Of a DNA stretch of 64,000 nucleotides, positions 1-64,000 are shown one piece after another. Position numbers and translations under genes: made by a program. The stretch is taken from positions 1,488,001 through 1,552,000 of the forward strand of contig NZ_JBDOIO010000004.1 of the NCBI RefSeq assembly GCF_039831995.1, read 5' to 3'. The first letter of the stretch is position 1. Each line of letters opens with the position of its first letter. Source of the DNA: Paenibacillus pabuli. GTDB lineage: Bacteria > Bacillota > Bacilli > Paenibacillales > Paenibacillaceae. The notes beneath the pieces were generated by a model that did not search any database, had not been told where the DNA came from, and was given only the letters and a program-made list of their open reading frames with translations.

Positions 1-1890
1 TTTACAAAAGACAGTGAAACACGTGCAGCAGAACCCAATGTTCAGCTCTATACAAAAGTACAAGTGGTTGGATCTGCAGGAACTGCAGCTTATGTGGAAG
101 TAATTGATGCGACACCGCAGGTGGAGAGCGTTGAAGGCACGTTTGCACGTTCGTTATCTGGCAATAAAATTGGTATCTTTGTTGGCGAGAACTATGAAAC
201 TTACGGATATGATGAAGCAACGGCATTTATCGACCAGAACGGGAAGGCCATTAAGTTGTCTGATATTACGGCAGACAGCATCATTGAAGTACAGCGCGAG
301 ACCTTCTCCGCTGACAAAAAGACTGTCGCAATTCGCGTGAAGTCTGGCATTGTCAACAAGAGCGACAGCGGTGTGATTGCGGAAGTGAGCACAACTGGGA
401 AAACGATCAAGTTCACCAATGCTGCAGGAGCCACTGAGCAGTTTGCGTATGGTGATAACCTGATCATTCGTTATCAGGATCGAATTTTGTCCCTCGCAGA
501 GCTTAAAGCAGGCAGTGCAGTGAAATACACGGTGAAGGATAGCGTTCTGCAATCCATTGAATTGTCTCAGGGTGTAGAGCAGTCTGTACGTGGCACGTTG
601 GTAGAGATCGGTGGCAATCAATCCACATTAACGTTCAAACGTGAAGGCGGCTCTCTTGAGGCCAAACTGCTGGCTGAAAATCCGGAAGTAGTCATTAACG
701 GCATTCAGGATGCGTCACTGTCTGACCTGATTACGGATGCAACGAATGGTGACCAGGTGGAACTGACGCTGAATGGGGAAGATCGTGTAACACGAATTCA
801 GGTCATTGGACGTCAGATGGAACCAATGAACGGAGCTTCCGTGGTTTCCTACAACAGCAAAACAAAAGTGTTGACTGTACTGGACAGTAACAAAAAACCG
901 TTTGTATTTACGCTGGATGACAAAACGAAGCTGGACTACAATACAACCAAGCCTACGCTGGCTGGATTGGAATCGCTTTTGAACGAAGGACGCAAACTCG
1001 ATCTGACATATGTCGGAACAAGAGCGTTGTCCGTAAAATTCATATACAAATATGAAGGTACGCTCAGCGGCATGGATACCAGCAAAAAAACGATCAGCTT
1101 ATTGTCTGGTAACCAAACCATCACCGTTCCTTATTCTACCGTTCCGGCGATTGAGATCTATAACAAGTCCGGAGCAAGTCTAAGTGATCTGAAGATTGGT
1201 GATAAAGTAACCGTTACACTAGGTTCCAATCAGGATTACGTACAAAAAGTGTCATTAAACACCGTGGCACAATTTGAAGTCATATCTGTAGAGACCAATG
1301 GGCGTGTTCGTGTGAAATCGGACTCACTGACAAGTCAGTTTTACGTGGATCAGGCTGTTTTGACAGGTGAAAGTGGACAAAGCATTACAGCTTCCCAACT
1401 GGCTGCTGGCAATCTGATTAACGTCACTTTCGAAGGAACCACACCTAAAGCGGTTCAGGTTGTGAAACGTACGTTTGCAGAAGTGACATCTGTTGATGCG
1501 ACTTCGGTAACACTGAAGTTGTTTAACGGACAGAGCGAAACGGTACCTGTTAGCGGTGCTGTAAAAGTAATCAAGTCGGGCTCCACGCTAACCACACTAA
1601 ACAGTCTTACGGTGGGTGATCGTGTCGAAATGACCAAGGATACGGACAATTCCACTAGGTTCAGAGTGATGACCATTATGAGTAAACAGTTCTGGTCCTA
1701 TGATGGAGTTGGTAACCAAATCTTGGTTAAACGCGAGTCTACTTCAGACACCAATTACCGTTTTGCACTTGGTACAGGCGTATTTGTTCACCAGGGCGAC
1801 AACACTTTAAGCGTGCAATCTCTCAAAGATAATGATAATATTGTATTGTATCTCCTGAATAACGTAGTCATGGAGATCCAAAAACAGTAA
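1..1890 (+). CDS. C-terminal part of a large exported beta-repeat (S-layer-type) protein, 5' end cut off
   Basis: The reading frame is open from base 1, so the start lies outside the window and about 630 residues are visible. The visible part is a series of roughly 70-80 residue beta-rich units of the pattern 'GTL..I....TLT.....G....F.......V..NG...SL.DLK.GD.V.VT......V..I.V'; clear 'L.DLKIGDKVTV' and 'LTVGDRVEMT' cores recur. No SLH motif, catalytic motif or membrane anchor is visible in this part. Such repeat arrays are common in Paenibacillus S-layer-homology exoproteins, where the SLH domains sit at the N-terminus; that is family knowledge, not seen here. A strong terminator follows. Function is unknown beyond a likely cell-surface or structural role. 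Confidence 0.75.
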   Translation, partial: FTKDSETRAAEPNVQLYTKVQVVGSAGTAAYVEVIDATPQVESVEGTFARSLSGNKIGIFVGENYETYGYDEATAFIDQNGKAIKLSDITADSIIEVQRETFSADKKTVAIRVKSGIVNKSDSGVIAEVSTTGKTIKFTNAAGATEQFAYGDNLIIRYQDRILSLAELKAGSAVKYTVKDSVLQSIELSQGVEQSVRGTLVEIGGNQSTLTFKREGGSLEAKLLAENPEVVINGIQDASLSDLITDATNGDQVELTLNGEDRVTRIQVIGRQMEPMNGASVVSYNSKTKVLTVLDSNKKPFVFTLDDKTKLDYNTTKPTLAGLESLLNEGRKLDLTYVGTRALSVKFIYKYEGTLSGMDTSKKTISLLSGNQTITVPYSTVPAIEIYNKSGASLSDLKIGDKVTVTLGSNQDYVQKVSLNTVAQFEVISVETNGRVRVKSDSLTSQFYVDQAVLTGESGQSITASQLAAGNLINVTFEGTTPKAVQVVKRTFAEVTSVDATSVTLKLFNGQSETVPVSGAVKVIKSGSTLTTLNSLTVGDRVEMTKDTDNSTRFRVMTIMSKQFWSYDGVGNQILVKRESTSDTNYRFALGTGVFVHQGDNTLSVQSLKDNDNIVLYLLNNVVMEIQKQ

Positions 1891-1918
1891 TCGTTTTTTT
1901 CGAGGATCAAAAGAATGA

Positions 1919-1961
1919 CCGTCTTGATGCGGGATCTTTCCCCCATCAGGACGTTTTTTTT
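1919..1961 (+). terminator. Rho-independent terminator after the exported repeat protein
   Basis: The stem CGTCTTGATG / CATCAGGACG (one wobble pair) closes a GC-rich inner part and is followed directly by eight T. It ends the first gene before nth. Confidence 0.85.
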
Positions 1962-2052
1962 GCAAGCTTTTTGGCGTCCCCGCAGAGCACTCGAAATAAG
2001 CTTGGAAGTAAGTCTCCACTCGGTGTGGTGATTTTGTGGGAGGTAGCTCTTC

Positions 2053-2748
2053 ATGAATGCAGCGACTGTTAGGCACATACTCGATACAATGGAAGCAATG
2101 TTCCCTGATGCACATTGCGAATTAAATCACAGCAATGCGTTTGAATTGACTGTAGCTGTCCTGTTGTCTGCCCAGTGTACCGATGAAACGGTAAATAAGG
2201 TGACCGCAGACTTGTTCCAAAAGTACACCAGTCCTGCCGACTATCTGGCGGTTCCGCTCGAAGAGTTGGAACAGGACATCCGGCGTATTGGCTTGTACCG
2301 GAACAAGGCCAAGCATATTCAGAACATGTGCCGTATTTTAATAGAGCAGTATGGCGGTGATGTACCGCAGGAACATGATCAGCTTGTGACGCTGCCAGGT
2401 GTAGGGCGGAAGACTGCAAATGTGGTTGTTTCCAATGCATTTGGTGTACCGGCCATTGCGGTGGATACGCATGTTGAACGTGTATCCAAACGGCTCGGGC
2501 TGGCAGGCTGGGACGACTCCGTACTTGAAGTCGAGAAAAAACTGATGAAGCGCGTACCCCGGGATGAGTGGACTTTAACTCACCACCGGATTATTTTCTT
2601 TGGACGCTACCATTGCAAGGCTCAAAATCCTGGATGTCACATCTGTCCATTGCTGGACGTATGCCGGGAAGGGAAAAAGCGTATGAAAACGTCCCAAATC
2701 AGGAAAGATAAGGAACGTGCTACAACCCCAAAACGAAAAATAAATTAA
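2053..2748 (+). CDS. nth: Endonuclease III (DNA glycosylase/AP lyase)
   Basis: Base-excision repair enzyme that removes oxidised pyrimidines and cuts the abasic site by beta-elimination. The 231-residue protein carries the helix-hairpin-helix LPGVGRKTA with the catalytic lysine at K120, the catalytic aspartate D138 in VDTHVER, and the C-terminal 4Fe-4S loop C188-x6-C195-x2-C198-x5-C204, all at family-typical spacing. The ATG at 2053 follows a GGGAGGT ribosome binding site. A basic tail after the iron-sulphur loop is slightly longer than in many homologues. The gene follows a terminator and is likely co-transcribed with the small gene 23 bases downstream. Confidence 0.96.
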   Translation: MNAATVRHILDTMEAMFPDAHCELNHSNAFELTVAVLLSAQCTDETVNKVTADLFQKYTSPADYLAVPLEELEQDIRRIGLYRNKAKHIQNMCRILIEQYGGDVPQEHDQLVTLPGVGRKTANVVVSNAFGVPAIAVDTHVERVSKRLGLAGWDDSVLEVEKKLMKRVPRDEWTLTHHRIIFFGRYHCKAQNPGCHICPLLDVCREGKKRMKTSQIRKDKERATTPKRKIN

Positions 2749-2771
2749 TGAGCAGAAGAGGATGAGTAATC

Positions 2772-3044
2772 ATGAAATGCATTTCCGTGTACACTGACAA
2801 TTTTGAGGCCTTCTCCGATATTTTTGAACAAATCGTTGAACAGGAAATGGCTGAAAACGAAGAGAAAGAAGTCGAAGGCATCACAGTAAGCCACTCTGGC
2901 GACGTGCCTGAGCACTATTTGGAGCGTATGTCCACAAAACCGGAAGTTGTGGTTATGAGAGACAAAGGAAGAGACATCACTATTTTGCAGCATGGACAAG
3001 TATTTGAAATTTTGCTGCCTTCCCTGGAGAATGCTGTTTCCTAA
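2772..3044 (+). CDS. Small acidic protein of unknown function (90 aa)
   Basis: I do not recognise this family. The 90-residue product is acidic in its first half (EMAENEEKEVEG), has no signal peptide or membrane segment and has one cysteine (C3). The second half reads as a small alpha/beta fold (KPEVVVMRDKGRDITILQHG). The start has the ribosome binding site AGAGGATGA. It lies 23 bases after nth and is probably in the same transcript. Coding quality looks genuine: stable frame and fitting codon use. No function is proposed. Confidence 0.7.
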   Translation: MKCISVYTDNFEAFSDIFEQIVEQEMAENEEKEVEGITVSHSGDVPEHYLERMSTKPEVVVMRDKGRDITILQHGQVFEILLPSLENAVS

Positions 3045-3065
3045 TCTCCTGGTAAACGCAAGACA

Positions 3066-3126
3066 TGTTGCATCAATGCTGGCATCGAGCTTATCACATA
3101 AAATCATGCCGGCATTGAGTGCAACA
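3066..3126. repeat. Long inverted repeat between the small acidic protein and the dynamin gene
   Basis: The arms TGTTGCATCAATGCTGGCAT (3066-3085) and its near-perfect complement (3106-3126, one extra base and one wobble) enclose a 20-base AT-rich loop. It is followed by a smaller hairpin GTGGC/GCCAC near 3151-3166 and then by a canonical terminator. It could be a stable 3'-UTR structure, a remnant of a miniature element, or a small RNA. No T-tract follows directly, so it is not itself a simple terminator. Confidence 0.6.
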
Positions 3127-3174
3127 TACATAAATACATAGGTATGCACAGTGGCAATAGAGCCACAACACAGA

Positions 3175-3204
3175 TAAAACCGACAGATCGGTTTTATTTT
3201 TTTT
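3175..3204 (+). terminator. Rho-independent terminator upstream of the dynamin gene
   Basis: The perfect stem AAAACCGA / TCGGTTTT with the 4-base loop CAGA is followed by A and eight T. It separates nth and the small gene from the dynamin gene. Bases 3205-3353 hold only a weak promoter-like segment (TAAAAT near 3281) and the next ribosome binding site. Confidence 0.85.
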
Positions 3205-3353
3205 AGCAAAAATGATGTTCTCTTCCTGCATGGCAGAGCTCCATAACGTGTAAACCGTTCAAATTCGGTTCGTCTAATGTTAAAATACATTTATTATGAG
3301 ATAAAGGCATGATGCAAATGCCAAATTAAGAGGAGCCAGGGGGAAGGCCAGAC

Positions 3354-6300
3354 ATGACCAGAACAGATTACCCAGTAGAATTGGCTGAACCACTGCTTTC
3401 GCTGCGCAAGGCAATGGAGCAGACAGGAGACCATACTGCTGTACAGGCTTTAACGGATCTGATGAACAAGGCCGAAATGAAGCAACTGACGATCGCGTTT
3501 TGTGGACACTTCTCAGCAGGAAAATCAAGTCTGATCAATAGTTTATGTGGTAAACGGGTGCTGCCATCAAGTCCTGTTCCGACAAGTGCCAATGTCGTGT
3601 CCATTCGCAATGGTGCGCCGCGAGCGCTGATCTATACGGCTGCAAACGAAAGCGCTGACAATCAGGGAGGACTGGCAAATCCCATCGAGGTCTCACCTGA
3701 GCAGTTGGAGGAGTACTGCAAAAATGGTGGTGCATATCGTTCCATTGAAGTGTGGGATGATATTCCTTTGCTATCCGATGACGCTGTGCTGCTTGATACA
3801 CCAGGAGTGGACTCGACTGACCGGGGACATGGTTTGGCAACACATTCGGCGCTTCACCTTGCTGATGTGGTGTTTTATGTGATGGATTATAATCATGTTC
3901 AGTCTGAGAGCAATTTGTCTTTTGCCAAAAGTCTGTCGGATTGGGGTAAGCCATTGTTTCTCATTGTGAATCAGATTGATAAGCATCGGGAACGGGAGCT
4001 TGCGTTCGACGACTATGTAAAAGGCGTAGAGGCGATTTTTGGCGCGTGGGAAGTCAGGTATGACGGCCTCTTGTTCACTTCGCTTCGCGATAAGGATCAT
4101 CGTTATAATCAATGGAATGTGCTCCCTGATTTGATTCAACACATGTTGAAAGAGAAGGAAGCTCTAATTCGTCATAGCCTTGCAAGTTCAGCCAGCCATA
4201 TCACTGAGCAGCACTTGATCAGACAGGCGGAACAGCGTGAGGACGAAGAGGCGGCTCTGCTGGAGGAGATCGGAGGACAGGAGGGCATTGAACGACTCGA
4301 ACGAGAGCTTGATCAGTTAAAGGCTGAAGAAGAGGAGCTTCGTGCCAAGCCCGCACGTGAGCGTGAGAAGTTCCGTGGGGAGCTGGAGTCCCTGTTAGCA
4401 AATGCAAATCTTACTCCCGCAGATATCCGTACGTCGGCGGCCTCCTATCTTGAGAGCCGGAAACCTGGGTTTCGGGTTGGACTGCTCTTCTCAGGCGGTA
4501 AAACTGAACAGGAGAAGCAGCGCCGTGCAGCTGAACTTGTGAAAATGCTTCAGGATCAAACTTCCGGTCAAGTGGAAGTGCATATTCGCACCATGCTTCG
4601 GAAGCTGGGAGAAACGCATCAGCTGTGGAGTCCGGACTGGGAACAGGCGTTGAATGCCGAACTGCCTGTTCTGGATGAAGCACTACTGGAGATGAAACGA
4701 AGCGCTGGCGCAGAGGTGTCTCCCGAGTACGTGCTTCAATTCAGCAAGGAGGTGCGGGGCGAGATTGAGGCACGCTACCGCAGGTCGGCCATGATGCTGG
4801 CCGACCGGATGCTTGAGGCGCTGGGCGCGCAGGGCGAAGCCGCGCTCCAGGCGCTGGACGCCAGACGCACAGCGCTGCTGGCGCAATCCGCGGCGGCGGC
4901 GCGCTATACGGCGCTGCAGCGCACCGCCGCCGCCGAGGCAGCAGGGCTGCGCAGCCTGCTGCCTCCTGCGGGCCCCCTCACCTCCGGGCTGTTGCCGGAG
5001 GTGCGTGGCCCGCATGTGCCCGCGCAAGAGCCGAGCGAAGCTCACGGCTCTGACCCGGGCACATCAGCGTCTGTGGCGGTGCAGCCACAGACGGAGGCGC
5101 CGCCGCGCAAAGCTGCGGCGCATATGCAGCCGGCGGCTGGCGCACAGCGCCGCCGGCGCCTGGACGCAGCTGCGGCACGGCTGGAAGCCGCCGCTGCGCT
5201 GGTAGAGCCGTACCCCGCCATGGGTTCGGCGGTACGGGATCTGCGTGCACGCGCGGCTTCGCTTGCGGGCGGCACGTTCACCCTGGCGCTGTTCGGAGCA
5301 TTCAGCGCCGGGAAGTCCTCCTTCGCCAACGCGTTGCTGGGCGAAGCTGTACTCCCCGTATCCCCGCATCCAACGACAGCGGCGATTAACCGGATCATGG
5401 CTCCGGCCGGGGGCGCGGAGCATGGAACGGCCCGGGTCCGAATGAAGACCCAGGCAGCTTTTCAGGAAGATCTGGCTTATTCCTTCCGTTTGCTCGGATT
5501 GGGCGAACCGGGAGCGGATTGGCAGAAACAGGTCAAATCCCTATCGCCACAAGATGTGCATCCCGCAGGACGGCCGCACTACAGCTTCCTGCAGGCGGCG
5601 GCTGCAGGCTGGGATGACACGGCAGATCAGCTTGGTCAAGATGTTCAGGTGGACCTAGGCGGGTACCGCGATTTTGTGGCCAATGAACGGAAATCCTGTT
5701 TTGTCGACAGCATTGATCTGTACTACAGCTGTGATGTTACGGAACAAGGCATTGTTCTGGTGGATACACCCGGAGCCGACTCGGTGAATGCCCGTCATAC
5801 AGGTGTAACATTCAATTATATGAAGAACGCGGACGCGCTTATCTTCGTAACCTACTATAACCATGCCTTCTCCCAGGGGGATCGTCAGTTTCTCAATCAA
5901 CTGGGACGGGTGAAAGACAGCTCCGCCATGGATCAGATGTTCTTTGTGGTAAACGCCAGTGATTTATCATCATCCGAAGAAGAGCTTGGACAGGTACTGG
6001 ATCATGTCAGTACTCAGCTGCGAACCAATGGGATTCGGGCACCACGATTATTTCCCGTTTCTAGCCTGCTTGCAATGGAAGGTAAAAGCACGGGGGATAC
6101 GGATATGCTGGAGCAATCAGGTTTTATCCGTTTTGAGGAAGAGTTTAATCGGTTCGCTGGCTCGGAACTTGCCGACCTGGCTGTTGGAGGTGCTGCTGAA
6201 GAGCTGTCAAGGGTTATTCAGCGGCTGGATCAGCGTGCTCACGATGCGGTTCAGGGTGAAGAGGTGCTGCAGCAGCGCAGGCAAGAACTGCATGCCGTCA

Positions 6301-7025
6301 TGGATCAATCCCTCGCACGAATTCGAACCCTTTCCGAGCGATCCATGAGAGAAGAACTTGCTCAGGAAACGGTTGAATTACTTTTTCATGTCAGACAGCG
6401 GCTCGGTTATCGCCTGGGACTGTTTATGGCAGAAGCGTTCCATCCTTCCGTTCTGCGTGAAGACCGTGGCAATCTGAAAGGTGCATTTGCTGCATGCGGA
6501 CGAGAACTGCTGCGTATGATCGCTGTAGAGCTGGAACAGGAATTGCTTGCGACTACACTCCGACTGGAGCAGGCAGGGAAGAGCTGGTTAATGAAGCAGA
6601 TCGATGATTGCGTTCAGGAACTACAACGATCCGGAGGAATGGATCTTTCGCTTGCTTTTAATGAAAACTGGAGCACACCTGTGCTGGAAGAGATCCGGCT
6701 GGAGGAACCGTCGGGCTGGAAAACGTATCTTAGCTATTTCCGCAATCCGAAGCAATTCTTTGAAGGGGAGGGGAGACAGAGACTCCAGGAAGCGCTGGAT
6801 CCGGTAATTAAACAAATGGTGGCTGGCGTCCTTCCCGCTGCACAGGAAAAACTGATTCAGTTCTACGATGCCCAACTGCATCAGTCGCTGCAGCATCAAT
6901 CCAGCCAGTTGGAGGATCGACTGAAGGAAGCTGTTGCTGCATTGAATGAGACACTGACAAGCGGCGTTCCAGCAGAGAAATGGCATAGTCTTTCAGTCCA
7001 AGTGCAGCAATTCGTACACGAATAA
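3354..7025 (+). CDS. dynA: Two-GTPase bacterial dynamin-like protein (DynA type)
   Basis: A 1,223-residue fusion of two dynamin modules, the architecture of Bacillus subtilis DynA (YpbR), which tethers and fuses membranes and helps membrane repair after phage or antibiotic stress (family knowledge). GTPase 1: P-loop GHFSAGKSS near residue 50, G3 DTPGVDS near 148, G4 NQID near 206. GTPase 2: P-loop GAFSAGKSS near residue 649, G3 DTPGADS near 804, G4-like NASD near 867. Helical stalk segments follow each GTPase. Residues about 476-601, between the modules, are an Ala/Arg/Pro-rich linker encoded by an unusually GC-rich, palindrome-filled stretch (separate entry). The ATG at 3354 follows GGGGGAAGG. 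The gene is monocistronic and is closed by a terminator. Confidence 0.9.
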   Translation: MTRTDYPVELAEPLLSLRKAMEQTGDHTAVQALTDLMNKAEMKQLTIAFCGHFSAGKSSLINSLCGKRVLPSSPVPTSANVVSIRNGAPRALIYTAANESADNQGGLANPIEVSPEQLEEYCKNGGAYRSIEVWDDIPLLSDDAVLLDTPGVDSTDRGHGLATHSALHLADVVFYVMDYNHVQSESNLSFAKSLSDWGKPLFLIVNQIDKHRERELAFDDYVKGVEAIFGAWEVRYDGLLFTSLRDKDHRYNQWNVLPDLIQHMLKEKEALIRHSLASSASHITEQHLIRQAEQREDEEAALLEEIGGQEGIERLERELDQLKAEEEELRAKPAREREKFRGELESLLANANLTPADIRTSAASYLESRKPGFRVGLLFSGGKTEQEKQRRAAELVKMLQDQTSGQVEVHIRTMLRKLGETHQLWSPDWEQALNAELPVLDEALLEMKRSAGAEVSPEYVLQFSKEVRGEIEARYRRSAMMLADRMLEALGAQGEAALQALDARRTALLAQSAAAARYTALQRTAAAEAAGLRSLLPPAGPLTSGLLPEVRGPHVPAQEPSEAHGSDPGTSASVAVQPQTEAPPRKAAAHMQPAAGAQRRRRLDAAAARLEAAAALVEPYPAMGSAVRDLRARAASLAGGTFTLALFGAFSAGKSSFANALLGEAVLPVSPHPTTAAINRIMAPAGGAEHGTARVRMKTQAAFQEDLAYSFRLLGLGEPGADWQKQVKSLSPQDVHPAGRPHYSFLQAAAAGWDDTADQLGQDVQVDLGGYRDFVANERKSCFVDSIDLYYSCDVTEQGIVLVDTPGADSVNARHTGVTFNYMKNADALIFVTYYNHAFSQGDRQFLNQLGRVKDSSAMDQMFFVVNASDLSSSEEELGQVLDHVSTQLRTNGIRAPRLFPVSSLLAMEGKSTGDTDMLEQSGFIRFEEEFNRFAGSELADLAVGGAAEELSRVIQRLDQRAHDAVQGEEVLQQRRQELHAVMDQSLARIRTLSERSMREELAQETVELLFHVRQRLGYRLGLFMAEAFHPSVLREDRGNLKGAFAACGRELLRMIAVELEQELLATTLRLEQAGKSWLMKQIDDCVQELQRSGGMDLSLAFNENWSTPVLEEIRLEEPSGWKTYLSYFRNPKQFFEGEGRQRLQEALDPVIKQMVAGVLPAAQEKLIQFYDAQLHQSLQHQSSQLEDRLKEAVAALNETLTSGVPAEKWHSLSVQVQQFVHE
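4783..5157. repeat. Cluster of perfect inverted repeats in the dynamin linker (GC-rich island)
   Basis: At least seven inverted repeats follow one another in the coding sequence. Arms are: 4783-4790/4799-4806 (GGTCGGCC), 4935-4945/4955-4965 (GAGGCAGCAGG, 11 bp), 4979-4987/4995-5003 (CACCTCCGG), 5014-5022/5056-5064 (ATGTGCCCG) with GAGCCG/CGGCTC nested inside, 5068-5077/5084-5093 (CGTCTGTGGC, 10 bp), 5101-5106/5115-5120 (CGCCGC) and 5129-5137/5149-5157 (GCCGGCGGC). Individual 60-base lines here are 70-80% GC by hand count (4921-4980: 48 of 60), well above the rest of the gene. The frame stays open throughout. Confidence 0.85.
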
Positions 7026-7058
7026 GTATACACGCAAAGTGTATGCATATGTATCCGC

Positions 7059-7102
7059 AAAAAGGCTCCTGACCGACCAGGTCATACAGGGAGCCTTTTT
7101 TT
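7059..7102 (+). terminator. Terminator after the dynamin gene
   Basis: AAAAAGGCTCC pairs with GGGAGCCTTTTT around a partly paired loop, ending in seven T. A second small hairpin (GTATACAC / GTGTATGC) precedes it at about 7026-7045. Confidence 0.85.
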
Positions 7103-7293
7103 GTCCGAACAACCTGAAACAAAGAGAATATTCAAACATTTGATTGATAGGTGGTCTTTTGTTCCTGTTAATGACGCATTAAGGAGAAAGTAGCCTGAAT
7201 ATGGTCAGTTATTCGCTTTGCCGCGAATGGGGGACGGTGATAAACTTCATAAATGTTCATACTGTTTTTGAACGAGACAAGAGGAGGAGAAAC

Positions 7294-9066
7294 ATGGATG
7301 TTCTCAGGCAACTGCAAACCTTTTTTTGGGAAAAGCGCACGTATTTATTTGTATCAATCTTGTTCCTCGCCATAGCGACTGCACTCGGGCTGGTGTATCC
7401 GAATTTGCTCAGGATACTGATTGATGACGTAATTATACCGCGCAATTTTGAAGACGTTCCCATACTTGCTTTGACCGTGTTAGGTGTTGTGATTTTGAAA
7501 GCGGGAATGCAGTTTTTACACGGGTTTTATGGAGGACGCCTTGGTAACTTCCTGGCGTACCGACTGCGTAACGCATGTTACGAGAAGCTTCAATTTTTAT
7601 CCTTCCGTTATTATGATACGGCCAAGACGGGTGATCTGATGTCCCGCCTCACGGGAGACCTGGAAGCCATCCGTAACTTTATCGGATTTGGTTTTGCACA
7701 GATTCTCAACATGGTTTTGATGGTCGTATTCGGCGCAATCATGATGATGACGATGAGTTGGCAGCTTACCTTGCTGACGCTCATATGTATTCCTCTGCTT
7801 GCCTTTGTTGCGCTAAGATTTGAATCCCAGATCCACCCTGCATTCCAGGAGATGCGACTGGCGCTCAGTTCATTGACGACAGCCGTACAGGAAAATATCA
7901 CTGGAGTGCGTACCGTAAAATCTTTTGCACGTGAGCCTTACGAAGTGGAGAAGTTTTCCACACGCAACGAGCGTTACAAAACGAATCAGATTCATGCTGC
8001 AACATTGTGGAGTCGCTATTTTCCCATCATGGAGATTCTGGCCTCTGTAAGCGTTGTACTGCTTCTCGTCATGGGAGGAAGAATGGTCATCAATCAAACG
8101 TTGTCACTAGGTGAACTCGTTGCCTTTTTCAGTTTGATCTGGTACATAATCGGACCCATGTGGAACCTTGGATTCCATATCAACAACTATACACAATCCA
8201 AAGCTTCGGGCGAACGGGTGCTTGAACTGTTGCATACACCGGTGGACGTGCAGGAGACTGAAGATCCAATCATTGTCGAGGCTGATCAGGTTAAGGGACA
8301 TGTCACTTTTGATTCTGTCACCTTTGCGTATGGCAATAAAATGGCGGCAGTAACCGATATTAATTTTGATGCACCTCCGGGCTCGGTTATCGGTTTCCTG
8401 GGAGGCACAGGTTCCGGTAAATCCACCATAATTCAGCTTCTGATGCGTGCATATAACGTCAATTCGGGAACCATCAAATTGGATGGCAAAAATATTAAAG
8501 ACATGGGCATTCGCAGCTTGCGGAGCCAGATCGCTTCCGTATTCCAGGAAACGTTCCTGTTCTCCTCCAGCATACGCAACAATATCTCGTATGGTCTCAA
8601 AAACGTAAGCATGGATGAAATTATTCGTGCAGCGAAGCTGGCCAAGGCACATGATTTCATTATGGAGTTTCCAGACGGATATGACACGGTTGTTGGTGAA
8701 CGAGGCATGGGTCTGTCCGGCGGCCAGAAACAGCGGATTGCGATTGCAAGAGCATTGCTGAAAAATCCGAAAATTCTGGTGCTTGACGATGCGACTAGTG
8801 CAGTGGATATGGAGACCGAGCATGAGATCCAGTCCGGTTTCCAGGAAGTCATGCGAGGAAGAACGACCTTTATTATTGCACACCGTATTTCCTCCCTGCG
8901 ACATGCAGATGAGATACTGGTACTGGATGAAGGGCGTGTCGTTCAGCGCGGTACACACAAACGTCTCATTGAAGAACCTGGACCATATCAGGATGTTTAC
9001 AAGATTCAATACGCAGATTATATCGCCCGCGGCAAGCGGGAGGCTGGGGAGCAGGTGAACTCATGA
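7294..9066 (+). CDS. Heterodimeric ABC exporter, first half (degenerate catalytic site)
   Basis: A 590-residue full half-transporter: six membrane helices in residues ~1-320, then an ATPase domain with Walker A GGTGSGKST (~370), signature LSGGQ (~473), Walker B ILVLDDATS (~496) and H-loop IIAHRIS (~527). The catalytic glutamate after Walker B is Asp (DD instead of DE), as in the degenerate site of heterodimeric exporters such as BmrC, TM287 or YknU-type proteins. I chose the ATG at 7294 because GAGGAGGAG precedes it; the frame is open further upstream (ATG at 7201) without a comparable site. It overlaps the next gene by ATGA, so the two are translationally coupled. Substrate unknown; lipid, drug or peptide export is possible. 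Confidence 0.9.
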   Translation: MDVLRQLQTFFWEKRTYLFVSILFLAIATALGLVYPNLLRILIDDVIIPRNFEDVPILALTVLGVVILKAGMQFLHGFYGGRLGNFLAYRLRNACYEKLQFLSFRYYDTAKTGDLMSRLTGDLEAIRNFIGFGFAQILNMVLMVVFGAIMMMTMSWQLTLLTLICIPLLAFVALRFESQIHPAFQEMRLALSSLTTAVQENITGVRTVKSFAREPYEVEKFSTRNERYKTNQIHAATLWSRYFPIMEILASVSVVLLLVMGGRMVINQTLSLGELVAFFSLIWYIIGPMWNLGFHINNYTQSKASGERVLELLHTPVDVQETEDPIIVEADQVKGHVTFDSVTFAYGNKMAAVTDINFDAPPGSVIGFLGGTGSGKSTIIQLLMRAYNVNSGTIKLDGKNIKDMGIRSLRSQIASVFQETFLFSSSIRNNISYGLKNVSMDEIIRAAKLAKAHDFIMEFPDGYDTVVGERGMGLSGGQKQRIAIARALLKNPKILVLDDATSAVDMETEHEIQSGFQEVMRGRTTFIIAHRISSLRHADEILVLDEGRVVQRGTHKRLIEEPGPYQDVYKIQYADYIARGKREAGEQVNS

Positions 9067-10913
9067 GTGCCGAAACGGTAGCAGACAGGCGCGAGGTCAA
9101 AGAGACCTCAGAGAAGAATCTAAATGAACGATTCGTCTATCAGGACGATGAGATTATTGAGAAGCCGTTTAACTGGAAAGAATTTGGACGTTTGTTCGGT
9201 TATATGAAACCTTACGCAAGGCAGCTCCTGCCACTGATCATATTGATGATGATTTTGGGTACGATCACGAAATTATCTGTTCCTTTCTTGATCAGTCTGG
9301 CGATTGACAGAGCCATAGCACCAGAGAATGGACTGCCAAGCATGACCCTGTTATATATCATTGGGGGTTCGGTACTCCTGCTCTATCTCATTCAATGGGC
9401 TGCCAATACGTACCGGATCAAATTAACTAACATTATAGGACAGCGGGTTATTTATGACCTTCGCTCGGATCTGTTTAAACATATCCAGAAGCTGTCCTTT
9501 AACTTTTTTGACAAAAGACCGGCGGGGTCCGTACTCGTTCGTGTCACGAATGATATCAACTCCTTGCAGGATTTGTTCACAAATGGTGCGGTCAACGTCA
9601 TGATCGACTGCGTGCAGTTACTCGGGATTATCGTCATATTGATGCTCATAAACTGGAAACTCGGTCTTGCTGTCATTATTACGGTACCAATCATGTTTAT
9701 CATCTCCACCAAGCTGCGGGTCCTTATCCGCCGGGCCTGGCAGGATGTTCGGATGAAGAACTCCCGCATTAACTCCCACTTGAATGAATCCATTCAGGGG
9801 ATTCGCGTGACTCAGGCGTACACACAGGAAAAAGAGAACATGAAGTACTTTGACAACATGAACCTGTCCAGCAAAAAATCGTGGGACAAAGCATCAGCCA
9901 TGAACCAGGGCTTTGGACCGCTGATTGAAATTACCGGCGGTTTCGGTACATTGATCCTGTTCTGGTTTGGTGCTTACCTGATTCAAGATGGTCAGTTAAC
10001 CGTTGGTTTGCTTGTAGCCTTCGCCAACTATGTCGGTAACTTCTGGGATCCGATCAACCGTCTGGGCCAGATGTACAATCAACTGCTGGTAGCCATGGCT
10101 TCCTCTGAACGCATTTTCGAATTCATGGATGAGAAACCAAGCATCGCGAACAAACCGGGTGCGAAGCCGATTCCTTCTATTAAAGGCGATATCGTTTTTG
10201 ACAATGTCGTATTTGAATACGAGAAAGGCAGACAGGCGCTAAAAGGAATCAGCTTTACAGCCGCAGCAGGAGAGTCCATCGCACTGGTTGGTCACACAGG
10301 CTCAGGAAAAAGTACAATTATCAATCTGATTAGCCGCTTCTATGATATTACCAGCGGAAGGCTGACGATTGACGGCCATGATATACAGGATATCACTGTT
10401 GAGAGCTTGCGCAGTCAGGTAAGCATTGTCTTGCAGGATACCTTTATCTTCTCCGGAACGATTCGTGACAATATCCGTTTTGGCAGACTTGATGCAACGA
10501 ATGAAGAGGTGGAGGATGCTGCGAAAGCAGTCAATGCCCATGAATTCATTATGAAACTGCCTGGCGGATATGATACGGAGGTTGAAGAAAGAGGGAATGT
10601 GCTGTCCATGGGACAACGGCAGCTGCTGTCTTTCGCCCGTGCCTTGCTCGCAGACCCGCGGATTCTCATTCTGGACGAAGCAACAGCAAGCATTGATACC
10701 GAGACAGAGCTCAAAATTCAGGAAGCACTGAAAGTACTGCTTAAAGGCAGAACGTCTTTCATGGTAGCTCACCGACTCTCGACGATCCGAAATGCAGATA
10801 ATATTATCGTTCTGGATCATGGCGAAATCAAGGAAGAAGGAAACCATGAGCAACTTATCCAGAAACAAGGCGTTTATAATGGTCTCATCGAAGCGCAATA
10901 CAGATTTTTATAA
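9063..10913 (+). CDS. Heterodimeric ABC exporter, second half (canonical catalytic Glu)
   Basis: A 616-residue partner of the preceding gene. It has a ~60-residue charged N-terminal extension, six membrane helices, Walker A GHTGSGKST (~410), a non-canonical signature LSMGQ (~513), Walker B ILILDEATAS with the catalytic Glu (~537) and H-loop VAHRLST. The Asp in the partner's Walker B and the LSMGQ signature here belong to the same composite nucleotide site; the other site (this Walker A/B with the partner's LSGGQ) is canonical. That complementary pattern is the signature of an obligate heterodimer. It starts on the ATGA overlap and ends before a long hairpin terminator. Confidence 0.9.
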   Translation: MSAETVADRREVKETSEKNLNERFVYQDDEIIEKPFNWKEFGRLFGYMKPYARQLLPLIILMMILGTITKLSVPFLISLAIDRAIAPENGLPSMTLLYIIGGSVLLLYLIQWAANTYRIKLTNIIGQRVIYDLRSDLFKHIQKLSFNFFDKRPAGSVLVRVTNDINSLQDLFTNGAVNVMIDCVQLLGIIVILMLINWKLGLAVIITVPIMFIISTKLRVLIRRAWQDVRMKNSRINSHLNESIQGIRVTQAYTQEKENMKYFDNMNLSSKKSWDKASAMNQGFGPLIEITGGFGTLILFWFGAYLIQDGQLTVGLLVAFANYVGNFWDPINRLGQMYNQLLVAMASSERIFEFMDEKPSIANKPGAKPIPSIKGDIVFDNVVFEYEKGRQALKGISFTAAAGESIALVGHTGSGKSTIINLISRFYDITSGRLTIDGHDIQDITVESLRSQVSIVLQDTFIFSGTIRDNIRFGRLDATNEEVEDAAKAVNAHEFIMKLPGGYDTEVEERGNVLSMGQRQLLSFARALLADPRILILDEATASIDTETELKIQEALKVLLKGRTSFMVAHRLSTIRNADNIIVLDHGEIKEEGNHEQLIQKQGVYNGLIEAQYRFL

Positions 10914-10962
10914 CATGAATTCTGGCCAAGGTATGCTTTAGATTTTTGTGACTGATTCTCTT

Positions 10963-11058
10963 GACACTCCGGCACCCTATAACCCTGGTTTTTCCTTCAA
11001 GATAAGCAAATTGTTTTATTGGAGGCAGGGAATAGGAATGCCCGGAGTGTCTTTTTTT
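10963..11058 (+). terminator. Long-loop terminator after the ABC exporter
   Basis: GACACTCCGG (10963-10972) pairs with CCGGAGTGTC (11042-11051) and is followed by seven T. The ~69-base interior pairs further (CCTATaaCCCTG with CAGGGaATAGG), giving one extended hairpin. Confidence 0.75.
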
Positions 11059-11199
11059 ATTCAAAAGGTGCTGTGCGGGCCGTTTTTTGCGAAGGGGCGC
11101 GTGTATAGCTGTTCCTACTGGCACTTAGTTCATTCACGGAATTGTGCTATATTTTAAGGATTACCAGAAGAACGAATCGGGACGGCTGGAGGGAGAACG

Positions 11200-12849
11200 A
11201 TGCAGGAAGCACATAGCGAAATGCAATTAAAACGTTTTGACAAGCTGGATCATCTTCACTTTAAGCTCATACATGTGGATCAACCTGGCGCAAGCGATTA
11301 TGTAAGGAATTGGTGTTTGAGAAAACACTTCCTGGACACATATATGTTATTGTTTATGGCTAGTGGTCAGGGCTGGTTAACAGTAGATGGCAACTTTATT
11401 GAATTACGTGCAGGAGCGTGGTACATCGGACACCCTGGGCAGTTGGTTGAGGCAAATGTTCATTCACTGGATGAAAGAGGGGTGTATCATATGAACTTCG
11501 AAGTGATGCATTTGGCGGAACAAGATGATCCTGCAGTTCTCGATATTATGAAGCAACTTCTGGGGGATCCCTGTGACGCTGAGGTCATATGTGCTTCGTC
11601 GGTTGCGGTTGGTGAGCTCTGTCAGATGATCTATCAGCAAGCGCGGAGTAAGAATGGTTTACAAAGGTACTATGGTCAAATTCGTTTTCAGGAATTACTG
11701 TATACAATGTTCAACGATGTGGTACGTGCAGAAGAGCGTTTTTCCACTTCTCCCGTAGAACATGTAAAGGACTACATCGAACAAAATTATATGAACAAAA
11801 TAACGATTGAGGAGCTGGCGACCATTGCACGAATGAGCTCTCGTCACTTCATGCGTTTATTCAAAAAAAGATATGGTTGCAGTGCGATGGACTATTTGAC
11901 CTTTTTCCGAATCAAGCAAGCCCAGATTTTAATGAGAAACGATCATAATTATCGACTCAAGGATGTTGCATCATACGTGGGCTATCAGGATGAAATGTAC
12001 TTCCGGCGTAAATTCAAGCAAATCTCGGGTATTCCCCCAGCAGCATTTATACAGGGCAGCAAGCAAAAAATAGCAGCTGTTCATTCCTTGAGCATAGGAA
12101 CTCTCCTTGCCTTGCAGATTATTCCTTGTGCCGCAAAGGCGCGTCATCCATGGACTGAGTATTACAGACGCAAATATGAAACGAACAAAGTCATGCCGCT
12201 GGCTGAGGTGGAAGCCATATGGCTGGAGCAGCTTCGCATGGTGGATCCGGATTATATCATCACCGTTGAGGGAGAAATGTCGGACACGCTGGCTCATCAG
12301 CTTCGTTCCCTTGCACCAGTATGCATCATTCCGCAGGATGAGGGGGATTGGCGGGATCACCTGAAATATGTTGCCCGTTTTTTGGACAGATCAGATGTTG
12401 CGGAGGCGTGGCTGCAAAGATATGATGAGAAGTCAGCGATGGTCAGAACACAGCTTGCAGACAGCGTTCGGGAAGAACGGCTGCTTGTACTGAGAGTACA
12501 TGGCGAAGTGCTGCAGGTGCTGGGGCCGAGGAGCATAGCTTCTGTATTTTATGTGGACTTGCAAATGAACGGTCCTGAAGGGATAGAGGCATACTGGAAG
12601 CTGGGAACAGTGAAAGTTACAGAACTGTCGAAGCTCTCAATAGATAGAATGCTGTTGATCGTGGAGGAGGATGAAAAGTCTAAGCAAACGTGGAACGCTC
12701 TTCAAAACTCTGAAGGTTGGAATGATACGACAGCAGTCCAAAATGGATGCATTGATATACTCATGCCGGGCGTTCTGCTGGATTACACTGCGTTTACCCA
12801 TGAACTGATGCTGGATGAAATATTAAAGCTCTGGCAAGATCGTCCATAG
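11200..12849 (+). CDS. AraC-family regulator fused to a siderophore-binding domain (Btr-like)
   Basis: 549 residues in three parts: a cupin-like AraC N-terminal domain (~1-170), a double helix-turn-helix (~183-285, with ITIEELATIARMSSRHFMRLFKK and a second helix pair ending in YFRRKFKQ), and a periplasmic-binding-protein-like C-terminal domain (~290-549). This is the architecture of B. subtilis Btr, which binds apo- or ferric bacillibactin and activates feuABC (family knowledge). The next gene encodes a siderophore-binding lipoprotein, so activation of that gene in response to a siderophore is the natural inference. The ATG at 11200 follows GGAGGGAG. No signal peptide, so the binding domain acts in the cytoplasm. 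Confidence 0.88.
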   Translation: MQEAHSEMQLKRFDKLDHLHFKLIHVDQPGASDYVRNWCLRKHFLDTYMLLFMASGQGWLTVDGNFIELRAGAWYIGHPGQLVEANVHSLDERGVYHMNFEVMHLAEQDDPAVLDIMKQLLGDPCDAEVICASSVAVGELCQMIYQQARSKNGLQRYYGQIRFQELLYTMFNDVVRAEERFSTSPVEHVKDYIEQNYMNKITIEELATIARMSSRHFMRLFKKRYGCSAMDYLTFFRIKQAQILMRNDHNYRLKDVASYVGYQDEMYFRRKFKQISGIPPAAFIQGSKQKIAAVHSLSIGTLLALQIIPCAAKARHPWTEYYRRKYETNKVMPLAEVEAIWLEQLRMVDPDYIITVEGEMSDTLAHQLRSLAPVCIIPQDEGDWRDHLKYVARFLDRSDVAEAWLQRYDEKSAMVRTQLADSVREERLLVLRVHGEVLQVLGPRSIASVFYVDLQMNGPEGIEAYWKLGTVKVTELSKLSIDRMLLIVEEDEKSKQTWNALQNSEGWNDTTAVQNGCIDILMPGVLLDYTAFTHELMLDEILKLWQDRP

Positions 12850-12919
12850 CAAAAAGTCCGAATCGTCAATATCATGCAGGAACGTAATTTAATATACTAC
12901 TCCTATATCTAAATGATAA

Positions 12920-12934
12920 TGATAATTATTATTA
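12920..12934. promoter_or_regulatory. Fur box upstream of the siderophore-binding lipoprotein
   Basis: TGATAATTATTATTA matches the Bacillus 7-1-7 Fur consensus TGATAATNATTATCA at all but one position. Further TGATAAT and ATTATCAT half-sites lie beside it (12914-12920, 12942-12949), suggesting overlapping boxes. Iron-dependent repression of the gene at 12981 is inferred. Confidence 0.8.
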
Positions 12935-12980
12935 ATTGCTCATTATCATATCTCATTGACATATAGGGGGTACATACGAA

Positions 12981-13970
12981 GTGAAGTTCAAAGGGTTTAC
13001 AATGGTGTGTGCAATTTTGATTTTACTCATGATTTCTGCATGTAGTCCGACCAGTCAGAAGGTGTCTTCAAGTGAAGCGCAAGCAACAGGAGCGCCCCAT
13101 TCATCAGCAGCAGAAGCTGACAAGGTAAAAGTGGTCCACACTGAAATGGGCGATATTACCATACCGGAATCACCACAACGGGTAATCGCTCTGTCGGTTG
13201 TATACCCGGAGTTTTTATATGCACTCGGTATCGTACCTGTGGCTGTACAGAACTATCATTCCGAATTTCCCGCATATCTGCAAGACCCTTTCTCCAATAC
13301 GTTGAAGATGGGCATCGCAAGAACACCTGACTTTGAAGCGATTCTTGATGCAGGCCCTGACTTAATTATTGCTCCTGTCTGGTGGTCGAAAAAGGACTAT
13401 GATCAGCTCTCGCAGATTGCTCCAACCGTGCTGCTGCCAGAGCATAATGACTGGCGAGATGAACTGCGTGGTATAGCAGCGATTCTGGGGAAAGAAGAGC
13501 AGGCCGAACAGGTGATACAAACCCTGGAGCAGCATGAGAAACAAGGCGCCGAAACGCTGCACAACCTGATTGGTGACGAGACTGTGCTGTACATCAGAGT
13601 GATGGAGAAGGAAATTATTTTACATGGCGAGAACATTGATCGGGGAAGATTCGTCCATAAACAGCTGGGTTTGCAACCACTCCCTAATTTTCCTGAATCC
13701 GAAACTGCAATGTCCGTATCCTTGGAAGTATTGCCCGAATACGATGCAGATCATCTGATCGTACAACTGGATGATGAGACGAACAAGGAAATAAAAAGCA
13801 AGTTTGACGAGATGTTAACCACCTCACTGTGGAAAAATCTGAATGCGGTCAAGAATGATCATGTCTATATGGTTGGTGGAAAGGAATGGTTCAATCTGGG
13901 AATGTCTCCGCTTGCCGACAGTTATGTGATTGATGATATCGTTGCTGCTTTTAAGGAGAAGAACAAATAA
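12981..13970 (+). CDS. Ferric-siderophore ABC transporter substrate-binding lipoprotein
   Basis: A 329-residue lipoprotein with an N-terminal signal and lipobox LMISAC (Cys at ~21), a short Ser/Ala linker, then a class III binding-protein fold (PQRVIALSVVYPEFLYALG, DAGPDLIIAPVWW, the long connecting helix, C-terminal NLGMSPLADSYVIDDIV). It should sit on the outer face of the membrane and capture a ferric siderophore of the FeuA/YfiY type. GTG start at 12981 with ribosome binding site GGGGG. No permease or ATPase gene is nearby, so it must use transport components encoded elsewhere. Control: Fur box at 12920 and probably the adjacent AraC/siderophore regulator. Confidence 0.88.
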   Translation: MKFKGFTMVCAILILLMISACSPTSQKVSSSEAQATGAPHSSAAEADKVKVVHTEMGDITIPESPQRVIALSVVYPEFLYALGIVPVAVQNYHSEFPAYLQDPFSNTLKMGIARTPDFEAILDAGPDLIIAPVWWSKKDYDQLSQIAPTVLLPEHNDWRDELRGIAAILGKEEQAEQVIQTLEQHEKQGAETLHNLIGDETVLYIRVMEKEIILHGENIDRGRFVHKQLGLQPLPNFPESETAMSVSLEVLPEYDADHLIVQLDDETNKEIKSKFDEMLTTSLWKNLNAVKNDHVYMVGGKEWFNLGMSPLADSYVIDDIVAAFKEKNK

Positions 13971-13984
13971 GGTAGACCTTAATA

Positions 13985-15055
13985 TTGCCAGAGTTGCTTT
14001 CGATTGATAAAACCAGAACGGATGTGTCCGAAATGCATAAAGAAGACATTTATGATGTGACAATCATTGGCGGCGGCCCTGCAGGCATGTATGCGGCCTT
14101 CTATGCGGGTATGCGCGAAATGAAAGTGAAATTGATTGAAGGCAAAGATCGGCTTGGCGGGTTTCTACATACCTATTCGGATAAAACGATATGGGATGTG
14201 GGCGGAGTGCCACCTATGAAATGCTCCAGGTTGATTGAGTGGCTCGTCCAGCAGGCGACCACTTTTGATCCAACCGTTGTGTTGAATCGTAGCGTAGACA
14301 GATTCACTCGCCTGGACAACGGACTATTCGCCTTGCATACTGACGAGGGCGAGTTGCATTATACACGCTCCATTATTATCGCAATAGGTCGAGGAATCGC
14401 TGAAGTTCAAAGGCTTGAAATGGAAGAAGCAAGTGAATATGAGCGGAGCAATCTCCATTATACGTTGCAAAGTCTGGGACGATTTACAGGTAAACATGTG
14501 TTGATCTCTGGCGGAGGCAATAGTGCTGTTGACTGGGCTATCGAACTCGCGGAAAAAGCTGAAACTGTAACAGTTGTTCACCGTCAATCGGAATTTCGCG
14601 CCATGGAACGAAATGTGAAATATATGAAAAACATAGCGGATGTGCGTACACCCTATCAAATTACGCGGTTACACGGGAATGGGGACCGCATACATCAGGT
14701 GGTTATAACTCACGTAGACACCGGGGAGAATGTTTTGCTCGAAGTGGATGAAATTGTGGTTAGTCATGGGTATACAAGCCACGTAAGTGGCCTTGCCCGC
14801 TGCGGTCTGGAGATGAGCGAAGGTATGATTGTAATGAGCCAGCTTGCAGAGACCAATGTACCCGGTATTTTTTCGGCAGGAGATTGTGCAACCCATGAGA
14901 GTAAAGTACGACTGATTGCCGGAGCTTTTAATGATGCGATTGTGGCGGTAAACAGTGCGAAACAATACTTGAATCCGAAGGCGCCTAAGATGGCCTATGT
15001 TTCTTCACATAATGACATTTTCCGAGAGAAAAATCGGCATATTACAGGTTGCTGA
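13985..15055 (+). CDS. NAD(P)H-flavin oxidoreductase, ferredoxin/flavodoxin-NADP reductase type 2-like
   Basis: Two-nucleotide-binding-domain flavoprotein of 356 residues: FAD motif VTIIGGGPAGMYAAF near residue 28, NAD(P) motif ISGGGNSAVDWA near 177 and the C-terminal FAD motif GIFSAGDCA near 296. The redox-active CxxC of thioredoxin reductase is absent; the frame resembles YumC/YcgT ferredoxin-NADP reductases. It lies 14 bases after the siderophore lipoprotein and so is probably in the same Fur-controlled transcript, which suggests it supplies electrons for iron release from siderophore or for flavodoxin (inference). The start is uncertain: TTG at 13985 with a weak AAGGTAG site, or ATG at 14033. 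Confidence 0.82.
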   Translation: MPELLSIDKTRTDVSEMHKEDIYDVTIIGGGPAGMYAAFYAGMREMKVKLIEGKDRLGGFLHTYSDKTIWDVGGVPPMKCSRLIEWLVQQATTFDPTVVLNRSVDRFTRLDNGLFALHTDEGELHYTRSIIIAIGRGIAEVQRLEMEEASEYERSNLHYTLQSLGRFTGKHVLISGGGNSAVDWAIELAEKAETVTVVHRQSEFRAMERNVKYMKNIADVRTPYQITRLHGNGDRIHQVVITHVDTGENVLLEVDEIVVSHGYTSHVSGLARCGLEMSEGMIVMSQLAETNVPGIFSAGDCATHESKVRLIAGAFNDAIVAVNSAKQYLNPKAPKMAYVSSHNDIFREKNRHITGC

Positions 15056-15123
15056 ACTCTCGGGAAGAAGGTAGGATCAGGTTCATTGGTGATCTCAGAT
15101 CAATATTACAATCATATCCTTGA

Positions 15124-15304
15124 TTTGGGAGGAATGGAAAGAGTATCGAATCTGTGAACGGTAATTGTAAAAATTGATCGAAAAAACACAAAAAATCTTG
15201 TAAAATTCACAAGAAAAATAGGGAGCACTCTTGCAATCTTTAACCAAAACCCCGAAAATAGAGAGACAGATATAGAAGATTTCTCTTTGGGAGGATTGGA
15301 AAGA
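15124..15304. repeat. Direct repeat in the purT leader, second copy carrying the ribosome binding site
   Basis: TTTGGGAGGAATGGAAAGA (15124-15142) recurs as TTTGGGAGGATTGGAAAGA (15286-15304), 18 of 19 identical. The second copy is the purT ribosome binding site. The first is followed only by a 7-codon ORF whose ATG is too close to GGAGG. The region between (15143-15285) is AT-rich and has a small CTTGT/ACAAG hairpin near 15197; no purine riboswitch or PurR box was recognised. Confidence 0.5.
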
Positions 15305-15306
15305 AC

Positions 15307-16494
15307 ATGTGGGGTGCTCCTTTTACGGCTCAAGCCAAAAAAATGCTACTGCTGGGTAGCGGAGAATTGGGAAAAGAGGTCGTTATTGAGGCCCATCGAC
15401 TGGGAGTTGAAACGATCGCTGTAGATCGTTATGACAATGCTCCTGCCATGCAGGTAGCACACCGGTCTTACTGCATCGACATGTTAGATGCCGAAGCTCT
15501 GAAACAATTGATCCGTAAGGAGAAACCTCATTACATCGTACCTGAGATTGAGGCGATTGCGACAGAAGCCTTGTTGGAGCTTGAAGAAGAGGGATTTTGT
15601 GTTGTGCCGACGGCACGTGCTGCCCGTTTGACCATGGATCGCGAAGGCATCCGGCGTTTGGCGGCTGAACAATTGAAGCTTCCGACAGCATCCTATCTTT
15701 TCGCGAACAACTTGGACGAACTCCAAGAAGCCGTTCGTAAATTGGGTACACCTTGTGTGATCAAACCATTGATGAGTTCTTCCGGCAAAGGGCAGAGTGT
15801 ATGCCGCACGCTGGATGACGTAGAGAATTGCTGGAATATTGCTCTATCTGGAGCACGCGGCAAATCGGTACGTGTCATCGTGGAGAGCTTTGTGAAATTT
15901 GACAGTGAAATAACGCTGCTCACCGTAAGATCCGTATCAGGAACTGTATTTTGTCCTCCGATTGGTCACATTCAAAAGGATGGGGATTATGTCGAATCAT
16001 GGCAGCCGCATGCAATGACTCCGCAGCAATGGGAGCAAGCCTGTGATATTGCCAAGTCTGTGACCGATGAGCTGGGTGGTTATGGGCTGTTCGGCGTCGA
16101 ACTATTCTTGACCTCAGACGGAGTCGTGTTCAGCGAGGTATCCCCTCGTCCGCATGATACAGGTATGGTTACCATGGTCACGCAAGACAGCTCCGAGTTT
16201 GCACTGCATGTGCGTGCAATACTTGGTTTCCCTGTGACAGATGTACATCTGCTTACACCTGGAGCTTCAGCTACGCTGAAAGCCAATCATGAAACATCCG
16301 ACTTTACTATAGGCGGGATTGAAGAAGCACTGGCTCTTCCACGTACTCAGGTTCGTGTATTTGGGAAACCTGAGGCCAAAGTGGGACGCCGGATGGCTGT
16401 GGCACTTAGTGCTAGCCACGATGTGGAAGAAGCTCGTAAAACGGCGGTTCAAGCCGCAAATATGCTGAAAGTGGAGGTAAATCATGTCCAATAA
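15307..16494 (+). CDS. purT: Formate-dependent phosphoribosylglycinamide formyltransferase 2
   Basis: ATP-grasp enzyme of purine synthesis that makes formyl-GAR from GAR, ATP and formate, an alternative to folate-dependent PurN. 395 residues, the usual PurT length: N-terminal [16 protein letters not shown] nucleotide-binding motif, ATP-grasp core with [32 protein letters not shown], the metal-binding FGVELFL and [13 protein letters not shown] motifs. The ATG at 15307 follows GGGAGG. It overlaps the GNAT gene by 11 bases, so the two form an operon. PurT relatives often lie alone, so the coupled acetyltransferase is a local feature. Confidence 0.95.
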
Positions 16495-16942
16495 TGCCCA
16501 GGCCCCTGTACTGATGATCCGAGAGTGTGAACTGCGAGATGCTGAAGCGGTAACGGGACTGATGCGAGAGGTCAGCTACCCGACAACAGCCAATGTCATG
16601 AAAGAGCGCATTGAAGGTTTGGAGAATAATCCAAACGCGTGCATGCTTGTTGCCGAAGTGGATGAACAAATTATTGGTATGATCGGCTTGCAATGTGTGC
16701 AAAGTCATGCCTATCCGGAACCTGCCGCTCAAATTACGTCCTTGATTGTAGGGCAAGAGCACCGTGGAGGCGGCATTGGCCGTCGTCTGATGGCTCGTGC
16801 CGAGGACTGGGGCAGACAGCAAGGTGGGAAACAATTGTTTGTCACCGGTGCGAATCGTGAAGTTGCTTCATCAACGTATTCTTTCTATGAGCACATTGGT
16901 TTTCAAAAGAGAGGATATCGTTTCAGTAAAGTCCTTCTATAG
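16484..16942 (+). CDS. GNAT-family N-acetyltransferase
   Basis: 152 residues with the GNAT core: motif A '[20 protein letters not shown]' with the acetyl-CoA pyrophosphate loop R-G-G-G-I-G, and the terminal helix-strand F/YEHIGF. Substrate unknown. The ATG at 16484 follows GGAGG inside the end of purT, giving translational coupling. The gene ends before a terminator. The pairing with purT suggests shared expression but not a shared pathway. Confidence 0.88.
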
Positions 16943-17006
16943 AAAAGATTCTTCAAAACATAAGTACCTATCCTTCAACCCGATCGTTGATGTATAGGTA
17001 ACTCGA

Positions 17007-17048
17007 GACATTCGGACAAGATGTATTGATTCCGGATGTCTTTTTTTT
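17007..17048 (+). terminator. Terminator of the purT-GNAT operon
   Basis: GACATTCGGA pairs with TCCGGATGTC (one wobble) and is followed by eight T. A second stem TACCTAT/ATAGGTA (16964-17000) lies just before it. Confidence 0.85.
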
Positions 17049-17312
17049 GGTTAAAAAAGGACGCACCTTTGAATACGTATTTCCTATATGATAGGCAGTA
17101 GGCAATCCAATTAAAAAATCAGGTAATGGCTTATTTCAACATATACAGGCTATAGAGCTTATTATGTATGCGTGCACGCATCCAACTTCTGCAGTATGCA
17201 CAGATATATAATCATGTCTTAGCGCGTACGTGACCTCAATAGTTAAACCTTCCGAATACTTTTGAATCAACAATAATGATTACAAAAAAGTAACTTTTCC
17301 ATAATTTATAGG

Positions 17313-17341
17313 TTCACATCACTCGTATGAATTGGTATACT
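17313..17341 (+). promoter_or_regulatory. Probable sigma-A promoter of the CAP-domain gene
   Basis: TTCACA (17313-17318), 17-base spacer, TATACT (17336-17341), about 50 bases before the ATG. The rest of the 340-base gap (17049-17312) is AT-rich and showed no gene. Confidence 0.55.
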
Positions 17342-17391
17342 GCTAGAGTGTTCATTACAAAGTTGTAACTAATTACTTTTCGAGGAGATGA

Positions 17392-18162
17392 ATGAATTTG
17401 AAAAAGAACTTGTTGAAAACTGTCGTCGCTGGAAGTCTGACAGCTGTACTGGCCGTAGGAATTATGCTCCCTGCTTCTGCATCTGCAGCAGAGGTATCCA
17501 CATATAAAGCTACATTTAAACTTACGGATGCAACCAGCCTGAAAACATGGCTTGAAAAGTGGATGAAGGATAACGGAATTACGGTATCGAATGGTCAGGT
17601 TGTTAAACAACCAGCAGCACAGCCCGAAACTGCGAAACCAGAAACAACTAAACCAGAAACAACTAAACCGGAAACAACAAAACCGTCTCAACCAACGCAA
17701 GAAGAGAAACCGGCTGCTACGCCAGCGGAAAAGCCTGAGAACAGCGGCAACACAGGTAACAATACAAGCAACAGTGGTAATGAGTCTGCACAATCCGATT
17801 TTGCAGCACAGGTTGTAAAACTTGTAAATGCTGAGCGTGCCAAAGCAGGTCTGAGCGCACTGGCTTCAGATGCACTGCTTGATAAAGTTGCTCTTGCCAA
17901 AGCAAAAGACATGAGCAATAACAACTATTTTGATCACCAATCACCAACTTATGGTTCTCCATTTGATATGATGAAACAATTTGGAGTAACTTACAGCTAT
18001 GCTGGTGAGAACATCGCCAAAGGTCAAAAAACACCTCAGGAAGTGGTTACTGCGTGGATGAACAGTGAAGGACACCGTGCGAATATACTGAGCAAAAACT
18101 TCACCCAAATCGGTGTTGGATACTACAACGGGTACTGGGCTCAAGAATTTATCGGCAAATAA
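17392..18162 (+). CDS. Secreted CAP-domain (SCP/PR-1, YkwD-like) protein
   Basis: 256 residues. A signal peptide (KKNLLKTVVAGSLTAVLAV..PASASA) is followed by a ~50-residue region, a Pro/Thr/Lys linker with three exact PETTK units plus one PETAK, a Gly/Asn/Ser spacer, and a CAP domain from ~residue 138 to the end (VNAERAKAGLSAL, conserved His in FDHQSPTYGSPFDMM, GENIAKG, WMNSEGHRANIL, GVGYYNGYWAQEF). CAP proteins of this YkwD type are exported and often linked to wall or spore functions, but the biochemical role is unknown. The start follows CGAGGAGATG. Transcribed alone between two terminators. Confidence 0.92.
   Translation: MNLKKNLLKTVVAGSLTAVLAVGIMLPASASAAEVSTYKATFKLTDATSLKTWLEKWMKDNGITVSNGQVVKQPAAQPETAKPETTKPETTKPETTKPSQPTQEEKPAATPAEKPENSGNTGNNTSNSGNESAQSDFAAQVVKLVNAERAKAGLSALASDALLDKVALAKAKDMSNNNYFDHQSPTYGSPFDMMKQFGVTYSYAGENIAKGQKTPQEVVTAWMNSEGHRANILSKNFTQIGVGYYNGYWAQEFIGK
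17622..17684 (+). repeat. 15-base in-frame tandem repeat encoding PETTK
   Basis: CCAGAAACAACTAAA occurs twice exactly and once with two changes, after one diverged copy (PETAK). It is prone to slippage and so to copy-number change between strains; the frame is kept. Confidence 0.8.
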
Positions 18163-18197
18163 GTCATTTGAATGAACAATTTTCAGATTTAAATCGA

Positions 18198-18248
18198 AAA
18201 AAAGGTTATGTCAGCACAGCGAAATCTGTGTGAGGCATAGCCTTTTTT
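18198..18248 (+). terminator. Terminator after the CAP-domain gene
   Basis: AAAAAAGGTTATGTC pairs (two wobbles) with GGCATAGCCTTTTTT across an inner CACAG/CTGTG stem. Confidence 0.8.
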
Positions 18249-18398
18249 CATTTACAAATTTACAAAAAGAATTGAGCGGCAAAATTTGCAAATTAACGAC
18301 AGAACATTTATGTTATTTAGAAAAAGCGTCATCTTAATGTAAAAACCATTTTAAATTCTAAGTACCCAACCAGGCGTACATGAGCGGAGATGTGAAGA

Positions 18399-19265
18399 AT
18401 GAAAAGAAAAACCCTTGATTCAGCGCCATGGATCTGGAGAACGATCAGTACCGTGTCTGTATTGGCAACGCTTCTGCTATTATTCGGCTTTGGTTATGCC
18501 ATAAAAGATGTCATCTTTCCAGAGGGAGATCCAGCATTAGGTACGAGGCAGTCTTCAAACACGCCAGCTGATGAAGCCAGCAAACCTGCAGCTCCAGTCG
18601 AGGACGGTAAGATTCGAATGGCTGTCATTGGTGATTCTCTGGCTAGAGGTACGGGGGATGATGAAGGACTAGGTTTTGTAAGGCGTGCAGGCAATCTTTT
18701 GAAGGAGCAGGGATATGATGTTCAGGTTCTTAACAATTTGGGAGTTAACGGCCTAAGAACGGAGGCATTACTAAGTAAACTGGATGAACAGGGTGTACGT
18801 TATGTACTTCAGCAATCCAACTTTATCTTGTTGTCCATTGGAGCTAACGATCTCTTTCAGGGTGGTCAGGTCTTGCAGGGGGAGGATCCGCCAACCGCCG
18901 AAACGCTGGCTGCAGCATTACCCGAAACGTCCAAGCGTCTCCAAGAGATTTTGAAGAAAGTAAAGGAGATTAATCCGGACGCACAGATTGCGTACATAGG
19001 CCTATACAACCCGTTTGGTGATGTGAAGGAACTGGAGGTACCCGGTAATGCGGTTGTAGCGGCGTGGAACGATGCTGCGCTCCAAATATTGAACCAAGAG
19101 GATAAGATGACGCTAGTACCAACCTTTGATTTGTTTGAAAATCATCTGGGTGAGTATCTCTCTTCCGATCACTTCCACCCCAATGGTGCAGGGTACGAGG
19201 AGATTGCGGTTCGGATCGCGCAGGAATATCAGGCTGAAACACCTGCAGAAGGGAGCACGAACTAA
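18399..19265 (+). CDS. Membrane-anchored SGNH/GDSL hydrolase
   Basis: 288 residues: one N-terminal membrane anchor (~14-36), a Pro/Ala linker, then an SGNH hydrolase outside the membrane. Block I is AVIGDSLARG with the catalytic Ser (~82), block II has the Gly in NNLGVNGLR, block III GANDLF with Asn, and block V SSDHFHPNG with the catalytic Asp and His. It is likely an esterase or lipase acting on wall or lipid acyl groups; the substrate is not visible. The stop overlaps the ATG of the next ABC gene (TAATG), so a link with the ABC transporter is likely. Confidence 0.9.
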   Translation: MKRKTLDSAPWIWRTISTVSVLATLLLLFGFGYAIKDVIFPEGDPALGTRQSSNTPADEASKPAAPVEDGKIRMAVIGDSLARGTGDDEGLGFVRRAGNLLKEQGYDVQVLNNLGVNGLRTEALLSKLDEQGVRYVLQQSNFILLSIGANDLFQGGQVLQGEDPPTAETLAAALPETSKRLQEILKKVKEINPDAQIAYIGLYNPFGDVKELEVPGNAVVAAWNDAALQILNQEDKMTLVPTFDLFENHLGEYLSSDHFHPNGAGYEEIAVRIAQEYQAETPAEGSTN

Positions 19266-20230
19266 TGGCAGAGCCACAGAGCGATTATGTACTGTCTGTG
19301 CAGCATCTTAAGAAGAAAATAGGACGCAAGTGGATTATCAAAGATGTGACTTTTGAAGTGAAGCCAGGAGAAATTTTTGGTTTTCTCGGTCCGAACGGAG
19401 CGGGTAAAACAACAACCATTCGGATGCTCGTTGACCTGATCAAACCGACGGAAGGCAAAATAAAAGTCTGTGGTTACGATGTGAATCGCGATCCTGAGCG
19501 TGCTTTGCAATATGTTGGTTCTATCGTGGAAAATCCCGAGGTATATACATACTTGACAGGTTGGGAGAACCTGGAGCACTTTGCCCGGATGCAGCCTGGT
19601 GTTGATCATGCCCGTATTCAGGAAGTGGTTGATATTGTTCGTCTGGATCAGCGAATTCATGATAAAGTGAGAACGTATTCGTTAGGTATGCGTCAACGGT
19701 TGGGTATTGCTCAAGCCTTGCTTGGACGCCCGCGTCTGCTGATTCTGGATGAGCCAACCAACGGACTGGATCCCAAAGGGATTAAGGAGCTTCGTGTCTT
19801 TATCAAACAACTTGCAAGCGAAGGTATGGCTGTATTTGTCAGCAGTCACCTGCTGAGCGAAATTCAGCTTTTGTGTGACAGGGTTGCCATTATCAGTGCA
19901 GGCCGTGTTCTTGCGGTTGGGGGCGTAAGCGAATTAATCGAGGATCACTCTAAATTCGCCATTTGGCATGTCTCACCTCTGGAGGAGGGCAAAAGAATGC
20001 TGCTTGATGCAGGTATTGCGCTAGTGGATCGCCCTGCTGAGGTGATGGATGATACCATTATTGCAGGACTTGGACCCAATGCGGTCGTTGCTGAAATGCA
20101 CGAGGATCGTATAGCGGATCTTGTGAATCAGATGGTTCAGGCAGGAATTCAGGTTGAAGGTGTGCAGCGGGTTCAGCCAACATTGGAACAATTATTCTTA
20201 AAGATGACTGAAGGTGAATCCATTGAGTAA
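19265..20230 (+). CDS. ABC transporter ATPase (BcrA/CcmA-like)
   Basis: 321 residues with Walker A GPNGAGKTTT near residue 42, signature-like LGMRQRLGIAQALL, Walker B LLILDEPTNGLDP and H-loop SSHLL, then a ~90-residue C-terminal extension typical of ABC-2 exporters. The partner permease follows with a 17-base overlap. The upstream SGNH hydrolase is translationally coupled. Substrate unknown; antibiotic export, lipid export or cell-envelope functions are all possible for this family. Confidence 0.92.
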   Translation: MAEPQSDYVLSVQHLKKKIGRKWIIKDVTFEVKPGEIFGFLGPNGAGKTTTIRMLVDLIKPTEGKIKVCGYDVNRDPERALQYVGSIVENPEVYTYLTGWENLEHFARMQPGVDHARIQEVVDIVRLDQRIHDKVRTYSLGMRQRLGIAQALLGRPRLLILDEPTNGLDPKGIKELRVFIKQLASEGMAVFVSSHLLSEIQLLCDRVAIISAGRVLAVGGVSELIEDHSKFAIWHVSPLEEGKRMLLDAGIALVDRPAEVMDDTIIAGLGPNAVVAEMHEDRIADLVNQMVQAGIQVEGVQRVQPTLEQLFLKMTEGESIE

Positions 20231-21212
20231 GATCATGCCGCTCATCCGAAATGAAACGATCAAGATGGTGAAGAAAAAACGCCTTTATATTATATTCATT
20301 GTACTTGCGGTTCTGGTTCCGATGTTTACGTATGCCCAGATGAAATCTGCGGAAAATAACCGTGACAAATTTGGAGGCGACTGGAGACTTGAACTTCAGC
20401 AGGCAATCACGGATAATCAAAATTCACTGGGTAGTGACCGGGTGCCTGAAGAATACAAAAAGTACCGGACGGTTTACATCCAGCAGATGCAGTATTATCT
20501 GGAAAATGACGTGAATCCGGAGGAGCCCAATGGTGTAACCTTTACGCGGGAATTCATGAATAATGCGGTTGGCTTGTTTATTCCGCTGCTTATTATGGCC
20601 ATTGCCTCGGACTTGGTGTCCGGTGAACGCACAACAGGAACCATCAAGATGCTGCTAACTCGTCCGGTCAAACGCTGGAAGGTATTGTTCAGCAAATTGG
20701 TCACCCTTATTATGTTTGTGTCTATAATCGTCGTATCTGCGTATATTATCTGTTACGTTATATCAGGTGCAGTTTTCGGATATAAAGGTTTCGGCATGCC
20801 GATCTTTACCGGATTCAAGGTCGTGGGTACCGATGTGGATCTGTCTGCCGTACACGCCGTGGATCAATGGCTGTATCTTCTCATGCAGGCAGGATTGATT
20901 TGGTTTGTAAGCGTCATTGTGGCAATCCTGGCCTTTATGGTTTCCGTACTGGTGCGAAGCACTGCAGCAAGTATTGTTATAATGATGGCTGCGCTTATCG
21001 CAGGAACCATTCTCACGAATATGGCTGCCTCCTGGCAGTCGGCCAAATACCTGTTCATGGTTAATCTGGAACTTCCGGATTATTTGTCGGGTGGATTGCC
21101 GCCGATTGAAGGAATGAATTTGGGTTTTTCCCTTATTGTGCTTAGTGTTTGGGGCATTGCCTCACTCATTGTGTCATTCCTTGTCTTTACGAAACGGGAT
21201 ATCTTGAATTAA
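20214..21212 (+). CDS. ABC-2 type transporter permease
   Basis: 332 residues: first membrane helix right after a basic N-terminus (KKKRLYIIFIVLAVLVPMF), a ~100-residue external loop, then five helices including the ABC-2 consensus region ASDLVSGERTTGTIKMLLTRPVKRWKV split over several segments. It forms the membrane part of the transporter with the preceding ATPase. The start is uncertain: GTG 20214, TTG 20223 or ATG 20235 are all possible within the overlap. Confidence 0.9.
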   Translation: MNPLSKIMPLIRNETIKMVKKKRLYIIFIVLAVLVPMFTYAQMKSAENNRDKFGGDWRLELQQAITDNQNSLGSDRVPEEYKKYRTVYIQQMQYYLENDVNPEEPNGVTFTREFMNNAVGLFIPLLIMAIASDLVSGERTTGTIKMLLTRPVKRWKVLFSKLVTLIMFVSIIVVSAYIICYVISGAVFGYKGFGMPIFTGFKVVGTDVDLSAVHAVDQWLYLLMQAGLIWFVSVIVAILAFMVSVLVRSTAASIVIMMAALIAGTILTNMAASWQSAKYLFMVNLELPDYLSGGLPPIEGMNLGFSLIVLSVWGIASLIVSFLVFTKRDILN

Positions 21213-21288
21213 AATGGACAAGGATAAGAAAACATCTGTTTGCATTTTAGGCATTTTTTCAGTTGCAAGTTAAGAAGGGGGAGCATGA

Positions 21289-23268
21289 ATGGTCGAGCAA
21301 ATCGATATGTCGGCAGGTTCGACAGGCGGAGGACAGGGGTCTTCAGGCTACGACGCGGACGACATTCAAGTACTTGAAGGACTGGTAGCGGTTCGGAAAC
21401 GGCCGGGGATGTATATCGGCAGCACCAGTACTTCAGGTCTTCATCATTTGGTATGGGAAATTGTGGACAACGCTGTCGACGAGCATCTCGCCAAATTCTG
21501 CTCCAAAATCGATATCACGCTGCATAAGGACGGTTCTATTACGGTTCAGGATAACGGAAGGGGAATTCCGACAGGTATACATAAAACAGGGATTCCTACT
21601 CCCCAGGTCGTGTTTACGATTTTGCACGCAGGCGGAAAGTTCGGTGGATCAGGATATAAGAAATCAGGCGGACTGCACGGCGTAGGTGCTTCGGTTACGA
21701 ACGCTTTGTCGGAGTGGCTTGAAGTCGAAATCTTCCGTGATGGCAAGATTCATCGTCAACGTTTTGAATATTGGCAGGACAAAAAGGGCGTCGAACATGT
21801 CGGAGAGCCGGTAACAGGACTCGAAGTACTCGGGAATACCAACCGGACAGGGACTAAGGTAACGTTCAAACCCGATATTCGCGTCTTCCAAAATGGCATC
21901 CAATTGAATTATGATACACTGGCAGAACGACTTCAGGAGATTGCTTTTCTGAACTCGGGCCTGAAAATCGTTCTTAAAGATGAACGCTCAGGCAATCAGG
22001 ATGAGTACATGTATGAAGGCGGAGCAAGCCAGTTTGTTGCTTATTTGAACGAAAATAAAGATGTGCTGCATGATGTCATTCACTTCTATGCGGAGAAGGA
22101 CGACATTGAGGTGGAAGTGGCGATCCAGTATAACGCAGGGTATACCGAAACGCTGGCTTCTTTTGTTAACTCGATCCCGACCAGGGGCGGCGGTACACAT
22201 GAGACCGGATTCAAGACGGCTTATACCCGTGTGATGAACGACTATGCAAGACGGACCAGCATGATTAAGGAAAAAGACAAAAACCTGGAGGGCAATGACC
22301 TGCGCGAAGGCATGATGGCTGTCATCAGCGTAAAAATGTCCGAAGTCGAATTCGTTGGACAAACGAAAGATCAACTCGGTAGCGCTTCCGCTCGAAGTGC
22401 GGTCGATTCGGTCGTTGCAGAGAACATGCAGCGGTTTTTGGAAGAAAACCCGCAGGTGGCTCAGACGTTGATTCGCAAAGCGGTTCAGGCCTCCAAAGCA
22501 AGAGAAGCTGCACGTAAGGCCCGTGACGAGATGCGTACAGGCAAAAAGCGCAGTGAAAGTTCCAACCTGAATGGCAAGCTGACTCCGGCACAATCCAAGG
22601 ATTTTACCCGAAACGAGCTGTTTATTGTCGAAGGTGATTCCGCAGGAGGCTCTGCCAAACAGGGACGAGATTCGAAGATTCAAGCCATACTGCCTCTAAA
22701 GGGAAAACCGCTCAATCCGGAAAAAGCAAAGCTGGCGGATATTCTCAAAAACGAGGAATATCGTGCGATTACGGCTGCGATCGGAGCGGGTATTGGGACT
22801 GAATTTGCCGTTGAAGACAGCAATTATTCCAAAATCATAATTATGACCGATGCGGACACGGATGGTGCACATATTCAGGTGCTGCTGTTGACTTTCTTTT
22901 ACCGTTATATGAAACCGCTGATTGATGAAGGTAAAGTATTTATTGCACAGCCGCCATTGTATAAGCTCACCCGCAAGTCCGGTAAAATGGCAAGTGTTCG
23001 CTATGCTTGGACGGATGACGAGCTGGCGAATTACATGAAAGAGTTTGGAAACAATGTCGAACTTCAGCGGTATAAAGGTCTGGGTGAGATGAATCCGGAT
23101 CAACTGTGGGAGACGACGATGAATCCGGAGACACGGACGCTGCTCAAGGTGGAGATTGTGGATGCTGCCAAAGCCGAGCGCCGTGTGTCTACACTTATGG
23201 GTGATAAGGTCGATCCGCGTAAACGCTGGATTGTAGAGAATGTCGACTTTACAGAGTACGAAGAATAG
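21289..23268 (+). CDS. parE: DNA topoisomerase IV subunit B
   Basis: 659-residue ATPase subunit of topoisomerase IV, which decatenates daughter chromosomes. GHKL motifs EIVDNAVDEH and the GRGIP loop, GGLHGVGASVTNALS, the transducer domain, and the TOPRIM metal site EGDSAGGSAKQGRD plus TDADTDGAHI are all present. The length and the ILPLKGKPLNPEKAKLADI segment fit ParE/GrlB of Gram-positives; a GyrB assignment is less likely because parC follows directly. The ATG at 21289 follows GGGGGAG. It has a Gly/Ser-rich 15-residue N-terminal extension. Confidence 0.93.
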   Translation: MVEQIDMSAGSTGGGQGSSGYDADDIQVLEGLVAVRKRPGMYIGSTSTSGLHHLVWEIVDNAVDEHLAKFCSKIDITLHKDGSITVQDNGRGIPTGIHKTGIPTPQVVFTILHAGGKFGGSGYKKSGGLHGVGASVTNALSEWLEVEIFRDGKIHRQRFEYWQDKKGVEHVGEPVTGLEVLGNTNRTGTKVTFKPDIRVFQNGIQLNYDTLAERLQEIAFLNSGLKIVLKDERSGNQDEYMYEGGASQFVAYLNENKDVLHDVIHFYAEKDDIEVEVAIQYNAGYTETLASFVNSIPTRGGGTHETGFKTAYTRVMNDYARRTSMIKEKDKNLEGNDLREGMMAVISVKMSEVEFVGQTKDQLGSASARSAVDSVVAENMQRFLEENPQVAQTLIRKAVQASKAREAARKARDEMRTGKKRSESSNLNGKLTPAQSKDFTRNELFIVEGDSAGGSAKQGRDSKIQAILPLKGKPLNPEKAKLADILKNEEYRAITAAIGAGIGTEFAVEDSNYSKIIIMTDADTDGAHIQVLLLTFFYRYMKPLIDEGKVFIAQPPLYKLTRKSGKMASVRYAWTDDELANYMKEFGNNVELQRYKGLGEMNPDQLWETTMNPETRTLLKVEIVDAAKAERRVSTLMGDKVDPRKRWIVENVDFTEYEE

Positions 23269-23280
23269 AAGGTGCTTGGA

Positions 23281-25743
23281 ATGAGTCTATCAGAACAATT
23301 TTTGCCGGCCTTTCTCGAAGAGGTCGTTGGTGACCGGTTCGGTCGCTACTCCAAATATATTATTCAGGATCGGGCCATTCCCGATGTCCGGGACGGATTA
23401 AAACCCGTGCAGCGTCGTATTCTATACGCCATGTACGATTCCGGAAATACGCCTGAGAAACCATATCGCAAATCTGCAAAAACCGTTGGGGACGTTATGG
23501 GTAACTATCACCCCCACGGTGACTCGTCCATCTATGATGGTATGGTGCGGATGGCACAACCATGGAAAATGGGCCACGTGCTCGTAGACGGGCATGGAAA
23601 CTGGGGATCACAGGATGACGACCCGGCTGCAGCGATGCGTTATACGGAGGCTCGGTTGTCGCCGATCGCGATGGAGATGCTGCGAGATATCGAGAAACGG
23701 ACCGTTCTGTTTAAGGACAATTTCGATAATACGGCCAAAGAGCCGGTCGTGCTGCCATCTCGTTATCCCAACCTTCTGGTCAATGGCGTAAGCGGAATTT
23801 CTTCCGGTTTTGCGACCGAGATACCAACGCATAATTTGCGTGAAGTCATTGATGCCTGCATTGCGGTCATGGAAAAACCGTCAATTGAGCTGGACGAAAT
23901 CATGATGTTCATGAAAGGCCCGGATTTCCCTACAGGTGGCTTAATCATGGGTGGCGAAGGGATTCTGGATGCCTATCGGACAGGCAAAGGAAGAATTTAC
24001 ATTCGTTCCAAAACGGATATCGAGAACATGCGTGGGGGCAAGCAGCAGATCGTCATCACCGAAATTCCATATCAGGTTGTTAAATCCCGGCTTGTCACAG
24101 CCATGGAGAATATTCGGCTTGAGAAAAAAGTAGAAGGTATTGCCGAAGTCCGTGATGAGAGTGGACGTGACGGTCTGCGCATCGTGGTTGAATTGAAAAA
24201 AGAAGCGGATGCGCAAGGCATCCTGGCTTATTTGTTGAAAAAAACCGATCTTCAGGTAACCTACAATTTTAACATGGTTGCGATTGTGAACAAGGCACCT
24301 CAACAGCTTGGATTGAAATCCATTCTGGAAGCTTATATTGCCCATCAGCGTGAGGTTGTGACATTCCGGACCAAGTACGAGCTCGAGAAAGCGGAAGACC
24401 GTGCACACGTGCTGGAAGGTCTGGTCAAAGCGCTGAACATTCTGGATGAAGTCATCGCAGCAATCAAGGCTTCCAAAAATCGTCAGGACGCGCAAAATAA
24501 CCTGATGTGGATGTTCGGATTCTCGGAGCGTCAGGCGGATTCCATCTTGACACTGCAACTGTATCGTTTAACCAATCTGGAGATCACATCCCTCCAGAAG
24601 GAGCTTGGCGATCTGATGAAAAAGATTGCACAATTACGCTCCATTCTGGATAGCGACCGCAAGTTAATCGGCGTTATTCGCAAAGAATTAATGGAGATCC
24701 GGGAGAAATACGGAATCGACCGTCGTTCGGCTATCCAGGGCGAGGTGGAAGAACTTAAGGTTAATCTGGAAGTCCTCGTCAACGCGGAAGATGTATTTGT
24801 TACGTTATCCAAAGAGGGCTATGTGAAACGTACGGGGATGCAGTCCTTTACTCGTTCTGGCGGCGAACGCAACGGAAGCGGTGTAAAGGAAGGCGACTAT
24901 ATCTCCCAGCTGCTTGAAGTCAACACCCTTGAAAATCTGCTCGTGTTCACCCAAAAAGGCCAGTACTTTTTGTTGCCTGTTCACCAGGTGCCGGAATTCA
25001 AGTGGAAAGACCCCGGAACAGCCATTGTCAATGTCATCCCATTAGCGAAGGATGATCGTATCGCGAGTGTGCTAGCGGTCAAGTCCTTCGAAGAAGAAGG
25101 GCACAGTCTCGTCTTCGTTACGCGGAAGGGACAGGTGAAGCGTACTGAACTGAAAGAGTACGTCACCAAACGCTCTGGTGCTGTTGCTGCTTGCAAAGTT
25201 GGTAAGGACGATGAGGTATTATCCGTACATCTGAGCACAGGCGGTAAGGATATTATGCTCATTACCAAGGAAGCGATGGCGATCCGTTTCCGTGAGGACG
25301 ATGTTAATCCGATGGGACGTGTATCCGGAGGGGTTCGTGGTATACAGTTAAAAGAAACGGATGAAGTCGTTTCTGCCCTATGGGTGGAAGGTGATGAAGG
25401 CGAAATCGCCGTGCTATCTGACTTGGGTTATGGTAAACGTTCCCTGTTGCTGGACTACGCTTTGCAGAGTCGTGGAGGCAAAGGTATTGCCACATTTGAA
25501 TTCAAAGAAGGCAAGCGAGTGAAACCGAATGGATCCCGTATAGCCGGTGCCTTCTATTGCAGGGAACAACGAAATGTAACGGTAATGACCAAGGAAGGGC
25601 AGGCTTATGCGATTTCTTCTGAAGGTGTGCCGATTACGGAACGCAAACACATTGGCAAGCTGCTGGTTCATGTGGATAAACAGGATGAAATTGTGGAACT
25701 TCTCATGAATTTCGATGAAAATCAGCCAGCTTCAACATCGTAA
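23281..25743 (+). CDS. parC: DNA topoisomerase IV subunit A
   Basis: DNA cleavage subunit of topoisomerase IV. 820 residues from the ATG at 23281, which follows GAAGGTG at 6 bases; a GTG at 23272 in frame is less well placed. The catalytic tyrosine is Y121 in AAMRYTEAR. The quinolone-resistance region reads [10 protein letters not shown], with S82 and D86 at the places of S80 and E84 of S. aureus GrlA. The C-terminal beta-pinwheel repeats ([34 protein letters not shown]) are complete. Operon with parE, 12 bases apart, closed by a terminator. Confidence 0.94.
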
Positions 25744-25755
25744 ATAACTTAAAAG

Positions 25756-25804
25756 AGACTTTTTGCACAGCAGTTGATCCTGTCGTGCAAAGAGTCTTTT
25801 TTTG
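25756..25804 (+). terminator. Terminator of parE-parC
   Basis: AGACTTTTTGCAC pairs with GTGCAAAGAGTCT and is followed by seven T. The following 170 bases up to the MarR gene hold no recognised element. Confidence 0.85.
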
Positions 25805-25972
25805 TTGTTCAAACTCGGATTAAAAGAGGCTGTCCATGCGAAGTTTAACAACCTTCGTCGATTACGGTCGATCGGTGAGAAATTGAAAAAATGCAGCAGG
25901 AATGCGGGTTTTGACCGCGAAAAGTTAAGCTAGTGAAGTGAAAAACCGGGTTGCAGAGAGGAGCGATTCAAG

Positions 25973-26413
25973 ATGTATAATTCCGATTTTGCCAAGTGCT
26001 GGTCAAGGCTCACCAAGGACTATAAGCTTCATATGGATCAGGAACTGGCCCCCTCATTAACGGAGGCACAGCTGGCTGTACTGGAGGTTCTTGAGGATCA
26101 TCAGAGAATGAAGCCATCCGATCTGATTCCTTTTTTGGCTACAACACCTGCAGCGGTAACGATGCTGCTTGACCGTATGGAAAAAAACAATTTGATTCGC
26201 AGGGATCGGGATAACCAGGATCGAAGAATCGTGTGGGTATCCTTATCTGACAAGGGACGAATGGAGACAGAACGGGGCGTAGCCATCCGTAATGATTTCA
26301 TGAATTCCGTACTTAGCAATATTTCAATGCACAACCAACAGTTGCTTGTCTATCTGCTGGGGAAGATGACAACACCCAAAACAAAGGAGCATGTGTTGTC
26401 TTCCACATCTTAA
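25973..26413 (+). CDS. MarR-family transcriptional regulator
   Basis: 146 residues with a winged helix in the middle: SLTEAQLAVLEVLED, MKPSDLIPFLATTPAAVTMLLDRME recognition region, wing RRDRDNQDRRIVWVSLSDKG with the conserved D-x-R. Flanking helices form the dimer interface. No cysteine suited to redox sensing apart from C9. Its own transcript ends in a terminator and no obvious target is adjacent, so the ligand and regulon are unknown. Ribosome binding site GAGAGGAG. Confidence 0.88.
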   Translation: MYNSDFAKCWSRLTKDYKLHMDQELAPSLTEAQLAVLEVLEDHQRMKPSDLIPFLATTPAAVTMLLDRMEKNNLIRRDRDNQDRRIVWVSLSDKGRMETERGVAIRNDFMNSVLSNISMHNQQLLVYLLGKMTTPKTKEHVLSSTS

Positions 26414-26474
26414 TGAATGATGATGGCACGTTTTTAATTCTTGATGATATGATGCGATTTTCTGGTTAATGGTT

Positions 26475-26520
26475 ACCATAGAACTCTTGCGGATAAAAGC
26501 AGGAGCTCTATGGTTATTTT
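26475..26520 (+). terminator. Terminator after the first MarR gene
   Basis: ACCATAGAACTC pairs with GAGCTCTATGGT (one mismatch) and is followed by TATTTT. Confidence 0.7.
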
Positions 26521-26594
26521 CATTGGGTCTGAGTGAAATGATTTGTCTGCTTCAGAAGACTCAGAATAATTTTCGAAATTTTATATGTAAAGAG

Positions 26595-26622
26595 TTGACT
26601 ATGTCATTATTTTTGTTATAAT
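26595..26622 (+). promoter_or_regulatory. Sigma-A promoter of the MarR-efflux operon
   Basis: TTGACT (26595-26600), 16-base spacer, perfect TATAAT (26617-26622). The expected start is near 26629, just before the palindrome at 26640. Confidence 0.8.
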
Positions 26623-26639
26623 AAATAATTGTTCCCCTG

Positions 26640-26659
26640 ATATTTCGTGTGCGAAATAT
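26640..26659. promoter_or_regulatory. Palindromic operator, probable site of the MarR repressor encoded downstream
   Basis: ATATTTCG-TGTG-CGAAATAT is a perfect 8-4-8 inverted repeat at about +11 to +30 of the predicted transcript, between promoter and ribosome binding site. The size and position fit MarR-family autorepression. The binding protein is inferred from location. Confidence 0.75.
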
Positions 26660-26688
26660 TATATTCCAAAAGTAAAAAGGGTGAATTA

Positions 26689-27135
26689 ATGACTGATACG
26701 TATGAAGTATTCTACATTATCAATTCGTTCCGGCAAGTGAATCAAATGCTGTTTCGGGCATTCTGGAATGAAAACAAGCAGATCGAGTTAACTTCAATTC
26801 AATTTATGGTGTTATCCATTTTGAAGGAGCGTCCTTCCATTGGCATCAACGAAGTGGCTGAACTGTGCCATATGGGCAGCAGTTCCATGAGTGCTGTGGT
26901 TGAACGTCTGGTCAAGGGTGAGTATATCGTCCGGACACGTTCCCATTCTGATCGCCGATCCGTCATGCTGCAAATTACGGATAAGGGAGATAAGGCACAG
27001 CAGGAAACACACCAGTTGTGGATGGAAAGAGTATCTCCCATATTGGATATTCCAAAAGAAGATCTTGAGCACCTGCTAAGAATCCATACTCAAATGATTG
27101 AAAAGTTAGAAGGAAGAGAGATGAACAACCCATGA
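26689..27135 (+). CDS. MarR-family regulator of the adjacent efflux pump
   Basis: 148 residues, winged helix with SIQFMVLSILKERPSIGINEVAELC, SSSMSAVVERLVKG as recognition helix and the wing RTRSHSDRRSVMLQITDKG. The ATG at 26689 follows AAGGGTGA; the frame also has an upstream GTG (26647) inside the operator, which I reject as a start. It overlaps the DHA2 transporter gene by ATGA, the usual repressor-pump operon. Single Cys (in AELCHM) before the recognition helix could be redox-sensitive, but that is speculation. Confidence 0.9.
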   Translation: MTDTYEVFYIINSFRQVNQMLFRAFWNENKQIELTSIQFMVLSILKERPSIGINEVAELCHMGSSSMSAVVERLVKGEYIVRTRSHSDRRSVMLQITDKGDKAQQETHQLWMERVSPILDIPKEDLEHLLRIHTQMIEKLEGREMNNP

Positions 27136-28643
27136 GTACTACCGCTGCAGCTCCATCCTCCGCGATGGACAACATTAAGAAGGGGCCAATTGTAGCCGCG
27201 CTGCTAATTGGTGCATTTGTAGCCTTCTTGAACCAAACCCTGATGAACGTTGCTCTTCCTAAAATCATGGAAGATCTCGCAATCGGGGCCAATACAGCCC
27301 AATGGCTGACAACGGGATACATGCTCGTCAATGGCGTGCTGATTCCGGTCACGGCTTATCTCATTGCCAGATTTTCAACGCGTCAGATATTCATTACGGC
27401 AATGACGTTATTTACAATAGGAACGTTGGTCTGCGGAATCAGTCCGAATTTTGCTGTCCTGATGGTTGGTCGTGTGATTCAAGCGGCAGGCGCAGGTATT
27501 CTGATGCCTCTGATGACTGTCGTATTCCTGACTATTTTCCCAATCGAGAAACGCGGTCAGGCCATGGGTACAATGGGGATCGCCATGATCCTAGCTCCGG
27601 CAATCGGACCGACACTGTCCGGTTATGTCGTTGAACATTATTCCTGGAGATTGTTGTTCTACATTATTTTGCCATTCTCTGTGATTGCAACAGCAATTGG
27701 TATTGCATTTGTCAAAAATGTAACCCGTCAATCTAAACCGAAACTTGATTATCCAGGTGTTATTTTGTCCACTCTTGGATTTGGTAGCTTGTTGTACGGC
27801 TTCAGTGATGCAGGTACAGATGGATGGGGAAGCGCGATTGTTATCAGCTGCCTGGTCGTAGGGGCCATATCGCTCATCCTGTTCGTTATTCGTCAACTGA
27901 CAACCGATCATCCACTGCTGGAGTTCCGTATTTTCAAATACAACATGTACACGTTAACTACAATAATTAATATGCTTGTGACAATGGCGATGTTTGCCGG
28001 CATGATTTTGCTTCCGATTTTCCTGCAAAATATTCGCGGCTTCTCACCAATTGAATCAGGTTTACTTATGATGCCAGGTGCGATCCTGATGGGGATTATG
28101 TCTCCAATTACAGGCCGTATCTTTGATAAAGTCGGTGCTCGTTGGCTGTCAGTTGCAGGTCTTGCGATCACAGCAATTACGACATGGGGACTCAGCCGCC
28201 TGTCGATTGATACAACTTATGGCTACATGATGTTTATCTATACTGCACGTATGTTTGGTATGTCGATGTTGATGATGCCGATTCAGACTGCCGGCTTGAA
28301 CCAACTGCCACAGCGTCTGAACGCGCACGGTACAGCGATGTCGAACACACTTCGTACGGTTGCTGGTGCGATCGGTACAGCCGTTCTGGTTACGATCATG
28401 AGCAGCAAATTGAAATCCCACCTGGCAGATACCCTTGCCTTGGGACAGATTAATCCCGAGGATCAAGCTGCTATGCTCGGTGCTACGGCAGATGCTACCA
28501 TCTATGGGGTAAACTACGCATTTACAGTAGCTACCTGGATGACAGTTGCGGCTATGCTGCTTGCGTTCTTTATTCGTAAAACGAAGCCGGCAATTGAACC
28601 GACAGTTGTTGAACAGAAACAAAAAGCGAATGCAACAGCTTAA
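27132..28643 (+). CDS. DHA2-family (EmrB/QacA, 14-TM) MFS drug efflux transporter
   Basis: 503 residues with about 14 membrane helices. Motif A-like loop after helix 2 (YLIARFSTRQIF), motif C region in helix 5 (GIAMILAPAIGPTLSGYVVE) typical of drug-proton antiporters, conserved FLNQTLMNVALPKIMEDL in helix 1 with the DHA2 N-x-x-LP pattern. Sits in the cytoplasmic membrane; exports unknown toxic compounds with proton exchange. Expression should be controlled by the coupled MarR repressor and its operator at 26640. Ends before a bidirectional terminator. Confidence 0.93.
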   Translation: MSTTAAAPSSAMDNIKKGPIVAALLIGAFVAFLNQTLMNVALPKIMEDLAIGANTAQWLTTGYMLVNGVLIPVTAYLIARFSTRQIFITAMTLFTIGTLVCGISPNFAVLMVGRVIQAAGAGILMPLMTVVFLTIFPIEKRGQAMGTMGIAMILAPAIGPTLSGYVVEHYSWRLLFYIILPFSVIATAIGIAFVKNVTRQSKPKLDYPGVILSTLGFGSLLYGFSDAGTDGWGSAIVISCLVVGAISLILFVIRQLTTDHPLLEFRIFKYNMYTLTTIINMLVTMAMFAGMILLPIFLQNIRGFSPIESGLLMMPGAILMGIMSPITGRIFDKVGARWLSVAGLAITAITTWGLSRLSIDTTYGYMMFIYTARMFGMSMLMMPIQTAGLNQLPQRLNAHGTAMSNTLRTVAGAIGTAVLVTIMSSKLKSHLADTLALGQINPEDQAAMLGATADATIYGVNYAFTVATWMTVAAMLLAFFIRKTKPAIEPTVVEQKQKANATA

Positions 28644-28708
28644 ATATCATACAGGTATCATTGTTTAATCATCATACGTTATACACTTGTTTACAAAGTG
28701 ATTGAATG

Positions 28709-28748
28709 CAAAAGAGCCTCGGCAGTTTGAACTGCTGGGGCTCTTTTT
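28709..28748. terminator. Bidirectional terminator between efflux pump and alkyltransferase-like gene
   Basis: AAAAGAGCC-CGGCAGTT pairs with AACTGCTG-GGCTCTTTTT. T-runs on both strands let it serve the converging genes on either side. Confidence 0.85.
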
Positions 28749-28771
28749 GTATTGGAGAAGGTGAATAAAAA

Positions 28772-29116
28772 TTAGTCCGGGCTATCCGATAAACCGTTAA
28801 GAAATGCAGGACCAGGATCATAACCAAACTGCTGGAGGTTAATGGTTCCGTTCAGCTGAAATTCCACACCTTCGCTGATGAGCTCGTTCTCCTGCATCAG
28901 GCGGGAGTGTTCATCCGGTATGGCAATTGCTCCTTGGGCATTAACGACACGATGCCAGGGAAGTCGCTCCTTGCGGCTCATGGAGTGAAGAATGCGTACA
29001 ACCTGCCTCGCAGCACGGGGACTGCCCGCTTGAGCGGCAATCTGGCCATAGGTCATGACTTTGCCTTCCGGTATAGATGCGATAATGGCCACGACTTGTT
29101 TAGTGAATGGTGTCAT
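28772..29116 (-). CDS. Alkyltransferase-like protein (ATL), catalytically dead MGMT homologue
   Basis: 114 residues with the DNA-binding fold of O6-alkylguanine transferases (FTKQVVAIIASIPEGKVMTYGQIA, ARQVVRILHSM). The active-site motif is PWHRV, with Trp in place of the alkyl-accepting Cys of PCHRV. ATL proteins bind O6-alkylguanine, flip it out and direct the lesion to nucleotide excision repair (family knowledge). The ATG at 29116 follows GGAGAAAGGAAG; the frame extends upstream to 29221 without homology. The C-terminal ~30 residues (FQLNGTINLQQFGYDP) fit other ATLs. Confidence 0.88.
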   Translation of the reverse strand: MTPFTKQVVAIIASIPEGKVMTYGQIAAQAGSPRAARQVVRILHSMSRKERLPWHRVVNAQGAIAIPDEHSRLMQENELISEGVEFQLNGTINLQQFGYDPGPAFLNGLSDSPD

Positions 29117-29237
29117 CTGAATGCAAACTTCCTTTCTCCATCTCAGGAGTATTGACTCTGTTGTTGAAACAGATCTTCGTTTTTTCAATGAGAGCTCGAG
29201 GTATCCTAGCGTCTCATTCATGATGTAAATTGTTAAA

Positions 29238-29276
29238 AAACCGTGTACCCAAAATGTAAATTCGGATACACGGTTT
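29238..29276 (-). terminator. Terminator of the methyltransferase-pseudouridine synthase operon
   Basis: AAACCGTGTA pairs with TACACGGTTT; on the minus strand it is followed by six T. It lies six bases after the RluA-type stop. Confidence 0.85.
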
Positions 29277-29281
29277 GCTTA

Positions 29282-30010
29282 TTATTCTCTAAATGCATCC
29301 TCATACAAGCTGGATGGCCACTCTGCCCATGGAAACTCCCGTGGAGGCAGCGATCTTAATGTGACCTCTTCCTTGGTCACCGGATGCGGGAAAGCTGCGA
29401 TGGCAGACCAGAGGGCTATCTGCTGTCCTGGTTTGTTCACACCTGCACCGTACTTCTGATCTCCGAACAAGGGACAGCCCGATTCTTTCATTTGCACCCG
29501 AATCTGGTGGGATCTGCCGGTGTGAAGCTCAATGTGTACAAGACTGTATCGGTCCGTTTGACCGATAACCTGGTAATCCAGAACAGCGTCTTTGCCGCCG
29601 GGCGTGCCTTTCGGCACAGCGGTTACCGTGTTGGTACGTGCATCTTTCAGCAAAGTATGCTTCAACGTACCCTGCTGTGCAGGCAGTTTGCCATGGACAA
29701 CGGCCGCGTATAATTTGCGGAAATGCCGTCCCCGGACAGTTTCAGATAATCTGGAAGCCGCTTTGGAGGTTTTAGCGAAAATCATCGCCCCTCCAACGGG
29801 ACGATCCAGCCTGTGAACCAGACCGAGATATACATTGCCGGGTTTATTGTATCTTTCCTTCAAATCCTGCTTCAGCAAAGTCAGCAAATCGGGGTCTCCC
29901 GACGCATCCTCCTGGGTAGGTACATTAACAGGTTTCGTAATGCCTAATAGGTGATTGTCCTCGTATAGTACAGGAATATCCCCAGATGGCTGTACGTGAT
30001 CAGACATCAT
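29282..30010 (-). CDS. RluA-family RNA pseudouridine synthase
   Basis: 242 residues from the ATG at 30010, which overlaps the upstream stop as TGATG and has GGGAG at 7 bases; a longer frame from 30040 is less likely. Catalytic motif GLVHRLDRPVGG with the active-site Asp, preceding 'LGITKPVNVPTQ' and downstream RSHQIRVQM with the conserved Arg. It isomerises uridine in rRNA or tRNA. No S4 domain is present. Translational coupling with the methyltransferase gene suggests both modify RNA. Confidence 0.93.
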   Translation of the reverse strand: MMSDHVQPSGDIPVLYEDNHLLGITKPVNVPTQEDASGDPDLLTLLKQDLKERYNKPGNVYLGLVHRLDRPVGGAMIFAKTSKAASRLSETVRGRHFRKLYAAVVHGKLPAQQGTLKHTLLKDARTNTVTAVPKGTPGGKDAVLDYQVIGQTDRYSLVHIELHTGRSHQIRVQMKESGCPLFGDQKYGAGVNKPGQQIALWSAIAAFPHPVTKEEVTLRSLPPREFPWAEWPSSLYEDAFRE

Positions 30011-30873
30011 CAGGACTCCCAGCGGCCCAAAATGCCGCAAGGCAGATCCAGACCACTGCGTGTAATCGGCAGACCGATCTCACCAGCTGTGATGCTGCCT
30101 CCATATTGAGCTGACATTGTCATCGTCAGCATGTTGCGCAGAACTGTGGATGAGATGCCAGTAGTGTAGGAATTAACCAGCATGAATAGTGGGTTATCCG
30201 ACAAAATACTCATACAAGATTTCAAGAAGGGGTAGAGGTTCTCTTCCAGCTTCCACGTCTCTCCATTAGGTCCCCGGCCGTAGGACGGAGGATCCATGAT
30301 AATCGCGTCGTAACGGTTACCACGACGCTGCTCCCGCTGTACGAATTTGAATACATCATCTGTAATAAAACGAACAGGGCGGTCTGCAAGACCGGAGAGT
30401 TGAACGTTCTCCTTGGCCCACTGCACCATGCCTTTGGCTGCATCCACATGGACTACCGAAGCACCGGCATAAGCTGCAGCAACCGTTGCACCTCCTGTGT
30501 AGGCAAACAGATTAAGTACAGAGATGGGCCGTCCTGCATTAGCGATTTTATCCATCATCCAGCTCCAGTTGGCAGCTTGTTCGGGGAACAGGCCTGTATG
30601 CTTGAAGCTGGTCGGTTTAATGTGAAATTTAAGGTTCTCGTATCCAATAGTCCAGCGTTCCGGAATTGGCTTTTTCATATCCCAGCTGCCGCCGCCGGAA
30701 GAGCTGCGGTGATAGTGACCGTGCACCTGGCGCCATTCATTGGTTTCTTTTTCGAGAGGCCAGATAATCTGTGGATCGGGTCTGCGTAAGATGACATCGC
30801 CCCAACGCTCCAGTTTCTCGCCGCCTCCTGTATCGATAACTTCATAGTCCTTCCAGTTCGATGCTACGTACAT
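30010..30873 (-). CDS. Class I SAM-dependent methyltransferase (RlmI/RlmK-like, probable RNA methylase)
   Basis: 287 residues. After an N-terminal beta-rich part (WGDVILRRPDPQIIW) comes a Rossmann methyltransferase: motif I VLNLFAYTGGATVAAA, acidic end of beta 2 VVHVDAAKGMVQWA, motif IV IIMDPPSYGRGP, where DPPS-Y is typical of 23S rRNA cytosine-C5 or guanine-N2 methylases. The target is inferred as rRNA. Overlaps the RluA gene. No PUA domain, so the substrate may differ from RlmI. Confidence 0.88.
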   Translation of the reverse strand: MYVASNWKDYEVIDTGGGEKLERWGDVILRRPDPQIIWPLEKETNEWRQVHGHYHRSSSGGGSWDMKKPIPERWTIGYENLKFHIKPTSFKHTGLFPEQAANWSWMMDKIANAGRPISVLNLFAYTGGATVAAAYAGASVVHVDAAKGMVQWAKENVQLSGLADRPVRFITDDVFKFVQREQRRGNRYDAIIMDPPSYGRGPNGETWKLEENLYPFLKSCMSILSDNPLFMLVNSYTTGISSTVLRNMLTMTMSAQYGGSITAGEIGLPITRSGLDLPCGILGRWES

Positions 30874-31025
30874 AGTCGTTTATCCATCCTTCAAAAGTCA
30901 TTTGGATACTATTGTACAACAAAAAAGGGCCTGTACGCCAGTTGGGGTGGGCAGAACGGACTCTTATTGTTTTGAATTTGCTGTGTAACCATATACTGAA
31001 AATAAAGAAAAGATGAAAATTTAAT

Positions 31026-31055
31026 TTGACAATGATAATCATTATCACATATGAT
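31026..31055 (+). promoter_or_regulatory. Promoter with a perfect Fur box between -35 and -10 (flavodoxin operon)
   Basis: TTGACA (31026-31031), 18-base spacer and TATGAT (31050-31055). The spacer contains TGATAATCATTATCA (31033-31047), a perfect 7-1-7 Fur box, so iron-loaded Fur would block RNA polymerase directly. Confidence 0.88.
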
Positions 31056-31123
31056 TTTGATAATTCAGATATCCTTATTAACTGTATGTTCTAGATGACT
31101 AAATTAAAGTGAGGGAAAAATAG

Positions 31124-31576
31124 ATGGCTAAATTGTTGGTGGCTTATGCGAGCATGACTGGAAATACGGAAGAAATTGCAGAACTGATTGTGGAGGGAAT
31201 TACACAGGGGGGGCACGAAGCAGTACTCAAGGATGTAGTGGATTGCAATGCAGCCGATGTGCTTGAATATGATGGTTTCCTTATCGGCGTATATACTTGG
31301 GGAGACGGGGAACTGCCGGATGAATTCCTTGATTTTTACGAAGAGCTGGATGAACTGGACCTAAGCGGCAAACGAGCGGCTGTCTTCGGCAGTGGTGACA
31401 CATCTTATGAACAATTTTGCGGAGCGGTGGATCTTGCAGCTGCGAAGCTGCAGGAGCGTGGGGCGGAGGTATCTCCAGAGATGCTGAAGATTGAGTACAG
31501 TCCGATGGAGCAGGAGAAGGATACATGCCGTGAATTCGGCAAACGTTTCGCTGCTGCCGGATTACAGGTGTCCTAG
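31124..31576 (+). CDS. Flavodoxin
   Basis: 150-residue short-chain flavodoxin: FMN phosphate loop YASMTGNTEEIAE near residue 8, second loop GVYTWGDGELPDEF with the Trp and the acidic stretch around FMN, and GSGDTSYEQFCGA. It carries low-potential electrons in place of ferredoxin when iron is scarce, which fits the perfect Fur box in its promoter. First gene of a three-gene transcript with an unknown protein 5 bases downstream and a nitroreductase-like protein. Confidence 0.95.
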   Translation: MAKLLVAYASMTGNTEEIAELIVEGITQGGHEAVLKDVVDCNAADVLEYDGFLIGVYTWGDGELPDEFLDFYEELDELDLSGKRAAVFGSGDTSYEQFCGAVDLAAAKLQERGAEVSPEMLKIEYSPMEQEKDTCREFGKRFAAAGLQVS

Positions 31577-31581
31577 AAACC

Positions 31582-32385
31582 ATGTTAAAACATAATATTC
31601 AGGCAGTCGTGCAGCCGAGAGGTGCGGACAGTCCGGAGCGACTGCTTGAAGACTATAAATTGGAGGAGATGCTTCGCAGCCTGCATCGGTTCATTCGCCC
31701 GGAATCGGAGGCTGCACTTCGTTCCCCGCTGCAATGGCGGCACCGCGTTCAGTATGCGGTCAGTCATGCGGTCAACGCCTTCTATAGTATGGACCCGGAT
31801 GTGCGCAAGGAGGTCCCGGTACAATATCTGCTGGAAAAGTGGTGGCCGAAAAAGGCAACGGGTTTCGAATCCATCCTTCATTACTGGGATGTGAAAAATA
31901 AAGTCATTGATGAACTCTCACTGGCAATCGCCATGAACGATGATTTGAAGCATCCCATGATCCTGTTTGAACAGTGGAAAACCGAAATCCCTGCACTTTC
32001 CCTGCACTTGTCGATGATTTTTCAGGCTGCTTGGCAACCTGAAGGGTGGGACTCTCTGTTGGTTCAGAAATTCATGGTGGTTCACGATCCCAACGTAGTT
32101 GAAGCTTTTCAGCATTTGGTTAGTGTGTTTTGCTGGGAAGCCTTCGGGAAGCTGCCTGGCATGATTGAAATTTACTGTTTGCTCGAAGGTCGTAAAATTC
32201 GATTCATTCCGGGAAGGCAATCCCTTGTTCGTTCAATGGATTATATCAGGCTTGTTCGTGACAGTATCCCGCAGGCGGAAGATTCGGAATCGGAATATTT
32301 CACCTCTCGTGACAAAGCTCGGATACATGAGGAAGTTGACCGAAGAAGAAGTGAAGTGGAACCGAAGAAAAACTGGCTTATGTGA
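31582..32385 (+). CDS. Unknown protein in the Fur-controlled flavodoxin operon (267 aa)
   Basis: I do not recognise this family. The 267-residue product is soluble and helix-rich, with many Trp (QWRHR, KWWPKK, HYWDVKN, QPEGWDS), no signal peptide, no metal-binding Cys cluster and a very basic/acidic C-terminal tail (DKARIHEEVDRRRSEVEPKK). It begins 5 bases after the flavodoxin stop, so expression under iron limitation is expected. A role in redox or iron metabolism would only be guilt by association. Confidence 0.7.
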   Translation: MLKHNIQAVVQPRGADSPERLLEDYKLEEMLRSLHRFIRPESEAALRSPLQWRHRVQYAVSHAVNAFYSMDPDVRKEVPVQYLLEKWWPKKATGFESILHYWDVKNKVIDELSLAIAMNDDLKHPMILFEQWKTEIPALSLHLSMIFQAAWQPEGWDSLLVQKFMVVHDPNVVEAFQHLVSVFCWEAFGKLPGMIEIYCLLEGRKIRFIPGRQSLVRSMDYIRLVRDSIPQAEDSESEYFTSRDKARIHEEVDRRRSEVEPKKNWLM

Positions 32386-32437
32386 AGTTGCAAGAAGAGT
32401 GTCTGACAGAACGTGAAGATAAAGGAGGAGCGATACA

Positions 32438-33001
32438 ATGTTAACCGGTGTGAATCAGTGGGGTAGTGGCAAGAAACGTGCAGGAAGCTGCGAATTCAGC
32501 CCGCTTCCGGTACCACAGTCGGTGATCGGACGATTGCTGGATGAGGCAGACCCGTCATTGTACGTGATGAGTTCTGAACCCTGGCGATTTATGCTTTTTG
32601 CTGGAGAAGGGCGCCAGCTCTATCTGGAAGCGGTCAGGCAGAGCTATCCTCCTCACTTGGCAGACCGATATGGTGAATGGGCCGCATATCAATATACGGA
32701 AGCCATTCCTGCGCATCTGATTGTCGTTGCACCAACCAATGGCCAAGAGGATCATATGTTGCCTGCAAAAGCCTGGAGCAGACGTTTCTCCATGCTGGCA
32801 GCAGAACAGGGACTGCATGCCGTTTGGAAAATGAATGATTATCAGCAGCACCCGGTTTTTATGAATCTAATGGGCTTAACCAGTGAGGAACATGTTCTGG
32901 GAGTATTCCATATCGGTTACGGAGACCAGCCTGCATTAAGAGATGTGGATATCAGCAGACCAGCCTCTGAACTGATGACAGTCTACGACCATCTGGTTTG
33001 A
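32438..33001 (+). CDS. Nitroreductase-family flavoprotein
   Basis: 187 residues. The pattern VPQSVIGRLLDEADPSLYVMSSEPWRFMLFAGEG resembles the FMN-binding start of nitroreductases (usually 'PS..N.QPW.F'), followed by the helix region KAWSRRFSMLAAEQGLHAVW and the strand 'EHVLGVFHIGYGD'. The family reduces nitro compounds, quinones or flavins using NAD(P)H. Third gene of the Fur-controlled operon, 52 bases after the unknown gene, with AAAGGAGGAGC as ribosome binding site. It converges with the HpaB-type gene 24 bases away; no clear terminator lies between. Confidence 0.82.
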   Translation: MLTGVNQWGSGKKRAGSCEFSPLPVPQSVIGRLLDEADPSLYVMSSEPWRFMLFAGEGRQLYLEAVRQSYPPHLADRYGEWAAYQYTEAIPAHLIVVAPTNGQEDHMLPAKAWSRRFSMLAAEQGLHAVWKMNDYQQHPVFMNLMGLTSEEHVLGVFHIGYGDQPALRDVDISRPASELMTVYDHLV

Positions 33002-33025
33002 TCGATGCAGCTAGGCGAGCAGGAA

Positions 33026-34483
33026 TTAGTGATGCGTGTCTGCCAGGAAATTGCTAACGAGCTGACGGTAAGTGTCTACGCCAGAATAAGTTGAATACAA
33101 GCGGTTGGATACCGTAATGGTATTTCCGAAGAAAAAACGTTCGAATTGTGTCTGTCTGCCCCCGAAAGACCCTGCACCGAGCTCCCAGATCAAACGGAAA
33201 AGGGAAGTACGCTGTTGTGCAGCCATATCCGTCCCTTTCAGGTAGACATCCAAATGTGCGCCAGCACCCGACCTGAATTCTTCCTCCTGAGGCACCATAA
33301 TCATCCCGCTTGAAGCCAAAAGCTGAATGATTTCAATCATCTCGGGATACAGCTTCGGATATAGAATGTTTGCAGCCATTAATGGCTGAGGTGCAGGCAG
33401 TATAAATCCTCTACCGTCTGGCACAGCGCCGGCTTCAGCCGCGATGGCTAGGGCTTTAAGAGACTCGAGGCCGGCTAATACGCGTGCAGTTTTCTCAACG
33501 ACATGTGCTTCAGTGGCCAGATCAAGCGTATCGGTGAGCAGCTGAAGTGTTCCCAGAATGAATTCGGTTTTGGCAATATATCGGCATAAAACTTGATGTC
33601 CCGCGTGAATGTGGAAGTTGCTTCCGTTAAATAGACGCGAGGACATTTCTTCTCTACCGGCAAAGAAAATCCGATCATGGGGCACCAGCACATGGTCAAA
33701 GATGACGAGGTTATCCATCTCTTCGTATCTGGAGCTGAGCGGGTAGTTAAAACGTGATTCATCCGCGTAGGTATCCCGGCAAACGAGGGTGATGCCAGGC
33801 AGATCATTAGGCACGGCAAAGGCGAAGGAGAATGGATTATCATCATCAAATGGAGCAGGTGAGGGAGAAGGATAGACAAAAATTTCGTCACAAGTTGCAC
33901 CCTGTGTAGCCATCATGAATGCCCCGGTGATAATAAGACCATCTACGGTATGCTCTACCACCTTGGCTGCAATTGCATCTTCGGTAGCGTCCATCTGCCC
34001 GGATACTTTGCTGGCGTGTGGCTGTATAAAGGCATGAGAGAGCGTAATATCGTTGTCACGACAGAAGGCATAATAGTTCTTCAGATTTTCTGCGTACTGC
34101 GGTGATAACTCGGTAAGGAGATCCGCTGCAGTGTAGAATGACATGATTGCCGTGTTCATATAATCGGGTGACCGACCCAGAAACCCATGATGAGTGCCTG
34201 ACCAGATGCTCATCGCTTCACGACGTCTTCGCAGATCATCAACTGTGGTGGGCGGCAGAAATGATAGCCCCACAGGTTTGCCGTCAAAGGGTGATGCATA
34301 CGTCATCTTGCCTGCAAGCTGCGGATCTGACTGCATGTCGTAGAGTTGTGCTTGCGTCTCCATAAGACCTTTGAAAGCAAGATGTTCTGATCTTTTACCC
34401 GTAACAAGTTCTCCCTTATACCAGCAGGGGACAGTCTGGGTATTAATTCGTTCAATGTACTGCTTGCCACTTTTAACAGGCAT
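33026..34483 (-). CDS. 4-hydroxyphenylacetate 3-hydroxylase-type (HpaB family) FADH2 monooxygenase
   Basis: 485 residues, full family length. N-terminal SGKQYIERINTQTVPCWYKGE, central flavin/substrate region SHAFIQPHASKVSG and ATQGATCDEIFVYPSP, and the C-terminal RTSLFRLIWELGAGSFGGRQTQFERFFFG, split across motifs typical of HpaB/YoaI. Two-component monooxygenases of this type need a separate flavin reductase; none is adjacent, but the nitroreductase-like gene converges here. Substrate not visible. The promoter region carries a perfect Fur box at 34603, so iron control is likely. ATG at 34483 after AGAGGTGA. Confidence 0.9.
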   Translation of the reverse strand: MPVKSGKQYIERINTQTVPCWYKGELVTGKRSEHLAFKGLMETQAQLYDMQSDPQLAGKMTYASPFDGKPVGLSFLPPTTVDDLRRRREAMSIWSGTHHGFLGRSPDYMNTAIMSFYTAADLLTELSPQYAENLKNYYAFCRDNDITLSHAFIQPHASKVSGQMDATEDAIAAKVVEHTVDGLIITGAFMMATQGATCDEIFVYPSPSPAPFDDDNPFSFAFAVPNDLPGITLVCRDTYADESRFNYPLSSRYEEMDNLVIFDHVLVPHDRIFFAGREEMSSRLFNGSNFHIHAGHQVLCRYIAKTEFILGTLQLLTDTLDLATEAHVVEKTARVLAGLESLKALAIAAEAGAVPDGRGFILPAPQPLMAANILYPKLYPEMIEIIQLLASSGMIMVPQEEEFRSGAGAHLDVYLKGTDMAAQQRTSLFRLIWELGAGSFGGRQTQFERFFFGNTITVSNRLYSTYSGVDTYRQLVSNFLADTHH

Positions 34484-34602
34484 CGTTATTCACCTCTTGG
34501 TTCTAATCGTTCATGGGCAGATTGACTGCTCTCGTAGTTTACGTGGGCAGCCTATGTTATGTGCATCCCGACAGAGGAATAACGATTTTGGAGAAAAGGG
34601 CT

Positions 34603-34617
34603 TGATAATAATTATCA
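34603..34617. promoter_or_regulatory. Perfect Fur box upstream of the HpaB-type gene
   Basis: TGATAATAATTATCA matches the 7-1-7 Fur consensus exactly. On the minus strand it overlaps a possible promoter (TTGTAT, 18-base spacer, TATTAT) for the gene starting at 34483, and it lies downstream of the terminator of the DUF1540 gene, so the monooxygenase is the probable target. The other ~120 bases up to 34483 show nothing further. Confidence 0.82.
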
Positions 34618-34640
34618 TTCTTGTTACAATACAAAAAGAA

Positions 34641-34664
34641 AAAGGAACCGGCCAGGGCTCCTTT
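34641..34664 (-). terminator. Terminator of the DUF1540 gene
   Basis: On the minus strand AAAGGAGCC pairs imperfectly with GGTTCCTTT and is followed by TTCTTTTTG. Confidence 0.65.
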
Positions 34665-34690
34665 AACTTCAACAAACGATAATAAAGTTG

Positions 34691-34843
34691 TTATTTTACT
34701 TCAAAAGTTTTGCAGTCGGTTTCAGCAGACTTGCTTGCTTCTTGAGAACTGTGACTCACGATGTAAATCGAAGAAGCATTACATTTGTTCTCTTCAGCCC
34801 AGTGAACACAGGAATTTACTTCACACAATACGTCTTTTGCCAT
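34691..34843 (-). CDS. DUF1540-type small cysteine protein (50 aa)
   Basis: A short gene, MAKDVLCEVNSCVHWAEENK... ending TDCKTFEVK. Four cysteines in the order C7, C12, C21 and C44 fit the DUF1540 metal-binding pattern (C-x4-C-x8-C ... C) found in spore-associated and stress proteins of Bacillales. The ATG at 34843 follows GTGAGGT at 9 bases. It has its own terminator. Probably binds zinc or another metal; function unknown. Confidence 0.82.
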   Translation of the reverse strand: MAKDVLCEVNSCVHWAEENKCNASSIYIVSHSSQEASKSAETDCKTFEVK

Positions 34844-35063
34844 GATTAATAACCTCACTTTGAGTTTTATTATCGTTGGTATAAGGGAAAATCCCGATTT
34901 TGCAAGTTGCCGCTTGCTGATCGGAACATTTGTGTCCTCTTAATAAAGAGGGCTTATTTGCGTTATACACAACGATGCACTTTTAGAATAGCAAATTTGG
35001 GCAGAGCATGCAACATGTGCTGTGGGTTTACAATCCTTATCACAGGATCGAAGAACATAAACT
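34844..35063. other. Intergenic region without a recognised gene
   Basis: Between the DUF1540 gene (minus) and the AAA ATPase gene (plus). It holds the DUF1540 ribosome binding site and a possible minus-strand promoter (TTGCAA near 34902, TATACC near 34880). No ORF with a ribosome binding site was seen. Confidence 0.5.
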
Positions 35064-35091
35064 TTGCAAAAAGACAGTCGTATGCTATTAT
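35064..35091 (+). promoter_or_regulatory. Possible promoter of the AAA ATPase gene
   Basis: TTGCAA (35064-35069), 16-base spacer, TATTAT (35086-35091), leaving a ~100-base leader before the ATG at 35198. Confidence 0.45.
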
Positions 35092-35197
35092 TAAATAGTA
35101 ATAATTACGATTAAAAGACAAGTTCGATAAGAACCAATATAAGCTCGGAGATTCGCAGTTTACTCTCCTGGCATGAACGAAGGAGAGTAGTCAAAGC

Positions 35198-36010
35198 ATG
35201 AGCAAAACCAATCATATAAATCGTATTCCCCGTGCCAAGGGAATGGATATGGCCGCTTTTTATTCACCGAAAGAGTGCGCACGCAAAGTGAAGCACATTA
35301 TATTTTCACAAGAGAACGAACGTGTCATCGAAGAATTCCTGACCATCCTCGATATGAAAGAACGCTTTGTGGAACATGATGTTCCCATGCCGAACAAATT
35401 GGTCATGTTTGGTCCTCCCGGCACCGGGAAGACATTAACGGCATCTTATCTAGCCTCTCGGCTTAATCTCCCGCTGGTTCTTGTACGTCTGGACGCGATT
35501 ATTCACAGCCATTTGGGAGAGACGGCTACGAATGTACGCAAACTTTTTGAGTATGCACGAATGAATCCCTGTGTCCTGTTTCTGGATGAGTTCGATGCCA
35601 TTGGCCGTACCCGGGAGAGTAACGATGAGGTGAAAGAGATGGCCAGGGTGGTTAACACCTTATTGCAGTGTCTGGATGAATTCGAAGGCGATAGCGTACT
35701 GGTGGCAGCCACCAATTTGGAAACGCAACTGGATCATGCCGTCTGGCGTCGATTTGATACCAAAATAACGTATGGCATGCCGGATGAAGAGAGCAGACAG
35801 CGATATATCAACAAACTGGTCGGACAGTTCGAGCATCAGCCGGACCTGAAAGCATATATGTGCAAACAGTTGAAAGGGTGCAGCTTCGCAGATGTGGAGC
35901 AGATCGTGCTCAAAGCCAAGCGGAAAGCGATTATTGCGGACAGTCCGCTGCATGAACAATTGATAACGGATGCGTATGATGAGTATATGCCACGGTTGTT
36001 ATCTACTTAA
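35198..36010 (+). CDS. Single-domain AAA ATPase
   Basis: 270 residues, one classical AAA module: Walker A GPPGTGKT (~73), sensor region, pore-loop-like LDAIIHSHLGETATNVRK, Walker B CVLFLDEFDAIG, sensor 1 ATNLE, and an arginine-finger-like WRRFD. A ~60-residue N-terminal segment and a C-terminal helical lid flank it. It lacks a protease or other effector domain. Relatives are often paired with a subtilisin-like protease or another effector, but here the neighbours are a terminator and a kinase on the other strand. Ribosome binding site GAAGGAGAG. Substrate unknown. Confidence 0.88.
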   Translation: MSKTNHINRIPRAKGMDMAAFYSPKECARKVKHIIFSQENERVIEEFLTILDMKERFVEHDVPMPNKLVMFGPPGTGKTLTASYLASRLNLPLVLVRLDAIIHSHLGETATNVRKLFEYARMNPCVLFLDEFDAIGRTRESNDEVKEMARVVNTLLQCLDEFEGDSVLVAATNLETQLDHAVWRRFDTKITYGMPDEESRQRYINKLVGQFEHQPDLKAYMCKQLKGCSFADVEQIVLKAKRKAIIADSPLHEQLITDAYDEYMPRLLST

Positions 36011-36066
36011 AAGCGGAGCCGAATCGCCACTTTCCGATCAATAAAATTAAAATGATAAAACCAAAC

Positions 36067-36105
36067 AGCCCTGCCAGGAATCCATTCAGGAAACCAGGCC
36101 GGGCT
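36067..36105. terminator. Hairpin between converging AAA ATPase and REC-kinase genes
   Basis: AGCCC-GCC-GG pairs with CC-GGC-GGGCT around a 15-base loop. The minus side is followed by a T-rich stretch (GTTTGGTTTTATC); the plus side is less T-rich. Confidence 0.6.
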
Positions 36106-36125
36106 CTTCTGCTGTTTAATATGTT

Positions 36126-37256
36126 CTAAGCATTTACGGGTGAACGGTACGCTTTTTCCAAAGTCGTCGCATCAGGTGACTTCCAGCGTGGCAGTTTTAG
36201 AGTAAACTGACTTCCTTTGGGGCTGCTAGAGGTAAGGGTGAGATCTCCACCTTGCGCTTGAGCGAGAAGGCGGCTGTAAGTGAGCCCAAGTCCCAATCCC
36301 CGAGTCCGGCGTTTTTTGATCTCGCCACGGTAGAAACGTTCAAATATTTTGGATCGATCTTCCTCGGCGATGCCCGTGCCGTTGTCCTGCACGTCCACGA
36401 AGAGATATTGTTCTTCGGCACGCAGGCGAATATCGAACAGCGTGGTTTGCCCAGAAGCTGTGGCCTGCAAACCGTTATTGAGCAGATTGACGATAATCTG
36501 CTGAATCCGCAATGCGTCACCAATCGTATACAATGTCCCTGCACGTACATGCAATGCAACCTCTGGCGATTGATCCTCATAAGCAATTTTCCACTGATAA
36601 ATTATCTCCCCAACCAGCAGATTCAGATCAATGCGCTCATGGCGTACGGCGACACTGCCTGCACTCATGGCATTATAGTCCAGAAGGTCAGCCACCATGC
36701 GTTCCATACGCTCGGATTCTTTTAATGCGATATCAAGAAACTCTTTGCCTTCCTGCGGGCTGACAATATCATCTCGCACAGCCATAACCAGTCCTTTGAT
36801 GGAGGTAACTGGGGTTTTCAGCTCATGGGTAACGCCTGCCAGATCAATGACCAGATTGCCAAAATAACGTTTGCCTTCCCCTTCCGCGGTCCAATGTGGA
36901 TTGCGGCGAAGTACGGCGTTAACTCTTGCAACCACTTCCTCCGGCATGAAGGGTTTGCTCATATAATCGTCAGCCCCGGCATTTAGCCCGTTGAGACGAT
37001 CCTGGATGTCATCCAGTGCAGTTAGCATAATGACAGGGCAAGGGCTTTTTTCACGAATCAGCCGCAGCAGATCCCAACCATCCATCCCTGGCAGCATTAC
37101 ATCAAGCAGGACCAGGGCAGGTACGTCAGAATCAAATAAAGTTAGAGCAGTGGGTCCATCTGCGGCATGACGGACATCAAAACCCGCTTTTCTCAGATAA
37201 GCAGCCAGCACGCGTGCAATCGCTTGCTCATCCTCGACAATAAGTATGGATTTCAA
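36126..37256 (-). CDS. Response-regulator receiver fused to a histidine kinase core (probable deletion fusion)
   Basis: 376 residues from a TTG at 37256 that follows AAAGGAG; the frame extends to 37322 without a ribosome binding site. Residues 1-120 are a complete receiver (acidic pair E9/D10, phospho-acceptor D52 in LLDVMLP, K101). Residues 130-140 read YFGNLVIDLAG, the first strands of an OmpR-type DNA-binding domain. At residue 141 the sequence changes directly to VTHELKTPVTS, a HisKA H-box (H144), followed by HATPase motifs N (NLLNNG), G1 (DNGTG) and G2 (GLGLGL). No membrane helix and no DNA-binding domain remain. This is not a designed hybrid order with a linker; it looks like an in-frame join of an adjacent regulator and kinase gene. 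Confidence 0.85.
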   Translation of the reverse strand: MKSILIVEDEQAIARVLAAYLRKAGFDVRHAADGPTALTLFDSDVPALVLLDVMLPGMDGWDLLRLIREKSPCPVIMLTALDDIQDRLNGLNAGADDYMSKPFMPEEVVARVNAVLRRNPHWTAEGEGKRYFGNLVIDLAGVTHELKTPVTSIKGLVMAVRDDIVSPQEGKEFLDIALKESERMERMVADLLDYNAMSAGSVAVRHERIDLNLLVGEIIYQWKIAYEDQSPEVALHVRAGTLYTIGDALRIQQIIVNLLNNGLQATASGQTTLFDIRLRAEEQYLFVDVQDNGTGIAEEDRSKIFERFYRGEIKKRRTRGLGLGLTYSRLLAQAQGGDLTLTSSSPKGSQFTLKLPRWKSPDATTLEKAYRSPVNA

Positions 37257-37446
37257 GAAGGAATCTCCTTTCACGACATAAGCTTGTGTACTGATTTTAC
37301 ATGAGACGGTGCCTAAAGCCAATTAGGCAAATGTTTTCAGAAAAAAATTGAGGCTTTCATCCACCTTTGACGTCATCCTGACACATTGGCTTGATAAGAT
37401 TCTTGCAACAACCAACCAATACAATGACCAATTGGAGGAGATAGAG

Positions 37447-38160
37447 ATGAACAAAAAGACAAAAACATGGGTGATATCCGGCGTGGCCGCAATCGCAATT
37501 CTTGGGGGCGGAGGTTACTATCTCGCTAACAGTTATATGGGTAACAACGTAGATATTGAGCAGGTACTTCCAGCGAGCACAGCAGCAGCCACAACAGATA
37601 CAGGCACAGGTACAGCTGTTGCAAATGAAGCAGCCAGCGCGGAGCAATTGAACGGGGATTGGACAATCAGCGAACGCTCGAAGGTGTATTTCTCTGTAAC
37701 GACATCACAGGAGACCGTCAATTTTGTGGACGAGCAGGTAAGTGGAACCTGGACAATTAATGTAGACGATGCTTCCCAGATGAAAGCGGAAGGCCAGATC
37801 GAGATGAGCGGAATTGATTCGGGTAACGGTCAGCGCGATGGTCACGTGAAAGAAGCCGATTTCTTCGATGTTAGCACGCATCCGCAAGCGACTTTTACCG
37901 CAACTTCATTTGAAGGCGTACCTGCGGCGTGGACTGCAGGACAAACAGCTGATTTTAAAATGAACGGCACCATTACGGTTAAAGGCATCGAAAAAGAGGT
38001 CACATTTGATGCTAAGGCCGCATATGAAAATGACCAGGTATTGCTGTCTGCCACGACAACGGTAACCTTCGAAGACTTCGGTATGGAGAACCCACACTCT
38101 GTCGTGTTATCTACCGAGAATGATATCCAGGTTCAACTGGAACTGAAACTTGACAAATAA
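37447..38160 (+). CDS. Membrane-anchored YceI-family lipocalin-like protein
   Basis: 237 residues from the ATG at 37447 after TTGGAGGAG; an upstream frame to 37348 has no ribosome binding site. One N-terminal membrane anchor (VISGVAAIAILGGGGYYLA), an Ala/Thr linker, then a YceI beta-barrel (WTISERSKVYFSV, GQIEMSGIDSGNGQRDGHVKEADFFDVSTHP, AAYENDQVLLSATTTVTFEDFGM). YceI proteins bind isoprenoids or amphiphilic lipids (family knowledge); here it faces outward. It is divergent from the REC-kinase gene and may have been controlled by the ancestral two-component system (inference). Confidence 0.9.
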   Translation: MNKKTKTWVISGVAAIAILGGGGYYLANSYMGNNVDIEQVLPASTAAATTDTGTGTAVANEAASAEQLNGDWTISERSKVYFSVTTSQETVNFVDEQVSGTWTINVDDASQMKAEGQIEMSGIDSGNGQRDGHVKEADFFDVSTHPQATFTATSFEGVPAAWTAGQTADFKMNGTITVKGIEKEVTFDAKAAYENDQVLLSATTTVTFEDFGMENPHSVVLSTENDIQVQLELKLDK

Positions 38161-38254
38161 TCGATTTATCTATGGAAAGGATTAGGTACGGATCCTCGTT
38201 CAGAATAGGATACGTTGAACCGGTCCAATCGGATGGAAAAATATAAATAGTTAC

Positions 38255-38296
38255 ACCTGTCCCGGATGCCTGTTAGGCAAAGGGGCAGGTTTTTTT
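38255..38296 (+). terminator. Terminator after the YceI gene
   Basis: ACCTGTCCC pairs with GGGGCAGGT, with an inner GCCT/AGGC stem, and is followed by seven T. Bases 38297-38419 hold no recognised element. Confidence 0.85.
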
Positions 38297-38419
38297 GCTT
38301 TATGGAACAGTTCTACATAGGGGAGTCGATCAGGCTTAATTGTTCAGATAACAGCCAGGACATTAAACTGTTTGAAATAACTGCTGTTTCCTTTGGATAT
38401 TACCGTGTCCCAAGCTACA

Positions 38420-38433
38420 GTGAAGCGCTTACA
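38420..38433. promoter_or_regulatory. cre-like element upstream of the galactanase gene
   Basis: GTGAAGCGCTTACA has the AAGCGCTT core of CcpA sites but is one base short of the usual 14-base consensus. It is ~65 bases before the GTG start of a polysaccharide-degrading enzyme, where carbon catabolite repression would be expected. Weak evidence. Confidence 0.35.
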
Positions 38434-38498
38434 ATAATATAGATTTCATCAATGATTACGTCATGTTCAGGTCAATCGAAAAAAGGGGGAGATCAAGA

Positions 38499-41400
38499 GT
38501 GAACAAGAAATACATAAGCGGCTGTCTGGTCTTATTCATGCTGTTCTGTGAGCTGGGCTTCTGGGTACGTCCAGCTGCGGCGGCCGGAGTGAACGTTGCA
38601 TTGAATAAACAGGTTACCGTTAGTGCGGAGGATCTGCAATACGGTGGTAACAAGGAACATGCCGTGGACGGCAACGCGGATACCCAATGGAGTGCAGACA
38701 GCAGGAATGAAGCGGGTCAGCCTCATTGGTTAATGGTCGATCTGGGAGGAACGTATCAGGTGTCAGGAGCTGAACTGACATGGAAAGATAAAGGCCAGGT
38801 TGTGAAATACCATGTTGAAGTGTCAACAGATGGCGTTCAATGGACTACAGGTGCAGATGAGAGAGCGAACGAAACAGCCCATGACACGGCCAAGGTGAGT
38901 TTTCAGGCTGATGACGTGAGATATGTGAAGATCACCATTCCTTATTATGCTGGACCGGATTGGTGGCCAGGCATTGCCGAGCTGAAAGTCTGGGGGCAGG
39001 AAGAGGGGCTTAATCCAGAATTAATTACGTCTTATTCGCCGCTTACCATTTCCACATTAAAAGGAATTGCGCCCGTAATGCCTGCTGAAGTGCAGGCTCA
39101 TTATCCAAATGGAAAAACGGCAGATGTTCCAGTGTCATGGAACGCGGTAGATCCATCCCAGTATGCTTCAGCTGGAAGCTTCACCGTGACAGGTGATGTA
39201 TATGGAGCGCCTACTCAACCGGTGGCTGACATTCAGGTTGGGGGATACCGGGATGATTTTGTACGTGGGGTGGACATTTCAACCCTAACGGCAATTGAAG
39301 ACAATGGCGGTAAATATCTGGACAGCAATGGGACGGAAAGGGATCTGCTCGACATCCTTAAGGATCGTGGTGTGAACTATGTCCGACTCAGACTGTGGAA
39401 TGATCCTCAGAAGTCAGGTGGATATAATGATAAAGCAGATGTCATCCGACTGGCCAAACGTGTGAAGGAAAAGGGAATGAAGATCCTGCTCGATTTCCAT
39501 TATTCCGATGAGTGGGCTCACCCAGGTCAGCAGCTCCGGCCAAAGGCTTGGGAGGGCTTGTCCTTTGACGAATTGAAAAAGGCAGTATTCGATTATACTT
39601 CTGAGGTTGTAGGTGAATTGAAATCATCAGGCGCCATGCCAGACATGGTCCAGATCGGAAACGAAATTAACAGTGGTGTTCTGAATGGCTTGAACAGCAA
39701 TGTGAATTTTGATGAGAATGTTGCTTTGCTGCAGAGTGGTGTAGATGGAGTGCGCGCCGTCGATGGGGGAGATCAGGTTCAGATCATGATCCATCTGGCT
39801 GAAGGCGGCAAACCGGAGCTGTTTGACTGGTACTTCGGAGAAGTGGAGAAGCGCGGGCTGGATTATGACATTATCGGGCTATCCTACTATCCGTTCTGGC
39901 ACGGAACCTTCGCAGATGTACGACAGACGATGAATGAAGTCTCCGCCAAATATAATAAAGAAGTAATTATTGCCGAGACATCATATCCGTTTTCCTACAA
40001 AAATGGAGATGCCCACGGCAACATTATTGGCAGTCCAGAGGCCCTTCATGTGGGGGGCGCAACGTTCCCGGCTACGGTGCAAGGTCAGCATGATGCCATT
40101 GCCGGCATTATGGATATGATTGCAGAAGTTCCTGATGGACGCGGAGCGGGCTTTTTCTACTGGGAGCCGGCATGGATTGCCGCGAATGTGGGTTGGATTG
40201 CTTCAGAGGGAGATGCATGGGAGAACCATGCCATGTTCGACTATGATGAATATCCTGCCAATGGAGGGTACTCATTCGAGGGTCGTGCCTTGGAATCACT
40301 GAATGTGTACAAACGAGGGATGGACTCTCTGCCCGCAGACCGCCAGCATTTATGGGCTGTCATTAAACGTGGAAGCGAATTGGTGGCTTCTGATTTTACA
40401 CCATCCAGCTGGATAACCCTGGCACCAGCCATTCAGGCAGCGGAGAACGTATATCACCAAGCCTATACTTCAGAGATTCTGACACAACAGGAGACCGACC
40501 AAGCCGCAGCCGAACTCGAAGCCGTTATGGAGCAGCTTGAAGTTATCCCTGCCAATCGGAAAACCCTTGAAGACAAGATTGCAGAAGCAGGATCATTCCA
40601 TGAAGCAGATTGGTCAACCGCAACATGGACCGTTTTTAGCAAAGCGCTCGCCAAGGCCAAACAAGTACTGGCTGATCCAAGAGCGACCCAGAGCGAAGTG
40701 GATCAGGCAGTGATAAGTTTGGACAAAGCCATTAAGGGATTGTCTGATGTAGACAAAACCCTGCTGGTACAGCTCATTGAAGAGACGCAGCAGGAGAGTG
40801 AATCATCGTATACTTATCGGAGCTGGAACCTCTTGCAGACCGCGTTGCAGGCAGCAATTGTGGTGAGAGACAAGCCCGATGCCATCCAGTCTGAAGTCAA
40901 TCAAGCACGGGAACAGCTTCAACAAGCGGGTCGTGACCTGGTTCTGCTCGAAGCTCTAACAACGGGGAAGACAGCAACAGCTTCCACAAGTGCAGGAACG
41001 GGCGGCGGACAGAACAACTCGCCAGATGGAGCGATTGACAGCAACCCGAATACATCATGGGGAACCGATCAAAGTGTAGGCAGCTGGTGGCAAGTGGACC
41101 TCGGCGCCGCTGCCAATATCCGTAAGATAGAAATGTCCATGTGGAGTGGAGGCATAAAATACAGAATCGAAGTATCTGAAGACAATGAAAATTACGTCAC
41201 GATGGTGGATACCACAAGTGATGTTGTGGTATCCACCAGTCCAAGACACATTCTGCCGGAAAACACTCTGGCGCGTTATATTCGGGTTACCATCACGGCC
41301 GGTTCGACATGGGTAGGTTTCATGGATTTTGAGGCATATGGAACGTTCCCTGCGGACAAATCTGCTCTTCAGATGACCGTGGACTCTGCTTCGAAGCTGC

Positions 41401-42830
41401 AGCAGCATCAGTATACGGCTGCAAGTTGGAGCAGATTTGCAAAGGTGCTGGACACAGCCTTAGAGTGGATGGATGATATTGAAGCTTCAGTAGAGAATAT
41501 CAGTCAAGCTGACACCGCATTAAAAGAGGCCATGCATCAGTTGGTCCGGCAAGAGTCAGCCCCTGGACCGTCGCAGCCAAGCCAGCCGTCACAGCCATCC
41601 TCTCCGGGGAGTCCGGCAGTTACCGTAACTGCACCTGAAACCGAACAACAGACAGAAAAGGGTTCCAAACTTTTAAAAGGAACTTTGGTCGGGGAAGGGA
41701 AATATTCGGTTCAACTGAATGAACAGCAGCTGATGCAATTGGCTAAAGGGCTGGACCCTGGAAACCAACAGCTGCATATCATTGCAGACATTGCTGAGCC
41801 ATACCACGCTGTCACGTTCCAATTGCCTGTGAGTTCACTCGCAGCATGGGTTCAGACACAGGCGGTACAGTCACTGGAGCTGACAGTAGATCAGACATCG
41901 GTAAGTATACCAATGAAATCACTTCAGGGGATCTATGCTGCGACTGCCAAAACACTGGATGTGGTAATATCGAAAGGCTCTACTGCGAATCTATCCGAGC
42001 AGCAAAAAGCAGCGATCGGTAATCATTCCATTATCGATGTGAATCTGTTGGTGGATGGTGAAGTGTATCCTTGGACGGATCGAGCCATTGAGATTGCATT
42101 AGCGGGTATAGCTAAATCGGGGGCAGAGGATACGGTTCCCGTTGTGCAATCCATTTTGCCCGATGGTCAGATGAAGCCCGTCATGTATTCGTTATATGAT
42201 GAGGCTTCACAGGTACTGACGTTCAAGCCCCTTCAATCCGGTTCCTTCGTTATGGTTGAGGTGCATGTGTCTCTGACGGATATACAAGCACATTCATGGG
42301 CAGTGAATGAAGTGATGAGTCTGTATGGTAAAGGGATCGTCTCAGGGATGTCCGAGAACCGTTTCGACCCGCTGGAAGAACTGACCAGAGCCCAATTCGT
42401 GCATATGGTTATGCAGGGAATGGGTGACTTTCATGTTCCAGACACAACCGTATCCTCGCTAAGTGATATAACCGAAGGACAATGGTATACGGATTCGATT
42501 CGTCTTGGTTTGGAGATGAACATTGTTGAGGGACGCCCTGACGGATCTTTCGGAGTCCATGAACGCATTACTCGTGAAGAAATGGCAGTGATACTAGAAC
42601 GTTCCATGCAAGCTGCGAAGCAAGATGGAACTTCCAGTTCGAATGTATTCACTGGTGCTGAGTTCAGCGATAACGAAGATATTGCAGGTTATGCGAAGCA
42701 AGCCGTGTCTTCCATGCAGCGGTTAGGATTATTGAAGGGCATGCTTGATGGAAGCTTCGCTCCGAAACAGACGGCTAACCGTGCACAAGGTGCTGTTGTC
42801 GTAGCCAGAATGATGGAACTTTTATATTGA
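38499..42830 (+). CDS. Cell-surface endo-beta-1,4-galactanase (GH53) with CBM, FIVAR and SLH domains
   Basis: 1,443 residues from the GTG at 38499, which follows GGGGGAGA. Order: signal peptide (to ~30); F5/8 type C/CBM32-like domain (~32-160); Ig-like domain (~165-245); GH53 catalytic domain (~251-607) with acid/base E389 in QIGNEINSG and nucleophile E493 in IIAETSYPF; two or three FIVAR helical repeats (~614-815); second F5/8 type C domain (~823-950); another FIVAR (~955-1020); Ser/Pro/Gln linker; a beta domain; and three SLH motifs at the end. It should cut arabinogalactan side chains of pectin while held on the cell wall polymer by SLH. No sugar transporter is adjacent. Confidence 0.93.
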   Translation: MNKKYISGCLVLFMLFCELGFWVRPAAAAGVNVALNKQVTVSAEDLQYGGNKEHAVDGNADTQWSADSRNEAGQPHWLMVDLGGTYQVSGAELTWKDKGQVVKYHVEVSTDGVQWTTGADERANETAHDTAKVSFQADDVRYVKITIPYYAGPDWWPGIAELKVWGQEEGLNPELITSYSPLTISTLKGIAPVMPAEVQAHYPNGKTADVPVSWNAVDPSQYASAGSFTVTGDVYGAPTQPVADIQVGGYRDDFVRGVDISTLTAIEDNGGKYLDSNGTERDLLDILKDRGVNYVRLRLWNDPQKSGGYNDKADVIRLAKRVKEKGMKILLDFHYSDEWAHPGQQLRPKAWEGLSFDELKKAVFDYTSEVVGELKSSGAMPDMVQIGNEINSGVLNGLNSNVNFDENVALLQSGVDGVRAVDGGDQVQIMIHLAEGGKPELFDWYFGEVEKRGLDYDIIGLSYYPFWHGTFADVRQTMNEVSAKYNKEVIIAETSYPFSYKNGDAHGNIIGSPEALHVGGATFPATVQGQHDAIAGIMDMIAEVPDGRGAGFFYWEPAWIAANVGWIASEGDAWENHAMFDYDEYPANGGYSFEGRALESLNVYKRGMDSLPADRQHLWAVIKRGSELVASDFTPSSWITLAPAIQAAENVYHQAYTSEILTQQETDQAAAELEAVMEQLEVIPANRKTLEDKIAEAGSFHEADWSTATWTVFSKALAKAKQVLADPRATQSEVDQAVISLDKAIKGLSDVDKTLLVQLIEETQQESESSYTYRSWNLLQTALQAAIVVRDKPDAIQSEVNQAREQLQQAGRDLVLLEALTTGKTATASTSAGTGGGQNNSPDGAIDSNPNTSWGTDQSVGSWWQVDLGAAANIRKIEMSMWSGGIKYRIEVSEDNENYVTMVDTTSDVVVSTSPRHILPENTLARYIRVTITAGSTWVGFMDFEAYGTFPADKSALQMTVDSASKLQQHQYTAASWSRFAKVLDTALEWMDDIEASVENISQADTALKEAMHQLVRQESAPGPSQPSQPSQPSSPGSPAVTVTAPETEQQTEKGSKLLKGTLVGEGKYSVQLNEQQLMQLAKGLDPGNQQLHIIADIAEPYHAVTFQLPVSSLAAWVQTQAVQSLELTVDQTSVSIPMKSLQGIYAATAKTLDVVISKGSTANLSEQQKAAIGNHSIIDVNLLVDGEVYPWTDRAIEIALAGIAKSGAEDTVPVVQSILPDGQMKPVMYSLYDEASQVLTFKPLQSGSFVMVEVHVSLTDIQAHSWAVNEVMSLYGKGIVSGMSENRFDPLEELTRAQFVHMVMQGMGDFHVPDTTVSSLSDITEGQWYTDSIRLGLEMNIVEGRPDGSFGVHERITREEMAVILERSMQAAKQDGTSSSNVFTGAEFSDNEDIAGYAKQAVSSMQRLGLLKGMLDGSFAPKQTANRAQGAVVVARMMELLY

Positions 42831-42929
42831 AATAGTAAAGCCATTGAAAATCACCGTTTTTGATAATGATCGTGGAACATTCTATCGGTAAGACCTAAGT
42901 ATACATTTGCACGTAAATAAATGAAAAAC

Positions 42930-42971
42930 AGACCTGTCTTAAGGCTACGGCCAAGAGGTGGGTCTTTTTTT
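42930..42971 (+). terminator. Terminator after the galactanase gene
   Basis: AGACC pairs with GGTCT over inner CTT/AAG and GGC/GCC pairings and is followed by seven T. Confidence 0.75.
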
Positions 42972-42989
42972 ATGTATAAAAGAAATCAT

Positions 42990-43028
42990 TAATGTCATAT
43001 TGACATTATCAAAAGTGTTTGGTATCAT
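42990..43028 (+). promoter_or_regulatory. Promoter and palindromic operator of the SPFH/NAD-kinase-like operon
   Basis: TAATGTCA-TAT-TGACATTA (42990-43008) is a perfect 8-3-8 inverted repeat. Its right half supplies the -35 TTGACA (43000-43005); after a 17-base spacer comes TATCAT (43023-43028). A second, degenerate AATAT...ATATT palindrome containing TAATGACA lies at about 43035-43054, near the expected start. The layout is that of a repressor-controlled promoter; the repressor is not identified in the window. Confidence 0.75.
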
Positions 43029-43073
43029 TTCGATAATATCATAATGACAATATTAAGAAATGGGGAATGAGCG

Positions 43074-44114
43074 ATGTTTGGATTCCGATTCGTGAAGTTT
43101 CAACCCAGTGAATATGTAATGAAAATTAAAAATGGCAAGGTACAGCGCGAGGGCGTAGGATTGTCCTTTTATTATTACGAGCCAACAACATCGGTTGTTG
43201 TACTGCCTGTATCATCCGTGGATGTTCCTTTTATGTTCGAAGAGATTACGGCAGACTATCAAACGGTGACGGTTCAGGGCCAATTGAGCTACCGCATCGT
43301 GGATTATTTGAAAATAACGCAAAGCTTGAATTACACGTACAATTTACGGAAGAACAAGTATATCTCTGACGATCCCGGCAAGCTCGATCAACGTGTGATT
43401 ACGACGGCCAAAGTATTAACCAAGAAGAATTTGGAGCAGATGCCACTCAAGGAGGCCATTCAATCAAGTGAACGACTGGCAAGCAGCATGAAACGTGAAG
43501 TGGTGCAAAGTGAGGAGCTTGAGAAACTGGGCGTGGAACTGATGAGTCTGTCGATTCTGGCCATTCTGCCGAATAAAGAAACGATGCGAGCACTGGAGGC
43601 ACAGGCACGGGAAGAAATTTTACGACAAGCAGATGAGGCATTATATGTGCGCCGCAATGCCTCCATTGAGCAGGAGCGACGAGTGAAGGAAAACGAACTC
43701 AATACGGAAATAGCCGTCGAAACGAAAAAGCAGCAGATCAGAGAGACCCAATTACAGGCTGAGCGTTCGGTCAAGCAAAAGGAGAATGAAATGGAGCAGG
43801 AGCAGCTTCAATTCAACACGGCCATGGAGGAACGGAAACAGCAGCTCATTGAATTGACCATTGCCAACCAAAATGCTGAAGCGGATGCAAAAGCCTATGA
43901 AATTGCTGCGGTTATGAAATCTTTGCAGGATGTGGAACCAAATGTGCTCCAGGCGATGGCCCATATGGGAATGAATTCGGATAAACTGATTGCGCTGGCG
44001 TTTCAGGAACTCGCGGAGAATGCGGGGAAAATTGGTCAGCTCAACATTTCGCCCGATCTGCTGCAAGGATTGATGTCGACACCAGGAAGAGAGAGGGGAG
44101 GCCATGCACGATGA
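43074..44114 (+). CDS. SPFH/band-7 domain protein without membrane anchor
   Basis: 346 residues. Residues ~1-170 form an SPFH (stomatin/prohibitin/flotillin) domain (VVVLPVSSVDVPFMFEEITADYQTVTVQ split over several strands, RVITTAKVL), then a long charged coiled coil (~175-285, rich in E/Q/R/K), then a short helical C-terminus. No N-terminal membrane helix is seen, unlike classic flotillins, so attachment would be peripheral. It overlaps the next gene (ATGA). Likely a scaffold forming oligomeric rings, with the NAD-kinase-like protein as a functional partner; the role is unknown. Confidence 0.88.
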   Translation: MFGFRFVKFQPSEYVMKIKNGKVQREGVGLSFYYYEPTTSVVVLPVSSVDVPFMFEEITADYQTVTVQGQLSYRIVDYLKITQSLNYTYNLRKNKYISDDPGKLDQRVITTAKVLTKKNLEQMPLKEAIQSSERLASSMKREVVQSEELEKLGVELMSLSILAILPNKETMRALEAQAREEILRQADEALYVRRNASIEQERRVKENELNTEIAVETKKQQIRETQLQAERSVKQKENEMEQEQLQFNTAMEERKQQLIELTIANQNAEADAKAYEIAAVMKSLQDVEPNVLQAMAHMGMNSDKLIALAFQELAENAGKIGQLNISPDLLQGLMSTPGRERGGHAR

Positions 44115-45136
44115 GGCTGGGACATTCAAGTAAATCCTCACATACCCAACAGACTGACCCAAACCATCTTGGCGATGCCAAACTGATTCTGGTCAAACGC
44201 AGAACGAGATTGGAAGAACTGGTGGTGCGATATAACACGGTGCAGCAGGCCCAGTTTTATATTGAACGTCTTGGTGCCGATTTTAGCGATTATATGGAGG
44301 AGGATCGACGTTATCGATATGCCGTGCAGCAGGCCCAGCAGCAGCTGGGTCAGCTCGGGCGGGTACAGACCATAGACCGGGAACATGTGCCCAATTTTAT
44401 ATTCGGAGAACAGGACATTGTGGTGGTAGTAGGGCAGGATGGATTGGTGGCGAATACGCTCAAATATGTGACGGAACAGCCGCTCATCGGCGTGAATCCC
44501 GATCCCATGCGATGGGATGGAGTACTTCTTCCTTTTACGGTGGAGGATCTGAAGATGATTATCCCGGATGTCATGCGCAAGCAGCGTACTTTGAAAGAAG
44601 TAACTTTGGCAAAAGTAGTACTGAATGACGGGCAGTTTCTGTACGGGGTTAACGATCTTTTCATTGGCCGGAAAACCCATGTCTCAGCTCGGTATGAAGT
44701 CCGTCTGGGTTCATCGGTAGAACAGCAGTCATCGAGCGGTATTATTGTTTCGACAGGGCTCGGATCGACGGGATGGTTCAAGAGTGTGCTGGCTGGCGCA
44801 GCCGGCATTGTGGGTTCTGAGGCGTGGAAACATATGCACATCATGGATGGTCTTAACCTGGTAAGTCCCGTTAGACCGGAAAATCAAACGGAGAACTTTG
44901 GGTGGGATGCTCCTTACTTGTACTTTACAGTTCGTGAACCGTTCCCGAGCCGGACAACAGCAGTCAACCTGGTATTTGGTCAGGTTCATCAGAAGCAGCC
45001 TCTGCGGATCGTATCGCAAATGCCCGAAGATGGGGTCATTTTTAGCGATGGGGTGGAACAGGACTTTCTTGAATTCAATTCCGGAGTGGAAGCCACCATT
45101 GGTCTTGCGGAGAAGCGAGGTCGTCTCGTCGTCTGA
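44111..45136 (+). CDS. NAD kinase-fold protein of unknown substrate
   Basis: 341 residues. A ~90-residue N-terminal helical region (VVRYNTVQQAQFYIERLG) precedes an NAD/diacylglycerol kinase fold: VVVVGQDGLVANTLKYV, where GQDG stands for the GGDG of NAD kinase, GVNPDPMRWDG, and STGLGSTGW resembling TPTGSTAY. The Q in GQDG and the helical N-terminus set it apart from housekeeping NadK. It is translationally coupled to the SPFH gene. NAD or a related nucleotide/lipid is the likely ligand (inference). Confidence 0.85.
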   Translation: MRLGHSSKSSHTQQTDPNHLGDAKLILVKRRTRLEELVVRYNTVQQAQFYIERLGADFSDYMEEDRRYRYAVQQAQQQLGQLGRVQTIDREHVPNFIFGEQDIVVVVGQDGLVANTLKYVTEQPLIGVNPDPMRWDGVLLPFTVEDLKMIIPDVMRKQRTLKEVTLAKVVLNDGQFLYGVNDLFIGRKTHVSARYEVRLGSSVEQQSSSGIIVSTGLGSTGWFKSVLAGAAGIVGSEAWKHMHIMDGLNLVSPVRPENQTENFGWDAPYLYFTVREPFPSRTTAVNLVFGQVHQKQPLRIVSQMPEDGVIFSDGVEQDFLEFNSGVEATIGLAEKRGRLVV

Positions 45137-45216
45137 CCCTTTATTTCCGAGCCATTTCCGTCTAGAATGGTTAACTAGATGTAAACAGGGCGTTATGCGG
45201 AAGGAGAGGTTTTGCA

Positions 45217-45930
45217 ATGCAATCAATATTTTTAGTTGAAGATGATGCCAAGCTCGCAGGCTTGCTGACATCGTATCTCAACCGAAATGGTTTCCAGGTG
45301 CATGTCGTGGATGATTTCCGTCAAGTACTGGATGATTTTTTGAAGGTCGGTGCGGATCTGGTCCTCATGGATGTCAACCTTCCGCAATTTGATGGTTACT
45401 ACTGGTGCAGGCAGATCCGCACGCATTCCATATGTCCCATTTTATTTATTTCAGCACGTGACAGCGGTATGGATCAGGTTATGGCGCTGGAACATGGTGC
45501 GGATGATTATATTACCAAACCTTTTCAATATGAGGTGGTTTTGGCCAAGGTACGAAGCCAGCTGCGTAGGGCGTACGGCACATATGCTGCAGCACAGCAA
45601 GAGTTAAAAGTCCGGAATGGACCCATGGTACTGTATCCCGAGAGGTTTGTACTCGAACATCATGATTTAACTGTGGAGCTGACGCAAAAAGAAGCTGTAC
45701 TGGTTGAAGCACTAATGAGTAAGGCAGGGCGGGTGGTCAGCCGCGAGCGTTTGCTTGATCTGATGTGGGAAGATCAGCACTTTATCGATGATAATACATT
45801 GAATGTGTATATTACCCGTGTTCGCCGCAAGCTGAAGGATCTGGATGCAGAGGAGTTGTTGGAGACGGTGCGGGGAGCGGGCTATCGTTTACTCGATTTG
45901 GGGGCCAATGCTAAGGAGGACTTTCAATGA
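45217..45930 (+). CDS. OmpR-family response regulator (BceR-like)
   Basis: 237 residues: receiver with acidic pair E9-D10, phospho-acceptor in LVLMDVNLP (D52), switch residues and K in ITKPF; C-terminal winged helix with VSRERLLDLMWEDQ and NVYITRVRRKLKD. The kinase gene overlaps by ATGA and a BceAB-type transporter follows, so this is the regulator of a peptide-antibiotic sensing and detoxification module. Ribosome binding site GGAAGGAGAG. A 7-4-7 BceR-type operator was looked for upstream of 47102 and was not convincingly found. Confidence 0.93.
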   Translation: MQSIFLVEDDAKLAGLLTSYLNRNGFQVHVVDDFRQVLDDFLKVGADLVLMDVNLPQFDGYYWCRQIRTHSICPILFISARDSGMDQVMALEHGADDYITKPFQYEVVLAKVRSQLRRAYGTYAAAQQELKVRNGPMVLYPERFVLEHHDLTVELTQKEAVLVEALMSKAGRVVSRERLLDLMWEDQHFIDDNTLNVYITRVRRKLKDLDAEELLETVRGAGYRLLDLGANAKEDFQ

Positions 45931-46916
45931 AACTTTTCTTGAAAGACCAGTTACCCCTGGTTGGCTTCTATTTGCTTCAGATGCTGTTAGTCTCTTCGGT
46001 CTACTGGCTTTCGGGCGAAACTCGTCCTTTTCGAATTGTCCTATACGGGACGTTGATCAGCACGGTTATCTTCATCGTGTATCTGATTGTGCGTTATACT
46101 CAGCTCCATCATGTCTATCGTGCGCTTCAAGAGCCAAAGCAACTGATCATGGAACCTTTTCAGCCGCTAGGTAATGCTCCAGTGGCCCAAGCCGTTAAAG
46201 GGTTACTCCACGAACAAGAGCGAAAACGGCAGCAAGAAATGGGCAAATTGCGTACTCGAAATGAGCAGCAGGTCGTATTCATGAATCGTTGGGTTCATCA
46301 GATGAAGACACCACTGTCGATCATTCAATTAACACTGGAGGATGTGGAGGATCAGACAGCTAGCAGCATTCAGGATGAACTGGACAAAATGCGCAAAGGG
46401 CTGGAGATGGTTCTTCATTCTTCCAGATTGGAGCAGTTTGAAGGAGACTTTCGTGTTGAACGTCTCTCTCTTGGTGAAGTGATCCGAGGGAGTATTGCTG
46501 AAAATCGTCGCTTATTTATTCGCAAAGGTATCACACCGGACATCCGGATTGAAGAGGAGCTCCACATATACAGTGATGCCAAATGGCTGCGTTTTATGTT
46601 TACTCAAATTTTGACCAATGCCGTTAACTACTCGGACAGCAGGTCTGGCAAAAAGGTCATGATGACCGCCTACGTTCAGGGAGAGCGAACCGTTTTGGAC
46701 ATTCAGGATGAAGGAATCGGTATATCAGCGGAAGACATTCATCGCGTGTTTAATCCTTACTACACAGGGGAGAGGGGAAGGCAGTATCATGAGTCCACCG
46801 GGATGGGGTTGTATCTTGTCCGCGAGATCAGTGCACGTCTGGGTAACCGGGTTGAACTATTCTCAAAACTGGACGAAGGGACGCTGGTCCGCTTCAGTTG
46901 GACGAATCAAAAGTAG
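45927..46916 (+). CDS. Intramembrane-sensing histidine kinase (BceS-like)
   Basis: 329 residues: two N-terminal membrane helices (~12-34 and ~37-60) with almost no external loop, then a short linker, H-box RWVHQMKTPLSII and HATPase motifs (TNAVNYS, DEGIGI, GMGLYLV). Kinases of this build do not sense ligand directly but are switched by the transport activity of the partner BceAB transporter (family knowledge). Overlaps the regulator gene. Followed by a terminator, then by the transporter pair as a separate transcript. Confidence 0.93.
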   Translation: MKLFLKDQLPLVGFYLLQMLLVSSVYWLSGETRPFRIVLYGTLISTVIFIVYLIVRYTQLHHVYRALQEPKQLIMEPFQPLGNAPVAQAVKGLLHEQERKRQQEMGKLRTRNEQQVVFMNRWVHQMKTPLSIIQLTLEDVEDQTASSIQDELDKMRKGLEMVLHSSRLEQFEGDFRVERLSLGEVIRGSIAENRRLFIRKGITPDIRIEEELHIYSDAKWLRFMFTQILTNAVNYSDSRSGKKVMMTAYVQGERTVLDIQDEGIGISAEDIHRVFNPYYTGERGRQYHESTGMGLYLVREISARLGNRVELFSKLDEGTLVRFSWTNQK

Positions 46917-46920
46917 AGCG

Positions 46921-46947
46921 CTTTGCCTGAGGGCGAGGTGTTTTTTT
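46921..46947 (+). terminator. Terminator between the two-component genes and the transporter genes
   Basis: CTTTGCC pairs (with two wobbles) with GGCGAGG around a 4-base loop and is followed by seven T, so the transporter pair is transcribed separately. Confidence 0.75.
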
Positions 46948-47101
46948 GTGGATAAAAAAGTTGCAGTGAAAGGGGAACATAATCTTAAAGCTGTTGTAAG
47001 GAAAGTTTAAGGTTATTCGATAGCAGTGGTGCGGGAGGTCGGTTACGATAAGAATAAGTTATCAGAACAATAAGACTAGCTACATTGGAGGGGAATAATT
47101 T

Positions 47102-47872
47102 ATGGAGATGTTACAGGTCTCGGCACTGAATAAAATATACCAGGGTAGAGTACAAACTCAGGCCCTAAGCGACATTCATCTGACCATCAAACAGGGTGAG
47201 TTTGTTGGCATTATGGGTCCTTCAGGAAGTGGCAAAACGACGTTGCTGAATATGGTCTCTACGATAGATGAACCCAGTTCGGGCAAAGTACTCATTAACG
47301 GCAAGAATCCTTTTGAGTTGAGAAAAAAAGAACTCGCCATGTTCCGGCGCAGGGAACTCGGATTTGTCTTTCAGGATTTTAATCTGCTGGACACCTTGAC
47401 GGTTGCAGAGAATATTGTATTACCGCTAACGCTGGACAAGGTGAAATATAAGGAGATGGAGAGCAGGTTGATACGAATCACGAACCAGCTCGGGATTGAT
47501 CACATCTTGGACAAACGCATTTATGAAATTTCAGGCGGACAGCGGCAGCGTACAGCCATCGCCAGAGCGATGATTAACATGCCATCGATCGTGCTCGCGG
47601 ATGAACCGACAGGGGCGCTGGATTCCACGTCTTCACAAGCCGTGATGGAATCACTAGAACAGATTAATCAACTAGAGAAAACGACCATTATGCTGGTGAC
47701 GCATGATCCACTTGCCGCCAGTTTCTGTCATCGCATCGTATTTATCAAGGATGGCAAGCTTGCTGCAGAGGTCCATCGCGGGGACAATCGTCAGACCTTC
47801 TTTCAGCGGATCATCGATACCTTATCCTTTTGGGGAGGTAATTCACATGAACTTTCCTCAGTTCGCGTTTAA
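47102..47872 (+). CDS. Bacitracin-type peptide ABC transporter ATPase (BceA-like)
   Basis: 256 residues of the MacB/BceA class: Walker A GPSGSGKTTLLN near residue 40, Q-loop FQDFNLLD, signature ISGGQRQRTAIARA, Walker B IVLADEPTGALD, H-loop VTHD. The final ~30 residues form the family's C-terminal extension. It pairs with the permease that overlaps its end by 26 bases. Expression should be induced through the upstream two-component pair when a peptide antibiotic attacks the envelope. Ribosome binding site TTGGAGGGG. Confidence 0.94.
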   Translation: MEMLQVSALNKIYQGRVQTQALSDIHLTIKQGEFVGIMGPSGSGKTTLLNMVSTIDEPSSGKVLINGKNPFELRKKELAMFRRRELGFVFQDFNLLDTLTVAENIVLPLTLDKVKYKEMESRLIRITNQLGIDHILDKRIYEISGGQRQRTAIARAMINMPSIVLADEPTGALDSTSSQAVMESLEQINQLEKTTIMLVTHDPLAASFCHRIVFIKDGKLAAEVHRGDNRQTFFQRIIDTLSFWGGNSHELSSVRV

Positions 47873-49796
47873 TAATATTCGGCGGAATGGACGGGCGTAT
47901 GTTGCCTTTTTTCTAAGTAGTGTATTTATGGTTATGATCTTCTTCGCTTATGCGGTATTCAGCTATCATCCTTATGTGGCGAATATGCCGATAGGCAAGA
48001 CAACGGCGTCCGGAATGCAAATTGCTTCAATTATAGTGTATGTATTTGCGATCTTTTTCGTCATGTACTCCATCAGTGCTTTTCTAAAATCACGGAATAA
48101 AGAATTCGGCATCTTGACGATATTGGGTGCAGAACCAGGACAGATTCGAAGACTTGTCATCATGGAAAATATGCTGATCGGTTCCCTTTCCATTGTGGCT
48201 GGCATAGGTGGTGGCATGTTGCTGTCCAAGCTGTTTCTTATGCTCACTACTCGGTTTATCGGCATGGAGGATCTGCCCTTTTATTTCCCGACAAAAGCGA
48301 TATTGATTACGGTGTGTGCCTTTTTGCTGTTATTTTTCTGTATTTCCCTGTTTACATTGATTTTTATCGGTAACAAGCGTGCGCTTGAGTTGTTGACAGG
48401 TACGAGTAAACCCAAAAAGGAACCCAAAGCATCCTGGCTGCTTTCGCTTATAGGGCTTGCGTTGCTGTCGGCCGGATTCATTGCCTTATACAGTGATTTA
48501 TCGGGTGGAAACATACTGATCGCTGCAGTGGCAGGCATAGGCGGGACTTATTTTTTCTACTCCCAGCTCTCGGTTCTGGCTATTCGATTGATGAAACGCA
48601 ACCGTAAGCGGATGTGGCACGGGACGAGGTTATTGTGGATTTCGGAGATGAGCTACAAGATCAAGGACAACGCACGTATGCTGTTCATGGTGACGGTTGT
48701 GATTGCCATTGCATCGATGAGCGCTGTAGTCATCCTATCCCTGGATCAGGAGAATCGTCAGGTCTTTAAGGACAATACATTTCCGATTCGTTACAACGTA
48801 TATAGTGCATTAGACCAGCCCAATATGGCTCCTGTTAATGAGGTTCTGGACGCTGCCGGCCTGGAATATCAGGAGGTTTACCTGAAGTATTTTTATGCTG
48901 GCGCGGATGATAGTCGTGTAACCGTGATGTCACTAAGTGAATACAATCGTTTTAACACTATACGGAACAAACCGACACAGACGCTGACAGATCATGCAGT
49001 TATTTTTATTGACTCCCGGAATGATGACAAGCGAATGGAGTCTGAGACATTTCGTTCCTATGCTGCTGGAGATCAGTTCGTGCTGAACACCCCATTGGAT
49101 TCACTGAACCTCAACATCAAGTATAGTGAAAAAGACCCGGTATTCAGCGACATACTCTATTCAACAGCAATGGTAATTATAAAGGATGAAGAATTCAACA
49201 AACTGACGGAGCCATTGGATAAGGACGCTCTTTCAGGCAAATATCTGTATCAAATCCCAGCATGGGGCCAGTCTGTACCGGATCGTGAATCATCCGAAGC
49301 TCTGGTCAGTGACCGCTTGAAAGGCATTGATGAAGTAATAAAGGAGCGCTCGGCGGATAGGGAATTCTCCGGTTATTTTACGACACGATATACTGATTTC
49401 GAAGAATTTAGACAGACAACAGCGCTAATTACTTTTTTGGGTATTTTTATCGGCTTGATCTTTTCAATCTCGTCAGCCAGTTTTCTATATTTCCGATTGC
49501 ACACGGATCTGGAGTCGGATGGAAGAATGGTACACTCCCTTTCGAAGATGGGACTCAGTTTCCAGGAAATGAAAAAATCATCCACGATTCAGATTGCGGT
49601 TCTCTTTTTCTTTCCCATTTTGATCTCAATCGTGGAAACACTGGTTGTGGTTAGACCGTTCCTGACTCAATTCGGGATTGCCAACTATACCGTTCCTGTG
49701 TTAACCGTGTTTGGAGCGTTCTTGTTGGCACAGACTTTTTATTTCCTTGTTATTCGTGCAAAATACATCTCTTCGCTGCGAAAAATGATGGTATAG
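47847..49796 (+). CDS. Peptide-resistance ABC permease (BceB-like, FtsX domains)
   Basis: 649 residues from the ATG at 47847 after GGGGAGGTA; the frame is open far upstream inside the ATPase gene. About ten membrane helices with two FtsX regions and a large external domain (~residues 300-530) between helices 7 and 8, the hallmark of BceB, where it contacts the antibiotic-lipid complex (family knowledge). Acts with the ATPase to free lipid II-cycle intermediates and signals to the kinase. The specific antibiotic cannot be read from the sequence. Confidence 0.93.
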   Translation: MNFPQFAFNNIRRNGRAYVAFFLSSVFMVMIFFAYAVFSYHPYVANMPIGKTTASGMQIASIIVYVFAIFFVMYSISAFLKSRNKEFGILTILGAEPGQIRRLVIMENMLIGSLSIVAGIGGGMLLSKLFLMLTTRFIGMEDLPFYFPTKAILITVCAFLLLFFCISLFTLIFIGNKRALELLTGTSKPKKEPKASWLLSLIGLALLSAGFIALYSDLSGGNILIAAVAGIGGTYFFYSQLSVLAIRLMKRNRKRMWHGTRLLWISEMSYKIKDNARMLFMVTVVIAIASMSAVVILSLDQENRQVFKDNTFPIRYNVYSALDQPNMAPVNEVLDAAGLEYQEVYLKYFYAGADDSRVTVMSLSEYNRFNTIRNKPTQTLTDHAVIFIDSRNDDKRMESETFRSYAAGDQFVLNTPLDSLNLNIKYSEKDPVFSDILYSTAMVIIKDEEFNKLTEPLDKDALSGKYLYQIPAWGQSVPDRESSEALVSDRLKGIDEVIKERSADREFSGYFTTRYTDFEEFRQTTALITFLGIFIGLIFSISSASFLYFRLHTDLESDGRMVHSLSKMGLSFQEMKKSSTIQIAVLFFFPILISIVETLVVVRPFLTQFGIANYTVPVLTVFGAFLLAQTFYFLVIRAKYISSLRKMMV

Positions 49797-49836
49797 ATTA
49801 TACTGAGGCAGCGCTGATCAGTCACATCTTTGAGCC

Positions 49837-49879
49837 ATAGTCGGGATTTCTTGATTCTAATCAAGGTGATCCCGGCTAT
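49837..49879 (+). terminator. Hairpin after the BceB-like gene (no T-tract)
   Basis: ATAG-CGGGAT...CTTGATT pairs with AATCAAG...ATCCCG-CTAT, a long stable stem, but TGTACTATAC follows instead of a T-run. Terminator or mRNA-stabilising structure. Confidence 0.5.
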
Positions 49880-49928
49880 TGTACTATACAATGAGTTTAT
49901 TCCACGAACATCTAAGGAGGAATAAACG

Positions 49929-50270
49929 ATGAGTACGATTTCTTTGCAAGCCGTCAAGGAGTTCCAGACAGAACGCTTTACGAAACGCATTCTATTTCAG
50001 CATAACGGTGGGGTCACGTTTGCGCTGCATTTCCTGCCGGGGCAACAACTGCCTGTTCATAAGCATCCTGGAACGGATGTGCTTGTCCTTGTTATCGAAG
50101 GAGAAGGAACGATCATATTGGATGGGGTTGAACAGAAGGTACAACAGGAAGATGTGATCTGCTGCAGTGGAGAGGATACATTTGCTTTTCATAATACGGG
50201 AAGCCGTGAAGCGCGGTTGTTTGTTGTACTAAACAAGGTGCCTGATGAATCGTATGCCCGGGACGTATAA
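49929..50270 (+). CDS. Small cupin-domain protein
   Basis: 113-residue single cupin: motif 1 PGQQLPVHKHPGTDVLVLVIEG (two His and a later Glu as metal ligands) and motif 2 around VICCSGEDTFAFHNTG with the last His. Such small cupins bind metal and small ligands; no activity can be assigned. The ATG at 49929 follows AAGGAGGA. It stands alone between the Bce-like module and a terminator shared with the converging DUF59 operon. Confidence 0.88.
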   Translation: MSTISLQAVKEFQTERFTKRILFQHNGGVTFALHFLPGQQLPVHKHPGTDVLVLVIEGEGTIILDGVEQKVQQEDVICCSGEDTFAFHNTGSREARLFVVLNKVPDESYARDV

Positions 50271-50335
50271 TTGGATCTGAATAGCTCCAGCCTGTAAAAA
50301 TTCCATAAGAATCACAAAAAAAAATCATGCCAAGC

Positions 50336-50387
50336 AAAAAGCGTACTATCTCTCTTAAATGGAGATCTAGTACGTTTTTTTGTGTGT
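50336..50387. terminator. Bidirectional terminator between cupin and DUF59 genes
   Basis: AAAAAGCGTACTA-TCTC pairs with GAGA-TAGTACGTTTTTTT with a 2-base bulge. T-runs occur on both strands. Confidence 0.8.
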
Positions 50388-50425
50388 TTAATGGTTCGTC
50401 TCAGGGGGCCATATGGATTACCAAC

Positions 50426-50734
50426 TTAAAAGTATCCCAGCATTTCCTTCGCTTCATTCGACATCATCTCGGGAGACCACTGAGGTTCCCATACCAACTG
50501 CACATCAACATCCTTATGGTCTGTATGCTCCTGCAGTACCCATTTCACCGCACCGAGAATCGTATCATGAAGAGGGCAGCCCGGAGTGGTCAAAGTCATG
50601 CGGACCCAAACCCGTCCCGGCTCCTCTTGAACTTCATATACGAGCCCAAGGTCTACAATGTTAACGCCTAGCTCTGGGTCGTAGACCTCCTTGAGACATT
50701 CAACCAGTTGGTTCACCTGTTCCGTCTGTTCCAT
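50426..50734 (-). CDS. DUF59/MIP18-family metal-sulfur cluster assembly factor
   Basis: 102 residues: CLKEVYDPELGVNIVDLGLVY and the conserved motif LTTPGCPLHD with the reactive Cys, the signature of the SufT/PaaD/MIP18 family that assists Fe-S cluster assembly or maturation. The ATG at 50734 has GGAG at 10 bases; a GTG at 50743 is too near that site. Last gene of the leftward operon that starts from the FNR/CRP-type site at 52946. A role in maturing Fe-S proteins of nitrate respiration, such as NarG/NarH, is a reasonable inference. Confidence 0.88.
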   Translation of the reverse strand: MEQTEQVNQLVECLKEVYDPELGVNIVDLGLVYEVQEEPGRVWVRMTLTTPGCPLHDTILGAVKWVLQEHTDHKDVDVQLVWEPQWSPEMMSNEAKEMLGYF

Positions 50735-50755
50735 ATGTTCCACGCTCCATTCACA

Positions 50756-51988
50756 TTAATGTTTGAACACCCTTGCAATCATGAAGATGTAAGCCATAGA
50801 GAAGACAGATAAAAGGGTACCGCCAACCATCATCACCTCTGCTAGATTGATCAAGACACCACTGACAAGCAGAAGACTGGAAGCAACCATTGCGATCAAA
50901 CCCCAGTTCACATGACGCTGACTTAACATACCAGCCATAAGAGGCGTTCCTGGTTTTCCGGCTTGCTTGCCATATTTGTGCGTCCACCATAGAAAGGGGA
51001 CAATCTTCGATGCATAACCCAGAATGGTTAATGAGACCCAGCCACCAAGGTAAAGCCAGCCTGCCAGAAGGACTACCCGCGCATGAAGCAGTAATTCGGG
51101 TCCTTGCGACGCATAGATCAACAGGGCAACCATAAATGCTGCCAGTGCACGGCTTACGTAGACAGACCAGCGTATGCCTGGACCAGGATTGTTTTTGTGA
51201 CGTTTCTCCTGTATTTGTTCCAAATGGTATACATAGACCAGCATACCCGCTGTCAGTAGCAGGAGTGCAAGCCAGAGTAAACCTTCCTTATGATCGGTCA
51301 GAAATGCAGTAACGCCTGTAATTACAGCTGCATTCCACAATAAGAGGATTACCTTTTGAAGTCGGACTGGATAATGATGCGAAAGGTAGAACATGGGCAG
51401 CATTTTGTAGCTGAATCCTGTAATTAACATGCCGAACCACCCGATGGTCCCCATCCAGATATGAGCCCCGAATATTCGTTCATGCAGTCCGTTCCATTGT
51501 CCGAAGGCAAAATTCAAACCCATTAACATGCCCGTCAGCCCGGTAAGAACCAAATAGAGACAAGCACAAGCCGTACTTACCGTAATCGGATTCCATTGCG
51601 ATGCTTTATATAACGTGACCGCCATATTCCATCCGAACAGCAAAATTCCAATCAGGGCACAGGTAGCAAAACCTGCAAGCCAGCGTACATCTGCCCGAAC
51701 GAATCCATATAACATGCCAATGACACCGATACTAAACATTACATAATGGATGTAACCAAGCCTCGTACTGTAAATATCGGACTGCAAAATCACATGAATC
51801 AGTTGATAAACAGCCCCCATGGCCAGCATGGTCGCCCATCCCAGGACAAACAGATGGGCATGGAACCATCCCTCCGGCCCTCGTAACTCATCGCCAAGCC
51901 AACCTGTCAGAGACAGAAGGGAAAATGCATGGTACGCGATAAATCCGAGGATGCCTGTAACGATAAACCAAAATGGCAGCCTGGACAC
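50756..51988 (-). CDS. Polytopic membrane protein related to heme-copper oxidase subunit I/NnrS
   Basis: 410 residues with about 12 membrane helices and several His in or next to helices (GWFHAHLFVLGWA, YQLIHVILQ, GAHIWMGTIGWF, LLLHARVVLLAGW) as expected of a heme-binding subunit I-like fold. It lacks the full HPEVY-type copper centre motif, so a proton-pumping oxidase role is unlikely. Such proteins accompany nitrate/NO respiration genes, where NnrS-like members protect against nitric oxide (family knowledge; assignment inferred). GTG start after GGGAGGG. Fourteen bases after the DUF2249 gene, within the FNR-controlled leftward operon. Confidence 0.78.
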   Translation of the reverse strand: MSRLPFWFIVTGILGFIAYHAFSLLSLTGWLGDELRGPEGWFHAHLFVLGWATMLAMGAVYQLIHVILQSDIYSTRLGYIHYVMFSIGVIGMLYGFVRADVRWLAGFATCALIGILLFGWNMAVTLYKASQWNPITVSTACACLYLVLTGLTGMLMGLNFAFGQWNGLHERIFGAHIWMGTIGWFGMLITGFSYKMLPMFYLSHHYPVRLQKVILLLWNAAVITGVTAFLTDHKEGLLWLALLLLTAGMLVYVYHLEQIQEKRHKNNPGPGIRWSVYVSRALAAFMVALLIYASQGPELLLHARVVLLAGWLYLGGWVSLTILGYASKIVPFLWWTHKYGKQAGKPGTPLMAGMLSQRHVNWGLIAMVASSLLLVSGVLINLAEVMMVGGTLLSVFSMAYIFMIARVFKH

Positions 51989-52002
51989 GGCGCTACCCTC
52001 CC

Positions 52003-52590
52003 TTATCCTTTTATGATTCTAAGCTTGGCTGTACCATCCACCTGGTCCTCTACGGTGAAAGAACATCCGAGATGATTCAGTTCTTCCATCAAGAAGACAG
52101 GAACACGGTCATTATGAATGAGAACCATCTGTCCAGGCTCACAGCGCTTTAGCGCGGCCAGTGTTCTCATCATCGGCTGCGGCGGCTCCAATCCCCGGTT
52201 ATCCAGTGTGATGGTTGGGAACAGGATCGTCTCGTCAGAGTTGTAAGTAAGTCTAGTTGAGTCAGGCTCTCCGGTGCACCCAGAGGGATCTTCTTCCGAG
52301 TCCAGGACTTCTGCGGTATGGACTGTCGCGTCCTTGAGCCACGTTTTATTTTTGCGGTGTACAAATGTGGTACGCCAGTGCTCGGCATTGATTTGTTCCG
52401 ACGAATGGGAATAGCCTCTCATTTTAAGAAGGCCGAGCAGGGGTGTGGGCTTGAAAGGAGCGTGGAGCACAAACACATCCATGGGGTCCAGCCCCTTTAC
52501 GGTGTTCATAATAAGTTGGAACGGCTCTAACTTTTTGCTCAAATGAGGCCGGACATCGAGTTCTATGATTCGGTTATCCGCTGAAGGCAT
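52003..52590 (-). CDS. Tandem DUF2249-domain protein
   Basis: 195 residues with two DUF2249 (TusA/SirA-fold-like) units: residues ~5-75 (ELDVRPHLSKKLEPFQLIM..MDVFVLHAPFKPTPLLGLL) and ~120-193 (TLDNRGLEPPQPMMRTLAAL..GQMVLIHNDRVPVFLMEEL). The linker is acidic (DSEEDPSGCTGEPDS). Start uncertain: ATG 52590 chosen, with in-frame TTG 52605 and GTG 52599 as alternatives. DUF2249 genes often lie with denitrification and NO-response genes; their biochemical role is not established. Second gene of the leftward operon. Confidence 0.82.
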   Translation of the reverse strand: MPSADNRIIELDVRPHLSKKLEPFQLIMNTVKGLDPMDVFVLHAPFKPTPLLGLLKMRGYSHSSEQINAEHWRTTFVHRKNKTWLKDATVHTAEVLDSEEDPSGCTGEPDSTRLTYNSDETILFPTITLDNRGLEPPQPMMRTLAALKRCEPGQMVLIHNDRVPVFLMEELNHLGCSFTVEDQVDGTAKLRIIKG

Positions 52591-52641
52591 GTGGCTCACA
52601 TCCAATCTTGTAAGTTCGTGCTCTGTTTAAGGGTATCCATT

Positions 52642-52875
52642 CTACAGTTTGCTGATTTTGACCTGGAAGACAGATGGACCCTGTTCGATATATTCCCAGG
52701 TGAAACCGTCTGGATGAGCAGACTGAAACTGGAAACGCAAGGGCACCGGATCATGATCATTGATCAGCAGCATGGCTTCATTTGGCGGCAATTGTTCAAA
52801 AGTTTCGAAGATGATTTTATGTTTCAGATGCGGTGGATACTCGGTTGCATTAATCGTTGCTGCATATGTGTTCAT
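52642..52875 (-). CDS. Single DUF2249-domain protein
   Basis: 77 residues from the ATG at 52875, preceded by AGGAGGA at 7 bases; an upstream in-frame start (52914) lies at the predicted transcription start and is rejected. One DUF2249 unit: HLKHKIIFETFEQLPPNEAM followed by LLINDHDPVPLRFQF and FTWEYIEQGPSVFQVKI. First gene of the leftward operon, whose mRNA is predicted to begin at about 52912, directly under the perfect TGTGA-N6-TCACA site. Confidence 0.85.
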   Translation of the reverse strand: MNTYAATINATEYPPHLKHKIIFETFEQLPPNEAMLLINDHDPVPLRFQFQSAHPDGFTWEYIEQGPSVFQVKISKL

Positions 52876-52918
52876 AGGTTGTTCCTCCTGAATCGGTTTA
52901 GTGTGGCGCTGCAAACTG

Positions 52919-52961
52919 AGTATAGAAAATATGTAGGGTCATCTGTGTGAGCGTGCTCACA
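52919..52961 (-). promoter_or_regulatory. FNR/CRP-type activator site and promoter of the leftward operon
   Basis: TGTGAGCGTGCTCACA (52946-52961) matches the Bacillus Fnr/CRP consensus TGTGA-N6-TCACA perfectly, and the palindrome extends to 20 bases (52944-52963). On the minus strand TATACT (52924-52919) is the -10 element; the implied start is 52912, which puts the site centre at exactly -41.5, the class II activator position. Confidence 0.88.
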
Positions 52962-53066
52962 CATTTTATTTTTGTCATAATCTTGCCTCATTTTTTATGG
53001 ATTCCAGCTTGGAGCACGGATTGCGGGAGATTTAGTAATAGGTGATGTGCACTATGTTTCACTCAT

Positions 53067-53109
53067 TGTGATATTTTGCACAGTTACGTTGCCAAGACAT
53101 CCTTATATT
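53067..53109 (+). promoter_or_regulatory. FNR/CRP-type activator site and promoter of moaA-narGHJIK
   Basis: TGTGATATTTTGCACA (53067-53082) matches TGTGA-N6-TCACA at nine of ten defined bases. TATATT (53104-53109) is the -10 element; the implied start near 53116 again puts the site centre at -41.5. The leader to moaA is about 80 bases. No separate promoter was seen before narG. Confidence 0.82.
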
Positions 53110-53196
53110 TAGCGACAAGATGACAAGTGATGAGAGGAATGATGGAGCCTTCATCCAGCCATAGTGAATTACACCTAGAGGAAGGAGGAGCTTGAT

Positions 53197-54195
53197 ATGG
53201 AAGCGGGACTGGTTGACCCCTTTGGAAGAGTTCATGATTATCTTCGCATCTCGGTTACAGACCGCTGTAACTTGCGCTGTGTATACTGCATGCCGGCGGA
53301 AGGGATGCAGTTCGAGCCTTCGGATCAGATCATGTCTCATGATGAAATGGTTTCCGTTGTTCAGGCGCTTGCTCCGCTTGGAATCAGGAAATTGCGTTTG
53401 ACCGGCGGGGAACCTCTAGTTCGAAAAGGACTTGACGAGTTGATTGCCCGTTTATCCTTGATTCCTGGAATTGAGGATATCGCTATGACAACGAATGGCA
53501 TATATCTGGCCGCATGTGCGGATCGACTGAAAGCAGCCGGGCTGACAAGAGTAAATATCAGTCTGGATTCCCTGCAACCTGAACGGTTTGCCAGTATTAC
53601 CAGGGGAGGAAACCTAAAGCGGGTGCTCGATGGTATAAAGGCCAGCCGAAAAGCCGGACTGCGGCCGATCAAACTGAATGTGGTGCTGATGAAAGGCGTG
53701 AATGATGACGAGGTTGAGGATTTTCTGCGCTTGACTCTGGAAGAGGAGATTCATGTTCGCTTCATCGAATACATGCCCATAGGGGAGAGCGGAGAAGGTT
53801 GGAAATCAGGGTTTATGTCATTGCAGCATGTACTGGACACATGCGAGACCAGGTGGAGTTACACAAACTGTGATGTCTATAGCAATGGTCCGGCAGATAA
53901 TTATCGGATTGACGGAGCCGCTGGCACATTTGGTCTGATTCACCCTGTAAGCAGTCACTTTTGCGGTACATGTAACCGATTGAGACTGACGGCAGACGGC
54001 AATATCAAGCCCTGTCTTTATTGGTCGGATGAATTCAACGTACGTCCACATGTCGGCAACGACAGTGCGGTTCGAGGCATGTTCCTCAGAGCACTGGGAG
54101 TTAAGCCCGAGACACACGACATGCTCAAAGCTCTCAAAGGTGAAGCGATTCGGGGTGTTCCGTCCCTCCGGCATATGTCCCAAATCGGAGGTTAA
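53197..54195 (+). CDS. moaA: GTP 3',8-cyclase (molybdenum cofactor biosynthesis)
   Basis: 332-residue radical SAM enzyme that starts molybdopterin synthesis by cyclising GTP. N-terminal 4Fe-4S site C24-x3-C28-x2-C31 (DRCNLRCVYCMP), LTGGEPL, SLDS, and the C-terminal second cluster FCGTCNRLRLT...KPCL with the final Gly-Gly required for activity. It heads the nitrate reductase operon and so provides Moco for NarG under the same activator; no other moa genes are in the window. Ribosome binding site GGAAGGAGGAGC. Confidence 0.95.
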   Translation: MEAGLVDPFGRVHDYLRISVTDRCNLRCVYCMPAEGMQFEPSDQIMSHDEMVSVVQALAPLGIRKLRLTGGEPLVRKGLDELIARLSLIPGIEDIAMTTNGIYLAACADRLKAAGLTRVNISLDSLQPERFASITRGGNLKRVLDGIKASRKAGLRPIKLNVVLMKGVNDDEVEDFLRLTLEEEIHVRFIEYMPIGESGEGWKSGFMSLQHVLDTCETRWSYTNCDVYSNGPADNYRIDGAAGTFGLIHPVSSHFCGTCNRLRLTADGNIKPCLYWSDEFNVRPHVGNDSAVRGMFLRALGVKPETHDMLKALKGEAIRGVPSLRHMSQIGG

Positions 54196-54199
54196 CAGG

Positions 54200-54277
54200 A
54201 TGTACGTGTTAAAAGTCGGCTCTGAATGTGATTCTGATCTGAAACTACATGTCATATTAGCAGGAGGAAAACAATGA
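54200..54277 (+). CDS. 25-codon ORF between moaA and narG (possible leader peptide)
   Basis: MYVLKVGSECDSDLKLHVIL... ends in AGGKQ. The ATG at 54200 has GGAGG at 8 bases (from the end of moaA), and its TGA overlaps the narG ATG as ATGA, while its last codons contain the narG ribosome binding site. This arrangement suggests translational coupling. The peptide resembles no family known to me. Could also be chance. Confidence 0.4.
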   Translation: MYVLKVGSECDSDLKLHVILAGGKQ

Positions 54278-57200
54278 GTAAGCAAAGCACACCCTGGATG
54301 GGAAAACTTAAATATTTTGTAAAACGGGAAAAGAATGCGGAGGGCTGGAGCGAGATGTCACCCGAAAGCCGGGACTGGGAGGACGTCTATCGGCGGCGCT
54401 GGCAGCATGACAAAGTTGTGCGTTCGACACATGGCGTGAATTGCACAGGATCCTGCAGCTGGCAGATCTATGTAAAAGACGGAATCGTTACCTGGGAGAC
54501 GCAAGCTACCGATTATCCTTCCACAGGTCCGGATATGCCGGAATTCGAACCAAGAGGATGTCCGCGCGGAGCCAGTTTTTCCTGGTATCTATACAGTCCG
54601 CTGCGCGTCAAATATCCTTACGTCCGGGGAGCATTGCTGGATCTGTGGCGAGATGCGCTTCAATTGCATGGTGATCCGGTCAAAGCCTGGTCCAGTATTG
54701 CGGATGATCCGGATAAGGTCAAAAAATATAAATCCGTTCGCGGCAAGGGTGGATTGATCCGTGCGTCATGGAGTGAAGTAACGCAGATCATATCCGCTTC
54801 CCTTATTCATACGATCAAGCAGTACGGACCTGATCGAATTATTGGCTTTTCGCCTATTCCGGCCATGTCGATGGTCAGTTATGCTGCAGGTTCTCGCTTC
54901 CTGTCCCTGATGGGATCGCCACTGCTCAGTTTCTACGACTGGTACGCCGATCTGCCCCCAGCCTCACCGCAAATTTGGGGCGACCAAACCGATGTGCCCG
55001 AGAGCAGCGACTGGTACAATTCCGGGTATATTCTCGTCTGGGGATCCAACCTGCCAATGACCCGTACGCCTGATGCTCACTTTTTGGCTGAAGCACGCTA
55101 CCGGGGAACGAAGGTTGTATCCATCAGCCCGGATTATGCCGAATATGTCAAATTTGCGGATACATGGATGTCAGTCAAACAGGGGACCGACGGAGCTCTT
55201 GCCATGGCTATGGGGCATGTGATTCTCAAAGAATTCTATATCGAACAACCTACGGCCTACTTCATGCAGTATGCCAAACAATATACGGATTTTCCTAATC
55301 TCCTGATCGTTGAGGAGAAAAACGGAGTTCACACAGCCGGCAGATTTCTTGTCGGAGAAGACTTGGGCATCACAGGCAACAATATGGCCTGGAAAACACT
55401 CGTCTACGACGATAACAGCGGTACATATGCGATGCCGAAAGGCAGCCTCGGATTCCGCTGGGGTGAGGAAGGGACCTGGAATCTGAAAATGGAACAGGTC
55501 GAGAATGGCGAACCCATTGATCCGCGGTTATCTCTTCTTGGTGTGCATCATGACTTGGTCACGATTCAACTGCCTTATTTTGATGATGAGGGCAGGCATG
55601 TGATGGAACGTCAAATTCCTGTTCGTCAAATCTGGCTTGAGGATCGCTGGATTATGGTTACAGCGGTGTATGATCTGGTCCTTGCTAAGTATGGAGTAGA
55701 ACGTGAAATGACACGTTCCGCAGATTCTTCTGAAGTCATCACGATCTCTGATATGCCGCGGGCTCGGAGAAGCACAGCGGATGAATCCGTGGACGGTCTG
55801 CTGAATGGCGAGCAAGAAAAGCCGTTTACCCCTGCATGGCAGGAACAGATTACAGGTGTACCGCAGGAAACGGTGGTGCAGATTGCGCGTGAATTTGCCC
55901 AGAATGCGATCGATACCCAGGGACGTTCTATGATTATTATGGGAGCCGGGATCAACCATTGGTACAACTCGGACGTGATCTACCGTGCGATTATCAACCT
56001 GATTCTCATGACCGGTTGTCAGGGCGTGAACGGCGGAGGCTGGGCTCACTATGTCGGACAGGAGAAACTTCGTCCTGCAGAGGGATGGCAGACGATTGCC
56101 TTTGCCCGTGACTGGACAGGGCCTGCCCGTCTTCAGAACGGTACATCGTTCTTCTATTTTGCAACAGATCAGTGGAGATACGAGGAAACAAAAGTAGGCG
56201 AGCTGACTTCACCGCTGGAGGGTGAACCCCGTTTCCAGCATGTTGCAGATTACAATGTCATGGCTGCTCGCATGGGCTGGCTTCCGTCCTACCCCCAATT
56301 TAATCGGAATTCGATTGATCTGCATCAGGATGCCATAGATTCCGGAGCTGTAACGAAAGACGAGATCGGTGCATATGTGGCATCGGAATTGAAAAATAAA
56401 AACCTCAAGTTCTCCATTGAGCAGCCGGATGACCCTGCGAACTACCCACGTGTGCTATTCGTATGGAGAGCGAATCTGATCTCCAGCTCAGGGAAAGGCC
56501 ATGAGTACTTCCTGAAGCATTTGCTTGGTGCAACGAACGGATTGCTGAACGATGACGATCACGGACTCCGGCCAGAACACGTAGAGTGGGTGGATGAAGC
56601 ACCTGAAGGCAAGCTGGATTTGATGATCAATCTGGATTTTCGCATGGCGGGAACAGCGATGTATTCCGACATTGTGCTGCCTGCGGCGACCTGGTATGAA
56701 AAAAGTGACTTGAGCAGCACGGATATGCATCCGTTCGTACATCCGTTTAACCCGGCAGTTGGGAGTCAATGGGAGTCCCGTTCGGACTGGGACACGTTCA
56801 AGGAGATTGCGCGTGTCTTCTCGGAAATGGCTGCGCAGCAATTTGACGGACCACAGCATGAGATTGTGGCGACACCGCTGCTGCATGATTCACCCGATGA
56901 GCTGGCTCAGCCGTATGGCGAGATCAGAGACTGGAGTGCAGGCGAATGTGAGCCTGTTCCAGGCAAAACGATGCCTCACATTCAGATTGTGGAGCGCGAC
57001 TATGCCGCGGTATATGACAAGATGATCACTTTGGGTCCAGTGGTCAGGGATAAACCCATTGGAACCAAGGGTATCTCTTGGTCAGCCAGCGAAGAGTATG
57101 AGAAGCTCAAAAGCATTTTGGGTACGCGCAGGCAAGCGGGAGTGGGGCAAGGTTGTCCTGATCTGAGTACAGACCGAAATGTGGCTGAAGCCATCCTAAC

Positions 57201-58038
57201 GCTATCCACAACAACAAACGGTAAAATGGCGGTGCGTGCATGGGAGTCGCTTGAGCAAAAAACGGCCTTACATCTGAAGGACTTGGCTGAAGAGCGGTCT
57301 GAGGAATGTTTCACTTTTGATGAGATTACTTCCAAACCCAAAACGGTCATTACGTCTCCTGCATTCAGCGGATCGGAAAAAGGCGGCCGGCGCTACTCGC
57401 CATTTACAACCAATGTGGAACGGCTTATTCCTTGGCGTACGTTGACAGGCAGACAGCAATTTTACATTGATCATGAGATGCTTCGCGAGTTCGGGGAAAC
57501 ACTGGCAACGTTCAAACCTGTACTGAAACATACGCCTTTCCATCCGAACAGCAAACGTCCGATTGAAGGCGGCAAGGAAATTGTCCTGAACTATCTGACT
57601 CCGCACAACAAGTGGTCGATTCACAGCATGTACTACGATGCATTGCCCATGCTGACTCTGTTCCGAGGTGGTCCGACGATCTGGATGAATCATGAGGATG
57701 CAGAGGAGGCAGGACTTGTCGATAATGACTGGATCGAATGTTTTAACCGGAACGGTGTAGTCGTTGCCCGTGCAGTTGTCACCCACCGTATCCCTCGCGG
57801 AATGGCTTTCATGTATCACGCTCAGGACCGGCACATTAACGTTCCGGGAACCCAAATATCGCAAACACGTGGAGGTACCCACAATAGTCCCACAAGGATT
57901 CATGTGAAGCCGACCCACATGATTGGCGGATACGCCCAGTTAAGCTATGGATTCAATTATTACGGCCCAACAGGCAACCAGCGTGACCTGAATGTCATCA
58001 TTAGAAAATTGCAGGAGGTGGATTGGCTTGAAGATTAA
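54274..58038 (+). CDS. narG: Respiratory nitrate reductase, alpha subunit
   Basis: 1,254-residue molybdo-bis(MGD) catalytic subunit that reduces nitrate to nitrite on the cytoplasmic side. FS0 cluster ligands H53, C57, C61 and C96 (THGVNCTGSC..RGCPRG) and the molybdenum ligand D222 in FYDWYADLPP are present, at the same number as in E. coli NarG. N-terminal sequence has no Tat signal, as in other NarG. The ATG follows AGGAGG. The start overlaps the stop of a 25-codon ORF and the end overlaps narH by 11 bases. Confidence 0.97.
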   Translation: MSKQSTPWMGKLKYFVKREKNAEGWSEMSPESRDWEDVYRRRWQHDKVVRSTHGVNCTGSCSWQIYVKDGIVTWETQATDYPSTGPDMPEFEPRGCPRGASFSWYLYSPLRVKYPYVRGALLDLWRDALQLHGDPVKAWSSIADDPDKVKKYKSVRGKGGLIRASWSEVTQIISASLIHTIKQYGPDRIIGFSPIPAMSMVSYAAGSRFLSLMGSPLLSFYDWYADLPPASPQIWGDQTDVPESSDWYNSGYILVWGSNLPMTRTPDAHFLAEARYRGTKVVSISPDYAEYVKFADTWMSVKQGTDGALAMAMGHVILKEFYIEQPTAYFMQYAKQYTDFPNLLIVEEKNGVHTAGRFLVGEDLGITGNNMAWKTLVYDDNSGTYAMPKGSLGFRWGEEGTWNLKMEQVENGEPIDPRLSLLGVHHDLVTIQLPYFDDEGRHVMERQIPVRQIWLEDRWIMVTAVYDLVLAKYGVEREMTRSADSSEVITISDMPRARRSTADESVDGLLNGEQEKPFTPAWQEQITGVPQETVVQIAREFAQNAIDTQGRSMIIMGAGINHWYNSDVIYRAIINLILMTGCQGVNGGGWAHYVGQEKLRPAEGWQTIAFARDWTGPARLQNGTSFFYFATDQWRYEETKVGELTSPLEGEPRFQHVADYNVMAARMGWLPSYPQFNRNSIDLHQDAIDSGAVTKDEIGAYVASELKNKNLKFSIEQPDDPANYPRVLFVWRANLISSSGKGHEYFLKHLLGATNGLLNDDDHGLRPEHVEWVDEAPEGKLDLMINLDFRMAGTAMYSDIVLPAATWYEKSDLSSTDMHPFVHPFNPAVGSQWESRSDWDTFKEIARVFSEMAAQQFDGPQHEIVATPLLHDSPDELAQPYGEIRDWSAGECEPVPGKTMPHIQIVERDYAAVYDKMITLGPVVRDKPIGTKGISWSASEEYEKLKSILGTRRQAGVGQGCPDLSTDRNVAEAILTLSTTTNGKMAVRAWESLEQKTALHLKDLAEERSEECFTFDEITSKPKTVITSPAFSGSEKGGRRYSPFTTNVERLIPWRTLTGRQQFYIDHEMLREFGETLATFKPVLKHTPFHPNSKRPIEGGKEIVLNYLTPHNKWSIHSMYYDALPMLTLFRGGPTIWMNHEDAEEAGLVDNDWIECFNRNGVVVARAVVTHRIPRGMAFMYHAQDRHINVPGTQISQTRGGTHNSPTRIHVKPTHMIGGYAQLSYGFNYYGPTGNQRDLNVIIRKLQEVDWLED

Positions 58039-59497
58039 AGCACAAGTCAGCATGGTCATGAATTTGGATAAATGTATCGGGTGCCATACGTGCAGTGTAA
58101 CGTGCAAAAACACATGGACGAACCGGCCTGGCGCGGAATACATGTACTGGAATAACGTGGAGACCAAGCCTGGGGTCGGTTATCCCAAACAGTGGGAAGA
58201 TCAGGAGCGGTATCGCGGCGGATGGGAAATGAAAAATGGAAAACTTGAGCTAAAGTCAGGTACACGTGCCAGACGATTACTTAACATTTTCCACAATCCC
58301 GATCAGCCAACCATCGACGATTATTATGAACCCTGGACCTATGAATATGAGAAACTGACGAGCAGTCCGGAGAAAAAGCATCAGCCCGTGGCGAGACCAA
58401 AATCCCAAATTACAGGAGAATACATGAACCTGGAATGGGGACCAAACTGGGAGGATGACCTGGCAGGTGCCCATGTAACGGGGATGGAAGATCCCAATAT
58501 GAGGGGTGTCGAGGAATCGATCAAAATGGATTTTGAACAGGTGTTCATGATGTATCTTCCTCGAATCTGTGAACATTGCCTCAATCCTTCCTGTGTTTCT
58601 TCCTGCCCTTCAGGAGCGATGTATAAACGGGAAGAAGACGGCATCGTACTGGTCGACCAAAACGCATGTCGTGCCTGGAGATTCTGTGTGTCCAGCTGTC
58701 CTTACAAAAAAGTATATTTCAATTGGCAGACCAACAAAGCCGAGAAATGCACCCTGTGCTTTCCGCGGATTGAGGCGGGTTTACCAACGATTTGTTCGGA
58801 GACCTGTGTCGGTCGTATCCGATACATTGGTCTGATGTTATATGATGCAGATCGTATTGAAGCGGCGGCTTCAGCGGAGAGTGAACAGGATTTGTATGAA
58901 TCACAAATGGAACTCTTTCTGGATCCGCATGACCCTGAAGTAATTCGTGAAGCAAGGGAGGCTGGCATTCCGGAAGATTGGATCATCGCAGCTCAGCAGT
59001 CGCCTATCTATAAAATGGTTGTGGACTGGCGCATTGCGCTTCCGCTTCACCCGGAATACCGGACCATGCCGATGGTATGGTATATTCCGCCGCTGAGCCC
59101 TATCACGAATCGGGTAGAAGGACAGGGAAGTTCGCTGGATGCAAATGATATCTTCCCTGCCATCGACAATATGCGTATACCTGTGGAATATCTGGCCAAT
59201 CTGCTCACCGCAGGAGACACGGAACGAATTCGTGATGTACTACGCAAAATGGCGGTAATGCGGATCCACATGCGGAATCAGCAAACCGGAAAAAACAGTG
59301 ATCCTGCATTACTTAACCGGGTGGGGATGGACTCACAGGAAGTTGAAGACATGTACCGGCTGCTCGCCATTGCCAAATATAATGACCGCTTCGTGATCCC
59401 GCCTGCTCATCGGGAGGAAGTGGCGGATCTCTTCAATGAACAAGGAAGCTGCGGGCTTGATTTTGCAGGTGGCCCAGGTTCCTGTGGTGTATTCTGA
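58028..59497 (+). CDS. narH: Respiratory nitrate reductase, beta subunit
   Basis: 489 residues, start codon TTG at 58028 with AGGAGGTGG upstream, giving LKIKAQVSMVMNLDKC as in other Gram-positive NarH. Four Fe-S clusters: C16-x2-C19-x2-C22-x3-C26, C-x2-C-x4-C in CEHCLNPSCVSSCP, the CRAWRFCVSSCP set whose Trp marks the 3Fe-4S cluster, and CTLCFPR. Transfers electrons from NarI heme to NarG. Overlaps narG and narJ. Confidence 0.95.
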   Translation: MKIKAQVSMVMNLDKCIGCHTCSVTCKNTWTNRPGAEYMYWNNVETKPGVGYPKQWEDQERYRGGWEMKNGKLELKSGTRARRLLNIFHNPDQPTIDDYYEPWTYEYEKLTSSPEKKHQPVARPKSQITGEYMNLEWGPNWEDDLAGAHVTGMEDPNMRGVEESIKMDFEQVFMMYLPRICEHCLNPSCVSSCPSGAMYKREEDGIVLVDQNACRAWRFCVSSCPYKKVYFNWQTNKAEKCTLCFPRIEAGLPTICSETCVGRIRYIGLMLYDADRIEAAASAESEQDLYESQMELFLDPHDPEVIREAREAGIPEDWIIAAQQSPIYKMVVDWRIALPLHPEYRTMPMVWYIPPLSPITNRVEGQGSSLDANDIFPAIDNMRIPVEYLANLLTAGDTERIRDVLRKMAVMRIHMRNQQTGKNSDPALLNRVGMDSQEVEDMYRLLAIAKYNDRFVIPPAHREEVADLFNEQGSCGLDFAGGPGSCGVF

Positions 59498-60159
59498 TGG
59501 GAGAGGAGACAACGACTACGATGACAACCGATATGAATACGGAATGGAGTCAGGCTGTGGATGAACGGATGGATGGGGCTAGGAAAGCATGCAAGCTGAC
59601 CTCCTATCTGCTGCAATATCCAGATCCCACGTGGAGGGAAGGGCTGCAGGGTGTCCGAACTGCTGTGCAGTCCCTCACAGATGAAACAATGAAAAAGGTA
59701 CTGCTGACATTTGTGGACGACGCAGAATCTGTGGATTCCACGTATTGGCAGGACCGATACGTTCGGACGTTTGATTTTGACAAAAAATCAAATTTGTACT
59801 TAACCTATGCTCTGTACGGAGACGAAAGGGACCGGGGGCCGGCTCTTATTGAATTGAAGCGCAGATATGAAGCTGCCGGGTTCTACATGGAATGGAATGA
59901 GCTGCCCGATTATTTACCCATGGTGCTTGAATTTATAGCGGAGGCTCCTTCTGAAGATGCATATGGAGTGGTGTCGAGTTGTTATAAGTCTTTGGTAACG
60001 ATCACAGATAGCGTATTAGGACAGAACAGCCCCTACGGTCCATTGTTAGAGCAAGTGTTGAAGGTTATCCCTAAGCCTGTCCATGTTGACGAAGAAGTTC
60101 AGGACCATTCCGCGGCAGCGCAAAACGTGCCAACCTGGATGGGGAGGGGAAGTCGATGA
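59497..60159 (+). CDS. narJ: Nitrate reductase assembly chaperone, delta subunit
   Basis: 220 residues of the NarJ/TorD family: ACKLTSYLLQYPDPTWREGL, YVRTFDFDKKSNLYLTYALYGDERDRG and DYLPMVLEFIAEA, the conserved chaperone helices. It guides Moco and cluster insertion into NarG and is not part of the finished enzyme. Starts on a TGATG overlap with narH and overlaps narI by ATGA. The first ~15 residues (EETTTTMTTDMN) look unstructured. Confidence 0.93.
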   Translation: MGEETTTTMTTDMNTEWSQAVDERMDGARKACKLTSYLLQYPDPTWREGLQGVRTAVQSLTDETMKKVLLTFVDDAESVDSTYWQDRYVRTFDFDKKSNLYLTYALYGDERDRGPALIELKRRYEAAGFYMEWNELPDYLPMVLEFIAEAPSEDAYGVVSSCYKSLVTITDSVLGQNSPYGPLLEQVLKVIPKPVHVDEEVQDHSAAAQNVPTWMGRGSR

Positions 60160-60881
60160 GTACATCGGAGTTGTTTTTGTGGGGGGCGCTCCCTTACATG
60201 GTTCTCATCTTTTGTGTTACTGCAATCATATGGAGGTACGTGACGAATCCGTTCAGTTGGACATCCAAGTCCAGTGAAATTCTAGAAAAACGCATGCTGA
60301 AATGGGGAAGCTTGCTGTTTCATATTGGCATATTCGCCGTGATCTGTGGCCATATTGCCGGATTAATTGTTCCGGTAGAATTCTATCGCTGGATTGGTCT
60401 TAGTGATGAAGGTTATCATCTGATTGCCATTGCGGGCGGATTGCCCGCGGGAATTATCGCGTTTGCTGGTGGAGTCATACTACTGGTGCGCAGATATGCG
60501 GCCACCAAAGTGCGAGCAACGAGCAGTGCAGGAGACTGGGTGGCCCTCGTCATGCTTCTTGTCGTCATTATAACTGGTATATTGGCGACATCTGCGAATG
60601 CGGTGAATCATACCGGTTTTGATTACCGTACTACGATCAACCCTTGGCTGCGCGGTTTAATGGTATTTCAGCCTGATCCAACGCTAATGCAGACCGTACC
60701 TTTGAATTTTAAAGTACACATCCTGCTTTCGTTTGTTCTGTACTGCGTTTTTCCGTTTACTCGTCTTGTGCATATGCTGAGCATGCCGCTCGGCTACCTT
60801 AAGCGAAGCTATGTATTGTATCGCAGACGTGACGGGTCTGTTTATCCAGATTCAAAACCGAAAAAAGAAAGGGCGATGTAG
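60156..60881 (+). CDS. narI: Respiratory nitrate reductase, gamma subunit (cytochrome b)
   Basis: 241 residues with five membrane helices. Heme b ligands H56 and H66 (LFHIGIFAVICGHIAG) in helix 2 and H188 and H206 (KVHILLSF, RLVHMLS) in helix 5 are at standard spacing. Oxidises menaquinol and passes electrons to NarH. Starts by ATGA overlap in narJ; the narK gene begins directly after its stop. Confidence 0.95.
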   Translation: MSTSELFLWGALPYMVLIFCVTAIIWRYVTNPFSWTSKSSEILEKRMLKWGSLLFHIGIFAVICGHIAGLIVPVEFYRWIGLSDEGYHLIAIAGGLPAGIIAFAGGVILLVRRYAATKVRATSSAGDWVALVMLLVVIITGILATSANAVNHTGFDYRTTINPWLRGLMVFQPDPTLMQTVPLNFKVHILLSFVLYCVFPFTRLVHMLSMPLGYLKRSYVLYRRRDGSVYPDSKPKKERAM

Positions 60882-62396
60882 ATGCAAAACAAAGGCAAAG
60901 TCCAACTGCCCTTGCAAACGGCAAGTTTGGTTCTGGGATTCATGGTGTGGGTTATTCTGTCTTCCTTAATGCCATTTATTAAAGAAGATATTGCGTTAAC
61001 CTCTTCACAGTTAGCCTGGTCTACAGCCATTCCTGTCCTGATTGGTTCCGTTGCCCGTATCCCAATTGGATACTGGACGAACCGATATGGGGCACGCAAT
61101 ATTTTTATGATCAGTTTTGTTCTGCTGCTCGCGCCAGTATGGTGGATCAGCCGATCTACTTCTTTTCTGGATTTAATTATAGGTGGCTTTTTCCTCGGGA
61201 TAGGCGGAGCGGTATTTTCCGTAGGCGTAACTTCACTGCCCAAATATTATCCCAAAGAGAAACATGGATTTGTTAACGGGATCTATGGTATCGGTAATCT
61301 GGGAACCGCATTGTCTGCTTTTGGTGCTCCGCTGCTTGCGGATCAAATGGGATGGTCCAAAACGGTTCTTATGTACAGCATTCTGCTGCTGGGAATGGCT
61401 GCCTTGAATTTTGTATTGGGAGACAAACAGGAAACAAGGGTTAACGTACCGCTGATGCAACAGTTAAAAGCAGTCTCGCGAAGTCCTAAATTATGGCTGC
61501 TGTGTTTATTTTACTTCCTGACTTTTGGTTCCTTCGTGGCGTTCACCGTGTACCTTCCCAATTTCCTGGTCAGTCACTTTCAGATGGATAAAGTGGATGC
61601 AGGGATACGTACAGCGGGATTCATATTGGTGGCTACCATTATGCGTCCGGTCGGGGGCTGGCTTGGCGACCGCTTCAATTCCTTTAAAATACTGATGTTT
61701 GTATTCGGCGGATTAACGGTTGCGGCGATCGTATTATCCTTCGCGCCGTCAATCTACATGTATACGGTTGGTTGTCTGACCGTTGCCTTATGCGCCGGTA
61801 CAGGAAACGGAACCATTTTTAAGCTGGTCCCAATGTATTTCGTTAAACAACCAGGTGTCGCTAATGGCATTATATCTGCAATGGGGGGGCTTGGCGGATT
61901 TTTCCCGCCATTGATGTTGACGCTGCTCTACAGCATGACAGGTCACTATGCGATCGGATTCATGGCACTCTCCATGATTGCACTGGTGAGTTTGGTGCTT
62001 GTCTTCTGGATGTTCTATGAGGAGAAGCTTCAGCTGTCCGCGAGCATATTAGAAAACACGATCGAGGCCATCCTGATTACGGATACAAACAGCGTTATTC
62101 GCTCGGTAAATCCGGCATTTACGGCAGTCACTGGTTATCGATCCGATGAAGCGGTGGGACAGAAGCCAAGCCTGCTGAAATCAGGTAAACAGGATAAATC
62201 GTTTTACGAACAGTTATGGGCTGATCTGAAGCAGCACGGATATTGGCAGGGAGAGATATGGAACCGCAAGAAAAACGGAGAGATTTATCTGGAATGGCTG
62301 AGCATTACTGCAATCCGCAATGAAGCTGGAGAAGTCAAGTTCTATGCGGGTATGTTCAGTGATATGGGAAAAAGAGATCTTCCTTCAGCACCATAG
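60882..62396 (+). CDS. narK: Nitrate/nitrite transporter fused to a C-terminal PAS domain
   Basis: 504 residues. Residues ~1-380 are a 12-helix MFS transporter of the NarK type (nitrate signature regions GIGGAVFSVGVTSLPKYYP with conserved Gly/Asn neighbours, GNLGTALSAFGAPLLA, CAGTGNGTIFKLVP). Residues ~381-500 are a PAS/PAC domain: ILENTIEAILITDTNSVIRS, VNPAFTAVTGYRSDEAVGQ, WQGEIWNRKKNGEIYLEWLSI split into motifs. No kinase or other output follows; the stop and a strong terminator come directly after. Ordinary NarK proteins end after helix 12, so the PAS domain is an added cytoplasmic sensor or interaction module. Last gene of the operon. Confidence 0.92.
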   Translation: MQNKGKVQLPLQTASLVLGFMVWVILSSLMPFIKEDIALTSSQLAWSTAIPVLIGSVARIPIGYWTNRYGARNIFMISFVLLLAPVWWISRSTSFLDLIIGGFFLGIGGAVFSVGVTSLPKYYPKEKHGFVNGIYGIGNLGTALSAFGAPLLADQMGWSKTVLMYSILLLGMAALNFVLGDKQETRVNVPLMQQLKAVSRSPKLWLLCLFYFLTFGSFVAFTVYLPNFLVSHFQMDKVDAGIRTAGFILVATIMRPVGGWLGDRFNSFKILMFVFGGLTVAAIVLSFAPSIYMYTVGCLTVALCAGTGNGTIFKLVPMYFVKQPGVANGIISAMGGLGGFFPPLMLTLLYSMTGHYAIGFMALSMIALVSLVLVFWMFYEEKLQLSASILENTIEAILITDTNSVIRSVNPAFTAVTGYRSDEAVGQKPSLLKSGKQDKSFYEQLWADLKQHGYWQGEIWNRKKNGEIYLEWLSITAIRNEAGEVKFYAGMFSDMGKRDLPSAP

Positions 62397-62427
62397 GCTG
62401 ATAGGCTGAACCACAAGTATATACAAC

Positions 62428-62467
62428 AAAAGACCTTAACAACATGCCATTGATGTTAAGGTCTTTT
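62428..62467. terminator. Bidirectional terminator between narK and the Crp/Fnr gene
   Basis: AAAAGACCTTAACA pairs perfectly with TGTTAAGGTCTTTT around a 12-base loop. It can end both converging transcripts. Confidence 0.9.
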
Positions 62468-62551
62468 CATACGTAATCAGCTGTTAGCGTTCCATCTTCG
62501 TTCTATCTTCATTAGAATTCGTCTACGAAGGATAGATTTCCGTAATATCGC

Positions 62552-63253
62552 TCAAGTGTCGCGTTGTTGCTTCAAGGCCTGCAGATCATGAATGATGATC
62601 TGTCTGCGATCTACTTCGAGCAGATTTTCCTTGGTGAGCTGATTCAACAAACGATTGGCTGTTTCCCTGGTCGTGCCAATGGAATTGGCGAATTCCTGGT
62701 GCGTCATAGGCAGATTGATAATGATTTTGTGACCGGAAGGCTGACCGTGCTGCTCTGCCAACATCAACAGGAAGGAAAGCACGCGGTTGCGCACGTCCTG
62801 GCCAGAGAGCACTTGCAGTTTATCCTGCAGTTCGCGAATTTTATCCCCAAGTACCCGCATAATTTTGATCGCAATGGATGGTGTATTAAGCATAAGGCGT
62901 TCAAACAGACTGACTGGGATGGCGATCAGTTCTGCTGGAGTGATGGCTTCTGCCGTAGCGGGATAGGGATGAGCATTGAAGAAGCCCGTATGTGGGAACA
63001 TATCTCCTGTTTTTAGAAAGGAAACGATCTGCTCATGACCGTTCTCATCCGTTTTATATGCTTTTACGATGCCGGTCCGGATAAAAAACACAGCTTCCTT
63101 TTCGCTGCCTTCGGCAAAAATAACCGTTTTTTTATGAATGCTCCTGGAAATGGCGATATCCTCTACCTGTTTCAATTCTTCTGGACTCAGGTCCTGGAAA
63201 ATGGGGAACTGTTGGAGAAACTCCGCTGCCGTATCTTTGTTTTCCCTGCGCAT
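62552..63253 (-). CDS. Crp/Fnr-family transcription regulator without cysteines
   Basis: 233 residues: cyclic-nucleotide-type beta roll (~15-120), long dimer helix (~125-150) and winged helix. The recognition helix reads GTTRETANRLLNQL, with R, E and R at the CRP positions 180, 181 and 185, which predicts TGTGA-N6-TCACA, the sequence found at 52946 and 53067. The protein has no Cys at all, so it cannot hold the Fe-S cluster of Fnr, neither N-terminal as in E. coli nor C-terminal as in B. subtilis. It lies between narK and ywiC, the place of fnr in B. subtilis. ATG after AAAGGAAG. Confidence 0.9.
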   Translation of the reverse strand: MRRENKDTAAEFLQQFPIFQDLSPEELKQVEDIAISRSIHKKTVIFAEGSEKEAVFFIRTGIVKAYKTDENGHEQIVSFLKTGDMFPHTGFFNAHPYPATAEAITPAELIAIPVSLFERLMLNTPSIAIKIMRVLGDKIRELQDKLQVLSGQDVRNRVLSFLLMLAEQHGQPSGHKIIINLPMTHQEFANSIGTTRETANRLLNQLTKENLLEVDRRQIIIHDLQALKQQRDT

Positions 63254-63300
63254 TAAGATTCTTCCTTTCTATATCCTTATCATTAGGAGGTCAATGTGAA

Positions 63301-64000
63301 GTGACAGTACATAAAATCGTTATCCCTCATGAACATGGCGGGTGGGCCATGGTAAGTGTACCTTTTGCGGCAGGCGTAATAGCCAGCGGACCACAGTGGC
63401 TGCATCTGCCACTATTCATGGCATGGCTTGGACTATACCTGGCGGCATACCCCTTGCTGCAATCTCTCAAAAGAAGAGCGGATCATCGCCGCCTGTACAC
63501 ATGGGCTGTTATATATGGGATAGCTGCAGCGGCATGTCTTGTACCCCCGTTGATCGGGCATCCTTCCATACTGGCATTTGCCCCAGTACTGGTCATATTA
63601 TTGCTCGTTAACATCTGGCACGTCAGACACAAGGCTGAGCGTTCGCTCACGAATGACCTGTGTGCCATGTTGATGTTCTCGCTTGGAGGTGCAGCAGCAT
63701 ATCTCATTGGTACGGGAGTCTGGGATTACCGAATGGCAATTGTGCTGTTGTTTTCCTTTTTACATTTTACAGGAAGCACGTTCTTTGTAAAATCAGTCTT
63801 CCGGGAGAGAAACAACAAACGCTGGATAACGATAACCCGTCTGCTGCATATCATCCTGCTCACCATCCCTGTCATAGCCGGATATCCGTGGATGAGCTTA
63901 GCATATATCTACTCCGCTGTTCGAGCATTTGTATATGCTGGTCAAACTCTGCGTCCCATGAAAGTGGGCATGATTGAGATTGCTGGGGCGGTGCAATTCC
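63301..64000 (+). CDS. ywiC: YwiC-like integral membrane protein, truncated by the window edge
   Basis: GTG start at 63301 with AGGAGG at 9 bases; 233 codons are visible and the frame is still open at 64000. The N-terminal IPHEHGGWAMVSVPFAAGV with the HEHGGW motif is characteristic of the YwiC family, followed by about seven membrane helices. In B. subtilis ywiC lies next to fnr and narK; the same neighbourhood is kept here. Function unknown. It is divergent from the Crp/Fnr gene, with 47 bases between the starts. Confidence 0.85.
   Translation, partial: MTVHKIVIPHEHGGWAMVSVPFAAGVIASGPQWLHLPLFMAWLGLYLAAYPLLQSLKRRADHRRLYTWAVIYGIAAAACLVPPLIGHPSILAFAPVLVILLLVNIWHVRHKAERSLTNDLCAMLMFSLGGAAAYLIGTGVWDYRMAIVLLFSFLHFTGSTFFVKSVFRERNNKRWITITRLLHIILLTIPVIAGYPWMSLAYIYSAVRAFVYAGQTLRPMKVGMIEIAGAVQF

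Follow-up and report, generated by a model that had tools for sequence, protein, structure and literature searches.

A row of GC-rich hairpins with covarying arms inside a DynA-like gene of Paenibacillus pabuli and its relatives

A hairpin-rich island in a dynamin-like gene

We analyzed a window of 64 kb of the genome of Paenibacillus pabuli (contig NZ_JBDOIO010000004.1), and all coordinates given here are positions in this window. An open reading frame on its plus strand (3354..7025) encodes a two-headed dynamin-like GTPase of 1223 aa that resembles DynA. The protein has two Dynamin_N stretches (Pfam, E 1.3e-63), i.e., two GTPase modules. The NCBIfam model NF052648 covers residues 19-1184 with a score of 727 bits, which is under the cut-off of 1600, and we therefore term the protein DynA-like and not a certified equivalog. 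The DynA of Bacillus subtilis is reported to remodel membranes and also to protect from phages (PMC8844932).

A GC-rich island spans the junction of the two modules (D1 and D2) and the Pro/Ala/Ser-rich linker of the protein. The GC content is 0.68-0.78 in the 120-nt windows of 4740-5339 and 0.42-0.59 in those outside 4680-5640. We scanned for perfect inverted repeats with arms of at least 8 bp and loops of 3-40, and found seven non-overlapping ones in positions 4743-5309 (GC 0.735), their arms being 9-11 bp and their loops 6-33 bases long. These values bear out the sequence-only reading, which had noticed a chain of hairpins in a GC-rich island of the dynamin gene. When weaker stems are included, the hairpins nearly abut over 4859-5237 and continue over the second P-loop (5285-5309 and 5321-5346). 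The element is also larger than first noted. Its proper extent, delimited by the divergence at fourfold sites and by the G<->C changes described below, is the GC-rich zone of 4740..5280, where synonymous divergence is suppressed, and a weaker constraint goes on to about 5450.

The seven repeats were compared with five kinds of shuffles, matched among other things in composition and codons, as the sequence-only reading had proposed. The means were 0.98 repeats in mononucleotide, 1.46 in dinucleotide, 1.63 in local dinucleotide, 1.33 in codon-order, and 1.89 in synonymous shuffles, and none of the 300 shuffles of any kind reached seven. If overlaps are counted, the island has 10 repeats, a number attained by one of the 300 synonymous shuffles. 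The longest arm (11 bp) is by itself ordinary, being equalled in 6-36 of 300 shuffles. Of the 334 windows of the 64 kb, none has as many repeats as the two that cover the island.

The hairpins are given here without strand, and their stem support refers to the 41 genomes of clade A, the nearest group of relatives. The perfect-repeat scan identifies a hairpin of 9 bp with a loop of 6 at 4783..4806 (support in 29 of the 41). The hairpin at 4859..4883 (35/41) has 6 bp in P. pabuli (CGCCAG/CTGGCG) and 7 bp in most relatives. At 4890..4933, a stem of 10 bp, perfect here, attains 16-19 bp at most in relatives, and two of its pairs, 4892/4931 and 4893/4930, show compensated changes from G-C to T-A. 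It is followed by a hairpin of 11 bp with a loop of 9 at 4935..4965 (repeat scan, 36/41), and by an outer stem at 4968..5013 around the hairpin 4979-5003, which has 9 bp (CACCTCCGG/CCGGAGGTG; repeat scan and alignment). The pair 4974/5007 of this outer stem changed from C-G to T-A, and other genera have different arms at the same place. Both the repeat scan and covariation support the hairpins at 5014..5064, which has 9 bp, a nested GAGCCG/CGGCTC stem, and covarying pairs at 5014/5064 and 5015/5063, and at 5068..5093, which has 10 bp, a loop of 6, and compensated pairs at 5068/5093, 5070/5091, and 5072/5089. The linker hairpin at 5097..5121 (7 bp here) is variable: its arms differ by species, and some look re-made wholesale, with in-frame indels. 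Further hairpins lie at 5129..5157 (9 bp; repeat scan and stem support), at 5165..5198 (11 of 12 positions paired here and perfect in relatives, 37/41), where the pair 5171/5192 occurs as A-T, G-C, and T-A, and at 5208..5237 (7 bp, perfect, 38/41). The GGCGCTG/CAGCGCC pair at 5285..5309, singled out before from the letters alone, is indeed present, with 7 bp over the second P-loop, and the codons of its arms are near-fixed in clades A, B2, g13, and g18. The last hairpin, CTTCGCC/GGCGAAG at 5321..5346, has arm codons near-fixed in clades A, B2, and g13, and loop third bases that are less so; across the P-loop hairpins, loop third bases vary more than the near-fixed arm codons in clades A and g13. 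Relative to synonymous shuffles, the folding energy of 41 islands chosen among 106 has a mean z of -5.5 in the sense and -5.9 in the antisense orientation, and z is closer to 0 in several of the chosen islands that lack hairpins.

Occurrence in relatives and in other genes

A dynA match was found in all the 75 genomes of the genus that we searched. We first took 79 loci, left out 13 that were fragments, frameshifted, or partial matches (L042-L044, L064, L071-L079), and aligned the other 66. Clade A includes 41 genes with 78-96% protein identity, and apparently takes in P. amylolyticus, P. illinoisensis, P. taichungensis, and their relatives. Every one of these 41 full-length orthologs has 5-10 repeats (mean of 7.39, versus 1.88 in synonymous shuffles), and the observed count was equalled in only one of 820 shuffles. 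The genus contributes 25 further genes that are more distant, of which six beat all their 60 shuffles and six have no repeat at all.

In a wider search, the gene had a match in 292 of 295 genomes, and from these we used 40 genes of nine other genera (the family being taken as Paenibacillaceae); 13 partial loci were left out of the later set (L198, L240, L248-L258). The island has a GC content of at least 0.70 in 39 of these 40 orthologs, and in 33 of them at most one of 60 synonymous shuffles equals the repeat count. By this measure, the island is present in at least one genome of eight of the nine genera and absent in g7 (L164). The description of a region that "collects hairpins" thus holds well beyond P. 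pabuli. In other families of the order, 5 of 20 orthologs have at most one of 40 shuffles equalling their count. Between genera the sequences of the arms turn over, and similar places bear hairpins with other arms (e.g., 4975-5007 and 5165-5198). Hairpins are scarce in most of clade B4, and L066-L070 and L164 lack the island; in these six genomes, the codons of the P-loop arms are less fixed than in the clades that bear the island.

A sequence search of the whole P. pabuli genome revealed no copies of the island (the other matches had E 1.8 or worse), which speaks against a dispersed palindromic repeat. We also scanned a sample of 1.544 Mb (22% of the genome, including the 64-kb window), where 5 of 7956 windows have at least five repeats. 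Two of these windows lie on dynA, and the remaining three belong to two further islands. The first of these islands lies in a gene encoding an 842-aa U32 peptidase-like protein with two Peptidase_U32 stretches (L357, 8877-11405); it has a GC content of about 0.60-0.63 and six repeats, versus 0.64 in 100 synonymous shuffles. The other lies in a gene for a futalosine hydrolase of 276 aa (L342, 19006-19836), with a GC content of 0.67 and five repeats versus 1.04 in shuffles. Three relatives have 5-8 repeats in the hydrolase gene versus 0.8-1.3 in shuffles, and its G<->C differences are 0-0.19 by bin, a range drawn from the island alone in four genomes.

Slow synonymous change and compensated pairs

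To study the constraint on nucleotides, we profiled the differences at fourfold sites in 120-nt bins over 19 of the 41 clade A genomes. The differences are 0.49-0.64 (about 0.58) in 23 of the 24 bins outside 4674-5513 and fall to 0.10-0.24 in the four bins of 4794-5273, a 2-6-fold drop. Three of these four bins show no reduction in amino-acid differences. The ratio of third-position to first-plus-second-position differences is 4.6-4.9 outside and 1.3-1.7 in 4859-5128; it is 5.8-6.5 in 5129-5280, a stretch with very few changes at first and second positions. The synonymous dip is repeated in genera g13 and g18 (three genome pairs in g18), and is shallower in g17. The earlier suggestion of a mutational hot spot is thus contradicted, since the island evolves slower and not faster than the rest.

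The frequency of G<->C differences at fourfold sites of clade A is 0.015 in the island versus 0.147 outside (0.10x). The corresponding ratios are 0.12x in g18 (four genome pairs), 0.27x in g13, and 0.39x in g17, and 0.67x in the hairpin-poor clade B4, which provides a natural control. A tenfold fall of G<->C changes is impossible by GC-biased conversion, so that GC bias is not the cause of the slow change and an island of GC-biased gene conversion is ruled out. The distances in the island track those in the rest of the gene (correlation of 0.81 in clade A and 0.49-0.87 in other clades), which together with the drop of G<->C changes indicates slow vertical change. At all three codon positions, the rates in stems are about half of the non-stem ones. 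These rates use stems defined on the parent, an earlier split into paired and unpaired positions having been partly circular because its pairs were picked by support.

We then searched for covariation between the arms, on trees made from the dynA-like gene with the island excluded. Counting unambiguous states in six clades, there are 38 Watson-Crick replacements in which both sides changed on the same branch, versus 1-5 when the partners are slid by 1-3 columns. Restricting the slid pairs to Watson-Crick ones gives two-sided changes in 40 of 13100 cases for the true pairs versus 10 of 14092. A separate count on 29 genomes found 58 two-sided cells, versus 20.3 in shuffles (none of 500 reaching the observed value) and 1-21 in slid pairs; because its structure came from one of the rows counted, the share of paired cells is biased in its favour. 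In this count, 12 pairs have a two-sided change versus 8.3 in shuffles, and 7 of the 500 shuffles equal it. Examples include 4893/4930 (G-C to T-A), 5068/5093 (C-G to A-T), and 5072/5089 (T-A to A-T). Single mismatches were restored to Watson-Crick pairs in 20 of 276 cases, versus 17 of 694 for slid partners, and pairs were broken in 391 of 13100 cases versus 581 of 14092 (28% rarer). The restoration of mismatches and the modest drop in breakage indicate that pairing is favoured without being rigid. By a hand count of the 40 compensated pairs, 11 show the kind of transition that a G-U intermediate should yield and 29 are transversional.

Hence, both checks that had been put forward from the sequence alone, the shuffles and the search for compensatory changes, which we indeed find in both arms, favour a selected structure. 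These results make it very probable that selection acts on pairing in the island.

Which molecule folds

A folded mRNA should tolerate changes to G.U on the coding strand more readily than changes to A.C. An A.C mismatch of the coding strand corresponds to G.U on the minus strand, so that a better tolerance of A.C points to the minus strand. In a stratified test, changes giving sense G.U occur at 0.58 of the non-stem expectation and those giving A.C at 0.88, i.e., a ratio of 0.66 (column bootstrap 0.46-0.90), and all five clades agree in direction. Non-stem columns of the island, used as a mutational control, have 207 G.U-like and 206 A.C-like changes. Events placed on the trees amount to 73 for sense G.U versus 101 for A.C in six clades, and to 75 versus 110 in five clades (p 0.012). 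The mismatches go the same way: 94 cells with A.C versus 34 with G.U in clade A, 39 versus 9 single mismatches in 106 islands, and 66 versus 15 in 165 islands, where shuffles give 13.8 and 13.5. Counted by distinct place they are 25 A.C versus 14 G.U, one hairpin of g13 alone accounting for 27 genomes. The antisense strand folds 3.4 kcal/mol beyond the shuffle expectation (Wilcoxon p 0.003, over 41 related and hence not independent genomes).

The coding strand thus seems, weakly, to lack the wobble tolerance that a structured mRNA should have, and these substitution patterns mildly favour the minus strand. When synonymous changes alone are used, the ratio is 0.75 and its interval (0.49-1.21) includes 1. 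At third codon positions in stems there is no difference between C>T (38/3019) and G>A (49/4525). The minus strand is therefore a mild lead and not proof. On both strands of 4400-6000, a simple scan revealed neither a sigma-70-like promoter nor an intrinsic terminator (shuffles give just 0.3 and 1.2). A search of Rfam gave no family at the gathering score, and its eight matches up to E 5 were all far under the gathering scores, so that a known Rfam RNA family was dropped as a candidate.

Candidate explanations

Our overall explanation, to which we give a probability of roughly one third, is that the island is a selected structured nucleic-acid element within coding sequence, perhaps a minus-strand RNA. 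Around a dozen short GC-rich hairpins would form inside the coding sequence of dynA, over 0.5-0.6 kb spanning the point where the GTPase modules meet, and purifying selection would keep their base pairing beyond what the protein alone demands. We infer the acting molecule and the function as follows. The pairing would act in a nucleic-acid molecule made from the dynA locus, and the mild minus-strand wobble pattern makes a structured antisense RNA that covers the D1/D2 junction our leading guess. The hairpins would protect this RNA or present it to a partner, and the RNA would tune the expression of dynA, either base-pairing with its mRNA or impeding transcription. This antisense mechanism, which we read from sequence patterns, is tentative and somewhat unlikely to be correct as such. 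Given the roles described for DynA in membranes and against phages, an element tuning dynA would have physiological reach.

The hairpins might instead act as DNA, in single-stranded or cruciform form, in replication pausing, protein binding, or chromosome handling, in which case neither strand need show RNA-type wobble tolerance. The largely transversional compensation, which does not pass via G-U, and the similar C>T and G>A rates at third positions of stems are in line with this. So are the contigs that start in or beside the island in 22 of 227 genomes (hand count), as they suggest DNA that is hard to sequence, although such gaps are uninformative about the cell. We know of no DNA function that needs a row of unrelated hairpins, and the strand asymmetry, if real, demands one strand. 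On balance we regard a DNA element as unlikely. A structured mRNA that slows the ribosome, as suggested in the sequence-only reading, or the RNA polymerase, giving D1 time to fold ahead of the synthesis of D2, is a little more doubtful still. The position permits it, since the island covers the D1/D2 junction and the linker, and the sense strand folds well beyond shuffles; the U32 protein that hosts the second island also has two domain stretches. The idea that translation slows at domain boundaries has been discussed (PMC7829197). However, the strand test disfavours it: sense G.U-forming changes are suppressed as much as G<->C changes (0.58 for both) and more than A.C-forming ones, the synonymous-only ratio pointing the same way with an interval that includes 1. 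The constraint also extends into the P-loop of D2, and the futalosine hydrolase has a single Pfam domain, which argues against a role purely at domain boundaries.

The antisense or DNA-level element has further to be weighed against explanations that need no such function. Template switching during replication might make and repair hairpins that do nothing, and it has been proposed as a source of instantaneous two-sided changes without a G-U step (PMC8794818), a pattern that our two-sided changes fit. By eye, the linker hairpin at 5097-5121 changes both arms together, with an extended stem in some species, and it may be an exception that was re-made by template switching. By the same account (PMC8794818), multi-base compensations and inverted loops are to be expected as footprints. 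Yet 38 of the 39 two-sided runs involve one pair and one involves two pairs (no null was computed), and loops are inverted in 1 of 33 cases for 1.1 expected. Template switching would presumably not lower divergence by itself, yet divergence at fourfold sites drops several-fold, and several hairpin places are kept across genera. The earlier idea of a template-switch history is thus unsupported as the main driver, and we consider an origin and upkeep of the island by mutation alone to be improbable. A protein gene overlapping in another frame is far less probable. Other-frame ORFs of 118-130 aa do overlap the island in the P. pabuli genome, but no other frame stays open in all 41 genomes of clade A for more than 345 nt (frame -2, 5105-5450), the remaining frames being open in all of them for just 93-237 nt. 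This refutes an ORF spanning the island, and dual coding would not be expected to produce covarying stems. Finally, chance, protein composition, or GC bias is hardly credible. It is true that the Ala codon GCG is the reverse complement of the Arg codon CGC and that composition raises the expected number of repeats (means of 1.1-3.8 in synonymous shuffles of GC-rich islands). However, the counts of clade A lie far above their shuffles, G<->C changes, which are immune to GC bias, are down tenfold there, and in L132 the third-position GC is 0.33 outside and 0.70 inside the island. The five shuffle models and the synonymous shuffles of orthologs refute this explanation.

Relation to known elements

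REP/BIME and the Rickettsia palindromic elements are palindromes inserted in genes. They share with the dynA island hairpins that lie in frame in coding sequence, but the island has no copies in its own genome and its arms are mutually unrelated. In viruses, embedded structured elements of coding sequences have reportedly been found by synonymous constraint with FRESCo. The dynA island is like them in its local loss of synonymous divergence, and differs in being on a bacterial chromosome, in its half kilobase of tandem hairpins, in the turnover of its arms, and in a wobble pattern unfit for the coding strand. The mRNA structures of E. coli have in common with the island that changes are filtered by their structural effect, but they are a tendency over essential genes in laboratory evolution (PMC3763529), whereas dynA has one sharp island in many species. 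Hairpins made by template switching (PMC8794818) are also perfect stems with simultaneous two-sided changes; in the island, multi-base compensation is rare, loop inversion is at chance, and divergence is reduced. Finally, slow-translation signals are found, like the island, at the junction of two domains, but they are clusters of rare codons (PMC7829197), whereas the signal in dynA is base pairing that is not typical of the mRNA strand.

In the literature searched, which lies largely outside subscription journals, we found hairpin islands described neither in dynA nor in Paenibacillus genes, and no account of selection on pairing over half a kilobase inside a bacterial protein gene across many genera. 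The island provides a testable case of coding sequence that hides an RNA or DNA function, for which clade B4, L066-L070, and L164 serve as natural controls. It is possible, albeit doubtful, that Paenibacillaceae have a class of intragenic "hairpin islands", each with some ten abutting, covarying, and motif-less GC-rich hairpins selected for pairing, present in a handful of genes per genome and encoding either a signal at the DNA level or a minus-strand RNA with structure. The one in dynA would be an old member of this class.

The 22 genomes with contigs starting at the island have a dynA match that begins at most 40 bases from the first base of the contig and is cut at query residues 426-613 (G011, G018, G020, G032, G042, G195, G337, G339, G352, G355, G152, G168, G289, G363, G368, G371, G115, G169, G190, G230, G241, and G267). 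The island looks like a barrier to sequencing, and its position at contig starts implies that dynA may often appear split or missing in assemblies.

Variation of the dynA island among species and assemblies

In the DynA linker, which is rich in Pro/Ala/Ser (window 5040-5130), in-frame indels differ among species, and despite them the hairpin located there is retained or remade. The DynA genes of five genus orthologs (L066-L070) and of one ortholog from another genus (L164) have neither the GC island nor hairpins, which makes them useful controls.

Draft assemblies of many species have contig starts inside or adjoining the island. Such starts were found in genomes G011, G018, G020, G032, G042, and 17 others, at the equivalent of window 4629-5193, and dynA is therefore often split in databases. 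Frame breaks or stops were seen in the dynA matches of locus L044 (genome G010) and of genomes G202, G284, G323, and G258. The contigs of these assemblies are unbroken at that place, and the changes may be either sequencing errors or real.

Other islands in the genome of the window

A second hairpin-dense island, of moderately high GC, lies in an 842-aa U32 peptidase-like gene (L357:9500-10260; contig C5, ~109.5-110.3 kb), with 6 inverted repeats against 0.64 in synonymous shuffles. A third covers a 276-aa futalosine hydrolase gene (L342:19000-19850; contig C3, ~3.044 Mb), where the excess of repeats is also found in three relatives.
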